The notes under the pieces are model-generated. The model had not been told where the DNA came from and did not search any database. It saw nothing but the letters and a program-made list of their open reading frames with translations. A stretch of 64,000 bases of DNA from Macrotis lagotis (lineage: Eukaryota; Chordata; Mammalia; Peramelemorphia; Peramelidae): positions 58,095,259 through 58,159,258 of the forward strand of contig NC_133658.1 of assembly GCF_037893015.1 (NCBI RefSeq), in the 5' to 3' direction. Shown in pieces: positions 1 through 64,000 of the stretch. How positions within the stretch are numbered: position 1 is the first letter of the stretch; every line of letters begins with the position of its first letter. Both the position numbers and the translations under genes were made by a program.

Positions 1-147
1 AAACACTGCTTGAGGTACTTTAAGAAAGGTAAAAAATATCCATTTCCTGCCCTCAAGATGCTTACATTTAGGTTGTTTCAATTGTACAGCACTGGCACCA
101 ATGTGCAGGATCATTTCCTAACAATCAGAGCTACCTTAAGGATTAGA

Positions 148-395
148 ACTAGCTGGTGATACAATGGATAGAGAGCTGATCCTGGAGTCAAGAAGACCTA
201 AGTTCAAATCTGACCTCAGGCACCTAGCTGTGCAGCCCTAGTCAAAGTCATTTCACATTATTTATTAAAGTTTCTTCAACTGTCAAATAAGAATAGCACC
301 TGTGTGGATCAAATGATATTATATTTACAAACCTTTTAATGCAGTGCCCGAGATACATAGTAGTAACTATATAAATGCTCATTCCCTTTCCTTCC
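148..395 (+). repeat. CORE-SINE (MON1/MIR type)
   Basis: A tRNA-like head (acaatggatagag, gttcaaatc) is followed by a degraded ctgtcaaataagaatag core and a tail resembling atcaaatgatattatatt and tgcagtgcccgagatacata. This is the order seen in MIR/MON1 elements in sense orientation. It is diverged and therefore old. Confidence 0.7.
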
Positions 396-399
396 CTGG

Positions 400-720
400 C
401 CAAAAGTGAATTGAGTTTGGCATTAGATGAAAGACACATGGAGCATTGCCATGTTCATGTTCAAAGACTTTCCATTTTGGAGGACTTGGCAGAGCTCACG
501 CTTTGCTTATTTAACTTTCTAGTCTTCAGATCATAATGGAGTACCAGGGAAGGCAGGCATTAGTGAAACAACTTACATTTACACTAAGTTGTTAAAAAAA
601 AATTTTAACAACTTGTTCTGAATCACTTTTGATAAATTTCTGAAATTTTTTTCTGAAATCACTTTTGATAAAAAGAAATTGAAAAAATGGGGGGGGACAG
701 ATTGCTTACAAGAGCATACT
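400..720. other. No gene; AT-rich spacer with a hairpin
   Basis: No recognised repeat or coding signal. A perfect 12 bp inverted repeat lies at 586-597 and 603-614 around five A residues, followed by two nearly identical copies of atcacttttgataaa at about 621 and 658. Confidence 0.5.
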
Positions 721-721
721 G

Positions 722-912
722 GAGTGAGTTCACATCAGCTCAATCCTGTTCTTGATAGCTTAGACTTAAATTGTCAGTGTGAGCATTTACTCCTCAGAAA
801 CCATCCAATACCACAAATCAGGACTTGATTTATTGAATTGTTGAATGTATAGGCAATAAAATTACAGAGGAAAATGTTGTAGATAAAATTCAAAAGTATG
901 TATATACTTTGG
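722..912. repeat. Unclassified dispersed repeat, family X, copy 1
   Basis: Shares a diagnostic stretch (ccacaaatcaggacttgat) and the preceding gtcagtgtgagcattta / cctcagaaa context with copies near 8970, 44281 and 48100. I do not recognise the family; there are no visible termini, and it carries no reading frame. Confidence 0.55.
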
Positions 913-1090
913 GGTGAGGTGTTAGAAGGGACTATCCAGGTGTTAACCATCTACCAACATCTGAAGGATTAAAATAACTGAGACCAAGTTTTTTGTCTCA
1001 GTTTTGCTGAGAGCTGGGTATGTATGCCAACTTCTGTAGTTTGAGCAACTAAAAGTCTTATCTAGGAAGATCTAGGAAATCATTCATCTT

Positions 1091-1300
1091 ATAAATGCAT
1101 CACAAACCAGAGGCAGGAAGGAATCTTAGAAATCAGCTAATTAGTCTCTTCATTTTACAGATAAGGAAGATCCGGCCTAAAGAGGGGAAGTCTCTGCCCA
1201 AGGTCATGTAACAAAGTCATAGCAAAATAAGGACTAAACTCAGAACCACTAAGTCCCAGATCAGAGCTCAGATTTAAAGATCCTGCTAACATTTTGGTTT
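1091..1300 (-). repeat. CORE-SINE-like repeat, reverse
   Basis: Contains cttcattttacagataagg, a degraded gcccaaggtcatgtaac and a terminal agaaccactaagtcc segment in the order expected of a reverse-oriented MIR-type SINE. The lead-in gaaggaatcttagaaatc matches the same variant near 28566 and 52830. Confidence 0.65.
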
Positions 1301-1310
1301 CTCTCCCAGC

Positions 1311-1372
1311 TGGAAAGAACAATCCCTCCCCTCTAAGAAATCAAAAGTGAAATGTTGCAAAATTGCAACAAC

Positions 1373-1419
<47 letters not shown>

Positions 1420-1440
1420 TGTTAGAAGATTCAAAAAGGA
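1311..1440 (+). repeat. L1 3' tail fragment with (CA)n
   Basis: The 65 bases before the (CA)n array (1376-1418) are almost identical to 3611-3676, which is clearly part of an L1-type 3' end. Both copies run into a (CA)n tract at the same place, so this is a short tail fragment of the same element family. Confidence 0.65.
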
Positions 1441-2425
1441 GATAGTCCTTAACTAGAAATTATATATATTCTATTGACAGGAAATAAGACATACATAGAT
1501 AAAATATAAAATAAATACAATGAAATTGGGTTCTGGGGTAGAAACTTGGAAAATCAGCAAAGTACACTTTTAAAAGCAAAGAAATTTCTTTCTCCTGAGC
1601 TAATCTCCTATAAACCTCTCCTTTATCTCATACCTCTCCCATCCCCATCATATACCACATCAAAATATTTACTTGGTATTGTTTTCAGTCCCAAGATGAA
1701 ATCCGTTGTCATTTGATTTTGTTATATATCCTGCGTGGTTACTAGTGCCATCTGGGTTAAGGCCAAATTGTGTTTCCCTCCTAATGCCAAATCTTATCCC
1801 AGGGCATGAAAGATCCATCAGGGACAGGCCATCTTAGACAACAGCTGGCCCAAAGTATCCAATAAGTGTCACTGTATACTTGGAGATTTAGGAGAGCAAA
1901 ATGAAAGCAAAGTATCCCCAAGTACTAAAGTCTTCCTCAAAGTCTTGAGTTATAGGAATTTGCTCGACCTGATTTATAGAAATCATCCAGTTCTGGAATG
2001 TACCTTTTCAAGAGTAATGATAACCACTATTCCCTTCTTTGATTCACCAGACATTCTGAAAGCTCAAAGCACCAGAATTTCCCATGAGAATGATTTCAAT
2101 GATGTCTAGGATCAGTAGGATGAAAAAAATGATATAAATGGAAACTGAATATCAGGACCCATTTCCTATCAATGAGATCTCTTATGTCAGGGAACTGGGG
2201 AAAGTCCTGTGACCTGAGTCATGTGAGAAGAGATGGCCAGAGAAACACCTATCAGAAGCAGTCACAAAAGATACAAAGTTTAGAATAATTATCTCTTTTT
2301 ATTCTTACTGTTCAAGTATAAAGAGAAATCATTGCTTGTCACTAATAACTGACCCAGGATGGGAGAAAATGTTAGCTACAGAAACACAGAACTTAAGAGC
2401 TGATAAGGAACTCAGCCATCAATCA
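1441..2425. other. No gene seen; unannotated spacer
   Basis: Nearly one kilobase of AT-rich sequence with no recognised repeat, no long open frame and no splice-bounded coding pattern that I could find on either strand. Confidence 0.5.
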
Positions 2426-3050
2426 ATAAATACCTCTTAAATACCTAGCCACACTGTGTTAGACACTGGGGGATACAAAAAAAGAGACAAGAGAGAGTTC
2501 TTACTCTCAAGGAGCTTATATCTAATCAGGGGAACAGCATGCAAATAAATATAGACAGAGCAAGAGATATAGATAGTAGATATATATGTATGTATGTATA
2601 TACATTATATATGTGTGTGTGTGTGTGTGTGTGTATATGATAAATAAGAAATAACACAGGAAAGGCACTAGAATTAAGAAGGGTTGGGAAAGGTTTCCTA
2701 CAAAATAGTGCATTTTAGTTGGGACTTAAGGAAGTCAATAGGCAGAGTTGAGGAGGGAGAGGATTCCAGGCATGGAAGACAGTCAGAGAAAATGCCTGGA
2801 GGAGATTGAGTGTCTTGTTCATAAAATAACCAGATAGCTAATGTCACTAGATTAAAGATTACATAATAGGAAGTAGCATGTAAGAAGACTGGAAAAGGAG
2901 GAGGGAGTTAGGAGGCATTGAATCAAATTCATATATAAAAAGAAGTCTGACAAAGATGGATGTAGATGGCAACGATCAATATTAGAGAAGTTGTGAAAAG
3001 ATGGTCATTCCAGACTAATGGATGGAGCTGTGGCAGCATTATTTTGTAAA
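2426..3050 (+). repeat. Ancient dispersed repeat, family Y
   Basis: Begins with an aataaatacctcttaaatac lead and a gacactgggggatacaa segment, then ctctcaaggagcttatat, gggaaaggtttcctac and gaggattccaggcatgg. The same order of blocks recurs in fragments at 8446, 9586, 33481 and 33750. A (TA)/(TG)n microsatellite sits inside at 2575-2636. I recognise the block order from other mammals but cannot name the family. Confidence 0.6.
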
Positions 3051-3059
3051 GTAATTTGT

Positions 3060-3262
3060 AATTATGCAAATAAATATAAGTAGCATTTATATGGTGCTTT
3101 ACACATAGTTTTCATTTTATTCTCACAGCAACACTGGGATGTAGATATTAGTATCATTTCCATTTTATACATGAGGAAACTGAAGCAGAAAGGAATTAAT
3201 GGGCTTGCTAGTAAGCATCTGAGTCTACATTTGAATCTAGGTCTGCCTGACTCCAGGTTCAC
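3060..3262 (-). repeat. CORE-SINE, reverse
   Basis: Reads agcatttatatggtgcttta, tctcacagcaacactggga, ttttatacatgaggaaactg and tgactccaggttcacta, the reverse-complement order of a MIR/MON1 SINE. The head end is lost after the B-box region. Confidence 0.75.
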
Positions 3263-3274
3263 TATAGTAACTTC

Positions 3275-3945
3275 ATCACCTGAATGCCTCTAAAACCCCA
3301 CGTCCTTTGACCCAAAGATTCCACTACTAGGCTTATGACCAAGGAAGCCATTATTAAGAAGTAAGTCTCTCTATATAACAAAATATCTACAGTAGCACTC
3401 ATGATAATTTTCAAAACAAGTAATTGTCCACCAAGTAGGGGAAATGACTGAACAAAATATGGCACATGAATGCAATATAATATTACTATATCGTATGAAA
3501 TGAAGACTATCATAGCTATGTGGAGAAGCATGGAAAGACCTGCATAAACTGATGCTAAGTGGAGTAAGCAGAACTGAGAAAACAACGAAGACAATGACTA
3601 TAACAAGGTAATGGAAAGAACAATCCCTCCCCTCCAAGAAATCAAAAGTGAATGTTGCAAAATTGCACCAACAAAACACACACACACACACACACAAACC
3701 AAGCATGACTCCAAAGAGGAAATAAGAGAATACATGCTCCTCTGCAAATACTTTGTCAAAATAGGAAGTCCATGTATATGAAATATTGTACATAATTTTC
3801 AGACTTTTATGATATATTGATGTTTTGCTGATTTTTTCTTTTGTCTTTTTAAAAATTGCTTCTCTGAGAAGGTGAAGGCAAAGGGAAAATAGAGAAAATT
3901 TTGGTGATATAAAAACAAAATACAAAAATAATAATATTTAGAGGA
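3275..3945 (+). mobile_element. L1 3' end fragment
   Basis: Recognisable marsupial L1 C-terminal and 3' UTR landmarks appear in order: ccttttgaccc-like start, ttccactactaggctta, aatgactgaacaaaatatgg, aaagacctgcataaactgat and agcagaactgagaaaacaac, then a (CA)n at 3677-3698 and a T-rich tail region. The 184-residue frame on the opposite strand (3371-3925) is a shadow. Decayed and 5' truncated. Confidence 0.75.
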
Positions 3946-4004
3946 AACTGTTACCATGAATATTCAATCATGATATACTTTGTGTGACTCCCTATTCATT
4001 TAAT

Positions 4005-4145
4005 GCATGTCATCCAAACTTAAACCAACTGAATGTAAGTATCCTGAGAGCAGAAAACACATCTTGGGCCTTTCTGTATCCCCCAAAGTAACTCAAACAG
4101 TATATTGCACTTAATAAGTAATCAATAAATTTTAGTTGTTTATGA
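4005..4145 (+). repeat. L2 3' end fragment
   Basis: Shows gaatgtaagtatcctgagag, tttctgtatcccccaaag and aataagtaatcaataaatt, a diverged version of the L2 3' terminus (stop-rich tail ending in an aataaat-type repeat). Confidence 0.6.
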
Positions 4146-4149
4146 TAAG

Positions 4150-4640
4150 GATGGTCCTGGAGGTTATAGGAAAAGGCAACATGGGCATCATTCAGAGGAC
4201 AGAGCCTTGAGGCAGAAAGATCAATGAAAACACATACACACATACACACATACACACAAACACACACACACACACATACACACAAAACAAGATCAATGAA
4301 AAACAATGGTTGAAAGAAAGAAATTAATCTGAAAGATTGTTGTAGAGAAGGAAATGTCAGATTGAATATGTGAAATGAGGGAGTGGGAGGGGTTGAGGAC
4401 AACACCAAGGTTGAGAACATGGATGATCAGGAAAATGCAAAAAACAAAGCCAAGGAAGTTCTGAAATGAGTGGATCTAGGGAGAAAGATAGGTTCTTTTT
4501 GGAACAAGAATCCAGTTTGAAATGTCCAAATGTCCTAGAAAGGACTAGAGCTAAAGAGAGAGAGAGGAATAGGAGCCTTTCATCTTTCTTTAGTATTAGC
4601 ATTATCACACATTCTACCTTACTTCAGCGGTCGGTCCAGA
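4150..4640 (+). repeat. Family Y distal part with (CA)n microsatellite
   Basis: Contains attgttgtagagaagg, gaggacaacaccaaggttg and ccagtttgaaatgtccaaat, blocks that follow the family Y segment in other mammals. An imperfect (CA)n/(CATA) array lies at 4229-4286. The two open frames overlapping here (4466-4690 plus, 4357-4608 minus) have no recognisable protein. Confidence 0.45.
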
Positions 4641-4681
4641 TGTGTCCCTCTTCCCCTCTCCTAAGTAATGTAATAAATAAG

Positions 4682-5178
4682 AAAAACTAATATTTACATG
4701 TTATTTTGCCACCTTAAATACATTATCTCATTATCACATTATCACAATTCTATAGCATATAGATTATAACTATTATCCTCATTTTAATAATAATAATGTA
4801 ATTTATATAAGTGCCTATTATGAGCCAGACACTTCACAATTATTATCTCATTTGATCCTCACAACCACTCTGGGAGAAGATGCTGTAATTATTTCTATTT
4901 TCCAGTTGAGAAATTGAGGCAATTAACTGACTTGCTCAAGGTCACACAATTAAAACGTTCCTGAGACCAGATTTGAGCTTAGATTTTTCTGACTCTGGAT
5001 CAGGCACTCTATCAGGCCATCTCATTGCCCAATTACTATTATCATCATCATCATCATCGTCATCATCATTTTAGAGATAATCAACCAGGTTTTGCAAGAT
5101 TACACGACTTACCAATGTCACATAAACTGAAAAGCATCAGAGCCTGATTCCAGTCTCAGTACTCTATTGTGCCACATT
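4682..5178 (-). repeat. CORE-SINE split by another CORE-SINE
   Basis: The outer element runs 4682-4790 and resumes at 5036-5178: its left part ends at the cattatcctcattttaataat position and its right part resumes with an (ATC)n run, ttttagagataatc and acgacttaccaatgtcac. Between them sits a second reverse CORE-SINE. Both are old. Confidence 0.6.
4791..5035 (-). repeat. CORE-SINE, reverse, nested
   Basis: A more complete copy: gtgcctattatgagccagac, atttgatcctcacaaccac, ttgctcaaggtcacacaatt and tttctgactctggatcagg in reverse-SINE order. It interrupts the outer copy in its microsatellite-like tail. Confidence 0.75.
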
Positions 5179-5424
5179 GAGTCAGATGCATTGTCTAGTA
5201 CCAAGTATATAGGGACACAAATAATAAGACAGCAGACAATAAAGACAGCAGAGCAGGAAATGAAATCCAACGCCACAGCAAGCCAATCTGACCAGAAATA
5301 TTTAATTATACATAATGGGAGGCAGGGTCAGATGAACTTAAAGGGAAACTAAAAGTTCTCTTTTTATTTTAGCCCACCAGACTGGGCAACCCCAAGCAAA
5401 AAGAAGGGAAAGACCAGAATGGTG

Positions 5425-5850
5425 ACCAGTTTAGAAACTATATGATAGATCTTTTCAAATGTTTGAAGGGTTTCCACTCACTTCCTTCTCTGTGATCGGG
5501 CAAGGTAAGTCTTGACCCCTCTTCCTTATGGTGCTGTTTAAAAAAATTCACTTTGCAAGGATAGAATGTTAACAAATGGAGTGGTTAAGGCAAGAGTTTA
5601 TATAGAAGAAAAGCTTAAGCTTTCCTCCCTGACCAAAGGGAGAAAATGACTAGAAGTTACTAAGAGACAAATTTAAGCTTCAAGTAGGGGGAAACTTCCT
5701 CACAATAAGCCCTATCCAAAAGTCAAATGAGCTCTCCCAGAAGCTCCTCATCGCTGGTGGTGTCCAAGCAAAATCTGCAGAATCATATGTCAGGTAGGCT
5801 GTTTAGGGGGTTGCTGTTGAAGCATGGAATGATTAATCAAGCTAACCATT
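5425..5850 (+). mobile_element. CR1/L3-type LINE 3' end
   Basis: Blocks match the conserved CR1 3' region in order: cttttcaaatgtttgaaggg, acaaatttaagcttcaagta, gggggaaacttcctcacaat, ctatccaaaagtcaaatgag and gtgtccaagcaaaatctgca. The orientation is sense. Very diverged, consistent with an old amniote LINE. Confidence 0.65.
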
Positions 5851-6408
5851 GAGGTTCCTTCTTTGTGCCAGACTCTATGGTTTCTGGAAAAATGGAAATT
5901 GGAGAGTGAGTTGAAATATTCAAATCCTGTGCTCTATGGAGGAAAACTTGGGGAGGGGTTTTAGTGTTCCTACCTTCAATCCTCCAACCAGAGCAGGGAG
6001 GAGACAGGGTAAGATGGAGGAAGGTGTTGAGTAACCAAGGCTCAGTTTAACAGCATAATGAAATTTCAGGATAAACTGGGAGGGGTATCTTGTTCCAAGG
6101 AGTTGAAACAAAGCAGATCTGTAAATAGAAAGGAAAGTCATTCCAACTATCAGTTGAAAATAAAGAATTCAGAACAGTAATCAGAAGGTAATTTTGGGAA
6201 TTGAGCAATTGAATAAAAATATGAAGTGTAAAAGTGAGTTTTGGATTTCTAGACTATAGTTTAAAATACAAGAATGTTAGACTTTTGGTCAGGGATGTAG
6301 TACATCCAATAATGACAAATAAAAAGATGTTTGCCTGAAAGCTTAACAAATCTACTATAAGAGGTCTTTAAACTGAACAAATAAATCTATCAAGACTGGT
6401 ACCATAAA
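5851..6408. other. No gene seen
   Basis: AT-rich with no recognised repeat. A 73-residue frame at 5920-6141 on the minus strand has no similarity I can identify and sits in a tract without coding bias. Confidence 0.5.
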
Positions 6409-6418
6409 AAGTACCATA

Positions 6419-6579
6419 GGGGCAGCTAGGTGGCACAGTGGATAGAGCACTGGCCCTGGAGTTAGGAGTACCTGAGTTCAAAACTGGCCTCAGACACTTA
6501 ATAATTACCTAGCTGTGTGGCCTTGGACAAGCCACTTAACCCCATTTGCCTTGCAAAAACATTAAAACAAAATTTTTTT
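6419..6579 (+). repeat. Type A SINE, young, with perfect TSD
   Basis: Full-length tRNA-derived SINE from gggggcagctaggtggcac to an A/T-rich tail. The 10 bp target-site duplication aagtaccata lies at 6409-6418 and 6580-6589. The promoter A box (tggcacagtggatagag) and B box (gttcaaaac) are visible. Few substitutions relative to the other type A copies in the window indicate recent insertion. Confidence 0.92.
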
Positions 6580-6589
6580 AAGTACCATA

Positions 6590-7510
6590 TACAGTAAGAA
6601 GACAAGAAAGCTGGCCAAGTAAAGAACCAACAATAAAATGCATAACTCCAAATATCTACCTTTGAATCCACAAAGGACAGAAGACTGCAGTGAGAATATT
6701 TTGTCTCATAAGTATTACTAAGACTTGGTGGGATGAGACCCATAAATAAATATGACCCTGGAAAAGGACATGATTCAAAAGAACAGACTAAGTAAAGGGG
6801 GGAAGTAGAGTAACATTATATTATCTTCCCTGTTAAACACACCTTCTTCCAGACTTCCATTTTTCTGTGTGAGCCTCTACCATCCCTCCAATCATCCATG
6901 TTAATGACCTCAGAGGCATAAGCAGCATTCCCTTCCCCTCCCTTTCCCTCCAACATCTGATCAGTTGCTAAGTCTTCTCTATTCTACCTTCTTGACATCC
7001 TTTGTATACATTCCCTTCCTCCTCTTACAGTCACTTTTCTAGTTCAGACCCTCATTATGTAGCCGCTGGCCACTTGAGTTCAGATCTGCCTATGGGGAAT
7101 CATTACTCAGACTTGGTAAAACAAGGGTGGAAAGAAAATGAAAATTTATTAAAAGAAGTTACAACACATAAGAAAATGATAGGCAAAGAAAATCAGATTG
7201 ATTGTCCCACAAAGTCAGAGAAGACTGGCCAGTCCTGAGAAGAGTTCAACCTAGGTTGTTATGTCTTGCCTCTCATTCAGAGGGCAAAAGGTGAACTCCC
7301 TTCCCCTTACTGGACCTGGAATTAGGTAGAAAGTGAAGTCTAAGGAGATCAGGACACAAATTTTACATTAAACAATGAATCAATGGTAGTCAATACACAT
7401 CAAAAATGGGGATCTCCACCCAATTTGACAAGATTCAGCAGTCTTTAAGATTACAAATTTGTTTCTGTTACATTCATAATTCTCTACTTCTAGTCAAATT
7501 ACATCTCAAG
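6590..7510. other. No gene seen
   Basis: Mixed-composition sequence with no named repeat. The part from about 7100 has an aaaatttattaaaagaagtt segment that loosely resembles 54735-54760, so a shared unclassified element is possible. The 78-residue frame at 7002-7238 is unrecognised. Confidence 0.45.
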
Positions 7511-7519
7511 AGTAGGTGG

Positions 7520-7676
7520 AGGGCAGCTAGGTGGCATAGTGGATAAAGCACTGGCCTTGGAGTCAGGAGTACCTGGGTTCAAATCTGGCCTCAGACACTT
7601 AATAATTACCTAGCTGTGTGGCCTTGGGCTAGCCACTTAACCCCATTTGCCTTGCAAAAACCTAAAAAAAACAAAA
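7520..7676 (+). repeat. Type A SINE, young, with TSD
   Basis: Full-length copy flanked by agtaggtgg at 7511-7519 and 7677-7685. A and B boxes and the cttgcaaaaacctaaaa tail are intact. Confidence 0.92.
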
Positions 7677-7893
7677 AGTAGGTGGTAGTCAATTTACATC
7701 TCCACTCAATTTCTACATTCATAGTTCTCTACATTTTTCTCTGCATCAAGTATTCCTTGCCTAGACTATTACAATAACTTGTTAATATACCTCCCTGCTT
7801 CTAGTCTTTCTCTTAAATTCTTCCTTCATATACCTACCTATAAAAAAACAATCTTCCTAAAACATACATTTAATCATGTCACTACCCAATTAA

Positions 7894-8112
7894 AAGGCAG
7901 CTAGTTGGTGCAGTGGATAGAGCTTGAAATCAAGAAGGCTCACCTTCATGAGTTTAGATTTGTCCTGACACTAGCAAGTCACCTGATTACCTCAGTTTCC
8001 TCATCTGTCAAATGAGCTAGAGAAGGAAATGGCACATCACTCCAGTATCTTTGCCAAGAAATCCTCAAATGGGGTCACAGAGAATCAGAAGCAACCGAGC
8101 AACAAAAAATTT
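7894..8112 (+). repeat. Mar1-like SINE
   Basis: A tRNA-like head (ggtgcagtggatagagc) is followed by cctcatctgtcaaatgagct, gagaaggaaatggcacatca, agtatctttgccaagaaa and atggggtcacagagaatcag, ending in gagcaacaaaaaa. The family is known to use a BovB/RTE-like 3' tail. Confidence 0.88.
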
Positions 8113-8445
8113 TAGTGGCTACCTATTTCCAGAGTTATAAGTAGGGAAGGATAACCAGAGCTTTATTCCAGGTCACTAAATTTTAAAGGCTCTAAGAATT
8201 TCAAATAATGATTTTTAAAGATTATATAATTTTTTAAAATGTATATTCACATTTCATTAGAACTTAACCTCCTTCAGCAGTGTAGGAAAAAACTGAGTTT
8301 AGTTAACAAGAATAGTTAAAACAGGAAGCTCCCAGATGGCATACTTCTTCTTCTTGCTAACAGCTGCAGTCCAGGTGAGCTCCTTCCTGGTCTAGCCCCA
8401 CCTGGCTCCTCTCTATATGATAGCCTCTTAGTAGGAAGCTAATCA
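8113..8445. other. No gene seen
   Basis: No recognised repeat or coding signal in this short AT-rich spacer. Confidence 0.5.
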
Positions 8446-8770
8446 ATGTCGTTGAATTTTGTTGAATCAATGCAATCAATTAACAAGTATTTATCCAACT
8501 ATGTATTGGACCCTATTCTGGGCACTAGGCATGTAAATACAAAGAATGAAATAATCTTGACTCATCAAGAGCTTATATTTTATTCAGAAGACTCCATAAA
8601 AAGTATACCCCTAATAAGTCTAAATAAAACAAATACAATTTGTTCAAGACAAAGTAGTAATGGAAAGAGACAGTAACACTTGAAGGCATCAGTAAAAGTT
8701 TTATATAGAAGGTGATGTTAAACTGTATCCTGAAGGAAATGGGGGATTCTGTGCTGTGGAGAGAATACAA
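8446..8770 (+). repeat. Family Y fragment
   Basis: Blocks aacaagtatttatccaac, accctattctgggcactag, catcaagagcttatattt and tatatagaaggtgatgtt follow the same order as at 2426-2720. Two frames overlap this repeat (8446-8676 and 8573-8770) and are not genes. Confidence 0.6.
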
Positions 8771-8969
8771 ATAGGAAAGGGAATAGTAAAAGGGATGGAA
8801 TAGTTGGCTACCAGTAATAAGTGTGAATGACCAAAAAAAAAAAAGTCGCTAAGACCCAGATGTTCCCCTACCAGCAGGGACTCTGATGGACATGAACTCT
8901 GATTTATCCTGGGGGACGTCCTAACCCTCCAAAAGGGAACAAATAATGGTGCATGTAAATTGGTTCCCA

Positions 8970-9115
8970 AGAACAGATTGTGAAATTGTCATTGCTAATA
9001 TTTTCACTTTAGAAATCAGTTAAAGCTACAAACAAGAACTTCATTATAATTGTCTAGACTCAAGAAAGTGGCAGAGAAAATGGTGCAGATTAAACTTTAA
9101 AATACACATACTTTT
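8970..9115. repeat. Family X, copy 2
   Basis: Shares attgtctagactcaagaaag and the following aatggtgcagattaaacttt block with the copy at 44281. It is diverged at the left end. Confidence 0.5.
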
Positions 9116-9585
9116 TTTTTTCAGAGAGTCCATTGTTAAACATTTATGACCCTGCTCCTGGGAACACATTCCTCTCTCATATTCTGACTCTTTGGCTATA
9201 GCTTTGAGTAAAATTTCAGGGAAATTTCCAAAACAAAGTTTAAATATGAATCATGTATAAGATCTCCATAAAATGTGCATATCAGAGACCCTTCGGGAGA
9301 AAGTATTCAACATACCATGTAAATATATAGTAGAAGATAGCTATTTCCTCCATATAAAAGGCTTAAGACACAAAGATCCAAAGGCTCACACAAAGATGGA
9401 AAAGAGAACACACTTCATATGGCCCATTATGTTCAGTATACTCCCCCACCTCCACTCCCCAAAAAGAGTTAAAGAGCCAGTGGGACTATTGAACAGATAT
9501 TTAAGTATTTATCTCAGACCTGCATTGTCTAAGCAACTCATGAAGTCCAAATTTCCTGACCAGAGAGAACATATCTTTGGCTTTC
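9116..9585. other. No gene seen
   Basis: The longest frame (9273-9590, 105 residues) has no recognisable domain, no upstream promoter-like element and normal background composition; it is most likely a chance frame. Confidence 0.45.
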
Positions 9586-9725
9586 TTTAAGCAATCAATT
9601 AATCAACCTGCACTTATTTAGTACCTACTGTATGCCAGACTCTGAGTTTTGCACTGGGTATACAAAAATAGAAATGAAATAATTCCTCCCCTCAAAGATC
9701 CTTCCTAAAGACAATCTAGTCTTCA
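9586..9725 (+). repeat. Family Y 5' block
   Basis: Reads tgcacttatttagtacctac, tatgccagactctgagtttt and cctcaaagatccttcc, the first third of family Y only. Confidence 0.5.
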
Positions 9726-9767
9726 TTCTTCTTCCTATTCAACTCAGGGAAATCATGAAATGAAAAT

Positions 9768-10035
9768 TGAATTTACTATTAACAGTTAGCATTTATAGAG
9801 CATTTACTATGTATCAAGCACTATATTAAAAGCTTTACAAATATCTTATTTGTTATCTCACAACAACCCTGTGAGGTAGATAATATTGTTATACCCCATT
9901 TTATAATTGGGCAAACTGAGGTAAACAGTGACTTGCCCAGGATCACACAGTTAGTGTGTAAGACAACATTTTAAATCAGATCCTCCTAATGCTAGCTCCA
10001 GCACACAATCCTCTTTACTACCTAATTGCCTAATT
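9768..10035 (-). repeat. CORE-SINE, reverse
   Basis: Nearly complete: agcatttatagagcatttac, tcacaacaaccctgtgaggt, gacttgcccaggatcacaca and cctaatgctagctcca in reverse-SINE order. Confidence 0.82.
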
Positions 10036-10192
10036 GAATAGTATGTATCTTAATTAATTGCTTAGATTTGAATCCCAATAGAAGAAATGTGTCCCCTATG
10101 AACTCTAATATCTTCAAGAATCAAAGAAGGAATAGTTAAATAAGAGAGAAGGGTTGGGATTTTTTTTTTGTTATAGTTCCAAGAATTTGGGT

Positions 10193-11575
10193 CATAGTTG
10201 TTGTCCTCAAAAAGAACTAAAATGGCATTACTACGTTGGGGTCAAGATACAGTATGTGCAACTGTAACTGAGCAAACCAGTATGAGTTAGAATGCTCTAC
10301 CATGGATTAGGCACAAATAAACCATAAGAACATTTGGAGTGGAAATGTCTCTGAATTTGTGCATCTCACATTTCTTTTGAACTCCTCCAATTCTGCTTCA
10401 CTCATAGAGTACAACACGTTCTTTGATCAGGCCATGCCATGCTGGGTGGTCCTGTGCCAGTGTCTCCCATGTCTAACCATCAATTCCAAAGTCCTTCAGA
10501 GAGAAACTTGAAGTGTTCTTGTATCATTTCTGATCTCTGTGTGAGCACTTGCCTTATATGAGTTCTCCATAAAATCGTCTTGTAGGCAAATACTTTTCCC
10601 ACAGATGGACACACTGTAATTTGTCTCAAACATAGTGATGTCTTCTTTAATAACAAAGGACAAGAACCAACCAACCCACTTTTGGCATTGAAATATGGCC
10701 AAACCATCAGAGTTGCGCCCTCTGTAGTAGAGTTTGATGCTTTCCAATTCAACTTGAGACATGGCCTCCCTGTCTGGTACCCTATCTTGCAAAGTGATCT
10801 TCAGAATCTTTCTGAGACAACTCAGATGGAGGCAATTCAGTTTCCTGGCATGGTGTTGGTAGACTGTCCAGGATTCACATACAACAATGATGTCAACACA
10901 ACAGCTTTGTGGACCTTCAGTTTGATATTCCCACACATTCCTTCAGAACCTCCAAATACAAAACAAATTATGGCAGTGCATGTGTCAACCTCATTATCAA
11001 TGTGCACCTTTCTGGAAAGTATTCTGTCAAAGTAAGTGAATGTACAGCATTCAAAATCTCTCCAATTGCTCCATGTATGGATGGTACAGTGTTGGTTGGT
11101 GGGAAACTTCTTTTCTTGGTGTTGTCAGACTAAAATGCATTTTTTTGCATTTAAGCCTTAAAAACTGTATTAAGTGCACAATCATCTATCAGCAAAAAGT
11201 CATTCATCAACTTTGCCTGCACTTTTGTCTTGGCTTGTAGCCTTCCTTACCTTCAGTTCAGTAGCTGATCTTCATACCATTTTTGTCCTCAAGGAAGACA
11301 TCTGACAACATTACTGAAAATATCATGCTAAAAAGCAAAGAAGCAACTTACAGTTCTTTTGATTCCAATGGTGATTGGGAAAGCATGAGAGCATCATCCA
11401 TTATCCAGAATCCATGCAAGCATACAGTTGGGTAATTGGTGTACAATAATGATGAACTTCTCCGGGGAACACAATTTTGCCATGATCTTCCACAATCCCC
11501 TATGACTGAAGTATCTAAGGTCTTGTTCAAATTGATAAACATTGGGTACCCACCTCTGTTTGAATTTGAAGAAAA
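10193..11575 (-). mobile_element. Antisense RTE-clade LINE fragment (RT and C-terminal part)
   Basis: On the minus strand, 11348-11603 encodes an RTE-like reverse-transcriptase segment with a degraded FxxLxKxLDT motif and GLWKIMAKL-PEKFI, and 10496-10936 encodes the C-terminal segment ESWTVYQHHARKLN and LRKILKITLQDRVPD, matching the sense copy at 27010-27130. The 3' terminal part runs to about 10193. The fragment lacks the endonuclease, has changed frames and is interrupted at about 10598-10677, so it is inactive. It differs enough from the 23.5 kb copy to be another subfamily or an older copy. Confidence 0.85.
10598..10677 (+). mobile_element. Short sense RTE 3' tail inserted in antisense RTE
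   Basis: Reads acacactgtaatttgtctc, atagtgatgtcttcttta and aacaaaggacaagaacca, the same order and orientation as the RTE 3' end at 27556-27624. It breaks the minus-strand frame of the host fragment. The flanking acttttc (left) and acttttg (right) may be a 7 bp target duplication with one mismatch. Confidence 0.65.
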
Positions 11576-11901
11576 GAAGGAAAAGTGAAGGAAAAAGAAT
11601 CACACCAGGAAAAAAAGGGAAGTGAGGAGGGGAAATCTGCTAGCTCACATAATCTGGGTACACAAAAGGAAGACTACATAAACATGGAGAAAGAGAGTGA
11701 GTGGAGTGGTTAAAACTTGAACCTCACTTTCTTCTAACCAGAGGAAAGCTAAACCCACATTAACCTACAGGGAAGTGGGAGAGGAAGGGAGAGGGACAAT
11801 TAATAAGGAAGAATTAATCAAAAACAAAATCACCTCCAATTTTGGAGGATGAAATAAGAAAGAAGAATTAAAACAAAATAAGTTTAAGAATTGGTGACTG
11901 A

Positions 11902-12060
11902 GGGGCGGCTAGGTGGCGCAGTGAACAGAGCACTGGCCTGGGAGTCAGGAGTACCTGGGTTCAAATCCGACCTCAGACACTTAATAATTACCTAGCCATG
12001 TGGCTAAGCCACTTAACCCCATTGCCTTGCAAAAATTAAAATTAAAAAAAAAACTGAAAA
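11902..12060 (+). repeat. Type A SINE
   Basis: From aggggcggctaggtggcgca to a tail of ccttgcaaaaattaaaatt and an A-run. The cctagccatgtggctaagcc stretch carries a small deletion relative to the other copies. No clear target duplication. Confidence 0.88.
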
Positions 12061-12512
12061 AAAAAACTACCCTGAACAAAAATTAACACCAATACCTAGT
12101 AGGTATGCAAGAAGAGATTTAACATCTAAAAAAAGAGGGAAATCAATCATTTTACTAGGAAGAACAGAATGCAAAGTAATAATATATGGGACCTCAACAT
12201 ATCACCTTTCAGAATAAGATAAATCTAAGAAAAAGCTAAATAAGAAAGAAGTTAAACAAATGAAGAATCTCAAAAAAGCTAAGTATGATGGATCTCTTAT
12301 GAGAACTTAATGGAAATGGAAAGAAATCTGTTTAATCTTTAACTGTATCTGTTTTCTTATAGAAATTGACTGTATTTAGGCATAAATATATCACAGACAA
12401 ATGAAGAAGATTAGAGGTATTAAACAATCTTTTGCTGGTCATAATGCAATAAAAATTATATGTAATAAAAGCATCTTATGAAAGTATTAAAAATTAATTA
12501 CATACTAAGGAA

Positions 12513-12655
12513 TGCAATCTCTTTTTTTTGTTTGTTTTCTGGGAGGGGCCTTTTTCTGCAGGGCAATAGGGTTAAGTGTCTGAGGTCATATTTGAACTCA
12601 GGATCTCCTGTCTCCAAGGTTGGTGCTCTAACCACTGTGACACACCGAGCTTCCC
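12513..12655 (-). repeat. tRNA-derived SINE (type A-like), reverse, with TSD
   Basis: Poly-T at the left, then agggttaagtgtctgaggtc, tttgaactcaggatctcctg and ctctaaccactgtgacacac. It is flanked by ctaaggaa at 12505-12512 and 12656-12663 and splits the L1 reading sequence cleanly. Confidence 0.8.
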
Positions 12656-13364
12656 CTAAGGAACTTAATCTTAAAGAATTGATGAGTTAAGGAACAAATA
12701 ATAGAAACTTCATTAAAGAAAATGACAAAAATACCAATACTTTTGGGATAAGTCAAAATGGTTCTTAGGGGAACATTTTTATCTCTAAGAACTTTCATTT
12801 TAAAAAAAGGAAGAACAGATTGATCAAATTGGTCACGCAACTTTTAAAAAACTAGAAAAACAACAAACCAAAAACTCCCAACTAAATAACAAACAACTAA
12901 ATAATCCCAATAGAAATTCTCAAAATCAAAAGAAATTAACAAAATTGAAAGCAAAAAAAACCCCAACAATTAGTGAGACTGAATTTTAAGAGAAGAAAAT
13001 CCAATTGCCAATATCAAAATGAAAAATAAAGATTCACAACAAATAAAGAAAACTGTCAGAAACCATTTTGCCCAATTATATGCCCATAAACTGATGACTT
13101 AAATGAAATGTATAAATAATTGCAAGATACCCAGATTAACAGTATGAGAAATTTGTTCTCTTATAAGAGAAATTTGTTATGTAACAAAAGAACTTAAATA
13201 ACCCAATTTCAGGAAACTTGAACGAGCCATAAATAAATTCCCAAAATAAAACAACATAGGATCAAATGAATTTGAAAGTAAAGTCTATCAAACATTAAAA
13301 GAATAATTAATTTGATTATTAAATATTCAGAAAAATATGAATAGAAGTTGATTCCACCCATTTC

Positions 13365-13850
13365 CATTGTAAGGTAGGTTCTTTCTTGGAAAAAAAGACA
13401 CTCCAACACCATTCAAGAGTTAACAAAAGGAGCTTTTCTTAACCTTAGCACAAAAATGGTACTCCACAAAGATTTAGCACTGTGGATTCTGCACCTCACA
13501 CTAAATGAAATAAAAACCTTTCCAGTTAATAAAACCGAGTAAGTTGACTCTCAAGACTTTAAAACATCTGCCAAGCCTGAAAGCCCCCAACTCTACATCA
13601 GTGGGTCTTTTGTGCCCACAGGTGACAAGGATGCCACATCAGACTGGCCAGAAGACACCAGAATGTGATATGAATAGCTCAGCTCCCTGAGCCATTTAAA
13701 TTTTTTGACAACTTTCTTTCCTTTTTAGGGGGAAGGACAAGCATTATTTGAGAGATTGAAAACATTGTTATATACTGATGCTATCACAAAAGTGACTATG
13801 TCAAATATAGCCTTGATATCTAACCAGGAAGAAATTGATATCAAAATAAC
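13365..13850. other. Unidentified insert within the L1
   Basis: L1 homology stops near 13340-13360 and resumes near 13860, with about 100 bp of expected ORF2 missing. The roughly 490 bp between is compositionally different (richer in C and G around 13560-13690) and matches nothing I recognise. A similar agaaaaatat string is found on both sides (about 13327 and 13856), which could be a duplication or coincidence. Confidence 0.4.
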
Positions 13851-14118
13851 ACTATTTAGAAAAATATACATGAATATTGATGCAAATATTTTAAATGAAA
13901 TATTAGATAAGACGCTATAGCAACAAATTATAAACTATCACCAGTTTACAGTTATAGCAGGAATACTAGACTTGTTAAATATTAGGAAAATTATATTAAA
14001 TATGATTGACAAAAATAGCTTTAAAAATTTCAATATTATATCAACATATATCAAAAAAAGCTGTTTGACAAAATAGAGTATCTATTTCTATTAAAAGCAT
14101 AGGAATAAATGACTTTCA

Positions 14119-14370
14119 GGGCAGTTAGTGGTACAGTGGATAGAGTGTGAGGTCTGAAATCAAGACTTATCTTCATGAGTTCAAATCTAGCCTCAGATAC
14201 TTTCTGGCTCTGTGACCCCAGGCAAATCACTTAACCTTACTTATTTTTTGCTTTCCTATTTGTCAAATGAGCTGGAGAAGGAAACGGCTGACTACTCCAT
14301 TATCTTTGCCAAGAAAACCTCAACACGGGGTCATAAAAGAGTCAAACACAACTGAAACACAACAAAAAAA
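14119..14370 (+). repeat. Mar1-like SINE in L1
   Basis: Head gtggtacagtggatagagt, middle atttgtcaaatgagctggag, tail acacggggtcataaaagagt and cacaactgaaacacaac. It splits the L1 between two RT-region blocks. Confidence 0.88.
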
Positions 14371-15394
14371 ATGAATCTTTCCTTAATATGATAAATATTT
14401 TTATTTAAAATCACTACTTATACTGATACATTTCTAGAAATGCTTACCTTTAGCAAGCAATAAGGCAATGAAAAGAATCTGATGATTCAGCAGAGACAAA
14501 GATTAAAAGACCTTTTAAATATAATATGATGGCATATTTATAACAACTTAAAGACTGAAATAAAACAACTGAAACAATAACTTCAGCAAAGTAGCAGATG
14601 TAAAATGAATCCACATTAAATCATTAGTATTTCTATATTTTACCAATAAATTCCAGAAAAAAAGAAATAAAAGAAAAATTTTATTTAAGATAATAAAATG
14701 TATAAAATACTTGGAAGTCTACCCTTTAAAACTATACATAGCAAATACATAACTACAACTACAAGATATTCTTTACAAAACAAAGATCTGATTAGCTTGA
14801 AAAAAATATTAAGGGCTCACGAGTGAGTGAGGTGAATCACTATAATAAAATTGACAATATTACCTAAGCTAATTTACTTATTCAAAACCATAGTAATTAA
14901 ACTGCTAAAAGTAGAAAAAGCTGGAAAGACTTATATGAAGTGATGCAGAATGAAATGAGGGAAATAGGAGAACAATTTATAGAATAATAGTAATATTGTA
15001 AATTTAAAAAACATCTTAAGAGATAAGACCTCTGATCAATGCAGTAACCAACCACAACTCTAAAGTACTGATGATGAAGGAAGCTATCTGCTTCCTTCTA
15101 GGCAAGCAATGAATTCAAATGTAGAATAAGACATATATTTTTGAGTATGATGAATGTGTGGATTGGTTCTGAGTAAATAACTTATTGGTCACAAAAAGTT
15201 TTGTTTTCCTTTTTTATAGTGGGGAAGTGGGAAAATTCAGGGGAAAAGAAAACTAGCAAAAATGCTGCCCCCCCAAAAGAAAGCAAAAAGAATCAATCAT
15301 TGAAGCATTTTAAATAAAATAGAAGAAAACAGAAGGGACATTCAGAAAGGAGGTCAAAAAAGCAGGAGAACTTTCAAAGTAATGGTTTGAGGTA

Positions 15395-15445
15395 AAATAG
15401 GTGATACTGTGAATTGAGCACCTGGGCTACTCACTTAACCAGATT
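15395..15445 (+). repeat. Possible internally deleted SINE
   Basis: Reads ataggtgatactgtgaattg, agcacctgggc and then directly tactcacttaacc, as if a type A SINE had lost its middle. It is short and diverged, so the call is tentative. Confidence 0.35.
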
Positions 15446-15838
15446 TTCTCCAAACCAAAAGATAAGAAAACAATATTACTTGAGTGGATTTATTATAAAC
15501 CTTAAAAACAAAAATTTGTTTTCCATATGGATTTACAGATTCATAAATAATCATCTTTTTTCCTTTCTACTGTATATATAAAAACTTTAATATTTTTCTT
15601 TTGATATTTGTTAAGGGCAGAATTAATTTGATGTTGAGGTTTTTTGTTTTTGTTTTTTGTAAACTCAAGAAGTTTAGATGAGAAAAACCCCTGAGTTCCC
15701 TGACCTTCACTGAAGGGGAAAGGGTCACATTGCTGAAGCAGCAATGTAAAGCCTAGCATTCCTCCAGATCTCCCTATGCTGATGACTTCCCCACTAAAGA
15801 ATTTCATTAGAGTTGACCTTTCCTATTTGGCTCCTTTC
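15446..15838. other. No gene seen
   Basis: AT-rich to 15660, then mixed. The 88-residue minus frame at 15541-15807 is unrecognised. Confidence 0.45.
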
Positions 15839-15839
15839 C

Positions 15840-16030
15840 AGAATTCTAATTGGGAGGCCCTGTGGTAAAGCTGTCAACCTGTGACCATGGTGTCAGAGGA
15901 CTGAGTTGGAGTTTTGGCTTCACTACTTTCTGGCTTTAGATCATCCATTTTCTGAGACTCAGTTTCCTAATTTGTAAATAGAGATAATTATATTAGTCTT
16001 ATTCATACCCCCCCATTTAATGGAGGAGTA
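15840..16030 (+). repeat. CORE-SINE
   Basis: Degenerate tRNA head (ccctgtggtaaagctgtcaa), then ctgagactcagtttcctaat, ttgtaaatagagataattat. Sense orientation, tail lost. Confidence 0.6.
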
Positions 16031-16768
16031 AACTGAGAACCCAGAGAAATATGAAATAAAATATTTGAAATAAGACCATAAGCAACAGAATCCAGTTTCA
16101 AGTTCAATATACAAATTCAATATCTTAAGCTTTCTCCTATATTGCACTGGCCTATGAACCCTAGGTTCTTTCTTCATTAAATATGGGCTTACTTTCCTTC
16201 CCATTATCCTTGCATGCTGCCTTGGGGACAAGGGGAAGGGGGGACCCAAGATAAGGATCCATGGGAGAAATCCTTCCCAAGTTCTCATTGTCCCCTTCTA
16301 GCTATTGCCTCCAAATTTTGTTTGTTTTCAAGGGTCTGGAGACTGGGTGATTACACTCCTTCAAATTCAACCTAAATTCACCCTTGTTGTGAAATCCAGG
16401 GTATAAAGGGATGTGCAGAAAATAACTTCTTGAACAAAGCCTTCCTTCCTGTGGCCCATTTCATGGAGACATGTCACAATTGCAAAAGAAAAAAAATGAA
16501 GGGGAAAAGAAATGTTCTGAAGTTGCTGAAAAGGCTGCTTCTTGTGAAGCTTCTCCCTTTCCCCTCAAGGAGAATATGAGAAAGCATATTTTGCCCAGTT
16601 TCCCAGGTTTCCTCTCAGAGGGCCTGCAAGCCTCATTATTGTAGGGGGTGGATGATTGAGTGAGCATCTGCCATGCATGTTCACAGGTGCTCAAAGGCAG
16701 AATCTTCATCAGAGTTCAAAACTTCAGTCCTCAAAGAAGCTCTTTCCAGTGGATCACCAAGTCAGAAC
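16031..16768. other. No gene seen
   Basis: About 740 bp with no recognised repeat. Frames at 15959-16288 and 16461-16709 on the minus strand have no identifiable domain. Confidence 0.45.
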
Positions 16769-16769
16769 T

Positions 16770-16950
16770 TGATATCAAATTATTAGAAGCTAGAAACTCA
16801 TCCAGTTCAACTCCATTATTTACAGGGAAGGAAATGGGGAACCGAGAAGGTCCAGTGGTTTGCTCAGAGTCATAGAGGTTGTGAGAAGGAAGAGACTGGG
16901 GTCAAGTTTAGATCCTATGACTCCAACCAAGCTCAGTGTTTTTCCACCAT
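16770..16950 (-). repeat. CORE-SINE-like repeat, reverse
   Basis: Contains attatttacagggaaggaaa, agtggtttgctcagagtcat and atcctatgactccaaccaag, the reverse order of a MIR-type element of the 28566 variant. Confidence 0.55.
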
Positions 16951-17513
16951 TGTCAAAGATACTGGAGGATTCTAATGAGAGAGTTCAGGGGCTCTCATCT
17001 GAGGGTCAATGGTCCAGGCAGGCAGTAAATAATCATCTATTGTGTCTGTTTTGTGCCAGTGTGGACTATATCCTGGCCTCAGCTACCTCTAGACCATGTA
17101 TCTTAGAACCAGAGACCATAAGAGATGCTACTATAATTATCTATCATTTGGTCTTATCTCTCTTCTAGACTATGAATTATGGGAAAGCAAGGATTGTGGA
17201 ACTTGAGATATTGGCTTAACGAATGGATGACTAAATCACACTGATGGGTCGGTCTCTCATGGTGCTGCTGATAGAAATTCTGAAGTCGGAAGAAGAAAGG
17301 AATAAAGAAAAGGAATTTGGGTGAGGAAAGGGTTGGCACATTTCCAGTTGTTTATACTTCATGTCTCTTTTATCTTATGCCCTAATGCTACAAATTTCTA
17401 TGGATTGATGATTCAAACCATCTGTCTGGAAGGCACTCTTAGCACTTGACTGTGTCCCCTTGTACTTCTGTCCATCAAGTTTTTGTATGCCTATATGAAT
17501 TCTGAATCACGAT
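16951..17513. other. No gene seen; possible L2 scrap
   Basis: A faint L2-like phrase (tctagactatgaattatggg) occurs near 17165. Otherwise no recognised element. The 102-residue frame at 16860-17168 is unrecognised. Confidence 0.4.
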
Positions 17514-17821
17514 TTACCTAGGTGGCATGTGGATAGAGCACTGGCCTTGGAGTTAGGAGGACTGGAATTTGAATTCATCCTCAGACAATTGACTCATACT
17601 AGCTGTGTGACCTTGGGCAAGTCACTTCATCCTGATTGCTTTGAATCCAGGGCCATCTCCATTCATCCTGATTCATATCTGATCACTGGACCCAGATGGC
17701 TCTGGAGGAGAAAATGAGGCTGGTAACCGAGCACACTTCCCCCCACCTCAAATCCAATTCATGTGCTTATCATGGCATCACCTCACTGATGTCATAGTCT
17801 TCTTTGAGAATGAAGGACGAA

Positions 17822-17826
<5 letters not shown>
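17514..17826 (+). repeat. Type C composite SINE (tRNA head + RTE tail)
   Basis: tRNA head (tggcatgtggatagagcact) joined to gccatctccattcatcctga, gacccagatggctctggagg, caaatccaattcatgtgctt and gatgtcatagtcttctttga. The last 40 bases match the RTE LINE 3' end (27581-27618), and the segment before matches the RTE leader (23850-23975). Confidence 0.88.
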
Positions 17827-17854
<28 letters not shown>

Positions 17855-17855
17855 C
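17824..17855 (+). repeat. (ATA)n microsatellite
   Basis: About ten copies of aat/ata between the type C SINE tail and the following reverse CORE-SINE. Confidence 0.95.
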
Positions 17856-18080
17856 CAAGCATTTATATAACATTTTAAGGTTTGCAAAACACTTCGCATA
17901 TATTATTCCATTTGGTCCTCGCATCAAGGGGAGGGGCTTGTGCTGTAATTCTCCCCATTTACCTAGGGAAACTGAGGTAAGTTGAAGCTAAATAACTTGT
18001 CCAGGGTCATACAGCTAGTAAGAGTCTGAGGCAGAATTTAGACTCGGATTCCAGTCCAGTGCCCTAGCCACTGTGTTCAT
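17856..18080 (-). repeat. CORE-SINE, reverse
   Basis: Shows aaggtttgcaaaacacttcg, ttccatttggtcctcgcatc, ttgtccagggtcatacagct and agtccagtgccctagccact. Confidence 0.8.
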
Positions 18081-18639
18081 GAATATCCTGCTGTCAGTTT
18101 AGCCAATTGACCCATGATTTAAATCTTTGTTCTTAGCACCTACTTGATCTGTTCGATGGCTCTCGCTCTGTAGGAGCTTTCTAGGTCTATAATTCCTCAC
18201 TCTGCATTCCTGATCCACTGTAGTTTTTACCTAACATGATCAATGGAAAAGTCTCCCCATGGAAGAGAAGGGAAAAAATCAGAACTAGTTATCCCTTTCA
18301 CACTGAGGGCTTTAGGGGGATAGCATCCCAATGATCTGGAAGATTCATGTAACAATTGTGGGCTCTCCTTTCATACTCTTTTATGAAGCCTAAATCTTTG
18401 CTTTTCATAGGATGTTTACAATACCTTATTGCAAAGTTTGGGTTAAGTATTTAATCATAGACTCTGCCATCTGCAGTTTCTCCAAAACTCCCCAAAATTT
18501 CCAGTTAATTTCTAATGTCCACTCTGGATATATTGAAGCAGGGATGGGAAAGTCACAATGTGGAAGAGATAACTGTATCTCCAAACTCAACAGCAGAAAT
18601 CTGCCTATTCTATACTATCTTGCTAGGTATTAAAAAAAA
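18081..18639. other. No gene seen
   Basis: No recognised repeat. The 73-residue frame at 18412-18633 has no identifiable similarity. Confidence 0.45.
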
Positions 18640-18757
18640 CATGTTAGAGAGGGAGAAACAGAAGCAGAAAGAGGAGGAAGAGTAAGATAGTCAGAGACTG
18701 AGAGAGACAAAGAGAGAGACAGAGATAAAGACAGAAACAGACAGAAACAGAGAGAGA

Positions 18758-18805
<48 letters not shown>

Positions 18806-18905
18806 TCAGAGAGAGAAAGAGGAGGGGAGGGAAGAGGGGAGGAGAGAGGAAGAGAAAGAGAAAGAGACCAAGACTGAGACAAAGACACACAGAGAGACAG
18901 ATAAT
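18640..18905 (+). repeat. Purine-rich (GA)n tract
   Basis: About 265 bases dominated by A and G with a pure (GA)n run near 18759-18802. The serine/leucine-rich frames on the opposite strand are translation artefacts of the repeat. Confidence 0.95.
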
Positions 18906-19059
18906 TATCTCTCCTGACCCCTGGAATCAGCATGGGAAAGTATTATTATCATTCATTTTGTGGATGAACCAACTACAGCCCTAAGAAAAAATCAGTAAAT
19001 CAGTATTAGAAAGTGAAACAAACAAAAAAGTCCTAGACAAATGGAAAATGTTGATTCCT

Positions 19060-19190
19060 TACCACACAGTGAAAAGGATAATTTAATAAGAATGTGAAAA
19101 CCTGGATTCTAGTCTCACTCTATCCTTCTCAGAGTTTCAGTCATCTTATGTGTAAAATGGGGAATATTCGCCCCAATCCTCCAGGTCCAT
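19060..19190 (+). repeat. CORE-SINE fragment
   Basis: Shows aacctggattctagtctcac, agagtttcagtcatcttatg and tgtaaaatgggg, a short sense fragment. Confidence 0.55.
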
Positions 19191-19297
19191 CCATATCAGT
19201 TCCAAAAGTTCTGTCATTCTGTCATTCTGGTGAAGCAGAAGGTGCCCTAAATCTGGAAACCAAGGTTCACATGCTAATGACTTCATTTAACCAGCTA

Positions 19298-19588
19298 GGG
19301 GCAGCTAGATGGTGTGGTGGGATAGAATACTGTCTCTGAAAAAGGAGGATCTGAGTTCAAATTTGACCTCCCTAACTAGTTGTGTGACCTTGGGCAAGTC
19401 TCTTAACCTTGATTACCCAGTATCATCTCCAGTCATCCTGATTCATATCTGGCCACTGGACCCAAATGACTCCAGAGGAGAAAGTGAGGCTGGCGACCTA
19501 GCACAGCACTCATTCAGATCCAATGCATGTCCTGGTATCACCTCCCTGTCATGATTTTTCTTGGAGAACAAAGGGCAAATATCATCAT
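19298..19588 (+). repeat. Type C composite SINE
   Basis: Head ggggcagctagatggtgtgg, then catctccagtcatcctgatt, cactggacccaaatgactcc and a tail of cctccctgtcatgatttttc and gagaacaaagggcaaat. More diverged at the head than the others. Confidence 0.87.
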
Positions 19589-19700
19589 TAGTCATGTAAC
19601 CTTAGGCAAATCATTTTTCTCTCTGGATCTCAGTTTCCTCCTCTGTAAAACGAAGTACTTGGACTAGATCATGTGGAAGCTCCCTTGTGTCCTAATACCT
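19589..19700 (+). repeat. CORE-SINE 3' fragment
   Basis: Reads atgtaaccttaggcaaatca, tcagtttcctcctctgtaaa and gtacttggactagatcatgt, the second half of a sense CORE-SINE. The type C SINE may have inserted into it. Confidence 0.6.
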
Positions 19701-19954
19701 GTCTTTCATCTCTATTCCCTTCTGCGCCATATTTTCCCCAGTCCATCCCACTCTTCTAACTAAAGAGCCAAGGTCTGCCTCCCCTAGATGACCTCCAGCA
19801 GTGTGAAGAAACAGAGTAACTTTGCCCTAGTTCTCTTTTTACTAAAAATCCTTAGCTGACTATCTTTTAGTTTTGTCATATTTTTTCTTATTATTTTTTC
19901 TAACTGGGTCATTCTCAGCAAAGGTTAATTTATTCTTCTTGGTATTCTTTGCTT

Positions 19955-20075
19955 GTTGTTTCCCTTGTTAGATGATAAGTTCCTCAAGGGTAAGGACTGT
20001 CTTCAGCCTGTTTTTATACTCCTGGAATGCAGTAGAAGCTTGATAAACATTTAGTGTCTTCTTGAGTATTGAGAC
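19955..20075 (+). repeat. L2 3' end fragment
   Basis: Shows tagatgataagttcctcaag, ggtaaggactgtcttcagcc and tgataaacatttagtg, the L2 terminal pattern. Confidence 0.6.
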
Positions 20076-20119
20076 TTTTTTTATTTATTGCCTTTTTAAT
20101 TGCCTCATTTATTACCTTA

Positions 20120-20370
20120 GTGAGGTAGCTTGGTGGCACAGGGGATGGATCACTGGACTTGTAGGCAGGAAGACTCGTTATGCATTCAAATCAAGCCATA
20201 GATATTTACTAACTGTGTGACACCAGGCAAGTCACTTAATTCTGTTGGCTTCAGTTCCTCATCTGTCAAATGAGCTGGAGAAGAAATGGCAAACCTCTCT
20301 AATTTCTTTGCCAAAAAAAAAAAAAACCAAATGGGATCATGGAGAATCAAACCCAAACAAAAAATAACTT
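20120..20370 (+). repeat. Mar1-like SINE
   Basis: Head gtagcttggtggcacagggg, middle ctgtcaaatgagctggagaa, tail caaatgggatcatggagaat. An A-run interrupts the usual tttgccaagaaaac block. Confidence 0.88.
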
Positions 20371-20639
20371 AACAGAGAAATATTTGTTGACTGACTGATT
20401 GAATTATTACAATCTCATTCTCCTTTTCTTTAATTTGGAGTTCAGATAGAATACTAGGGTGTCTTATCCTCTCATTATTGTTTTCTGTTTAAAGTTCTCC
20501 AACTTCCAAAGATTGATCTTTGCATCTGAAAAAAAAAACTGAAGAATGTGAGCTCAGTTCTTGGAGGTTTGCTGAAAGAGTCCCTTCAAGACAAATTTGA
20601 TAACAGACAGGAAGAGGAAAATGGTGTCTGTATTTCATC

Positions 20640-20932
20640 CTAATCTCACATGGTTTTGATTTCTCCCATTAAGTCTCCTGGCTTCCTTCAAGTCTCAGTT
20701 CAAATGCTACCTTCTGCAAGAAGGCTTTCTCAGTTCCCTCCACTCAAATCTCCACCCTTTCCTCTGAGATGACTTTCCATCTACTCTCTATAGATCTTGT
20801 TTGTACATAGTTATTTGTGTATTGTCTCCAACCATTAGACTGTGACCTCAATGAGGAGCCAGGGTCATGGGTTTGGGGTTTTTTTTGCTTTTTTTGTACC
20901 CTCAGAACTTACACAGTGTCCAAACATATTAG
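20640..20932 (+). repeat. L2 3' region
   Basis: Blocks tctcctggcttccttcaagt, tgctaccttctgcaagaagg, cttgtttgtacatagttatt and taccctcagaacttacacag are in L2 3' order. Includes an internal T-run. Confidence 0.7.
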
Positions 20933-21364
20933 CTGTTGTTCATTCTTTGTTTTCAAATGGGACCGATGACTTCACAGGTAATGCTTTAACTTATGTGTGA
21001 ACTGGATTTAAGGAAGACACAGTCATCAGGTTTAATCTCCCTTCCTAAATCACCAAAGTCCAGTAGTAAGACAAAAGTCAATTCAACTGGCAATGGCCCA
21101 TTGGATGACCTTGGCATCTTCAATGACTAACCAAACTCTAAGCATTCCACAGAGCATTCCATCTGACTGCATGACCATTGGAACAAATTGTTCTCATTGC
21201 CCTATTCTACAAAGGGCAGTCTTAGAGTAGACATCCCCCTAACTCATTGATGGATTTGAGACCTGTTGAGCCTCAACATGGTTTAACCTATCTGAAACAG
21301 TTTCACCAGGATGTGGCCACTGTATGTGTTACACACAGTTTCTTGAAGCCATAGATGAGAGTAT
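20933..21364 (-). mobile_element. Type E: RTE leader joined to RTE tail, reverse
   Basis: Reverse-complement order: tail (cattctttgttttcaaatgg), leader blocks catctgactgcatgaccatt, attgttctcattgccctatt and ccccctaactcattgatgga. The leader part matches 23560-23975 of the RTE LINE; the coding region is absent. A non-autonomous deletion derivative, by inference. Confidence 0.8.
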
Positions 21365-21595
21365 GTTTTTTGTTGTTCAATCATGTTGATTCTTTGTGGC
21401 CCCCACTATGGGTTTTCTTGGCAAAGATACTGGAGTGGATTGCCATTTCCTTCTCCAATTCATTTTACAGATAAGAAAACTGAGAATTAAGTGACTTGCC
21501 CAGGGTCACACTGCTATAGTCTGAAGTTGGATGAAGACGCATCTTCCTGATTCCAAGTCCAATATTCTATCCGCAGCACTGCCTAATTGCTCAGT
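21365..21595 (-). repeat. Mar1-like SINE, reverse
   Basis: Reads attctttgtggcccccacta, gttttcttggcaaagatact, ccatttccttctccaattca and gacttgcccagggtcacact. A truncated reverse SINE head (ctggactctatccactgc) follows to about 21690. Confidence 0.88.
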
Positions 21596-21819
21596 AAATG
21601 TCTGAGCCTGGATTTCATTTGGATATCTCTAACTCCAGATCCTGGACTCTATCCACTGCAAATCTCGTCTAGCTACCTACCATTTCTTTTCAAAGCCTAC
21701 ATACCTAGATCACTAACCTTGGATTCTTACAGGTGGTAATGCTTCTTGTCAGTAACCATTGTAGTAGAGAAGCCATTTAGTAACCATTACCAAATACAAA
21801 CAAGAATTTTTTAAAAACT

Positions 21820-22066
21820 ATTTTACATGATAATAATAGCTAGCATTTATATAGCAATCTGAGGTTTGAAAAGTTCTTAACACATATTATCTCATTTAAT
21901 CTTCATACCTGGAAGGTAAGTATTACAGATGAGAAAACTGAGACAAAGAGAGGTTAAGGCCCTGCCCAGGGTTACACAGTTAATCAGTTGTCTTTGGCTA
22001 GATTTAAACTCAATCTCCTTGATTCGAGCTCCAGGGTTCTATCCACTGAGCCACCCACCAACTTGC
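21820..22066 (-). repeat. CORE-SINE, reverse
   Basis: Reads tagctagcatttatatagca, tatctcatttaatcttcata, cctgcccagggttacacagt and gggttctatccactgagcca. Confidence 0.82.
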
Positions 22067-22371
22067 ATGACTCACTCTTTGTTTTAAAAGATGTACATTA
22101 AATTTAACACTATCTGAAGTAAATCAACTTATTGGTTTTCATATCCTTTTGTGAATTTTTCCCATATATTTTTCATCTAAGTGATTTGATAATGGTTCCA
22201 GAAATGGCTGCTGCTGTTGCTGCTATTTTTCTTTGCATAGTGGAGTAGTGTGCCTGCACTGCATAAGGGAATAACTCGGTTCATGACTCAACTTCTCTGA
22301 GTGTCAACTCATCTATCAGAGTTACTTGGACTACCTATCTCTTAGCCTCTGCTGTGCTGAAAGTGTTCTCT
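22067..22371. other. No gene seen
   Basis: No recognised element; includes a short gctgctgttgctgct run near 22208. Confidence 0.45.
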
Positions 22372-22515
22372 TTGTTTGTTTGTTTGTTTTTGTAAGGTTA
22401 TGGGGTTAAGTGACTTGACCCAGGTCACACAGCTAGGTAATTTTAAGTATTTGAGGTTGGATTTGAACTCAGATCCTCCTGATTCCAGGGCCAGCACTCT
22501 ATACCCTACTGTCCC
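22372..22515 (-). repeat. Type A SINE, reverse
   Basis: Left tail (tttg)n then ggggttaagtgacttgaccc, cacacagctaggtaatttta and gatttgaactcagatcctcc. The head end is degraded. Confidence 0.85.
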
Positions 22516-22615
22516 TAAATGAAAGTGCTCTGCAAACCTTGGAGTTCTGTTTTAAAAATGCCTATGCTCCAATACCTTCCAACCCTGGACAAGTCATCTA
22601 ACTTCTCAATGCTCT

Positions 22616-22835
22616 AAGCAATAATAACAAAGTTCTACTAATAATATCATACATTTATCTAGCACTTTACAAAAGTAATCTCATATGATCCTCACAGCAA
22701 CCTTGTTATTATATCTGATATATATGAAGAGAGCTTAAGTGATTTAGTCAGTGCTTGAGGCAGGACTCAAACTCAAACCTTCCTAACCCCAAGTCCAAAA
22801 TTCTATCTACTGCATCATTTCATCCTTCCATAGAC
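22616..22835 (-). repeat. CORE-SINE, reverse
   Basis: Reads atacatttatctagcacttt, tatgatcctcacagcaacct and aattctatctactgcatc, with a partly lost middle. Confidence 0.7.
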
Positions 22836-22935
22836 TATAAGCTCATTGAAAGCAGGAACTATCTTTTACCATTTTTGTTCATAGTATGTGACACATAATC
22901 TAATCCCTATTCCAATAAATCTCTATGTGAATGTG
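22836..22935 (+). repeat. L2 3' end fragment
   Basis: Shows agactataagctcattgaaa, gcaggaactatcttttacc and atagtatgtgacacataat. Confidence 0.55.
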
Positions 22936-22960
22936 AGTTATATTTATTTAACTAGCTATA

Positions 22961-23278
22961 AGGCAGCTAGGTGTGCAGTATATATGCAGAGCACCAGCCT
23001 TGGAATCAAGAAGACCCAAGTTCAAATCTGGTCTCAGACACTTATAAACTGTGTGACCTTGGATGAGTCACTGAACCCTGAGTGCCTTCCAGCCAGAGCC
23101 ACCTCATGTCATCCAGTTTCATCACTGGTCACTAGAACGTAATGACTCCAGAGGGGAAAGTGAGGCTGGTGACTTCACACAGCCCCTCCTCACTCAAATC
23201 CAATTCATATGCTTGTCATGTCATCATCTACCTGATGTCATAATCTTCTTTGAGAAGAAAGGACAAACATCACCATCA
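22961..23278 (+). repeat. Type C composite SINE
   Basis: Head aggcagctaggtgtgcagta, then a leader-derived middle (ctagaacgtaatgactccag, aaatccaattcatatgcttg) and the RTE-like end tgatgtcataatcttctttg. Confidence 0.88.
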
Positions 23279-23299
23279 ACCAAGTAGTTACAGCCAGCA

Positions 23300-23465
23300 T
23301 ATATATTGTTGTTTAGGTTCTGGTTGTGTACTTCTACATCACCTCACACAGTTTCCCACTTTTCCCTGTCCCAGATTCATCATCCCCTATTGTACAGTAC
23401 TATGCCATTACATTCATATGCCACAGTGTAGTCAGTCATTCCATAAACATCAGACACATAAGCTG
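23300..23465 (-). mobile_element. L1 3' fragment, reverse
   Basis: Near 23390-23430, cagtactatgccattacatt and catatgccacagtgtagtca match the reverse complement of the L1 3' region (compare 63190-63220 in sense). Truncated at both ends. Confidence 0.55.
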
Positions 23466-24315
23466 CTTATTGTGCTGGGCTGTAGGGTGTGTTCAAAATA
23501 GTACCTCTGGTGTAAGGGGGCTGCCAAGCTCTTTATAGGGCTACTTTCCATCTCTGATGTCTACCTGAGCCATCTCTCACCTGTGGTTCCAAGAAACTAT
23601 AGCATACACAGTGGCCACAGCCCAGTAAATAATTTTGGCAGGACGGCTAAACCAATATGAGGTAACCAAAGGGTCTCGAACCCATGGGTGAGTTAGGGGT
23701 TGTCTACCCCAAGCATGTGAAGTCTTCTACCGGTGGAATGGGTGAATGAGAACATTTCATTCCAATGGCCACGAAGCCAGTTGAAGCAGGTGCTGTGGAG
23801 CACTTGGAGCTTGGTTAGACACAGAAGATGCCAAGGTCATCCACTACATCTAGAGCCATTCCAGTTGTCTTGACTTTGTCTTGCTGCTGGATCATGATGA
23901 CTTTAGAGAGAGAGTAAGGCAGGTCATTTCATGCAGTTCTACCTCTCAAATCCTAATTATGTGTGCAATGAAAGACATCACTAATAACCATTGCTCAAAG
24001 TCCTGTGGTGACAGGTAAGTGATGAAGAAGCAGGTGCAGATACACTGTGGAGTATGGTCACAAGCCCAAGCCATAGAGTTGCTTCTCCAGTGAAATTCAG
24101 CAGCCCTCTGGGTGACAGAACAGTCCTTTTAAGGATCACATTGTTCATCTCTTGTTGTGAGGAAGGGGCAAGAAAAGATGCCCTAAAAATTATCTGCTTA
24201 CCCAACCTTAGCCTGATTACCACAGCATGTGGGGATCCCACAGTGTGGTTGAGTCACAAAAAAATCTACAAAAACTTCTTCAAAGAAGATTCCACTCACC
24301 ATCGGTGCATGGTAT

Positions 24316-25290
24316 GTGTGCACATTCATAGAAAACACAAGACCCAATAGATCTGAAAGACAAACAGCTCTTGTTGCAAGAGAACTCAGCAAGCATTATA
24401 TCCAAATAGCAGCCCTGAATGAAACAAGGCTGACAAATGAAGGACAGCTGATTGAAGTCAGAGCAGATACACATTTTTTTGGAATGACCACAGTGAAAGG
24501 GAACACTGTGAAGCTGGAGTAAGTTTTCCAATCAAACCTTTTCTTGTCAACAAGCTTGAATGCCTACCAAAAGGTGTGAACAATAGGCTCATGACATTGA
24601 GATTGTCACTTGCAGGAAAATATTATGCCACTATCATCAATGCCTATGCTCCCACCATGACGAACCCTGATAAAGTCAAAGAAAAATTTTGTGAAGACCT
24701 GGAAACTATTATCATCAATGTACCAAAAGAGAACAAACTTAAAATTCTGGGTGATTTTAATGCTACAGAAGGTTCAGATTACCAGACATGGCAGAGAATC
24801 CTTGGGAGGAATGGAGTTGGAGACAGCAACAATCATGGTCACCTCCTACTAAAGACTTATACATTTCCTAACCTCATCACAGACACTGCCTTCCATTTAC
24901 TCAGATGCAATAAAACTTGCTGAGTGCACCCTCACAGCAAACAGTGGCATCTAATAGACTATGTGATTGTAAGGAGAAGAGACAGACAGGATTTGAGAGT
25001 GATAAAGGCAATATGTGGTGCAGAGTGCTGCACCACATATGGAATCATCCTCTGCAAGTTAAATATTCACCTTCAACCAAAGCAGCAGCCCCAAGGCAAA
25101 ATGAATACTAGAAGAATCAATGTCAAGAGATTAGAGTGTCTCTCTGGGTGGGAACAGTTTGTCATTAACTTGAAGGGAAAACTGAGCCAATACACACAGT
25201 TGGCAAAGGGAGAGCAGAAAACGAGTGGGCAGCCTTCAGAGATCTGGTATACAGCTCTGCTTTACTCACAAACATTAAGACTGACTTGAT
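24316..25290 (+). pseudogene. RTE endonuclease domain remnant
   Basis: The first frame (24316-24522) has TALVARELSKHYIQIAALNE and TRLTNEGQL, the start of an APE-type endonuclease. The frame at 24576-24923 has YAPT at residues 24-27 and the LGDFNA motif at residues 58-63, followed by GRNGVGDSNNHG. The frame at 24924-25289 has HLIDYVIVRRRDRQDLRV and KAICGAEC. The active-site neighbourhood (GDFNA) survives, but the domain spans three frames and cannot make one protein. Confidence 0.88.
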
Positions 25291-25529
25291 GAAAATGATG
25301 GGGAAATACAGAACTGAGTAGTTTGGTTGCCCAAAGAAGTTCATCAGTACTATACATCAGTTTCATAACAGTATGCTGGTCCAGGTTCTGGAAGGTGGGC
25401 AATGTAATGAAAATGAAAAATGAGAACTCCACATGGTTTATTAGCAGGATACCTCATTCATTTCTAAGAAGGCAACATTTAATTCCATCAAAAGTAAAGA
25501 ACAAGACTCAGTAAGACGGCAGATGAAAT

Positions 25530-27466
25530 TCAGTTTTATGCATATAGTAACAAACCAAAGTACTTTTATGATGACCTGGAGGATATTTATGGACCAAAGA
25601 CCCATGGTGCATCTCAACTACTCTGTTTTTTGTTTTGTTTTGTTAATTTTATTATTTATTTAAGGCAATGAGGTTAAGTGACTTGCCCAAGCTCACACAG
25701 CTAGGTAATTATTAAGTATCTGAGGCTGGATTTGAACTCAGGTCCTGCTGACTCTAGAGTCAATGCTCTATCCACTAAGCCACCTAGTTGCCCCAACTAC
25801 TCAGTGTTGATGGAGTCATTTAGATTAATGATAGAGACATCATCTCAGCCAGATGGGCTGAATACTTCCATACTGTTTTTAATAGACCATCATCAATCAG
25901 TACAGAAGCCAATGACAGTTTATCTCAGGTTTAAGTCAGTCCCTAGCTGAAGTTTCAACTGAAGAAGAGGTTTTGAATGCCTTTATGTTCCTTTCAAGTG
26001 GTAAAGCACCTGGTGGTGATTCTATTCTGAGATCTACAAGGTCCATTACTCTTCCAAAAGTTGACTGAAATTTTCCAAGCATGGAAGAGGTTATCCTCCA
26101 AGAATTCAAGGATACCTTCATCATTCATCACTATAAAGGTAAAGAAAATAGATTGTCCTATGAAAATCACAGAGGTGTTTCTCTTTTAGTCATTGCTGGT
26201 AAGATTCTTGCCAGAGTCCTTCTCAATAGGCTGATCCATCACCTGAAAGATGGTGACCTCCCTGAGAGCCAGCGTTGCTTCAGAAAGGATTGAGGAACAG
26301 TTCATATAGTTTTGATGCCCAAAATCCCCAGGAAAAATGCCAGAGGTCTATATACAACATTCATAGATCTGACCAAGGTCTTTGATACCATCAGTTATGG
26401 GGGCTTATAGAAAATGATGTCAAAATTTGATTTCCCAGAGAAGTTCATCAGTATTGTACATCAATCTCATAACGGTATGCTGGTCCAGGTTCTAGATAGT
26501 GGACAATGCTCTCAAGATTTTCCAGTCACCAATGCAGTGACTCAAGGCTGTTTCCTTGCTCCCATACTTTTTATCATGAGGATGAACTGAGGATGAACAT
26601 GGCCTCAAAGTCAGCTATCACACTGATGACACATTCTTCAATTTTAAAAAGCTGGTTTGCAGATGATGGTGCATCAATAACGCATCTGAAGCTGAGAAGC
26701 AACAGAGTATAGATCAATTCTTTGCTGCTTATGCTAATTTTGGCCTAACAATACCAAGAAAACACAGGTGCTCCAATAGCAAGCACCACACAATCCATAT
26801 GTGGAACCATCAATTACAGCAAATGGAGAAGTTTTGAGTTCTGTAGACAAGTTCACTTACCTTGGCAATGTCCTTTTCAGGGAGGTCCACATTGACAGTA
26901 AGGGTGACACATACATTGCCAGAGCTAGTTCAGTATTTGAAAGTCTCTAAAGAAAATGTGGGAGAGAAGAGGTATTAAACTAATTGCCAAACTGAAGGTC
27001 TACAGAGCCTCATTTCTATATGCTTGTGAAACCTGGACAGTCTACCAGCACCATGTCAGGAAACTGAATCACTTCCATTTAAATCATCTTAGAAAGATTC
27101 TGAAGATCACCTGGCAGGAGAAGATACCAGACATTGAGGTCCTTTCTTGAGTTAAACTGCCTAGTCCAACATCACTACCATGCAACTATGATGGGCTGGT
27201 CATGTAGTTAGAATACCAGATGTATGCCAAAAAGACTATTTATGGAGAACTCACACAGGGCAAGCACTCAAAGTGGGTCAGAAGAAGTGAGACTGAGACA
27301 CCCTGAAGATCTCTTGAAGAACTTTAGAACTAACTGTACAAAATGGAAGACACTGCCACAGGACCATCAGCATGGCATGCCCTCATCAGTGAGGGGGCTG
27401 AACTCTATGAGGAAGGTAGAATGGAAGCGGATCAAAGAAAACATGACATACATGAGTTTAGAGTAA
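25530..27466 (+). pseudogene. RTE reverse transcriptase and C-terminal remnant
   Basis: Blocks in order: GKAPGG near 26000, NHRGVSLLVIAGKILARVLL near 26166-26225 and DLTKVFDTISYGGL near 26370. The catalytic FADD box (YADD equivalent) is at 26656-26667. The C-terminal YACETWTVYQHHVRKLNH and LRKILKITWQEKIPD fall at 27010-27130, and the tail frame ends at 27466. Frames change repeatedly and there are in-frame stops. The catalytic acids remain readable. Confidence 0.88.
25624..25793 (-). repeat. Type A SINE, reverse, in the RTE, with TSD
   Basis: Reverse copy with left T/A tail, gacttgcccaagctcacaca and ctctatccactaagccacct. The 9 bp caactactc is at 25615-25623 and 25794-25802. It postdates the RTE copy. 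Confidence 0.92.
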
Positions 27467-27640
27467 GCACCCCAGGAGGTTCACATTGACTATTTGTGCC
27501 CAACTTGTGGCAGACCCTTCTGAGTTCATATTGGTCTGATCAACTACAGCCAGACACACTGTAATTTATCTCAAAAACAGTGATGTCATTTTTTTATCTT
27601 CTTTGATAATGAAGGACCAGAACCACCATAACTATAACCA

Positions 27641-27938
27641 AGATGTTTCTTGTACTATTATAAATAAAATTTTTAGGAATAGTTTTGTACAGAGAATAAT
27701 TTTCCCCATATCAGTAACATCTAGTCTCATGGGAGAGATTATTGAGCCAAAGGATGAGAAGAGGGTTATTTTTGATTTTGTTTTGAATTGCTTGGGGTTT
27801 TTGTTTGGGGGGGTGGGGTTTATTTTGGTTTTGGTTTGGGGTTTTTTTGCATAAGGCCATTAAATCTTACTAGACTTAACTTGGAGAAGAGCAGTAGTAT
27901 TCATTACTACTTTAAAGTAATACAAAGCTAGAACACAC
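27641..27938. other. No gene; G/T-rich stretch
   Basis: 27787-27842 holds four separated G runs (4-8 long) in a T-rich strand. No gene or named repeat. Confidence 0.5.
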
Positions 27939-27939
27939 G

Positions 27940-28430
27940 GGAAAAAATTGTTGTGTCATTATTCAAAAGAATAAGTCCTGCATGAACTGATGCTGAGTAA
28001 AATAAACAGAACCAGGAAAACATTATATATACTAACAATAACACTGGGTGATGATCAACCATGATAGACTTGTTCATTTCAGTATTACAGTAATCAAAGA
28101 CAATTTTAAAAGACTTGTGATGGAAAATACCATCCATATCCAGAAAAGAAACTGTGGAGTTTAAATGAAGACCACCACTTATTATCTTCAATTTTTAAAA
28201 ATTGTCTTATATATTGTTACTTTTTTCTCTCTACTGTTTTCTTTATTCTATTTGGATCTATTTCTTCTCTCACCACATGTTTAATATTGATCTAAGTTTA
28301 GCATGGTTATAAATATAGAACATATATTAGATTGCTTTCTGTCAGGGGGAGAGGAGGAAGGGAGGGGAGAGAGGGAGAAAATAAAACTCTCATCTTAAAA
28401 GACTGGAAACCTTTTAAATTATATTTAAAT
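27940..28430 (+). mobile_element. L1 3' end fragment
   Basis: Reads tcctgcatgaactgatgctg, aacagaaccaggaaaacatt, tgatgatcaaccatgataga and aagaaactgtggagtttaaa, the marsupial L1 3' UTR order, followed by a T-rich then G/A-rich end. Confidence 0.75.
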
Positions 28431-28439
28431 CCCTATGAG

Positions 28440-28512
28440 TATATATGACTATTTATGTATATATATAATATATATATTATATATATATGGATGGATATAG
28501 ATATTCATGCAT

Positions 28513-28564
<52 letters not shown>
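28440..28564 (+). repeat. (TA)n and (CA)n microsatellites
   Basis: An imperfect TA run at 28455-28488 is followed by about 22 CA units at 28518-28563. Confidence 0.95.
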
Positions 28565-28567
<3 letters not shown>

Positions 28568-28606
28568 ATAGATTTTTGACCTGGAAGGGACCTTAGAAAT
28601 CATCTA

Positions 28607-28692
28607 GGCAGATGATGTTTGTTCTCATGATGGTCTTCAGATGCCCCTAGGGTACTGCCGACAAAGCCACATGTCTCAGCTGATGCCAGTAG
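28607..28692 (+). ncRNA. SNORD35A: SNORD35A retro-pseudogene (box C/D snoRNA)
   Basis: Starts ggcagatgatgt (C-box region), contains ctcatgatggtcttcagatg in the middle and ends cagctgatgcc with the D box CTGA at 28680-28683. The terminal ggca (28607-28610) can pair with tgcc (28684-28687). Recognised by recall of the human U35A sequence, whose ends and boxes match; the first G could instead belong to the target duplication. Expression would need a host intron, and none is evident. Confidence 0.85.
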
Positions 28693-28892
28693 GCACAAGA
28701 GGGAGGGTTCCAGCTACCTGGTTCTGGTTCCTGGACCCACAATCAAGTTTGTTTGTTCTCTCCTACAGAAACTGCACAAGCAAGCTGAGAAGAATGTGGA
28801 GGGAAAAATCCATAAATACACAAAGGTGCTGAAGAAGTACGAACTGCTGGTGTGAGTCCAATAAAGTCTATCCTCTATGGCAAAAAAAAAAA
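28608..28892 (+). pseudogene. RPL13A: Retroposed SNORD35A + intron + RPL13A last exon (snoRTE)
   Basis: The insert begins at the 5' end of a SNORD35A-like box C/D snoRNA. It continues through about 76 bp of intron ending in a polypyrimidine tract and acag acceptor (28741-28768), then an exon encoding the C-terminus of ribosomal protein L13a (28769-28855), a short 3' UTR with AATAAA at 28860-28865, and a poly-A tail (28882-28895). The 11 bp duplication aaatcatctag is at 28597-28607 and 28893-28903. In known mammals SNORD35A is hosted in an RPL13A intron. Retroposed snoRNAs carrying the rest of the intron and downstream exon are a described class; this copy fits it exactly. It cannot encode L13a and the snoRNA is probably not expressed here. 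Confidence 0.9.
28769..28855 (+). pseudogene. RPL13A: RPL13A terminal exon, processed copy
   Basis: Encodes 28 residues then TGA, including KQAEKNVEGKIHKYTKVLKK and ending ELLV. The C-terminus of L13a in other mammals is closely similar (KQAEKNVEKKIDKYTEVLK ... LLV). The frame is open but only the last exon is present. Substitutions such as KK to GK and D to H suggest neutral drift. Confidence 0.88.
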
Positions 28893-29056
28893 AAATCATC
28901 TAGTCAAATCCCTTCATTTTACAAGTGAGAAACTGAGATCAACTGAGACTAAATGGCTTAATCATAGTCACATAGGTAGCAAGTAACAGACCTGGAATCA
29001 AACACAGGTCCCCAAATCCAGGGCTGATTCCATGGCAATCACTAGGCAAATGTATA

Positions 29057-29545
29057 TAAGCTGTTGTCTGTCTTCCATTTTGAAGACAACCATTGTCATC
29101 ATGGGGCGGTGTCTTCATTAGCACATGAATTAGATTTAAGTGAGGCAGAGTAGCACACTCTCTCTTCCAGAGTTATGGAAGTCCAGTGACAGGAGAAAAA
29201 TCAAAATGACTTGGTGTCTTCAATGTCTAACCAAGTTCTGAGCACTCCACAGCACCTGCTTCATTTGCCTTCCTGACCATTGGAATAAATTGTTCTCCTC
29301 CACCCATTTTACGGGGGGAAGTCTTGATGTATTTAAGGTAATCATTCCCCTAACTCACCAACAGGTTTGAAATCTGTTGGTTATCCATAACCTGGTTTAA
29401 TCCATCTGCCAAGATGGCTTACCCAGGTAGGGCCATTGTACATACCACAGCTCCTTGGAATCATAGGTGAGAATTAGGTAATGGTGGACACCAAAAATGA
29501 ATGAGTAGCCTTGAAAAAAGCATGGCAGCTTTCAAACCAGAGATG
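29057..29545 (-). mobile_element. Type E: RTE leader joined to RTE tail, reverse
   Basis: Blocks mirror the copy at 20933: tgaccattggaataaattgt, ctaactcaccaacaggtttg, cataacctggtttaatccat and cagctccttggaatcatagg. The right end extends about 50 bp further (accaaaaatgaatgagtagc) and matches the RTE leader near 23520-23565. Confidence 0.8.
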
Positions 29546-29597
29546 TTAATCTTCCCTAATCACCCAATATATCCTAAATGAATGTGGCTATATGCTG

Positions 29598-29860
29598 TCC
29601 TTACAATTCAGTTGTTTCAGTCACATCTGACTTTCTGACACCATTTGGGGTTTTTTTTTTGACAGAGATAATGGTGTGGTTAGGCATTTCCTTTTCCAGT
29701 GAATTTTACAGGTGAGAAAACTGAGGCAAACAGGGTAAGTGATTTGCCCAGGATCACACAGTTAGTAAGTGTCTGAGGTCTTATTTGAGTTCATGAAGAT
29801 GTGGATCTTCCTAACTCCAAGTTCAGTGTTCTATCTATTGCACCATCTAGCTTCTCAAAT
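29598..29860 (-). repeat. Mar1-like SINE, reverse
   Basis: Reads ttcagttgtttcagtcacat, gacaccatttggggttttt, gatttgcccaggatcacaca and gttctatctattgcaccatc. A T-run replaces the usual cttggcaaag block. Confidence 0.88.
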
Positions 29861-31080
29861 GTGAGTACAAACACATTTTTTATTACTATAATGTAAGATT
29901 AGGATATACACACACATATTTTACTTCTTTCTGTAATTTGAGCTGAGTCACCTGGATTATAGGTCTGAGATTAGGTCATTGTGCTTGTAGGGGTTTAGCA
30001 CTAGTACAAAGCCTCTGGGTAGATTAGGACTGGGCTGGGGTAGGGATAGAAGGAGAAGGGAGGAGGGGGAAAATTCCTTCCTCTAAGCAAAACAATGAAA
30101 GTGAAAGGCATGTGTCATTTCTGGTAACTCATCATCTGTTAATATTCTATCTTTCTGAGAATTAGCCAGAGGTTCCTATGGAACTTTCTGAACCTAAGTG
30201 ACTTGCTTTTGTCTATGTCCACCAATTTCATGAACAGCTAGTTCTACAGATTCTCTATCTTCTACCTCCTATCCTTTTATTCTATTTCTCCCATCTGCTG
30301 ATTCAGTTTCCCCCAAAACACAAAAACTTTTGCTGGATTTAACTATTCTGAGAGATGTTTGCTGACTAGACCACCTTGGAATTTCTTCAGTCGTTTGAGC
30401 CATATTATCAATAAAATGGAAGAAAGAATGGAAACCACAAGAAGGAAAGGAAAAACTTCAGGAAGGAAGAAAGGAAGAATGGAAAGAAGGAGAAAAAGAA
30501 GGGTTAATAAAAAGAACAAAAGAAAAGACAGAGGAAAGAAGACCAGAAGAGAGGTCAAGAAAAAGATTAAGCCTCAAGAAAGGATAAGGGAATTTTCCTA
30601 TTAAGACATCAAAAGAGAGCAGTGGAACATCCTAAGGTATTTTCAGAGAGCTAGCAGGCTTAGAGGTAAACTTTGACATCCAATGTGTTCCTTGTGAAGT
30701 CACAATCTGAAAGACTACAAATTTGTCTTATGATAAGGAAGAAAGAAAAAATGGAATGACCTCCCCCCTCCTAGTGCTTCTACTCTATTTGTGAAGGACA
30801 ACATGAAACATAGATTGTGCTGGGTCTATCTGTAATTGAGTATTTCTAAGCAAAATCATTTATCTTCCATTGTCCAATAGACCCAACCAGGGTCTATTAG
30901 AAATTGGGAACTTTAAAGAAAACTATATTTAAAAGAACTTTAAACAAGAAAAAAGTCATCCTATCCTCTCATTCTCCCAGGACAGTAGATTTGAAATCTG
31001 TCAGATCAGGTCACAGCAGGAAAACGTCCAATGTGTAGAGAATCCTAGGTTCCCAGCATTCTCCATCTATTTCCTCTTTT
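29861..31080. other. No gene; purine-rich patch at 30416-30590
   Basis: About 1.2 kb with no recognised repeat. A G/A-rich patch gives a lysine/arginine-rich frame (30359-30604) that looks like a composition artefact. Confidence 0.45.
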
Positions 31081-31081
31081 T

Positions 31082-31131
31082 GACATATATATATATATAT
31101 AAATATATATACATATATGTGTGTGTGTGTG
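31082..31131 (+). repeat. (TA)n/(TG)n microsatellite
   Basis: TA units followed by imperfect TACA and seven TG units. Confidence 0.95.
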
Positions 31132-31585
31132 CTAAATTACATTTGACCAGAAAAAAAAAACCCACCTATGAGTCACATAAACAAAATAAGAGAAGATACA
31201 GTCCAGGAATATCAGCTCTGAAAGGAGCATAGCTAAAGAATAAATGGGAGAGAGATTAGTTATCTTCTTTAACTGCAACTATAACTGGTCAATAAACTTA
31301 GTATGTCCTAGGCAGTAAAATTCCTTCCTACAACCATTCTTTCCTCTATTAATTCAAAGGAACTCTTGCTTATAGAAAGCTATAAACTTTAAGTCCAGAG
31401 TGATTGATGCTAGAAGGTCAAAGAAAGAGCATTGAGGAGCAAGTGAGTTGATGAGCCAGTCTGGAAGGAGTGGTTAAGATGAACTGATGTCTCAGGAACA
31501 CAATTGCCAATATATAATTACCCTGTCTTTGCAGATCTAAGCATGTTATTCTTCCACCACCATATCCTGGGGGATAAAAAGAATG
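31132..31585. other. No gene seen
   Basis: No recognised repeat or coding signal. Confidence 0.45.
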
Positions 31586-31587
31586 CT

Positions 31588-31645
31588 TCCATGTGACTCT
31601 GAATAAGTCACTTAATCCCAATTGTCTTGCCAAAAAATAGTAACA
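31588..31645 (+). repeat. SINE 3' fragment
   Basis: Reads catgtgactctgaataagtc, acttaatcccaattgtcttg and an A-rich end: only the 3' third of a tRNA-derived SINE. Confidence 0.55.
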
Positions 31646-31734
31646 ACTTTTCCACCACATGGACAACTAAAGAGGATGAAATATGAACCTTCTTGGGGGC
31701 AAAAGGCAGCAGCTTGTCATGAAAACAGCAAACA

Positions 31735-31870
31735 ATTTAGTTAGAAGACCTGACTTTGCAAGCTAGCACACCTGACTTGGGGTAGGACACTTCTCACCAG
31801 ACCTCAGTTTCCTTAAATGTAAAATGAAGATACTGAAAAGATGGTATCTGCTGTCTTATTTATAAAATTG
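31735..31870 (+). repeat. CORE-SINE fragment
   Basis: Contains gaagacctgactttgcaagc, cagacctcagtttccttaaa and tgtaaaatgaagatactg. Confidence 0.55.
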
Positions 31871-31896
31871 GGGGGGGGGGGTAAAAAAAGTTCTTA

Positions 31897-32063
31897 GGGG
31901 CAGCTAGGTGGCATAGTGGATAAAGCACCGGCCTTGGAGTCAGGAATACCTGGGTTCAAATCCGGTCTCAGACACTTAATAATTACCCAGCTGTGTGGTC
32001 TTGGGCAAGCCACTTAAGCCTGTTTGCCTTACAAAAAAAACTAAAAAAAAAATGAAAAAAATG
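31897..32063 (+). repeat. Type A SINE, young, with TSD
   Basis: Full-length; A-run plus gttctt precedes the head (31883-31895) and follows the tail (32064-32076). The tail holds three interrupted A-runs. Confidence 0.9.
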
Positions 32064-32263
32064 AAAAAAAGTTCTTGAGAATCCTCTTTAGTTCTAGCAA
32101 CTTTATTCTGAGTGCCCTATTGAGACTGTGAGATTAAAAGATTTGCAGTTGTGTAGCATTGTGAGGAAAGCACTGATGTTAAAAGATGGGAGTTTGTAGA
32201 CCAGAAAAAGACCATTGCACAACTCTCTCTATGCAATCTAGCTCAATATCTTCTTTTTGTTCA

Positions 32264-32518
32264 ATTAGGTGTCCCAGCAGATAGTGCAGTCCAGGGCTGG
32301 AGTTAAGTCCAGGTTCAAATCTGGCCTCAGACACTTACTGTCTTACTAGCTGTGTGACCCTGGACAAATCATTGCATACAATTTGTCTCAATTTCCTCAT
32401 CTGTAAAATGAGCTGGAGAAGAACATGACAAAATACTCCAGGATCTATGCCAAAAAAAACCCAAATGTTGTCATGAAGTGTTAGACATAACTGAAACGTG
32501 TTAGACATAACTGAGCAT
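32264..32518 (+). repeat. Mar1-like SINE with a doubled tail unit
   Basis: Body blocks tgtaaaatgagctggagaag and ccaggatctatgccaaaaaa are followed by two copies of gtgttagacataactga at about 32479-32513, where other copies have one. Confidence 0.85.
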
Positions 32519-32547
32519 TGAATCCTTAGCCCACATTGTTCATTTAC

Positions 32548-32835
32548 TATCACAGTCGATAGAGCCCTGTATTCAAATCTGACCTCAGATACTTGACATT
32601 TACTAGCTATATGACCTTGGGCAAGTCATTTAACCCTGACTGATTCATATCCAGGGCCATCTCCAGTCGTCCTGATCCATATCTGAACCCAGATGACTCC
32701 GGAGGAGAAAGTGAGACTGGTGACTTAGTACAGCCCCCTCACTCAAATGCAATTCATGTGCTTGTCATGGCATCACCTCCCTGATGTTATGGGCTTCTTT
32801 AAGAACAAAAGACAGCAATGACGACAACAACATAG
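32548..32835 (+). repeat. Type C composite SINE
   Basis: 5' end slightly shortened (cacagtcgatagagccct). The middle has catctccagtcgtcctgatc, the tail ctgatgttatgggcttcttt, then a (gac/aac)-type end. Confidence 0.87.
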
Positions 32836-32859
32836 AAAAGGTAGACTAATTTAATAGGC

Positions 32860-33480
32860 TATCCAGACAACTACATCTTATAATATGGACAATATATCCT
32901 TATGATCCATTTTTAGTATAGATGGATGAATTTATCTCTTTTGAAAAATGATATAGTTCACTAGGGTTCAAACAATTAACATAATGTCATCTACAAATAA
33001 GAGCATTTTGTGAAGTTCATCAATGGAAGAAAATCTTTCTTTTGTGGATACTGTATAACATTGAGAACCACCTTGAAAGGGTATATCTTGGTGCCTCATT
33101 CAATGTTGATACTCAGCATATAATTGAATAAAATTATCATATCCATGAGAGAATCTGACATGATTTTATAGGTGTGTACATGCATCTTTTCAGAGTAAAG
33201 CCTTTAAGACTACATTTTTCCTACCAAATCAAATGCTTTTTTTAAAAAAATCAACAAAACAATAGACAAACAGGATTTTATATTCCCAGCCAGTAGTGTG
33301 ATGATGAAGACACAATTTGTAGCAAAAAACTCATGTATGAAGATCTATTATCTTCTCATATTTTTGTCACAGATAACCTTGATGCAGATAAATATAGACC
33401 ATTCTTATAAAATTTTCTAGAAATGTAGAAGCATGAGTAATAACTGCTCCTAAACTCAAGGGCTGATAGCTGTGGGTGTC
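32860..33480 (-). mobile_element. Decayed LINE reverse-transcriptase fragment, antisense
   Basis: On the minus strand near 32985-33012 the sequence encodes KMLLFVDDIMLI, an RT catalytic box of the FxDD type. About 240 bp upstream (near 33232-33275) are FVDF and, one frame over, KAFDLV, the usual partner motif. Spacing fits an RT palm of the RTE/BovB-like sort rather than L1. Several stops and shifts; old. Confidence 0.55.
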
Positions 33481-33915
33481 TTCCTACTATTATAGAATGT
33501 CTCATGAGATTAGTCAGGAAGCATTGATTACACACTTACCAGAGATATACAGAAAGGCAAGACTTTTGCCTTGAGAAGTCCTTGAAATGTAGCAGAAAGA
33601 GATGGCAAGAATTCCAACCAGAATATATTGTAATTACCAAGATATGATATGATGAGGATCTACAACAATGCTATATAAAGACTAACTAACTATTATTATG
33701 CAAAATAAAAGAGGAACAAGGACCAAAATGAGGGGCATGAACAGAAATGCTCTAAGAGGTCAGAATAGGAGAAATCAGTCTACATTGAGGTAGTCTGGGG
33801 AAAGCTTCCTAGAGAAGGTCGAACTTGACATGGACCTTAAAGGTGGAGTTGGACGTAAACAGGCAGAGAAGAAAGGAGAATGTTCCAACTAGAAGGTAAT
33901 TTCTTCATCCCAGAA
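33481..33915 (+). repeat. Family Y fragments
   Basis: 33510-33600 (aagcattgattacacactta, agagatatacagaaaggcaa) and 33770-33900 (agcttcctagagaaggtcga, taaacaggcagagaagaaag) match successive family Y blocks; between them is unassigned sequence. A G-run lies at 33930-33941. Confidence 0.5.
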
Positions 33916-34028
33916 GACCTTTATATTTGGGGGGGGGGGGGAATAGTGATTCTCTATTGTCCTGTCTGTAGTCCATAGTGAATGTCAACTTAGACTTAGG
34001 ATCCAAATCTCATTTCTATGATTGGAGG

Positions 34029-34270
34029 GAAGCTAGATGACAACCATAGTGCCAGACCTGGAGTCAGGGAGACTCATCTTCATGAGTTCAAATTCTGCCT
34101 CTGATACTTACTAGCTGTGTGACCCTGAGCAAGGCACTTTGTCCTGTTGTTTCAGTTTCTTCATCTGTCAAATGAACTGGAGAAGGAAATGACAAACCTC
34201 CAATATCTTTTGCCCAGAACCCCGAATGGGGTCACAGTCAGACACAACTGAAAAATGACTAAACAGTAAT
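34029..34270 (+). repeat. Mar1-like SINE
   Basis: Reads gaagctagatgacaaccata, atctgtcaaatgaactggag, gaatggggtcacagtcagac and acaactgaaaaatgact. Confidence 0.87.
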
Positions 34271-34284
34271 AAGAACAATAACAG

Positions 34285-34445
34285 CAAAGGAAAGAGTATC
34301 GATGTTGGAATCAAAGGACCTGGGTTCAAATCCTTCCTCTTCCTATATTCTTTCATCATCTAGGACAAGTAATTTCCCTCTCTGAGACTCAATTTCATCC
34401 ACAAATGAAGATTTCTTATAGCTCCAAATACTAAGATTTCCTTTG
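34285..34445 (+). repeat. CORE-SINE
   Basis: Head gatgttggaatcaaaggacc, B box gttcaaatcc and middle ctctgagactcaatttcatc, with a short tail. Confidence 0.65.
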
Positions 34446-34486
34446 ATCATTGGAGATAGGACAAATTGCTGGGACATTTGGCTGCC

Positions 34487-34930
34487 TGACTCTTGATCAT
34501 CAAAGCCCTCATGCAAAGGGAAACCTATAAATATCTAAGTTTCCTGCAGTTGGGAGGGATTAACCACACAGCAGTTGAAGACAGGCCTAAAAATGTACAG
34601 CTCACGTGTGTGTGGAGCAAGGAGAATAGAACAAAAATTTGGGGTATGGTCAGCAAACCAAAGGAATCCCCGGTGTTCTCAGTTCAAGCCTATTCATTTG
34701 ATACTATGAAATTATGCAGTACGATATTCCAAAAAGTTCTCATGAACATCAAGAAGCCATATAATGAGAAATTGATTAGGTTATCAATGACCTACATGCC
34801 TCACAGCACTATTAATGACAGGAGGCAGATGGAAGTCTAAGTCACCATTTCTTTTTTTTTGGCTCAGACCTGTGATCCCACAGAGATGAGAATATCAATG
34901 AGGATACTCTGCTCCAATGAAAATTAATGT
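34487..34930 (+). pseudogene. LINE-like ORF remnant, possibly R2/R4-type
   Basis: The 115-residue frame (34493-34840) starts with KALMQRETYKYLSFLQLGGI, which resembles the post-RT YKYLGxxQ region of non-LTR elements in the R2/R4 (Dong) group. Further on come AYSFDTMKLCSTIFQK and MTYMPHSTIND, in the order of that group's YSFGxxxW and MHHPxSxIxR motifs. The middle is scrambled, consistent with frameshifts. I rely on memory of motifs, not on a search, and the alternative is a chance frame. Confidence 0.45.
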
Positions 34931-35396
34931 CTACTCTGCAATTGAGAATCCCAGAGAATAGGCTGGGGCACTACAAGATTAACAAGATAGCCAGGATGTG
35001 GCAGAAATCAAACCTGAACCTTGCTTTTCTGATTCCAAGAGCTTCTCTCTATCCCCTACACCAGAAGGATGTGGGAGGTGGACGCAGGTCACTGACAATC
35101 TAATATTCCATAATGTGGACTATTATTGGTGCTCATGAGAACATTTCATAATGCTATCTAAGAAAATTAATGATTCATTACTTTCATTATGCCCAGATTA
35201 TGAAATTTAATTTAAGAAGCCAATAAGGAGCAAGGAAAACATTAAAGAGGGAATGTACTATGCCAGTGACTAGGTTCTTGGTATCACAGGAGAGTATACC
35301 CTGACAGATACCCATTGGTTCATTTATTAACTTCTTCTCTAATTGACTCCCTACCCATCCTTTAATGGCCATCAACTTTCTCCCTAGTTTTTCTTA
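34931..35396. other. No gene seen
   Basis: No recognised repeat; possibly includes the decayed end of the preceding LINE. Confidence 0.4.
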
Positions 35397-35397
35397 C

Positions 35398-35542
35398 TTT
35401 CTTTTTTTTAAAAGGCAATTGGGGTTAAATGACTTGGCCAGAGTCATACATCTAATAAATGTCTGAGGTCATATTTGAACTCAGGTTCTTCTGATTGCAG
35501 GGTCCATGTTCTGTGCACTATGGCACCCCCTAGCTGTCCTTC
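35398..35542 (-). repeat. tRNA-derived SINE, reverse
   Basis: Left T-run, ggggttaaatgacttggcca, atatttgaactcaggttctt and gcaccccctagctgtcct at the head end. Confidence 0.82.
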
Positions 35543-35749
35543 TCCCTAGTTTTTCACAAAACACAAGCTCTCTAGTGCATCTGCCAAGTACTGGATCTTA
35601 TCCCTAGTCCTTCCATGGATTTTTTTGCACATGATCTACTCTACCCTCAGTAAATAGCTAATAAATGAATGAATTTGCACTTGAGGGCTTAATACAGTCC
35701 TGATTCAATCCTATATTCAATAAGCCTTAATAAATGTCCCCTCACCCAA

Positions 35750-35905
35750 GGGGAGTGTTGTATAATGGGAAAGACTGTGGAAGTCCAAATCCTATTTCTG
35801 ACACTCATTTAACCTTTATGGACCTCAGTTTCCTCAACTGTAAAATTGAACGGTTGAATTAAATGGATTCTGAGATTCCTGTCAGATCTGGCTTTACAAT
35901 CCTTG
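35750..35905 (+). repeat. CORE-SINE
   Basis: Reads agtgttgtataatgggaaag, gacctcagtttcctcaactg and ggattctgagattcctgtca. Confidence 0.7.
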
Positions 35906-36239
35906 TTGCACATAAAGTACCCACTGTGCATTTAAATGTTTTTAATGGACAAAAGTCATCTGTAATTTTTAAGACAAAGAACCACCTATCCCAAACACCT
36001 CCCTAGACAAAAGATTAGGATGCAAGTCATGGGAGGTGGGTAATTGTGAGTATCCTTGTTGAATAGACTATAAAAGTGGATTTTGAATGAGGATGTCACA
36101 GAAAAAGTCCTGTCTTGGGGTCTGCAAGCTCTCTGTGTGACCCAGGACAAATCATTTCCACCTTTCTTAAACATAGAAGGGATTAAAGGTTTCTCAGATT
36201 GAATAGAAATAGATGGAATGGAATTTCTTCATCTGTACA

Positions 36240-36510
36240 ATGAGATGATGAGATGATGATGATGATGATGATGATGATGATAGCTTACAATGCTTTGGAT
36301 TTATGTATCATTTCAAGGTCTGCAAAATGCTCTCCTCACAACAACCCAGGGAGGTAGGTGCTATTATTATCGCCATTTTACAGATGAGAAAACTGAGGCT
36401 GCCCTTGGTTAAGTTATGTGCCCAGAATCACTCAGCTAGAAAGCGTCTAAGGTAGGATTTGAACTCAGGAAGATGAAGGCCCAGAAATCTGTGCTCTATA
36501 GTACCACCCA
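36240..36510 (-). repeat. CORE-SINE, reverse, with (GAT)n tail
   Basis: A (GAT)n array at 36243-36281 is followed by tatcatttcaaggtctgcaa, cctcacaacaacccagggag, gtgcccagaatcactcagct and tgtgctctatagtaccaccc. Confidence 0.8.
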
Positions 36511-36579
36511 AAGAATACAATTCCATGATTCTCTAAATTCTCCAAGTCTCTCTAAATAAGAAAGATTAGTCCCTGAGTT

Positions 36580-36760
36580 TAGATGTAGTGTCACAAATGT
36601 TGGACCTGGAGTCAGGAAACAGGTTCAAATCTCAGCTCTCAAACTTATTATCTGTATGACAATGGGCATCTTTCTCTGATCCTTGGTTTTGTCACCTGTA
36701 AAATGAATAGAAGAACCAGTTGGACTCGTCTCTAAAGTTCCTTGAAGTTCTAACTATGGC
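36580..36760 (+). repeat. CORE-SINE
   Basis: Reads atgttggacctggagtcagg, ttggttttgtcacctgtaaa and ggactcgtctctaaagttcc. Confidence 0.72.
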
Positions 36761-36888
36761 ATACTATAATTTAATGGGAATTTATGGTTTCAGTTTCTGC
36801 ATGGACTAAAGACCTGAGTTCAAATCCAGCCTTGGGCAAGTCCCTTAACCAATGCTTGCCTCAATTTCCTCCTCTGTAAAAAATAAAG

Positions 36889-37046
36889 GGGTGGCTAGGT
36901 AGCGTAGTGGATAAAGCACCCGCCTTGGAGTCAGGAGTACCTGGGTTCAAATCCGGGTCTCAGACACTTAATAATTACCTAGCTGTGTGGCCTTGGGCAA
37001 GCCACTTAACCCCATTTGCCTTGCAAAAATCTAAAAAAAATTTTTT
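36889..37046 (+). repeat. Type A SINE, young
   Basis: Complete copy from aggggtggctaggtagcgta to ccttgcaaaaatctaaaaaa. It sits in the A-rich stretch of a CORE-SINE; an aaaaaataagg-like duplication flanks it. Confidence 0.9.
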
Positions 37047-37063
37047 AAAAAATAAGGAAAGTG

Positions 37064-37110
37064 GGGCAGCTAGGTGGATATTTGCCTTGCAAAAACCTCA
37101 AGAAAAAAAA
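37064..37110 (+). repeat. 47 bp internally deleted SINE with TSD
   Basis: Only the first 16-18 bases of a type A SINE (gggcagctaggtgga) joined directly to its last 30 or so (tttgccttgcaaaaacctca plus A-run). It is flanked by aataaggaaagtg at 37051-37063 and 37111-37123. Confidence 0.8.
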
Positions 37111-37254
37111 AATAAGGAAAGTGATAGGACTATTGTGAGGATCCAATGAGATACCTGAAGAAGATGCTAAATAAATGCTGATTTCCTTCCTAGCCTCCAG
37201 GGAACTGGGCTAGGCATCAAAAGACATTTATCACATGATTTTAGGTGGAGTAAC

Positions 37255-37430
37255 AAGGTAAAGTGGGAAGAACAATGAACTTGGAGGGATGTCCCTAATT
37301 TTATGGCACTTGAAGTCTAACCTAGGTTGCTACTTCCTACCTCTCAGTCAGTCACCTCATCTCTGGGCTTCCCAATTTACTCATTTATTAAATGAGGGGA
37401 TTAGACTTGGCAAAAGGCTTTGATCCCTTT
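37255..37430 (+). repeat. CORE-SINE leading into a minisatellite
   Basis: Reads gtgggaagaacaatgaactt, ctcatctctgggcttcccaa and ttattaaatgaggggattag. Its 3' end (ccttttagtgctaccagcct) merges into the array that follows. Confidence 0.65.
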
Positions 37431-37925
37431 TAGTGCTACCAGCCTATGATCTAAGGATCCTATGATTCCTACTCTGACATTCTGTGTTCTAAATCCATTT
37501 CCAACTTGAACATTTTATGTCCAAAGTCCTTTCCACTGCCAACATTCTCTACAAGAAAACTGACATTTTGTGTTCTAAGGTCCCTTCCAATGCTAATATT
37601 CTGTGTTCTAAGGACCCTCTCAGGTCTGACATTCTGTGTCCTAAGGTCCCAGCTCTAACATTCTCTGTTTTAAACCCATTTTCAACTCGAATATTTTATG
37701 TTCAAAGTCTTTTCCATTGCCAACATTCTCCCTCTATATCAAGCTTCCTTCTCTAGAAGGAGGAAATTCTGATGTTCTATGTTCTAAGGACCCTTCCAGT
37801 TTTGACATTGTGTTCTAGACTTTCTCCCATCTCTGGGTCCCAACTTTCCTTTTAGCTCTGACATTCTTTATTCTAAGGTCCCTGTTAGACTTGATGCTTT
37901 GTGAACTGTGAATTCCTTTCAAAAA
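37431..37925 (+). repeat. Degenerate minisatellite derived from a SINE 3' end
   Basis: About a dozen irregular units of roughly 30-38 bases built on tctgacattctgtgttctaa and ggtcccttccagctc variants. The unit equals the normal 3' terminus of the CORE-SINE variant that lies immediately upstream. The frame at 37517-37756 is an artefact of the repetition. Confidence 0.8.
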
Positions 37926-38334
37926 ACTGAACTATGTGTCTAAATTCTCATAAACTCCCCCCTACTCTAGAGTAGAATCAGAGGAGTCAACCATGTTTTA
38001 CAACTCTACATGTAAAGATTAAATAGGTAATCTCTATGAGTTATAATCTGAGAGACAGGGAAATCCCCTCCAATCAAAAATATCTCCCAGAAACCTGAAA
38101 TTCCCAACATCAGTTATTTGCATTTTAAGAAGTTGGGTTGTTGGGGTTTTTTTGGGGGGGGGTATCTTTCACAAGATATACTATATAAAAAAGATAATTT
38201 TTGCTGGTAGAAAGATATACTTTCAACCAAGGAAGTAAGTTATCTCAATGGAATAATTCATCATGCTAGTCCCAGTTATCAATACCCCAGTATAGAACCA
38301 AACAGAGAGAAGAACTGGATTCTGGGGAACAGGG
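37926..38334. other. No gene seen
   Basis: No recognised repeat; includes a G-run near 38153-38162. Confidence 0.45.
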
Positions 38335-38475
38335 CTGATCACTGATCTGTGGGTTGAAACCTGAGTTTTCGTCACAGTTATGCCTCTTTAGTTACAGCCT
38401 CTGAAACTTTGAGCAAGTCATATCATTTCCCTAAGTCTCAGTTTCTTATCTGTTAAACAGGGATGATATTAAAAC
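38335..38475 (+). repeat. CORE-SINE
   Basis: Reads gttgaaacctgagttttcgt, aactttgagcaagtcatatc and gtctcagtttcttatctgtt. Confidence 0.65.
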
Positions 38476-38635
38476 AAAACAAGTAGCACATCAAGGTGGG
38501 AGTCCTGGATCTTCCAGTATATGACAAGGGTCTCTATGTTCTTTTGATTATACATTCCTATCAAATCAAATTAAAAATTATTTGCACATATATCCCCAAT
38601 ACATATATATTGACTTGTTTATAAATTATGTAGTT

Positions 38636-38828
38636 TTTGTTTAGTCATTTTAGTCATGTCCAACTGTACCTCATTTGGAGTTTTCTTGGCAAAGCTACTG
38701 GATTGGTTTTCCATTTCCTTCTCCAGCTCATTTTGCAGATGAGGAAACAGAGGCAAAGAGGATTAAATGGCTTGTCCAGGGTCACACAGCTAATAAGTGT
38801 CTGAGGCTGCCATTTAAATTCAAGTCTT
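38636..38828 (-). repeat. Mar1-like SINE, reverse, 5' truncated
   Basis: Reads cctcatttggagttttcttg, ttccatttccttctccagct, cttgtccagggtcacacagc and ends before the tRNA head. Confidence 0.88.
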
Positions 38829-39334
38829 TTTTTACATTGGAACAAATGGAGACTTAAAAGTAATTTGTTTAGGGGCACCCTGTGAATCAATACCATAGAA
38901 GAATATATGTATACTACTGCAGTAATAATTCTTAACATTATAAAACTAACACATAATATAGAAATTTAAAAGGATGAGAAAATGATGAAATAATCTGCAA
39001 ATAAGAACAACTTCCTCTCAGGACCATCGTAAGATTCAAATGAGATCAACTTGTAAAAGTCTTATCTTGGTACCTTACACAGAGTAGGTCTTTGTTTTAT
39101 AAAGATCAATTTGGTTGAATTTTATTATTTTTGAAAATTTTGGTTTGACATTTGGGGTCACAGCAATTGAAAGGTCTAACTCAAAGTCCAATTTATTTCC
39201 ATACATAGTCTTTAATGGGTGAGCTGAAAAACATGCCCCACCAAGATCCAAAGAGGTAAATGCGAGATGTGCAATGGAAAGGATGGTGTGGAGGAGAAGA
39301 GGTTTTACCATTTCCTCAAAGCGATTGGGAAGAG
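38829..39334. other. No gene; possible CORE-SINE tail at 38990-39100
   Basis: A faint CORE-SINE 3' part (gaccatcgtaagattcaaat, gtaccttacacagagtaggt) is present. The rest is unassigned. Confidence 0.45.
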
Positions 39335-39478
39335 GGGGCGACTAGGTGGTGCAGTGGATAGAGCACCGGCCCTGGAGTCAGGCGGACCTGAGTTCAATGT
39401 CAGCCTCAGACTCTTAATAATTACCTAGCTGTGTGGCAAGTCACTTGACCCCATTGCCTTGGAAAAAACAAAAAACAA
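39335..39478 (+). repeat. Type A SINE
   Basis: Head gggggcgactaggtggtgca to tail attgccttggaaaaaacaaa, with a small loss in the gtgtggcaagtcacttgacc stretch. Confidence 0.88.
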
Positions 39479-39749
39479 AGTGGGTGGGAAGAGACAGGGG
39501 CACAGATAGTGGAAAAGCAATGCTGAAAAAAAAAAGTGAGAAGACATTAAAGACAAAGTTGTCCCCTTCATATTTTCACTAAGAGTAGATCCTAGTGGAA
39601 GCTACTTGGGGAACAAGGTGTGGGAAGATATAAAATCTAGAATCCAACCTTTCTAATCTTGCCTTCCACCTGAAGGAGAAGACACCTGCTCCCCAAAGCA
39701 GAGGTTCAAGGGAAAGGACCCAGGAAAGAAGTATAGTATATGGCTTTCT
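39479..39749. other. No gene seen
   Basis: No recognised repeat. Confidence 0.45.
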
Positions 39750-39890
39750 TTGTAAATATTTGTTTGTATGTTGTCATTCAATTTTAAGCTCCTAGAGGGC
39801 AGGGACTATCTTTTGCCTCTTTTTTTTTTTTTGATCCTCAGAGTTTAGCATATAATCTGGCAAATAGTGAATGAAGCATAGTTTCAGTCC
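39750..39890 (+). repeat. L2 3' end
   Basis: Reads tgtttgtatgttgtcattca, gctcctagagggcagggact and a T-run then agagtttagcatataatctg. Confidence 0.68.
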
Positions 39891-40044
39891 CAGCTAAAAG
39901 ACAGAGGAGCACACTAGTTAGTAGAGACCCTTCCTCTCTTATCTCCCAAGGAGGAAAAAAGAATAGAATTCCTCCCAAATGGAGTTGGGAGAACCCTTTG
40001 ATCAGGACCACAGTCCTATAAATCACTGAAGGATGAGCATTCTG

Positions 40045-40255
40045 GCTTACGATTGAAAAGAGCAGTAGATTTGGATAGAGTCCAAAAATCTAGATTTTAA
40101 TCCTAGATTCAGTTTCCTTCTCTATAAAATGAATGACTACATGATCTCCAAGAATGTTCAAGATTTGAATCAATGCCTTCTCTGGGTCTTCACTTCCTCT
40201 TTTGAAAAATGAGGTCATTGAACTAAGATTCAATCGATTTTCCAAGATCTTAGTT
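40045..40255 (+). repeat. CORE-SINE fragments (two partial)
   Basis: One part has tagatttggatagagtccaa and cagtttccttctctataaaa. A second has tcttcacttcctcttttgaa and gtcattgaactaagattcaa, as if two partial copies abut. Confidence 0.55.
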
Positions 40256-40257
40256 TA

Positions 40258-40450
40258 TTCTGGAACCTACATAACTCTTAGGATCATGGGACTTCTCTCA
40301 AGTAATTTAATCCATGTTTTGATGAAGAAACTGAGGCCCACAGAAATGAAATGACTTCCCCCAAACCACACAGGCAAGAAAGTAACAAAGCTGAGATTCA
40401 AACCCACATCCTCCAGAGCAAGTACTCTTTCCCCCTACAGGAATATGCTC
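40258..40450 (-). repeat. CORE-SINE-like repeat, reverse
   Basis: Reads aagtaatttaatccatgttt, gatgaagaaactgaggccca and gagattcaaacccacatcct. Confidence 0.62.
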
Positions 40451-41242
40451 TAACATGGCACTCTTTTAAGTTTAATATTAATTATTCAGATCTTCTCCAA
40501 CTCTTTCTAAGTCTAAACAATCAACAAAATAATGAATCAAGTTTAGATTTTTAGCCTTTGCTGATTTCTGAGATGCAAATGTTCACACTAAAAAAATTCA
40601 ATAATTTTTTTTCCTGAGTCACACTAGCTGGCTCTAGCTCTTCCCATCTTGCAGTCTATACCAATCTCCCTCTAGAACTTAAAAAAGCATAAGTTTCCCC
40701 CCCAAATCCAGACATATATGTGGTTTGGTACAGGGACCCAAAGGTATCACTACAGTTGACAGGGTTTGCTCAGGAGGTCGCCCTTTTTTCTCTCCCTTCC
40801 AGACCTTACTCCCATTCACCAAGAGCACTTTCTTAAGAGTCTCACATGTGTACAATGACTAGAGGCTGTTTCCCCTCAAAGGCAGAGAACATTGACAGCA
40901 TGAACCAGAACACAATACCTTGTTCTTCCTCTCCACTCTATATAACAAGAAGGGCAAATGGAGGAAAATCCCCAATTCTCTCAGGTGGGGCTTTCTCACT
41001 AAGTATCTTCCCTCTCACCCACCTTGACTTAATAGGCAGCATGCAGAATCTTAGTGTCAGAGTTCATCTGGCTCAACCTACTATCCCACCAAGCAACACT
41101 TAGAGGTAAGAGGAAACTCATTCTGTTGTTAGCATAAATACCTTCTCAGGCTAATTCATCCCTCTGGAAATACAGACAAGTCTCGAGTCTATCTAGATGA
41201 AAATTTTGGTCATCTCTAAATAACTTTTTGGCTTTTGTTGGG
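40451..41242. other. No gene seen
   Basis: About 790 bp without recognised repeats. The frames at 40351-40554 and 40846-41103 show no identifiable domain. Confidence 0.45.
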
Positions 41243-41425
41243 CAGCAGTTCAGGAGAAAGAGCACAGATTTTGGAGTCTAAAGATCTTAAAAATCTTCTT
41301 ACCTCTGCTTGTGATCTTGGGCTTACCCCTTCTCGGTTTTAGTTTCCTCATCTGTAAAATGAGAAGACTGGACTAGATTAACTCTAAGGTCCCTTCTCAT
41401 TCTAAATTTATAATATATGATTTAT
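41243..41425 (+). repeat. CORE-SINE with intact 3' unit
   Basis: Reads ggagtctaaagatcttaaaa, tagtttcctcatctgtaaaa, actggactagattaactcta and ggtcccttctcattctaaat. The last block is the unit expanded in the two minisatellites. Confidence 0.75.
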
Positions 41426-41570
41426 CATAACCTCCTTTTCCTCATTTGTCAAAGAGAACTGAGTTGATTGATTTCTTAGATAACCCCCAATTATAGCATT
41501 CTGTGGAATCTAAAAATTCTTCAGAAGTAGGATCACAGAAATATAGAATTTAAAGTTAGAAAGGACATTG
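41426..41570 (-). repeat. CORE-SINE-like fragment hosting a SINE
   Basis: The part near 41535-41570 (aatatagaatttaaagttag, aaaggacattg) matches the lead-in of the 28566 repeat variant. It is cut by the next SINE and resumes at about 41751. Confidence 0.5.
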
Positions 41571-41743
41571 GGACGGCGGCTAGGTGGCGCAGTGGATAGA
41601 GAGAGCACTGGCCTTGGAGTCAGGAGTACCTGGGTTCAAATTCGACCTCAGACACTTAATAATTACCTACCTGTGTGGCCTTGGGCAAGCCACTTAACCC
41701 CATTGCCTTAAAAAAATCTATAAAAAAAAAAAGAAAAAGAAAA
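41571..41743 (+). repeat. Type A SINE with near-perfect TSD
   Basis: From ggacggcggctaggtggcgc, with an extra gaga after the A box, to an A-rich tail. A 13 bp duplication (agaaaggacattg at 41558-41570, agaaagaacattg at 41744-41756) has one mismatch. Confidence 0.9.
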
Positions 41744-41756
41744 AGAAAGAACATTG

Positions 41757-42256
41757 AGAATTGGATAACTCAGCTGCATCTTTTCACCACTGGTTAGTCA
41801 AGACCAACAAGGATCTGGACCGAATTGTCAACTACATGCAAACAAATCTAACTGGATCCTTGAAGCTAGTGAATTCTTAATACTTCCAAGCAAAAGGTTT
41901 GGGGACATGAAAACGCCTTCAAGAAATAAATGCAAATACAGAAAGACTCTCAACTTACTCTCCCAATTCACCCTGCATACCTGTAAGTTGGATGTACCAA
42001 GGGCAACTATATCTTCCCCTGGAGAACTTAATGTTATTATGGGGAATCTTCTAATGTCATTGGCTCAAATCCCAATTTCAATATATTGCCATAAATATCA
42101 TTCACCAGAGATTACTACCTCAATGTTAGTTAGTCAATTAATATCAATTAGATTTATAAAAGACTATTTTCTAAGGGGAAAAAAAGACAGCAAAAGAGAA
42201 TTACCAATGCATCATCCCAAATGGCAACACATGCTCCTTTATATCTACTATCTGTG
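41757..42256. other. No gene seen
   Basis: The 116-residue frame at 41907-42257 has no recognisable domain and runs into the purine tract. Confidence 0.45.
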
Positions 42257-42257
42257 A

Positions 42258-42312
<55 letters not shown>

Positions 42313-42900
42313 GAAGGAAGGAAGGAAGGAAGGAAGGAAGGAAGGAAGAAAGAAAGAGAGGGAGGAAGGTCAGAGGAAGGAAGGAAGGAAGGAAGAAAGG
42401 AAGGGAAGTATGAGGGGAGGAGGGAGGGAAGAAGGAAGGAAGAAGGAAGGGGGAGGGGGGGAGGAAGGAGGGAGGGAAAGAGAGAAGGGAGAGACAGAAG
42501 GGAGTAAGGGAGAAAAGAAAGGAAGGGAGGGAGGGAGGGGAGGGAAGGTAGGAAGAAGGAAGGAAGGTAGGAAGGAAAGAAAGAAGGAGGGAGGGAGAGA
42601 AGGTGGGAGGGAGGGAAGGAAGAAAAGAAGAAAAAGAGGGAGGAAGAGAGGAAAGGAGGAAAGAGGGAAGGATGGAGGGAGGGAATGAAGGAAAGAAGGA
42701 AGGAAGGAAGGAAGGAAGGAAGGAAGGAAGGAAGGAAGGAAGGAAGGAAGGAAGGAAGGAAAGGGGGAGGAAGAAAGTAAGGGAGGAAGGAGGGAAGAGA
42801 GAGGGGAGGAAGGAGAGAAGGAGGGAGGGAGGGAAAGAAGGGGAGGGAGGGAGGAAGAAAGGAAGGAAGGAAAGAGGAAAGGAAGGAAGAAGAGAAAGAT
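42257..42900 (+). repeat. 640 bp polypurine tract, (GAAA)n/(GGAA)n
   Basis: Starts with about fourteen GAAA units, then GGAA, GGGA and GA mixtures. Pyrimidines are very rare over more than 600 bases (a few single c or t). Long frames on both strands (238 residues minus, 155 and 99 plus) are artefacts. Confidence 0.97.
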
Positions 42901-43450
42901 GAAGATAGAAAGGGCAATTTAGAGGAAAGGGAAGTCTATTGAAAGTTTTTAGTGAACTGGTTTAAAGTTCCCATTTAGACTTGATTTTCAGGGGAAAAAT
43001 CAAATTTATTTTAACTTTTCTTTTGTTTTTACAAAAAAAAGAATTTGTGATTAGCATAAAAAGACTAATAAAACTTTCAAAACCATTTTATTACTATTAA
43101 TACATAAAATAATTATTATATAAATATAATTATTAGTAATAAAATATTTTAAATCAAGTTTGTTGAAATGATTATTTTTCACAATTGATAGTTTCTAAGT
43201 TTTCTAGCAAGAAATTTGTGTTTTGCTATGCAAGCCCAAAGCAATCCTTTCCACTTATTCATTCAGATCATTGGACCAGAAAGTTCCCAAAAAAGAACAC
43301 TCCCTTACTATCCCAGAGCACAAGCCCTGCAACCATTGACAGAAGCACCCCTGGAGGAGAGAGGGTCTGCCATCTCCACCATCAGTCACATAAACTGACA
43401 CACAGGTCAGCCCAAGAACCCCAGCTACAGCAGCATCCCCTAGCTTTCTT
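42901..43450. other. No gene; AT-rich
   Basis: 43080-43160 is almost entirely A and T. No named repeat. Confidence 0.45.
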
Positions 43451-43684
43451 GTTGCTCAGTTGTTTTCAGCCTTGTCCAATTCATCATGATCCCATTTAGG
43501 CTTTTCTTGGCAGAGATACTGAAGTGGTTTGCCATTTCCTTTTCTAGTTCATTTGACAGATGAGGGAACTAAGGCTAACAGTATTAAGTGACTGATCCTG
43601 GGAGGTATCTGAGACCAGACTTGAACTCAGTTCCTTCTGACTCTAGAGTCAGTATTCTATTCACTGTACCATCTAGCTGCTCCT
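43451..43684 (-). repeat. Mar1-like SINE, reverse
   Basis: Reads tgctcagttgttttcagcct, gatcccatttaggcttttct, gaagtggtttgccatttcct and cactgtaccatctagctgct. Confidence 0.88.
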
Positions 43685-44280
43685 GGTTTTCAGCTTGGCA
43701 CAAAGCAATCATCCAGGGGAGATAAAACCTGGCAAATGCTTCTGCAGATGCTTCGTCCTTCTCACTGACAGCAGCAATGGTTCTCAAAGATCCAGAAAGA
43801 TTCATTCTCACCACCGTATTCCTTAGCCAAAACAATTCTATTGATCTTTTTTTAAATCAATAGAAATAGCATTTTAAAAGATACATTACTATCTTTTTTA
43901 CAGTGCCTCCAAGGATCACTGGTCTTTTCCATCCAATTTGCAACTGAAATATCCCATATATATTATTTCCTCTAATAAAAATCAAGATCCAGGAGAAAGG
44001 AGACTGCACTGAATTTCTGTTGGCATCTTTTAGCCCTTTGGATCATTAGACATTAAATAAGTGTTTCTCAGATTTTTTTTCATTCTTTCTTTTATTGGCT
44101 CTTCTGAGAATCCCTTCCAACAGAGGGTAATTAGCTAATCAACCTACAAACCTTTATTTCCTTGAAAGGTTTTGGTTCTCTGCCACAATGACTTTAAATA
44201 AAGACTAACTTAAAAAGCTAGAGAAGTCTGGAAGACACCAAAGAGTAATTAGAACTGGACTGAGGAGTAAGGAAATTTAC
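43685..44280. other. No gene seen
   Basis: No recognised element on either strand. Confidence 0.45.
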
Positions 44281-44480
44281 ATTAAGAGCTGTGCTGGAGC
44301 CAGCTCAACCCGGCTCATGAGCTGATGGTTAAATTTTCAATTTATACCTCAGAAATCATCAAATGCCACAAATCACGACTTGATCTATTGTTTTGTTGAT
44401 TGTCTAGACTTAAGAACATGATAGAAAAAGGTTAATAATTCAAATTCAACTTTAAAGTGTGTCGAAATACTTTTTGTTCC
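44281..44480. repeat. Family X, copy 3
   Basis: The best preserved copy: gctgtgctggagccagctca, gagctgatggttaaattttc, cacaaatcacgacttgatct and gttgattgtctagacttaag. Confidence 0.58.
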
Positions 44481-44561
44481 CTAGAGTTAAACTCTACCAG
44501 CATGTAACTGTCTGAGTTTGTATCCTTCATCTGCCACAAACACTGCATAACCCTGGATAAA

Positions 44562-44795
44562 TAACTTAGAGCAACTTAGATGATGCAGTAGGTAAAGCAT
44601 TGGACTTAGAGTTAGGAAGAGCCAAGTTAAAATCTTGTGGGACCCTGGGCAAGTCATTTAACCCCATCCTCAGTTTCCTCATCAGTAAAATTGAAAGATT
44701 AACAGACAGTGCCCACATCACAAAGTTGTTATAAGGCTCAGATGAGACTAGAAACCTAAATAAAAGGAAATTATTATTGTTATTGTGTAATAGAT
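44562..44795 (+). repeat. CORE-SINE
   Basis: Head ttagatgatgcagtaggtaa, middle cctcagtttcctcatcagta and tail atcacaaagttgttataagg. A second short CORE fragment (tagtgtgaccttaaccaagt) lies near 44848. Confidence 0.75.
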
Positions 44796-44974
44796 ATTTG
44801 ATTAGTACCTGGGATGAGCTGGATTAAACTCATTTCTGACATTTGTAGTGTGACCTTAACCAAGTCACTTCCCATGACTTAAAAATGTAGAAATGGGAAA
44901 AGGGAGGGTTGGACTGAACCATCTCTATGATCTTCTCCTGGTTCTCCTTAAGTAAATGCCTTCCTTCTGTAGAA

Positions 44975-45130
44975 TATTTCCAACTTATTGTGTAAATATT
45001 TTATTTGTATATAGTTGATTGCATTTTATCTCCCCTATTAGACTGGAAGTCCTGAAAAGAGAGACTTAGCTCTTGGTGTGCTACCAGCATTTAGTATAAT
45101 GGTAAACACTTATTGCTATCAATATTAATA
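44975..45130 (+). repeat. L2 3' end
   Basis: Reads atatttccaacttattgtgt, atctcccctattagactgga and ctaccagcatttagtataat. Confidence 0.65.
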
Positions 45131-45543
45131 ATAATAATTATTATTATTTATTATTATTAATCAACTAACTCTGATTCCCCCAGCCTCCTAGCAAAGGAGA
45201 AGAAATGTGGCCAAATGAGCTCATGCTTCTTCTTCACTCCACCCCTCAACACCCCCAAATGAACTCATGAGTTAAACCATTGCTTTCATTCCTCTAGGTC
45301 AAAGTGAGTGCAAAATGACATGGGAAGCAGGCCTCGTTGGCTCTTCTCCATAGTCAGGATCTAGCCAAGAAATGCACAGGTATTCCAGCCCTGGCTAATG
45401 TCTCCTTCTCCACAGACATCCTGCCAAAGTTTCTGCTCCTTCTCAGTTCACAGCCTTGTCATAGAAAAGCCTCAGTAAAGATAGAGCTGCCACTTCTGAC
45501 ATATGACTTCTTCCAAAGAACAGGTTCTGCTTGTCTGCTCTTG
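45131..45543. other. No gene; (ATT/AAT)n at 45126-45160
   Basis: A TAA/TTA microsatellite opens the stretch; the remainder is unassigned. Confidence 0.45.
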
Positions 45544-45720
45544 TGAGGTGGTGAGAAGAGTACTGAACCAGGGATCTGTGCACCTGAGTCTCGCCTGGTT
45601 CTGCTGTGGCAATTACTATGACTGAGTGCCTGGCTTCAACCACTGCCACTTCCCCATAGATGCAACACTTAACTCTCCCTTTCGACCTTAGTTTTTCCAC
45701 ATGAGATGCTTTGAACTAGA
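45544..45720 (+). repeat. CORE-SINE leading into a second minisatellite
   Basis: Head gaggtggtgagaagagtact, then cctggttctgctgtggcaat, cccataga and tgagatgctttgaactagaa. Confidence 0.62.
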
Positions 45721-46355
45721 ATCTCTAAGGGGTCCCTTCTAACATCCTATGTTTTCACATCCCTTTTAGTTCTGACATTGTTTTCCAAGAATTCTTTCAG
45801 GCTTAATATTCTGGGTTGTTAAGGTCCTGTCCAGCTCCAGGTCCTAAGGTTCCTTCAGGTCAAAGTTCTCTTACAACGCCAACATTGTTTGTTCTAGGAT
45901 CCCTTCCAGTTCTGATGTTCTAAGTTCTAAGAGACTTTCTACTCTGACATTCTGTTTTCTAGAGTCTCGTCCAGCTCTAATATTCTTTGTCCTGGCATCC
46001 CTTTTGATGCCGACGTTCTATGTTCTAGAGTCTCTTCCAGTTAAGGTCCCTTTCCATTCTGAAATTCTATGTCTAGACTTTCTTCCAGCTCTAATATTCT
46101 TTGCCCTAAAGGTCTCTTTCTTCAACTCTGACATTCTGTTTTAGAGTCTCTTCCAATTCTAATGCTCTTTCAGTTCTGATATTCTAAGTTCTAGAGTCTC
46201 TTCCAACTATAATTGTCTTTGTCCTAGGATCCCTTTTAGTCCTGACATTCTACATTCTCTTTTAGCTCTAATGGTCTTTGCTCTAAAGTTCCTTCCAATT
46301 CTACTGATCTCTGCTTAAGATATCTTCTTGCTTCTGATATTCTATGTTCTAGGGG
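45721..46355 (+). repeat. Degenerate minisatellite derived from a SINE 3' end
   Basis: About eighteen irregular units such as ggtcccttctaacatcctat, gtctcttccaattctaatgc and tctgacattctgttttctag. Same unit type as 37431-37925 and again directly downstream of a CORE-SINE. Confidence 0.8.
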
Positions 46356-46524
46356 AAAATGATAATACTTTCATTATCTGCCACAGAATTATTGGAAGAA
46401 AATATTTTTAAATGATAAGGGCTCTATACATATAAGTTCAATAAGATACATGAAACTCTTGGTGAGCAAACTCTCTCTACCAATTCAGTTTGGCAACTGT
46501 TTTTCAATTAGTTATTGAACTTGA

Positions 46525-46780
46525 GGCCATCAGGTGACCTAGAATATATAGAATGCTTATCTTGGAATCAGGAAGACCTCAATTTACTCAGTGGTATGAC
46601 CTTGGGTAAGTCACTTAAGACCTTATTTATAAAATAGGGAGAAAACTTCCTAACTCATAAGATGACAAGGGAAGACCTCAGGAAAGTCACTTAAGCTGTG
46701 TGACTTTCAATTTCCTCAACTATTAAAAATAAGAAGAATACCTCCTATCTTACAAGGTGATTGGGAATATCAAAGGAGTA
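46525..46780 (+). repeat. CORE-SINE fragments
   Basis: ttggaatcaggaagacctca, gaccttgggtaagtcactta and then a second set (aggaaagtcacttaagctgt, tttcaatttcctcaactatt) suggest two partial copies. Confidence 0.55.
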
Positions 46781-46984
46781 GAGTAGGGAGGGACAGGTCA
46801 AGGTCATACAGGTAGCAAGTAGCAAAACTAAACTTCAGACTCAGGTCTTTTGAGACCACCAGATTAAGAATTCTTCATCTTTCTCAACCTCAGTTTCACT
46901 TTAGTCCTAAAGGCAGATTCTCAGCTTCTGGGACAAGCTGTCTAGATCCTTCATCACCCTTTATAACCCACTATCATCTAGTTG

Positions 46985-47175
46985 ATGAAGTTGGCAGAGG
47001 AAAGATCACTGAATCTGGTACCACAAGTCTTGAGTTCAAATCCTTCTCAGCCACTTTCTACCTCTGTGACCTTCATCAGACTATTTCCCATTTTCTGCAC
47101 CTCAGTTTTCTCAGTTGTAAAACTGAGAGCATTGGTTTTAGTTGATTCCAAACATCTCTTCCAGAACATGTTCCT
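46985..47175 (+). repeat. CORE-SINE
   Basis: Reads atcactgaatctggtaccac, tgagttcaaatccttctcag, ctcagttttctcagttgtaa and tgattccaaacatctcttcc. Confidence 0.72.
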
Positions 47176-47690
47176 TTGACTACTCTGTTTGGATGGCTTC
47201 CTGCTCCTTCTTTTCCCACAAGGCCAGCTGCCCCCCCCCAAAGGATGGATGACTGTTGCTTCCATGAGAATGGTGCCTTGTGGTTCCCCTGGCCCCAATC
47301 TGGGCTTGGTGTAGTATTGCTCAACCCACTCTGTGTTTTTCCTGTTCCTCTTTCCCTGCCAGGATGCCTGCTCTCTGTAACCCTTCTTAAGATAAATATG
47401 GCTCACCATATGTCTGAAGCCTCCGGCTGCCTGTGCAGCTGCCGCTCTCTGCTCCCCTCCCTCACCCAATCAAGAAGTTGTGTTTCCAAGTCTCTGATCT
47501 CCTTCCCACTCCATGGCTGGTGCTAAATCAGCCTGGGAAGAAAATGCTTCCTTTCACTTTTCTGCTTTGGGACAATTCCACCCTCTAACTCTGAAGATCA
47601 GGTTATAAAGAGTCAAACCCAAGAAGACAAAGGCAATAGCTGAGATTGTGTTTTAAGAAACCCTAACTCTAGAGATATGAGCTCATGTGA
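47176..47690. other. No supported gene; relatively GC-rich
   Basis: The most GC-rich stretch of the window. Frames on both strands (47176-47526 plus; 47047-47469 minus, 140 residues) show no domain I recognise and overlap a SINE on one side. Confidence 0.4.
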
Positions 47691-47694
47691 TTTC

Positions 47695-47850
47695 CTAAGA
47701 ATCTTCTGAAACAGACAGGGCAGGTATGATTAGCCCCATTTTACAGAAGGAGAATACTGAGGCTGAGTGAGAACAGCTCTGATAAGAAGCCACAAACCCA
47801 GAATTAAATCCACCATGGTACCTTTCCAACAGATAATTTAACCTTTGGGG
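47695..47850 (-). repeat. CORE-SINE, reverse
   Basis: Reads ttagccccattttacagaag, actgaggctgagtgagaaca; ends before the head. Confidence 0.6.
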
Positions 47851-47924
47851 CTATAGATCTCTTGCTTTGACAAGTACTAACATTCTGAGTCTCCTCTTCA
47901 CCATCTGTGTTGATGCTCTCTAGT

Positions 47925-48065
47925 GCTTCAGTCTTATATTATTCTTTGTGACTCCATTTGGGATCTTCTTGGCAAGATACTGGAGTTATTTGCTATTTCT
48001 TTCTCCAGTGCATTTTACAGATGAGGAAGCCAAGGCAAACAGCTAGGAAGTATCTGGGGCTATAC
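47925..48065 (-). repeat. Mar1-like SINE, reverse, truncated
   Basis: Reads gtgactccatttgggatctt, ggcaagatactggagttatt and cattttacagatgaggaagc. Confidence 0.8.
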
Positions 48066-48099
48066 CAGAACTCAAGAAGACTGTGCCAGTCAGTTCTAA

Positions 48100-48265
48100 T
48101 GACCTTGAGAGAACCAGTCATTATAGTTTTAGCGTACACATTCACATCTCAGAAATTGGCAACCCATACAAAACAGGAATTGTGATTTATTGTTTTATTG
48201 ACTGTCTACTTTATGAAAGTGCTAATAATGCAGATTGAAATACAAATTTGTATGCATTTATTCTC
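48100..48265. repeat. Family X, copy 4
   Basis: Shares ttcacatctcagaaattggc, gtgatttattgttttattga and ctgtctactttatgaaagtg with copy 3. Confidence 0.55.
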
Positions 48266-48393
48266 CCACCCAGAGACTGAACCTAATTATTAAACCTTTG
48301 CCAGCATATCTTTATATTGTCCTATAAATGTTTCTTGAATCGGTGAAAATTCAGTGGAAGACTCAAGGAATAAAGTCATTATCAGACTGGAGG

Positions 48394-48394
48394 A

Positions 48395-48441
<47 letters not shown>

Positions 48442-48520
48442 AAAAATAACAATAATAATAACTGGAATTTATAACACTTTAAGGTTTGCAAAGTGCATTA
48501 TCATTGAAGTTAGTTTTCTA
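48394..48520 (-). repeat. (ATG)n microsatellite and CORE-SINE scrap
   Basis: About fifteen ATG units (48395-48440) are followed by aataataactggaatttata and aaggtttgcaaagtgcatta, the end of a reverse CORE-SINE. A methionine-run frame here is an artefact. Confidence 0.85.
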
Positions 48521-49127
48521 CTTAGCAAGTTAACACACCATATAAGGAGTAGTGCATATAAAGAATTCAGAGAAACATGGGAAGATTTTTATAAAAATGA
48601 CACAGTGAAGAAAATAGAACCAAAACATGTACACAGTGAGTATGATATAAATAAACTCAGCATGTAGAGACAACAAAACTAGCCAGTTATGATAGTCCCC
48701 CATTTAGAATTAAAGAAAAGACAGAAAACAGAAGATCCAAAAGGGATACATTGAGAAAAAGTTACTGACATCTCACCTTTAGGGCTAGAAAACAATAGCA
48801 ATCCTCTCTCCTTGAAATAAGAATCCAGGTCAAAGAAGGGAGATAGGGAAGGAGGTAGAGGGCAGGTTTGACAAACTCCCTGGACTGGAGCAGGTTTCTG
48901 GTGTCAAGGAGATGGAAACCATCCCTTCTAACCTTCTGAATAAGAATCCAAGTTAGAAAAGAAAGCTTGTAAGGAATCAATAATAACAAGAAATAAATGG
49001 AAAATTGCTCCTAGTCTATGAATTAGAGTTATAGAATGATAATCTCAAAGTTAAAAAGCAACCTAAAAGATATCTTACCTAAGCAACTTAATTCATACCT
49101 AGTAGACATTTAATAAATACTTGGGCA
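48521..49127. other. No gene seen; possible L1-like A-rich scrap at 48560-48680
   Basis: An A-rich part near 48570-48670 could be decayed L1 3' sequence (gaaaatagaaccaaaacatg), but it is too diverged to call. Otherwise nothing recognised. Confidence 0.4.
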
Positions 49128-49385
49128 ATTACATGGAACAGTGGATTCCATTGGTCTTGAAATTAGGAAAACTTATCATCTTGAGTTCAAATCCAGCCTC
49201 AGATACTAGCTGTATGGCCCTGGATAAGTCAATTAACTTTGTGTGCCTCAGTTTCATCATCTGTAAAATGAACTAGAGAAGAAAATAGCAAACCACTCTA
49301 GTATCTCTGCCAAGGAAATCCCAAAATGGGGTTATGAAAAGTCAGGCATGACTAAAATGACTACCCAACAGTAATACTGACTCAG
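49128..49385 (+). repeat. Mar1-like SINE
   Basis: Reads acatggaacagtggattcca, tctgtaaaatgaactagaga, tagtatctctgccaaggaaa and ggggttatgaaaagtcaggc. Confidence 0.87.
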
Positions 49386-49484
49386 CCAATGAGAAGACAA
49401 CGATAGATTGCTAACCACAGGACTACTAACTATGTTTGAGATCATTATTTTGAAGTAACCAAATATCTACTCACCTATTTGTAT

Positions 49485-49600
49485 CATATCTTACCAACTA
49501 GACTATAAGATCCTGAAGGGCAGGGACCATATGTCACAATACTCTATATTCTCCTTAACACAGCTTGTAGTGATTGATGAAGGAATATTTGAGGAATGAA
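49485..49600 (+). repeat. L2 3' end
   Basis: Reads ccaactagactataagatcc, tgaagggcagggaccatatg and cacagcttgtagtgattgat. Confidence 0.62.
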
Positions 49601-49895
49601 CATTGGAAAGCCTGCATGAAAACCCTCTTTGTAAATGTCCTAGAGAATGTGGAACGTTTAGATACTGAGGGGACTGAAAGATTGGGAAGAGTCCAATGAG
49701 GGGGAAATGTTTATGGTTTCAGTTTTCTTTCTCCTGGGTAGTCTTGGTCTGCAAGAGGAGCAAAGAGGCCAGTGTTCAAGATTCAACTCTTCTGGAAGGC
49801 AGGGATTTGGTACCTTTCTTCAAACAAAATTGTGATAAAAGCTTAATCTGCTACTTTTTCAGAATTCAGTTATCTTATTCTACTTTCAGAGTTGT
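49601..49895. other. No gene seen
   Basis: The 78-residue frame at 49696-49932 is unrecognised and runs into a repeat. Confidence 0.45.
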
Positions 49896-50207
49896 CTGCA
49901 TAATATTAGCTAGAATGCATATAGCACTTTAAAGTTTGCAAAAGCACTTTAAAAAACTATTATTATTATTATTTAATATTATTATTATTATAAATTATTA
50001 TTATTCTCACAACAGACCTGGGAGATAGACATCATCATCATCATCATCATTATTATTATCATCATCATCATTTTACACATGAGTAAACTGAAGTGCATAG
50101 AGGCTAAGTTATTTGTCTGAGCTCAGTTTCACAAAACTAATTAAGTATTTGAGGCTGAGATATTTCCCACTTCCCAGGTTCATTGCATTATCTACTGTGT
50201 CACCTGT
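49896..50207 (-). repeat. CORE-SINE, reverse, expanded by microsatellites
   Basis: tagctagaatgcatatagca is followed by (TTA)n at 49959-50003, then ctcacaacagacctgggaga, an (ATC)n run at 50031-50069, acatgagtaaactgaagtgc and tgcattatctactgtgtcac. Confidence 0.82.
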
Positions 50208-50213
50208 GATGTG

Positions 50214-50505
50214 ATGTTTGTCCTTCACTCTCAAAGAAGACCATGACATCAGGGAAAGTGATGCCATGATAAGCACATGAATAGGATTTTAGTGAGCGGG
50301 ATGCTATGCTGAGTCACTGGCCTCACTTTTTCCTCCAGAACTATCTGGGTCCAGTGGCCAGATATGAATCAGGACTATTGGAAATGGCCCTGGATGCAAG
50401 GCAATTGGGGTTAGGTGATTTGTCCAAGGTAACATAGCTAGTAAAGTGTCTCCTGTTTTCCTGATCAAAGACCAGTTCTCTATCCACAATGCCACCTAGC
50501 TGCCC
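50214..50505 (-). repeat. Type C composite SINE, reverse
   Basis: Reverse order: RTE-like end (gtccttcactctcaaagaag), tccagtggccagatatgaat, then the tRNA-type part ending ccacaatgccacctagctgc. Confidence 0.87.
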
Positions 50506-50654
50506 ACTGTGCCATTCTAAGCTTTCTGAGCAAGAACTAAAAGGTCAGGCAAAGGACAATCCTCCAAAGAGTCTTTATTTTCTCCTACCTCCTTGATAGT
50601 AGCTTGGGAGGGTTGGTGAAAGAGGACACCATGGCATCCTGGAAAAAGCCTGGG

Positions 50655-50895
50655 ATACCATGGTTTATAGAGAGATGAGCCTGGAATCCTAAGTTCTTCC
50701 CAAGTTCAACCATGGCCTCAGACACTTAGTAGCTGTGTGACCCTGGGCAAGTCACTTCACCCTGTTTGCTTCAGTTTCCTCATTTGTAAAATGAACTGGA
50801 GAAAGAAATAATCAACAATTCAGGAGCTTTGCCAAGAAAACCCAAAATGGAGGTCATGAAGAATCAAACATGACTGAAAAAAATGACTAAAAAAG
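50655..50895 (+). repeat. Mar1-like SINE
   Basis: Reads agctgtgtgaccctgggcaa, cctcatttgtaaaatgaact, gccaagaaaacccaaaatgg and acatgactgaaaaaaatgac. Confidence 0.87.
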
Positions 50896-50904
50896 AACAC
50901 TATG

Positions 50905-51130
50905 TGTAAAGTCAGGACACCTGAGTTCAAGTCCCATAATGTCACTGATTCTATGATCATCAGGGAGACATTTCTCCTCTGAACCAGTTAACTTCTCTGT
51001 TCCTGTTTCCTCTTCTATAAAATGGAGACAGTAAGATCTTCACTATTTCTCTTACAACAGCTTACAAGAGTTGTCAGGAGAACTAATTTAATGCTTGGGT
51101 TTTGTAATCTTAAAAGGGCTACATTTCAAC
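50905..51130 (+). repeat. CORE-SINE
   Basis: Reads gtcaggacacctgagttcaa, ctgtttcctcttctataaaa and gttgtcaggagaactaattt. Confidence 0.72.
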
Positions 51131-51320
51131 TACTATTCACCTCTTATATTTGTGTCCAACTTTTGTTTATAGAGTATTTCCTCTTATCTCATTTGATCTG
51201 AATAGTGATGTTATGAGGGAGGTAGGACAGGGATCATGATCTTACATTACAAATTAAAAGCCTTAGGTTCAGAGAGACTTAACCAAGGTCATTCAGCCAG
51301 TGAGAGGTTCTTTGTGAAAA
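51131..51320 (-). repeat. CORE-SINE, reverse, diverged
   Basis: Reads ttatagagtatttcctctta, aggttcagagagacttaacc and aaggtcattcagccagtgag. Confidence 0.6.
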
Positions 51321-51354
51321 GTCGTGATAAATAATACCTAAAGTTTCTTCCAGG

Positions 51355-51570
51355 TCTAATTTAGCTTCCTTCACATCCCAGTTAAAATCCAACCTTCTAC
51401 AGGAAGCTTCTCCCAATCCCCCTTCATTTTCGTGCTGATTATCACCAGTTTATCCAATAATGTCTCCACATTAACCTGAAAGTTCCTTGAAAGTCAAAAC
51501 TGATTTTTGCTTTTCTTTGCATCTTCAGCACTTAGCATAGTAGGTCATCAATAAATGTATTTTGGCTGTC
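51355..51570 (+). repeat. L2 3' region
   Basis: Reads agcttccttcacatcccagt, aaccttctacaggaagcttc, catcttcagcacttagcata and ggtcatcaataaatgtattt. Confidence 0.75.
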
Positions 51571-52209
51571 CGACTCCAGTCTTTGAACATACCTAAAAAC
51601 AACTTATAAATAAGTGATGAGAACACTATTCTCACTATTACCTAGAGAATATAATATAGCAGTGGCTCACAATAATGGTCCAAGGAGTTTGCACAAAAAA
51701 AAAAAAAATCTTTTCAGAGCCTTAAGTAGGAATTGTAAAGAATAGAATGATTTTTCTGAACTGACGAAACACCTATCAATGGAGAGAGTTCACGTTGTAG
51801 AAATGATAAAACTTTATTTTCCTTAGAGCGGCTCTGAAGATGTCCTGAAATGAAGAAGGAAGTGGCAAAAGTTTTTAAATGGAATTGGTTCTGCCTTTAC
51901 TGATCCATTTCTTCTTTCTAATGCCACCCCCAAGGTATCTTAGATGACAAGAGCCCAAGACATCTGGGAGTGGCATGCGGCTTTGCTTCCATCTAGTGGC
52001 CACATGGAATATGACACTCCAGCTCTTTGCAATTGAAACAAAGGGAGTTTTCTCAGACTTCTTTCACTAGACAAAGGTGCTAATCAAATATTTACCAGCT
52101 CCCTGGGTTCGTGTTAAATGTTATCCACGTGTTGAATACTAACTACCAAAAGAACAACAAGAAAATCCTCTCTCTTTCTGGTACAAAACTTTTAAATTAA
52201 GTCATACGG
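51571..52209. other. No gene; contains a CTCF-like motif
   Basis: No named repeat and no supported frame. A CTCF-type core is present at 51986-51999. This is one of the few repeat-poor stretches. Confidence 0.45.
51986..51999 (-). promoter_or_regulatory. CTCF-like core motif, one mismatch
   Basis: On the minus strand the site reads ccactagatggaag, matching the CTCF core CCASYAGRKGGCRS at 13 of 14 positions. Sequence-only evidence. Confidence 0.4.
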
Positions 52210-52335
52210 CTCAGTTCTAGTCTGAATTCTAATACAAGTGGAATCATGAACAGGTCCCTTCCCTTCTCTGGTCCTTAATTTCCTCCCTATAAATGGATGC
52301 AATTGAACTAGATGATCTCTAAAACTTCTTCCATG
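52210..52335 (+). repeat. CORE-SINE fragment
   Basis: Reads ggctcagttctagtctgaat, taatttcctccctataaatg and gaactagatgatctctaaaa. Confidence 0.6.
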
Positions 52336-52337
52336 GG

Positions 52338-52735
52338 GCAGGGAGATGACTCAGTGAGTCATCTCCTGGGTCCAGAGCCAGGAAGTCTTGATTTCAAATC
52401 CAGCTTCTTATATTAGCTTCATGACCCTTGGCAAGTCAATTTAATCCTGTTTATATCAGTTTCTTCTTTTTTTTAATGAACTGGAGAAGGAAATAGCAAA
52501 CCACTCTAGTAGCTTTATCAAGAAATTATCAGGGCGACTTGGTGACACCGTGGTTAGAGCACCGGCCTTGGAGTCAGGAGTACCTGAGTTCAAATCTGGC
52601 CTCAGACACTTAATAATTACCTAGCTGTGTGGCCTTGGGTAAGGCACTTAACTCCCTTTGCCTTGCAAAAAGATAAAAAAAAGAAATTATCAAATAGGGT
52701 CACAAAGAGTCAGAAAAAAACTGAAGAACAACAAA
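52338..52735 (+). repeat. Mar1-like SINE interrupted by a type A SINE
   Basis: The 5' part (agatgactcagtgagtcatc, gaactggagaaggaaatagc) runs to 52531. The 3' part resumes after the insertion (atagggtcacaaagagtcag, aactgaagaacaacaaac). Confidence 0.87.
52532..52680 (+). repeat. Type A SINE, young, with perfect TSD
   Basis: The 12 bp aagaaattatca is found at 52520-52531 and 52681-52692. The copy runs from gggcgacttggtgacaccgt to an A-rich tail. Confidence 0.93.
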
Positions 52736-52829
52736 CACCAAAAGGGTAGGACGATATGAGGGAGGTAGGAAGTAGTCTTGAACCCAGGTTGTACTTGGGC
52801 TAATGTGAATGGATAAATTGGTTTTAAAA

Positions 52830-52985
52830 CAGGATCTTAGATTTCAGGCTGGAAGGGGCCTTAGCAGCCATCTAATCCAAACCCTTCATTTTACAGATAA
52901 GGAAATTGAATGCCAGATCTTAGATGACTTGACCAAAGCCACACAGATAGTAAAGGAAGTATAATTTGAAAACAGATTCTCTGAC
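52830..52985 (-). repeat. CORE-SINE-like repeat, reverse
   Basis: Reads gatttcaggctggaaggggc, cttagcagccatctaatcca and ttcattttacagataaggaa: the intact counterpart of the element split at 28607. Confidence 0.68.
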
Positions 52986-53322
52986 TAAATTCACTACTTC
53001 TTTTGTTTAATCTATATTATTTTATTATATGAAGGGGAAGTCTTTCCTCTCTCCTCTTCTTATTGTTGCTATTTTTCTTACTTCCTAGGGGTCATTTGTT
53101 ATTTTAAGGGGTAAGGAAGAGAGAAGAATAAAAATTGTTATTCACTCTACCATCTTGCCTTCACCATTCTTGCTGCTATCTTGTCTCCCACTCCCATGCT
53201 CAATTTGTTTTTTTTTTTTTGACATAATTATTAGATTGGTCAGTCTTGGGAGTGATGTAGATATAATCCACCTAAATTTTAGCAAAACATTTGATATGAT
53301 CTCTTATGCTGTTCATATAGAT

Positions 53323-53692
53323 GTGAGTTATATCCTGTCTATAGCTTATTTGTGCATAGTTCTTTGTCTCCCCCATTAGATTATGAACTCTCGGGGCAGC
53401 TAGGTGGTGCAGTGGATAGAGCACCAGCCCTGGAGTCAGGAGGATAGGAGTTCAAATGTGACCTCAGACACTTAATAATTACCTAGCTGTGTGGCCTTGG
53501 GCAAGCCACTTAACCCCATTTGCCTTGCAAAAAAAAAAACCTAAAAAAAAAAAAAAGATTATGAACTCTCTGAGGGCAAGGACTATCGGACTATCTTTTA
53601 CCTTTCTTTGTGTCCCCAGCACTTACAACAGTATCTGTCACATAGTAGGTGCCTAATACATGTTTATTTACTGACTGACTGACTACATGATA
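53323..53692 (+). repeat. L2 3' end inserted in the CR1-type LINE, with TSD
   Basis: tgagttatatcctgtctata through gcacttacaacagtatctgt to an actga-repeat end. The 8 bp atatagat is at 53315-53322 and 53693-53700. It carries the SINE at 53393. Confidence 0.75.
53393..53555 (+). repeat. Type A SINE, young, with 14-15 bp TSD
   Basis: agattatgaactctc lies at 53378-53392 and again at 53556-53570. Complete with two A-runs in the tail. Confidence 0.95.
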
Positions 53693-54030
53693 ATATAGAT
53701 AAGTGTATTCAAAAATGTTAAAATGAATAGACCCAAACAGTTTTTATTAATGACTCCATGTAAGCTTAGTCTCCAGTGAGTATCCCATAAATGGATACCT
53801 GGCCCATCCTTGTTACACATTTTTATAAATGATCTGGATATGCCTATTAAATTTACAAATAACCCAAAGACAGGAGGGTTATCTAGTATGTTGAATAATT
53901 GAGTCAGGATCTATAACTATCTCAATAAGCTAAAATACTGGATTGAATCAAAGAATAAAAAATTAAGTAAGAATAATGCAAATGTAAAGTCAAAACTTTA
54001 CATAGCAAGAGATAAACTGTGAAATCAAGT

Positions 54031-54566
54031 CTTTTTTATTCCAATTTTACTGCTTCATTTACTATGTCACACTGTCCCTGGTGAAACAGGCCACTGAAGA
54101 CTTCTGATTCTTACAGCTTCAGTCTCCAGACAATCCGTGTAGATGAAAGAGACAGAATATACAATATAGTGACTTTGTGATATACCTGGATAAATTAATC
54201 CCAAAGAATTGACTATGCTTTTTCTGACTTTTCTAAGGCTTATTTTAGTATTGCATTGATAGCTACCCTGGAAAAGAAATCTGCCTTGGTCATTGATCTT
54301 ATCCCGAACTAGCATGTGGTTTTCTTAACTTTCTTGCTTTTCTAGATGGATATTTGTAGTTCCTCCTCCCTGTTTCCCACCTTTTGACAATCATCATCCC
54401 CAAATATTTGTGACTCCCAGAAGCAAAATTTTCCTCTTCCAAACTCTTGCTAAACAAGTATCACATCCTTTGGTTCTATTTTAAGAGTTAGGAAAATTCT
54501 AAATAACAGAACCAAGTCCAAAAGTTTTGTTTTGAAACAACTTCAGTTTTTAAGATTACAGTTTTT
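54031..54566. other. No gene seen
   Basis: No named repeat. The 82-residue minus frame at 54067-54315 is unrecognised. Confidence 0.45.
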
Positions 54567-54660
54567 AGGGGTTGCTAGGTGACTCAGCAGATAGAGCTCC
54601 AGGACAAGAGTTCAAATCTGACCTCAGATACTTACTACTTGTAAGACCCTAGTCAAGTCA
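54567..54660 (+). repeat. SINE head fragment
   Basis: Reads ggggttgctaggtgactcag and gttcaaatctgacctcagat; stops after agaccctagtcaagtca. Confidence 0.75.
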
Positions 54661-55055
54661 ATATGTTGCTGGGGTCCTAGGCTGGAATTAGGGTTAATTC
54701 ATAGAACCATATGACCCCGGAGTACAAAGGTAAAAAGAGAAAAATTTATTGAAAGTTATAACAAATTAATAAGACTAGTGATAGAGAAAGTCAAACATCT
54801 TAAAGAGGGTTGAAGAATTCGTTTAAGAAATGTGGTCACACAGAGAAGATTTCCCAGGAATACACAGAGCAACCTGCTAGCCAGTCAAGTTACATAGAAA
54901 GAGGAAGGACTGAGCAGAGGGACAGAACCTCTTTAAATATATTTCTGTGGGAATAGGGGCAGTATTTATGGAGAGATTAATGCCTGGTTCAGGAGTGGTT
55001 AACACCGGCGTGAGGTAGAGTCTACTGCACATACTCCAAGGGTGGTACTTTATAG
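54661..55055. other. No gene; unclassified element possible
   Basis: A distinct tract with aaaaatttattgaaagttat that loosely resembles 7140-7160. A ggtag...tctactg...ccaagggtg motif occurs at 55015 and again at 55381 on the other side of the type C SINE. Possibly an old dispersed element; no family assigned. Confidence 0.35.
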
Positions 55056-55360
55056 TAGTGGTATTTGCCTTTCATTCTCAAAGAACACCATGACATCAGA
55101 CAGGTGATGCCATGACAAGCATATGAGTTAGATTTAAGTGAGGGGGTGCTGTGCTAAGTCACCAGTCTCACTTTCTCCTCCAGAGCCATCTTGGTCCAGT
55201 GGCCAGATATGGATCAGGATGACTGGAGATGACCAGGGATGGGAGGCAGTCAGGGTTAAGTGATTCACCCAAGGTCATACAACCAGTAAGTATCAAGTGT
55301 CTGAGGCTGGATTTGAACTCCTGTCCTCCTGACTCCAAGATCTGTGCTCTATCCACTGCT
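55056..55360 (-). repeat. Type C composite SINE, reverse
   Basis: RTE-like end (tgcctttcattctcaaagaa), leader-derived middle (ccagtggccagatatggatc) and a tRNA-type end (tctgtgctctatccactgct). Confidence 0.87.
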
Positions 55361-55888
55361 TTATGAACACCTGGTATAAGGTAGTATCTACTGATCGCCC
55401 CAAGGGTGAGTATATGTAACTAAGATCAGGTCTATGAGCAACTACTGTTAAGTACAGAGTGGCCTAGGATTCACAAGAACTTTGGGAAAGATAGGAAGTG
55501 TCTGCTGCCAGACTTACTGGCAAATGGAGTTTACAAAAGACAATACAGAAAGGAGAAAAAACTTCAACAGTACAGAAAAATTACAGGATTTGTTTTCAAT
55601 ACAAAGATTATAATCTTTCTCTGAGCTCAGAGTTCTGCACTTCAACTTTACTTGATTGTAAAAAAAAATGTTTCAACCTTAAGAAATTAGCAATTGTTGG
55701 GGGTAGGAAGAAGGAGAAGGGGAGGTGGAAAAGAGCAAAAGAAAAAAGTCTTCCTGGCTGATATCTCAGAGGATGATCCTGAAATCCTCCTGACTCTGGT
55801 GCTTTTCCATTAGCTCAATTTCCTCTAGAAGGTAAATATGAATCACTACAATTTTGAATTATGGGAGAAAATCACTCAACCATGAAAG
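55361..55888. other. No gene seen
   Basis: Continues the unclassified tract at its left end. The 87-residue frame at 55498-55761 is unrecognised and A-rich. Confidence 0.4.
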
Positions 55889-55889
55889 G

Positions 55890-56130
55890 AAGAAGAACAT
55901 TTTTGAGGACCTATTCCATATAACAGGCTTAACAAATATTATCTACTTTGATTCTCACAATAAACCTGGGAATTAGGAACTATTGTTATTATCTTCATTT
56001 TAAAGATGAGGAAACTGAGGCAAACAGAGGGTAAGTGTCTTGCCCAGAATTGCAGAGCTGGTAGATAAGGTTAAATTGGAACTCAGGTCTTCCTGAATCC
56101 AGTCCAGTACTATTCACTGCCCCCAGGTAG
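55890..56130 (-). repeat. CORE-SINE, reverse
   Basis: Reads cattttaaagatgaggaaac, gtcttgcccagaattgcaga and ggaactcaggtcttcctgaa. Confidence 0.8.
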
Positions 56131-57060
56131 CTGCCATAAAAGTGGGGCGCACAAGTCCCATGAAAAAGAACAATCCCAATTCATGGTAAAGATAGCATGA
56201 CAAGTAAAGTGCAGCATGGATGCAGCACGGATGCTGATTCTGCCTGTGAAAGCCCTACATATAGTCTAGGTCTGAGTGCCCTCTAGTGGCATCCAAAATG
56301 AATGCTGTAAAACTAGAATTCTCAATTAGCCGGAAAGGCTCTTTTTCCTGCCTCTCTTCTCCCTACTTGCAACTTTCTTAAGTCTGAAACTGTAATCTTC
56401 AAGTCTTGGATTGTTGCAATTTGAAAATAAGAATGCAAGAATAAAAAAATCCAGAGAAGTGAACTCAAGTCCCCCCAGTCTTTGTCATTTAAGTATGTAA
56501 AATGTTATATCAGAAAAGAAGTTTCTCCTTATTCTTTGCAACCACATGCAAACTTAGGTGGACTATATGCAGGTTGCAATGATGGAAAATGCCTTCATTG
56601 GTTATTGAATTGAAACCCAATGAGTATACAAAATGGATGACCTGTCTGTCCCTCTACTTCTCTCTTCTTTTCTTCCTTTCTAAGCTTAAATCTATTCTGA
56701 CCTGCATTCTGAAAATCTGATAGGGTAAAAGATGGAAGTCTTATCTTCTAACTGACTCCATGTGGCTATGAACACATGTCCTATAAACTTGTACTTGGAA
56801 TAGGGTCACCTATTTTCTGTTACATTTCCTTAAGAAAGGGACTTTGTGAGTTCTGAAAGGTTAGAAATCTGTAGATGCAGTAGCAGCAGCATCCCTATCA
56901 GTCAGTATTAGCAGAGTAATTCACTCAAGCATGGGTGGTTGACATTAGGAGATGCAACCCCATTGAAGAAAATAACCAAAAAGAAAGGACTGATCTAGTT
57001 TGTCTGCTTAACTGGCAGGTTTTCATCATTGTATTCAGCCAGTGAAAGAAAGTTGATAAA
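56131..57060. other. No gene; repeat-poor, with a CTCF-like motif
   Basis: About 930 bp with no named repeat. A perfect CTCF-type core is at 56276-56289. Confidence 0.45.
56276..56289 (-). promoter_or_regulatory. CTCF-like core motif, perfect consensus
   Basis: The minus strand reads ccactagagggcac, matching CCASYAGRKGGCRS at all 14 positions. It sits outside recognised repeats. Occupancy cannot be judged from sequence. Confidence 0.5.
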
Positions 57061-57067
57061 AGACTTG

Positions 57068-57228
57068 TTGGGGGGCGGCTAGGTGGTGTAGTGGATAGAG
57101 CAACAGCCCTGGAGTCAGGAGTACCTGGGTTCAAATCCGGTCTCAGACACTTAATAATTACCTAGCTGTGTGGCCTTGGGCAAGCCACTTAACCACATTA
57201 CCCTTGCAAAAACCTAAAAAAAAAAAAA
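57068..57228 (+). repeat. Type A SINE, young, with TSD
   Basis: Complete copy with head ggggcggctaggtggtgtag. An aaaagacttg duplication lies at 57058-57067 and after the A-tail (57226-57235). Confidence 0.9.
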
Positions 57229-57764
57229 GACTTGCTAGCATCCTTCCAAATTGTTTTATGTCCCAACAAGTTCTAAATATTACCCTCCTAGCTGATGATA
57301 TTACTATCTATAAGTTGTCACTGACTTCCATTCTAATCATTCTTTTGCTGTATGTGATTCTTTTTATGAATATCATTACTTTCTTTGCTCTAATAAAGGA
57401 CCTATCTTCTACCCAACTGTTATTGCACCTTGAACAAATACCCTTTGATCATCTCCCTTTGGTAAAAGTTCTAGAATAGTAATGATGTTTCTGGGATACT
57501 TGGGTGAGATTTTAATGTGCCAATGAATGTGAGAAGGGGGAGCCAGAACCTTCTAATTAAAGGTAGACTCTCTTAACAATGAACCATATAGGACCATATA
57601 TGGACAATATAACTGGATACAGAAGTGGGAATAAGGAGATACTTCTGACTCTGGGTTTCTCTATAAAATGAAAGAGTCTGGAGAGAATCTGAAGCCAAGA
57701 GAGGGCAAGTGAGTTACCCACAGATTGCCTACAGTCAGGGCAGTTGCCCCTCCCTATGCATTAT
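57229..57764. other. No gene seen
   Basis: No named repeat beyond the SINE. The frames here (57168-57479 and 57725-57964) start in or near repeats and have no domain. Confidence 0.45.
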
Positions 57765-57985
57765 TAGACCTTTCTCTCCTGCCAGACTCCCTAGACATCA
57801 CTTTTTGTTTCCTAGTATATATTCTATATTTTAACCCTAACCCTGGATGTTATCTCCTTTTCCCCTCCTTTCGTTACCTATCTCTCCAATATAAGATTTT
57901 TGAGATTAGCTGTGTTTCGTTGTTGGTTTTTCTATTCCAGGACCTAGCACAATGCCTAAAATAGTAGATATGTTAGAAAATGAGA
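57765..57985 (+). repeat. L2 3' end, diverged
   Basis: Reads ccaatataagatttttgaga, ggacctagcacaatgcctaa and aatagtagatatgttag. Confidence 0.5.
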
Positions 57986-57987
57986 TA

Positions 57988-58175
57988 ATTTTTCTAAAGT
58001 GCTGAATTTAGAGTCCAAAAGCCTTGGATTCAAATTCTATTTCTGACACTTATTATTTGTGTAACCCTACACATGTCATTTAACTACTTTGAGTCTCAAT
58101 CTTCTCATCTGTAAAATGAGGGGACTGGAGTACATGGTCTCTAAGCTCTAAATCTATGATCCCCTAATTAGAATG
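57988..58175 (+). repeat. CORE-SINE
   Basis: Reads tagagtccaaaagccttgga, tctcatctgtaaaatgaggg and ggtctctaagctctaaatct. Confidence 0.75.
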
Positions 58176-58179
58176 CAAG

Positions 58180-58665
58180 TTCATGTTTGTTTAGACATAC
58201 CCATTAGTCTTGATCCTTATATTTACAATTCAAAGTTTCTTCTCTGTCATAGTCCTTTTTAACCAGAATGTTTAAAAATACTCCATTCTATTAAAAATTC
58301 ATTTTTTCCTCTGTAGGATTATAGCTAGTCTTCTAAGAGTATTTTTCTAATTGTGTACTCTTATCTTTTGTCTTTTTGAATATCATATTAGTGACTTCAA
58401 GATTTAGTTCTCATTGCCTACAGTGTTTTTCTTTGACCTAGAAACTCTAGATTTTGGCTATGACATTTATTTTCTTCTTTTGATTGGTATATTCTTTCGA
58501 TTTTCACTTTGCCCTCTGGTTCTAAAACATCCAGCTATTTTATTTTATTTCTAGAAATGTGGTATCCATATTTTTTGATGTTCATGATTTTTAGGCAGTC
58601 TCATGATTATTAAATTGTCTCTCTTTGACCCATTTCCAGGTCATTTGTTTTGATAGTAGTGTCTT
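58180..58665 (-). mobile_element. L1 ORF1 fragment, antisense
   Basis: Read on the minus strand, this matches the ORF1 region of the HAL1-like element at 61200-61600 in sense: FLEIK, EYTNQ and a coiled-coil-like KERQFNNHE part. Plus-strand markers are gatgttcatgatttttaggc, ctctttgacccatttccagg and ccctctggttctaaaacatc. Confidence 0.65.
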
Positions 58666-58770
58666 TTACTATAACTATTATTTATAACAATAACTAGTAT
58701 TTACACATGACTTTGAAGTTTATAAAGCACTTTATAATATTTTGGTGACTTTATCATTGTAATTTGTTTC
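58666..58770 (-). repeat. CORE-SINE scrap, reverse
   Basis: Reads ataactagtatttacacatg, gtttataaagcactttataa only. Confidence 0.5.
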
Positions 58771-58889
58771 ATTTACAATTCTAAATATTTTATTTTATAC
58801 ATTCAAAAACATTATTCTGAGAATGGGTTCAGAGACCTTACCAGATTTCCAAAGGGGTCCATGACATAAAAATGGTAAGGCACTCTTGT

Positions 58890-59620
58890 TTTAGCCCAAA
58901 ACTTCACATCTTATATCAAAATAAGCTCAAGATAGAGATATGACCTAGATGTAAAAGGTCACATCATAAATTAGAGGACCTGGGAAGGTCTTTTGCAAAT
59001 GTGAACAGAGGAAAACTTCTTGACCAAACAAAAGATAGAGAGAATCACAGGGAATAAAATGGACAACAGTTATTACAAAAATTTTGTAACTGAAAAGAAT
59101 TGGCACAAACAAAATTAGAAAGAAAATATCAACTGAGGGAAAAAACCTCTCTGATAAAGGTGTGATATAAAAAACTGGTATAAATGAGATCAAGAGTCAT
59201 TCTTCAATAGCTAAATGGCAAAAGTTTATGAGCAGGTAGTTCTCAAAAGAAGAAAGATCAACTATCAATATCAAAAAAATATTCCAAATCACAAGTAATA
59301 AAAAAATTACAAATGAAAATATCTCTATTGTCCCCCTTCACACTCAGATTAACAAAGATGACAAAAAAGGAAAATGGTAACTGTTGAAAGAATGTAAGAA
59401 GTCAGGTAGAGTTGTGAATTGATACAACTATTCTGAAAGCAACTAGAAGTTATGCCCAATTAGTCATCAATATTCACTTCAATACCTTTTATCATAACAA
59501 AGAACTGGAAACTACAAGGGTGCCCATCAGTTGGGGAAATGGTTGAAGAAATTCTGGTATATACATAACTTAAAATATCTTAAAGAAAATAATTTTGAAA
59601 GATTTAAGAATGTTAATTAA
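58890..59620 (+). mobile_element. L1 ORF2 3' part, sense
   Basis: Blocks tcacatcataaattagagga, aaaacttcttgaccaaacaa, tggcacaaacaaaattagaa, acctctctgataaaggtgtg, gttgtgaattgatacaacta and gatgacaaaaaaggaaaatg are in L1 order. Ends soon after aattctggtatatacataac. Decayed. Confidence 0.75.
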
Positions 59621-59967
59621 TGTGATAAACAGCCTTTCTAAAGTTTCTAAAGAGTACCATTTCTAAAGTAATGGTTTCAAACTCAAATAGAAATGGATAC
59701 CACAAAATCTGTACTTAAGGATTCCTGTTTTCATGGTTTTCTTTGCTTTAAAATATATTATCTATGTTTTATTGAATTCTTATTTATGTTGCTAAATATT
59801 TCCCAATTTAAAATTTCCCAGCTTTATGAGAGTAGTTTGGGTCACATGCAGCCCACAGCTTATCTCTAGAGAAATGAAAAAGAATTGCTTTTCACCTCTT
59901 AACAGATAGGTGATGGATTATAGGTGTAAAATAAAGCATACTTTTCAGATTTAGCTAATTTATTGAT
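59621..59967. other. No gene seen
   Basis: AT-rich, no named repeat. Confidence 0.45.
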
Positions 59968-60232
59968 TTGTGTGGCACAGTGGATAGGATTCTGTGCCTG
60001 AAGTCAGAGAAGACTAATCTTTGTGAGTTCAAATCTGACCTCAGACATTTATTAATTATGTGATCTGGTCAAGTCACTTAATCCTTTTCCCCTTAGTTTT
60101 GTCATCTATAAAATGAGCTGGAGAAGATAGCAAACCACTCTATTATATCCGCCAACCCCAAATGGGGTCACAAAGAGTTGGACACAAGTGAAAAAGGGAT
60201 GAATAGCGACAACAAAAAGTTGTCCAACTCTG
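59968..60232 (+). repeat. Mar1-like SINE
   Basis: Reads gtgtggcacagtggatagga, ctataaaatgagctggagaa, accccaaatggggtcacaaa and gagttggacacaagtgaaaa. Confidence 0.88.
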
Positions 60233-60429
60233 CAAAAAATGTTATAAATAAGATGGGGGGGGATAATAATAGCAATGAGAATAGGAGGTTCAGAAGACAA
60301 TACAGTCAAAAGGATCAGTTTTGGGAATAACATGCTAGATCTTTAATGATCGAAAATAGAGTTTTTAGTTTTATGCATTTTTCCAGACTTCTTTGTCAGT
60401 GGAAATATTTGTGCTTGTTGAACGAAGAA

Positions 60430-60572
60430 TAACAGCATTTTTTAAATAAGTCAATTATCCTCTGTTTAAGGTAAAGTTAAATGATTTGCCCAGGATCATA
60501 CAACTAGTAAATATCTGAGACTAGATTTTACAGGGCTAGTGCTTTATCCATTTCACCACCTAACTGCCCCTA
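60430..60572 (-). repeat. tRNA-derived SINE, reverse
   Basis: Reads tgatttgcccaggatcatac, aactagtaaatatctgagac and tttcaccacctaactgcccc. Confidence 0.8.
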
Positions 60573-60952
60573 ATATTTTTTTTAAAGAAAGATTTTGGGA
60601 GATGGAGCCAAGACAGTGGAGTAAAGGCAGAGATTCACTTCCCCATATCACTCCAAATATCATTAAATAATGACTCTAAACAAATTCTATACTGGCAGAA
60701 CCTACAAAAAGACTGGATGAAAGAATTTTCAAGCCCACGTCAACCTGGAAGATCAACAAGAAGGGTTTGCTGCATAAGGGCCAGAGGTGAGCCCCAGAAG
60801 CACAGACCAGACCACAACCAACCAGGAACAGACCTCAGAACCATTGAATCAGCTGCAGCATCTGCTTCTGGAGCTCTCAACCCACAAATGATAAGGGAGT
60901 TAGAAGGAGATTTCTGTGGTCTCTACTGTCACTGAGGCAGAATTCTGTTGCT

Positions 60953-61288
60953 TTGCCTGCATTCAGACCTGAGTCAGAGTCTTGGGTTCCAGAAAAAGTG
61001 GCAGAAGCACAACAGAGCTTACTGCTCCAAGAGAACAGGGATCTTTCTCACAGTTTCAAGGCAGAAAGGAGTGCTTATTGTCAGTCACCCACAGACCAGA
61101 GCACAAGCCAGGAGAATGATACAAACCTCTCCTTAGATTACAAGACCCTGGAAGAATTGATAATTTATAGATGCTTAGAAATATCTCTGAAAACAACTGC
61201 AAAAGTCCTCAAATGCTTGGAACAATGCACCTCTACCCTGGAAGCAGATTCCCAACTTAACAAAGAGTTAAATCAAGTCATAGACTGA
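60953..61288 (+). pseudogene. L1-type ORF1 N-terminal remnant
   Basis: 111 codons ending LNKELNQVID, followed by stops. The preceding frame (60717-60935) and following A-rich sequence (61300-61500) continue ORF1 in other frames. The C-terminal half of this frame (SLDYKTLEELIIYRCLEISL, KVLKCLEQCTSTLEADSQLN) has spaced leucines as in a coiled coil. RNA-binding chaperone function is known for L1 ORF1; this copy is broken. Confidence 0.7.
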
Positions 61289-62757
61289 GGAAATGAGCAA
61301 ACAACAGAAGAAAAAAATCTGAAAAGAATACTTTAAAATTGCTAAAGGATAGAGGAGATACAAAAGTTCACCAAAGAAAATAATTTCTTAAAACACAGAA
61401 TGAAGCAAAGGGAAGTTGATGACTTTGTAAGAAAGAGAGAAATAATAAAAAAAAAAACAAAAGAAATAAAAACTAGAAAAAATATGAAATATCTCATTGG
61501 AAAAATAACTGACCTGGAAAAATAGATCCAGAAGAGAATTTAAAAATTATTGGACTACCTGAAAGCCATGATCAAAAAAAGAACCACAGACATCATCTCT
61601 CAAGAAATTGTAAAGTAAAGCTACCTTACAAAGGGTAAAATATAAATTGAAAGAATCCACCAATCACCTCCTGAAAGAGATCTTAAAATGAAAAGGATCA
61701 GGAATATTATATTCAAATTTCAAAGGTCCCAAGTCAAGGAGAAAATATTGCAAACAGCTAAAAAGAAACAATTCAATTATCACAGAGCTATAGTCAGGAT
61801 AACACAATATTTAGCAGCTTCTACATTAATCATAGGTCTTGAAATATGATATTCTGAAAGGCAAAAGAGCTTGAATAACAATGAAGACTCAACAATCCAG
61901 TAAAACAGAACATATTCCAAAGGAAAAAACACACACACACACACACACCCCAAAAAAAAACAGAACATAATCTTTCCAGGGAAAAGATGGACATTCAATG
62001 AAATAGGAGATTTTCAAATTTTCCTGATGAAAAAGACCAGAGTTGAACAGAAAATCTGATTGTCAAATATGAGACACAAGTGAAGCATAAAGTGGTAAAC
62101 AGGAAAAACAAATAATAAGGGACTTAACTGTTTATATTCCTGCTTGGAAAGATGATACTGATAACTCAAATGAACTTTCTCATTTATTAGAACAGTTAGA
62201 AGGAGCAAATATAGACAAGGTACAGGTGAAAATTTAATATGAAGGGATAATATATTAAAGAGATAGAGTTAAGGAGTAAAAGAGGAATGTACCAGGAGAA
62301 AGGGGGAAGTAGAATGGGTTAAGATTTTTCATATAAAAAAGGTAAAAGGTTTTGCTGTAGAGTAGAAGAGGGGGTCGTTTAAGAGGAGTGAGTGAGCCTT
62401 ACTCATCGAAATAGGCTCAAAGAGGAACAGCAAAACTCAACTGGTTATAGAAAACTATCTATATAAAGAAATGGAGGCGGGGTTGTTTAAGGAAGGTGAT
62501 AGAAGGGAGGAAAGATTGCGGAAGGGGATAGTCAAATGCAAAACACTATTGAGGAGAGCCAGTGTGAAGATAGAGGAAGAATAGAATCAATGGGGTGGAG
62601 GGAATAAGATGAAGAGAAACATAATTAGCAATATAACTGGAAAAAATGGAAATAAGCTTCTCTGATAAAAATTTCATTTCTCAAACATAGGGAATCAAAT
62701 TTATAAATAAATAAGAGCTATTTCCCAATTGATAATCAAAATATATTAAGTTTTCAG

Positions 62758-63093
62758 TTGAGATTATCAATAGTATCTATGGCCCTATTTTTTAAAAAAT
62801 ATCCTAATTCACCATTGATTAGAGAAACGCAAATTAGAATAATTCTGAGGTACTACCTTATACCTATTGAATTGGCTAATAGGACAGAAAGAGAAAAAGA
62901 CAAATGTTGGAGAGGATGTAGGGAAAATGAGGCATTAATGCACTGTTGGAGGAGTTGTAAAATGATTCAACAATTCTGTAGATCAATTTGGAAGTCTGTC
63001 CAAAGGATTATAAAACCATGCCTACCCTTTGACTTCTCAATGCCACTACCAGGTCTACATTCCAGAAGAGATGAAAAACAGGGAGGAAAATGA
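62758..63093 (+). pseudogene. L1 ORF2 C-terminal remnant
   Basis: The 111-residue frame contains YPNSPLIRETQIRIILRYYL, CWRGCRENEALMHCWRSCK and RSIWKSVQRIIK, corresponding to the C-terminal segment downstream of RT in L1 ORF2, with the cysteine-rich CWRxCxxxxxLxHCxxxC pattern partly visible. No RT is upstream in this element, as expected for a half-L1. Confidence 0.72.
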
Positions 63094-63740
63094 CCCATGT
63101 GTATAAAGATATTTATAGCAAGTATTTTCTAATAGCAGCTCCTTTTCTAGAGGTTGAGGAGATCCCATCTAGCTGGAGAATGGCTAAACAAATTGTGGTA
63201 TGTGATTATGATGGAATGCTCTTCTGTTAAAAGAGATGGTGAATGGGATGCTCTCAGTAAAACCTGGATAGACTTACAAGAGCAGATGCAATGTGAAATA
63301 TGCTATATACAAAAAGTAACAGCAGACGTGTAGTTTGATGATCTGTGAATGACTCACTTTTTCTCAGCAATGCTGTGACCCAAGACAATTGTGAAGAACT
63401 TATGTTAAAGAATACTATGGATCCCCAAAGACAGAGCTAATGGGATCTGAATACAGATTGAAGCATACTTTTTAAATTTATTTTTCTTGAGGTTTCTTTT
63501 TTTTGGGGGGGGCTATGTTTATTTTCACAACAGCTTAACTATAATTGTAATGTTTCACATGACTACACATTTTTAACCTATAAAAAATAACTTGTTTTTC
63601 TCAATGAGAAGTGGGGTAGAAAGAAAGGAGAGAATTTGGGACTCAAAGTTTTAAAAAATGAATGTTAAATTTTAACTTTTTTACATGTAAATGGGGAAAA
63701 AGAAAAGAAAAGAAAAAAGGAAGAAAGATTTTGGAGACTG

Positions 63741-63904
63741 ATGGAAGAAAAAATATGCATGTGGATTCTTTCCTGGAAACAAAGGGCATTTCACCTTATA
63801 AGGGTGAACTTCCTCTTCTGCAGCATAACTAGTTCTCTCCTCCTACTCTTGCCACTAACCCCATTCTCATGTATAATTAATCTCCTTCTCTCTAGCCTCT
63901 CCTA
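63741..63904. other. No gene seen
   Basis: Short spacer, no named repeat. Confidence 0.4.
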
Positions 63905-64000
63905 TAGTAGAAAGAGCCATAATTTCAGATTAGGAGGTCTGGGTACTAGTTGTGACTCTGCCACTAGCTTTCTGCCTTATCTTTGGTCCATGTTTTCTCC
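63905..64000 (+). repeat. CORE-SINE, cut by the window end
   Basis: Reads tagtagaaagagccataatt, ggaggtctgggtactagttg and ctgccactagctttctgcct; continues past the window. Confidence 0.6.

Follow-up and report, generated by a model that had tools for sequence, protein, structure and literature searches.

Positions 28597-28903 of the window, by which we mean the whole 64-kb stretch of DNA analysed, hold a compact insertion on the + strand, built of a direct repeat, the box C/D snoRNA SNORD35, an intron remainder, an exon, an AATAAA signal, a run of 14 As and a second direct repeat (Table 1). The insert is confirmed as a retrocopy of an RNA fragment which comprised a snoRNA, what followed it in the host intron, and the terminal exon of the host, a ribosomal protein gene.

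Table 1. Features of the insertion and of its surroundings (window positions)
Feature	Position	Strand	Basis or remark
5' target-site duplication AAATCATCTAG	28597..28607	+	exact 11-mer, elsewhere in window only at 28893
Retrocopied SNORD35 box C/D snoRNA, full length	28607..28692	+	RF00211 match; 78/86 identical to parent
snoRNA guide stretch	28623..28636	+	14 bp with 28S rRNA, two G-U pairs
Box D CTGA	28680..28683	+	sequence reading and Rfam alignment
RPL13A intron 7, 3' remainder up to pyrimidine tract and ACAG acceptor	28693..28768	+	alignment to parental intron piece
RPL13A last exon, coding part and TGA stop	28769..28855	+	parental exon 8 alignment; uL13 C-terminus; spliced copies
RPL13A 3'UTR, AATAAA at 28860-28865	28856..28881	+	25/26 identical to parent
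Poly-A tail, 14 As	28882..28895	+	parent has only two As here (GGCAACTGG)
3' target-site duplication AAATCATCTAG	28893..28903	+	exact 11-mer
Older interspersed repeat broken by the insertion, minimum extent	28565..28948	.	rejoined site read through by five further stretches of the window
Repeat copies reading through the empty site	52834-52895, 41396-41341, 19686-19618, 1116-1159, 58148-58089		window alignment

The snoRNA, proposed as SNORD35A in an earlier note on this DNA, proved to be a full-length SNORD35, which matches RF00211 over positions 1-88 of 88 with 87.2 bits, where the gathering score is 36, and is the sole match at the gathering score in an Rfam profile search of the 64-kb window. 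The box D and the ggca/tgcc terminal stem pointed out in that note are both read in the sequence, GGCA at 28607-28610 pairing with TGCC at 28684-28687. Matches to mir-297, mir-466, Fibrobacter-1 and mir-1892 were rejected, all being below their gathering scores; those to mir-297 and mir-466 overlie a CA/TA repeat. Elsewhere in the window, a long purine/pyrimidine-rich tract with repetitive open frames on both strands occupies 42201-42917.

Downstream of the intron remainder, 28769-28852 encodes 28 amino acids, KLHKQAEKNVEGKIHKYTKVLKKYELLV, followed by the stop at 28853-28855. This peptide matches the C-terminus of uL13/L13a (best E 3.5e-6 among solved-ribosome chains; 21 distinct sequences with E up to 0.01) and has no Pfam match. 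The proposed L13a terminal exon with AATAAA and poly-A is thus borne out by the uL13 match and by an untemplated tail, in which 14 As follow GGC at the known cleavage site, where the parent reads GGCAACTGG.

The 11-bp duplication, a hallmark of L1-type retrocopies and likewise anticipated, is exact, and its 11-mer is found within the 64 kb only at the two borders of the insert; an exact 11-base repeat with 5 positions of slop occurs by chance in 50 of 400,000 random position pairs. The G at 28607 is common to the 5' repeat (as its last G) and the snoRNA (as its first G), which leaves the 5' border open by 1 base; the 3' border is open by 3 bases, as the tail and the 3' repeat overlap in three As. 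When the flanks are rejoined, they form a continuous repeat, which we judge to be SINE-like, and five other stretches of the window align across the junction (E 2.6e-10 to 5.7e-6).

The parental RPL13A gene and its other retrocopies

With the insert as query against the genome (3.66 Gb in 607 contigs), the best match besides the insert itself was C1:915692843-915693110 on the minus strand (query 11-287). This parent locus is a multi-exon RPL13A gene, in which seven exon stretches were found by tblastn with the human protein as query. The gene holds five box C/D snoRNAs in the Rfam search; human RPL13A is known to have only four snoRNAs. As the earlier note had expected, the last RPL13A intron contains SNORD35 and matches 28693-28768; its number, 7, counts the tblastn exon blocks plus an assumed first exon. 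A second SNORD35-family snoRNA lies in RPL13A intron 3 (L009:4223-4313 in the parent locus, minus strand; 58.4 bits, above gathering); over 14 bp and without any G-U pair, its guide matches the 28S stretch that the guide of the copy pairs with.

The insert is colinear with the parent from snoRNA base 1 or 2 to the poly-A site, the host-intron remainder and the downstream exon included. It differs from the parent by 21 mismatches in 263 aligned positions and by gaps confined to the intron part, with 3 gap runs in the segment-wise alignment and 4 in another. In the intron remainder of 76 bases, 57 positions match, 7 are mismatched and the internal gaps form 3 runs; the exon segment is identical to parental exon 8 in 82 of 87 positions. 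Parental sequence 5' of the snoRNA or past the poly-A site (CTGGACTCG) was not found in the window copy. In exon 8 and the 3'UTR together, 6 of 113 positions differ; with about 2.2e-9 substitutions per site and year, this suggests an insertion age of roughly 25 million years, to be read as an order of magnitude only.

Altogether we found 14 RPL13A retrocopy loci, of which only the window copy shows intron sequence; these counts are lower bounds, and in old copies the intron may have changed too much to be recognised. The other 13 loci are ordinary processed pseudogenes of the same parent and, unlike the window copy, have no intron 7 or snoRNA match. They reach exon 2 in seven cases and exon 3 in three, and three match over exon 8 alone; one of the 13 has no exon 8 match. 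Nine of the 13 end at query 1912-1917, thereby sharing the 3' end zone of the window copy, which ends at 1917. In the retrocopy at C9:404 Mb, query 1613 is joined directly to 1802, and this spliced join demonstrates that 28693-28768 is a true intron. Three RPL13A retrocopies (C9:286794463-286794622, C9:536595855-536596016 and C1:346239725-346239874) extend 44 bases beyond the usual poly-A site, to the query end, which suggests use of a downstream poly-A site.

Similar copies of other snoRNAs

Further copies were sought in the genome with six snoRNA families (SNORA70, SNORA25, SNORD36, SNORA24, SNORD33 and SNORA7; 41-70 candidates scored in each) and with two host-gene DNA queries. The family searches would catch copies starting further upstream as readily, while copies starting inside the snoRNA could be missed. 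Three more copies composed of a snoRNA and downstream sequence were detected, two of SNORA70 (L083 and L084) and one of SNORA25 (L086).

SNORA70 gave three matches, namely the parent in RPL10 (L082, with protein matches) and the two weaker copies. L083 (C8:78286000-78291000) contains at 2199-2917 SNORA70, the intron rest, the next exon, the last exon and an A-run; the intron between its two RPL10 exons is spliced out and the snoRNA intron is kept. It is old and interrupted by a later insertion, and its similarity to the parent runs from SNORA70 base 8 to the poly-A region; its upstream 300 bases show no similarity to the parental upstream sequence beyond that of shuffles (46 of 200 reach the score). 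L084 is more diverged (SNORA70 at 50.5 bits, model positions 1-135). Its exon similarity to RPL10 is reached by 0 of 200 shuffles, and neither upstream similarity (119 of 200) nor an intron remainder (161 of 200) is detectable by the same test. Before the shuffle test, its alignment extended 5' of the snoRNA; the edge is placed by the family match, which begins at position 1, and by the absent upstream similarity.

SNORA25 gave two matches, L085 (C1:764.5 Mb) and L086 (C1:13.9 Mb), the latter with 71.8 bits, under the gathering cut-off of 85. What the two have in common starts one base ahead of the family match and extends some 170 bases beyond its end; upstream they share nothing. By manual reading, L086 ends at the 3' side in an A-rich run and an imperfect duplication (GGTTAAAGAAC / GGGTAAAGAAG), and L086 is taken as the probable retrocopy, L085 as the probable parent. 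Upstream parental sequence was thus detected in none of the four copies, and the full design of snoRNA, intron and exon is seen in two of them, the window copy and L083. The edges of L083, L084 and L086 are uncertain by several bases because these copies are diverged.

No extra copies came from the family searches with SNORD36 (2 matches within 0.5 kb on C1), SNORA24 (1 match), SNORD33 (2 matches, both within the parental RPL13A) and SNORA7 (1 match). The DNA query from the host region of SNORD36, presumably RPL7A, gave 9 retrocopy loci with separate exon-like blocks and one interspersed repeat, none of them over the snoRNAs. The RPL10 DNA query gave 26 retrocopy loci including L083, the other matches being confined to exon blocks or a repeat. 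Neither L084 nor the snoRNA part of L083 was picked up by this search, and further old copies of the snoRNA-intron-exon design, or the intron portions of such copies, can escape the counts. Loci L047-L076 were judged from the match table alone, and L010 was set aside.

The template RNA and the present state of the copy

The 5' end of the window copy coincides with that of the snoRNA, the first matching base being snoRNA base 1 or 2. We consider it probable that the insert was made from a snoRNP-trimmed, polyadenylated and intron-retaining RPL13A RNA copied by LINE-1-type machinery. An RPL13A pre-mRNA would have kept its last intron and lost its 5' part up to the SNORD35 snoRNP, most likely to a 5'-3' exonuclease (XRN2 or XRN1) halted by the bound snoRNP, and cleavage with polyadenylation at the usual RPL13A site would have made its 3' end. 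An RNA of this build, with the snoRNA at the 5' end followed by the rest of intron 7, exon 8 and poly-A, would resemble the SPA class; both this likeness and the nuclease we infer from the ends of the DNA copy. LINE-1-type target-primed reverse transcription into the older repeat would then have produced the 11-bp duplication. The L1-type machinery invoked in the earlier note stands as the putative enzyme source insofar as the poly-A tail and the duplication fit it; the bottom-strand nick, which would be GATTT/CTAAGG, has a T-rich priming side and is only a partly canonical site (ATTT/CT) in comparison with the L1 endonuclease consensus TTTT/AA.

The presence of intron sequence might also be expected from a duplication of the RPL13A 3' end at the DNA level, by segmental duplication or gene conversion; however, the insert stops at the poly-A site, carries an A-tail that the parent does not encode, is flanked by an 11-bp duplication within a repeat and has no parental sequence past the poly-A site, so that such an origin can hardly be credited. 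A more serious rival is that an intron-retaining RPL13A mRNA was reverse-transcribed and its cDNA randomly truncated, the end falling at the snoRNA start by chance. Truncation at the 5' end is common in L1 products, exon 8 alone is found in 3 of the 13 other RPL13A loci according to the match table, and the window copy was singled out for its neat start. Strong truncation is nevertheless a minority outcome here because 10 of the 13 other copies reach exon 2 or 3, and chance would place an end so close to the snoRNA start, one or two bases away at most, only a few times in a thousand by a rough estimate. Since the three additional copies, from two other snoRNAs, likewise have nothing upstream, the absence of upstream sequence in all four favours a template trimmed to the snoRNP, four being a small number, and we regard random truncation as unlikely.

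Within the preferred reading of a trimmed template there is a variant, compatible with it, in which the RNA was a first-step splicing intermediate (lariat plus 3' exon) that escaped the second step and was debranched and trimmed to the snoRNP. It would produce the same ends, and the normal snoRNA route does debranch and trim introns, as described in PMC11028025; yet it demands stalled splicing and debranching of an intermediate, and we give it some, though the lesser, chance. Trimming of an unspliced RNA after cleavage would leave the same DNA, and L083, with the downstream intron spliced and the snoRNA intron unspliced, fits both templates alike. Of the trimmed splicing intermediate suggested earlier, the snoRNP trimming gains some independent support from the four copies lacking upstream sequence. 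The template need not have been a strict splicing intermediate; it only needs intron 7 unspliced, the 5' part lost and polyadenylation at the normal site.

Whether the copy now works as a SNORD35 gene under selection, which would be compatible with its origin as a retrocopy, is a separate matter. Box D, the terminal stem and the 14-bp guide are all intact, and the copy scores above the parental SNORD35 (87.2 against 84.6 bits), but at a divergence of about 5% intact boxes are expected without selection. Within the 14 bp paired to 28S rRNA, the copy has two G-U pairs and the parent one. The target stretch for this pairing we take from the human sequence, and a 22-base version of it has one exact occurrence in the genome, within a partial LSU rRNA match. 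At the 8 snoRNA differences, the Rfam consensus base is kept by the copy at about 3 and by the parent at about 3, by manual reading of the alignment. No sign of function was seen, and ORF listing brought up no host intron or promoter for the copy. A working gene seems quite improbable, and the copy is probably inert today.

Relation to known systems

The name snoRTE belongs to the platypus, RTE-mobilised kind with a 3' tail from an RTE LINE; the insert ends in the RPL13A 3'UTR and poly-A, with no such tail, and the earlier use of this name for it calls for correction. Weber named snoRNA retrocopies snoRTs, as PMC2832892 and PMC2730528 cite, although PMC2832892 writes "snoRTs/snoRTEs" together and PMC11028025 uses "snoRT" also for snoRNA retaining transcripts.

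The insert illustrates cleanly an event of a known kind and is probably the fossil of an unusual RNA processing product. In the literature searched, where Weber 2006 and Luo and Li 2007, the likeliest places for similar copies, were outside the scope, no report of the window copy was found. What makes the case unusually clear is that parent, copy and spliced sister copies occur in one assembly, so that the RNA, itself long gone, has its two ends fixed to within 1-3 bases. The insert shows a route by which a snoRNA can be carried elsewhere along with a splice acceptor and a terminal exon, and a set of such copies makes the frequency of snoRNP trimming and polyadenylation of unspliced snoRNA host RNAs testable from genomes alone.

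Perhaps such retrocopies are a general genomic record of SPA-like RNAs from ribosomal protein genes, whose pre-mRNAs, with a snoRNA intron left unspliced, would be trimmed to the snoRNP, polyadenylated and brought to the workplace of L1; we hold this to be an evenly balanced proposition. The 3' consensus of about 490 bp in the SNORA70 paralogs of rhesus and mouse, for which PMC2832892 proposed a non-TE mechanism, would then represent partly spliced RPL10 RNA. In the genome studied here, the distance from the snoRNA end of RPL10 to the poly-A region is about 455-480 nt, by the ends of spliced copies and the RPL10 model.

The architecture of the insert is already in print and not new in kind, as the passage of PMC2832892 on the rhesus SNORA24b retrogene of snhg8, which is read there as partially processed hnRNA, describes the same order of a 5' snoRNA, the 3' part of the host intron, downstream exons and poly-A, with a target-site duplication and an L1-like site. 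The rhesus copy has a box H/ACA snoRNA, the host snhg8 and two spliced downstream exons, whereas the window copy has a box C/D snoRNA, a ribosomal protein host and one exon. With the snoRTs (Weber 2006, as cited in PMC2832892, PMC2730528 and PMC3476530) it shares a LINE-copied snoRNA, poly-A and a target-site duplication. The mir-373 retrocopies likewise combine a 5' end set by RNA processing (a Drosha cut, as inferred there) with a 3' poly-A, but they derive from a microRNA precursor and, unlike the window copy, include no host exon in the passage of PMC7692494 concerned. The putative template itself is comparable to the SPA lncRNAs of PMC11028025 (SPA1, SPA2 and the SNORD86 SPA) in its 5' snoRNA end and 3' poly-A. 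According to that source, XRN2 is halted in SPA1 and SPA2 by the snoRNP at the 5' end and polyadenylation takes place downstream; the cytosolic SPA with SNORD86 arises through alternative splicing; RPL13A has 0 occurrences in its main text. These lncRNAs were seen as RNAs in cells, whereas the RPL13A template is known here from its DNA trace.
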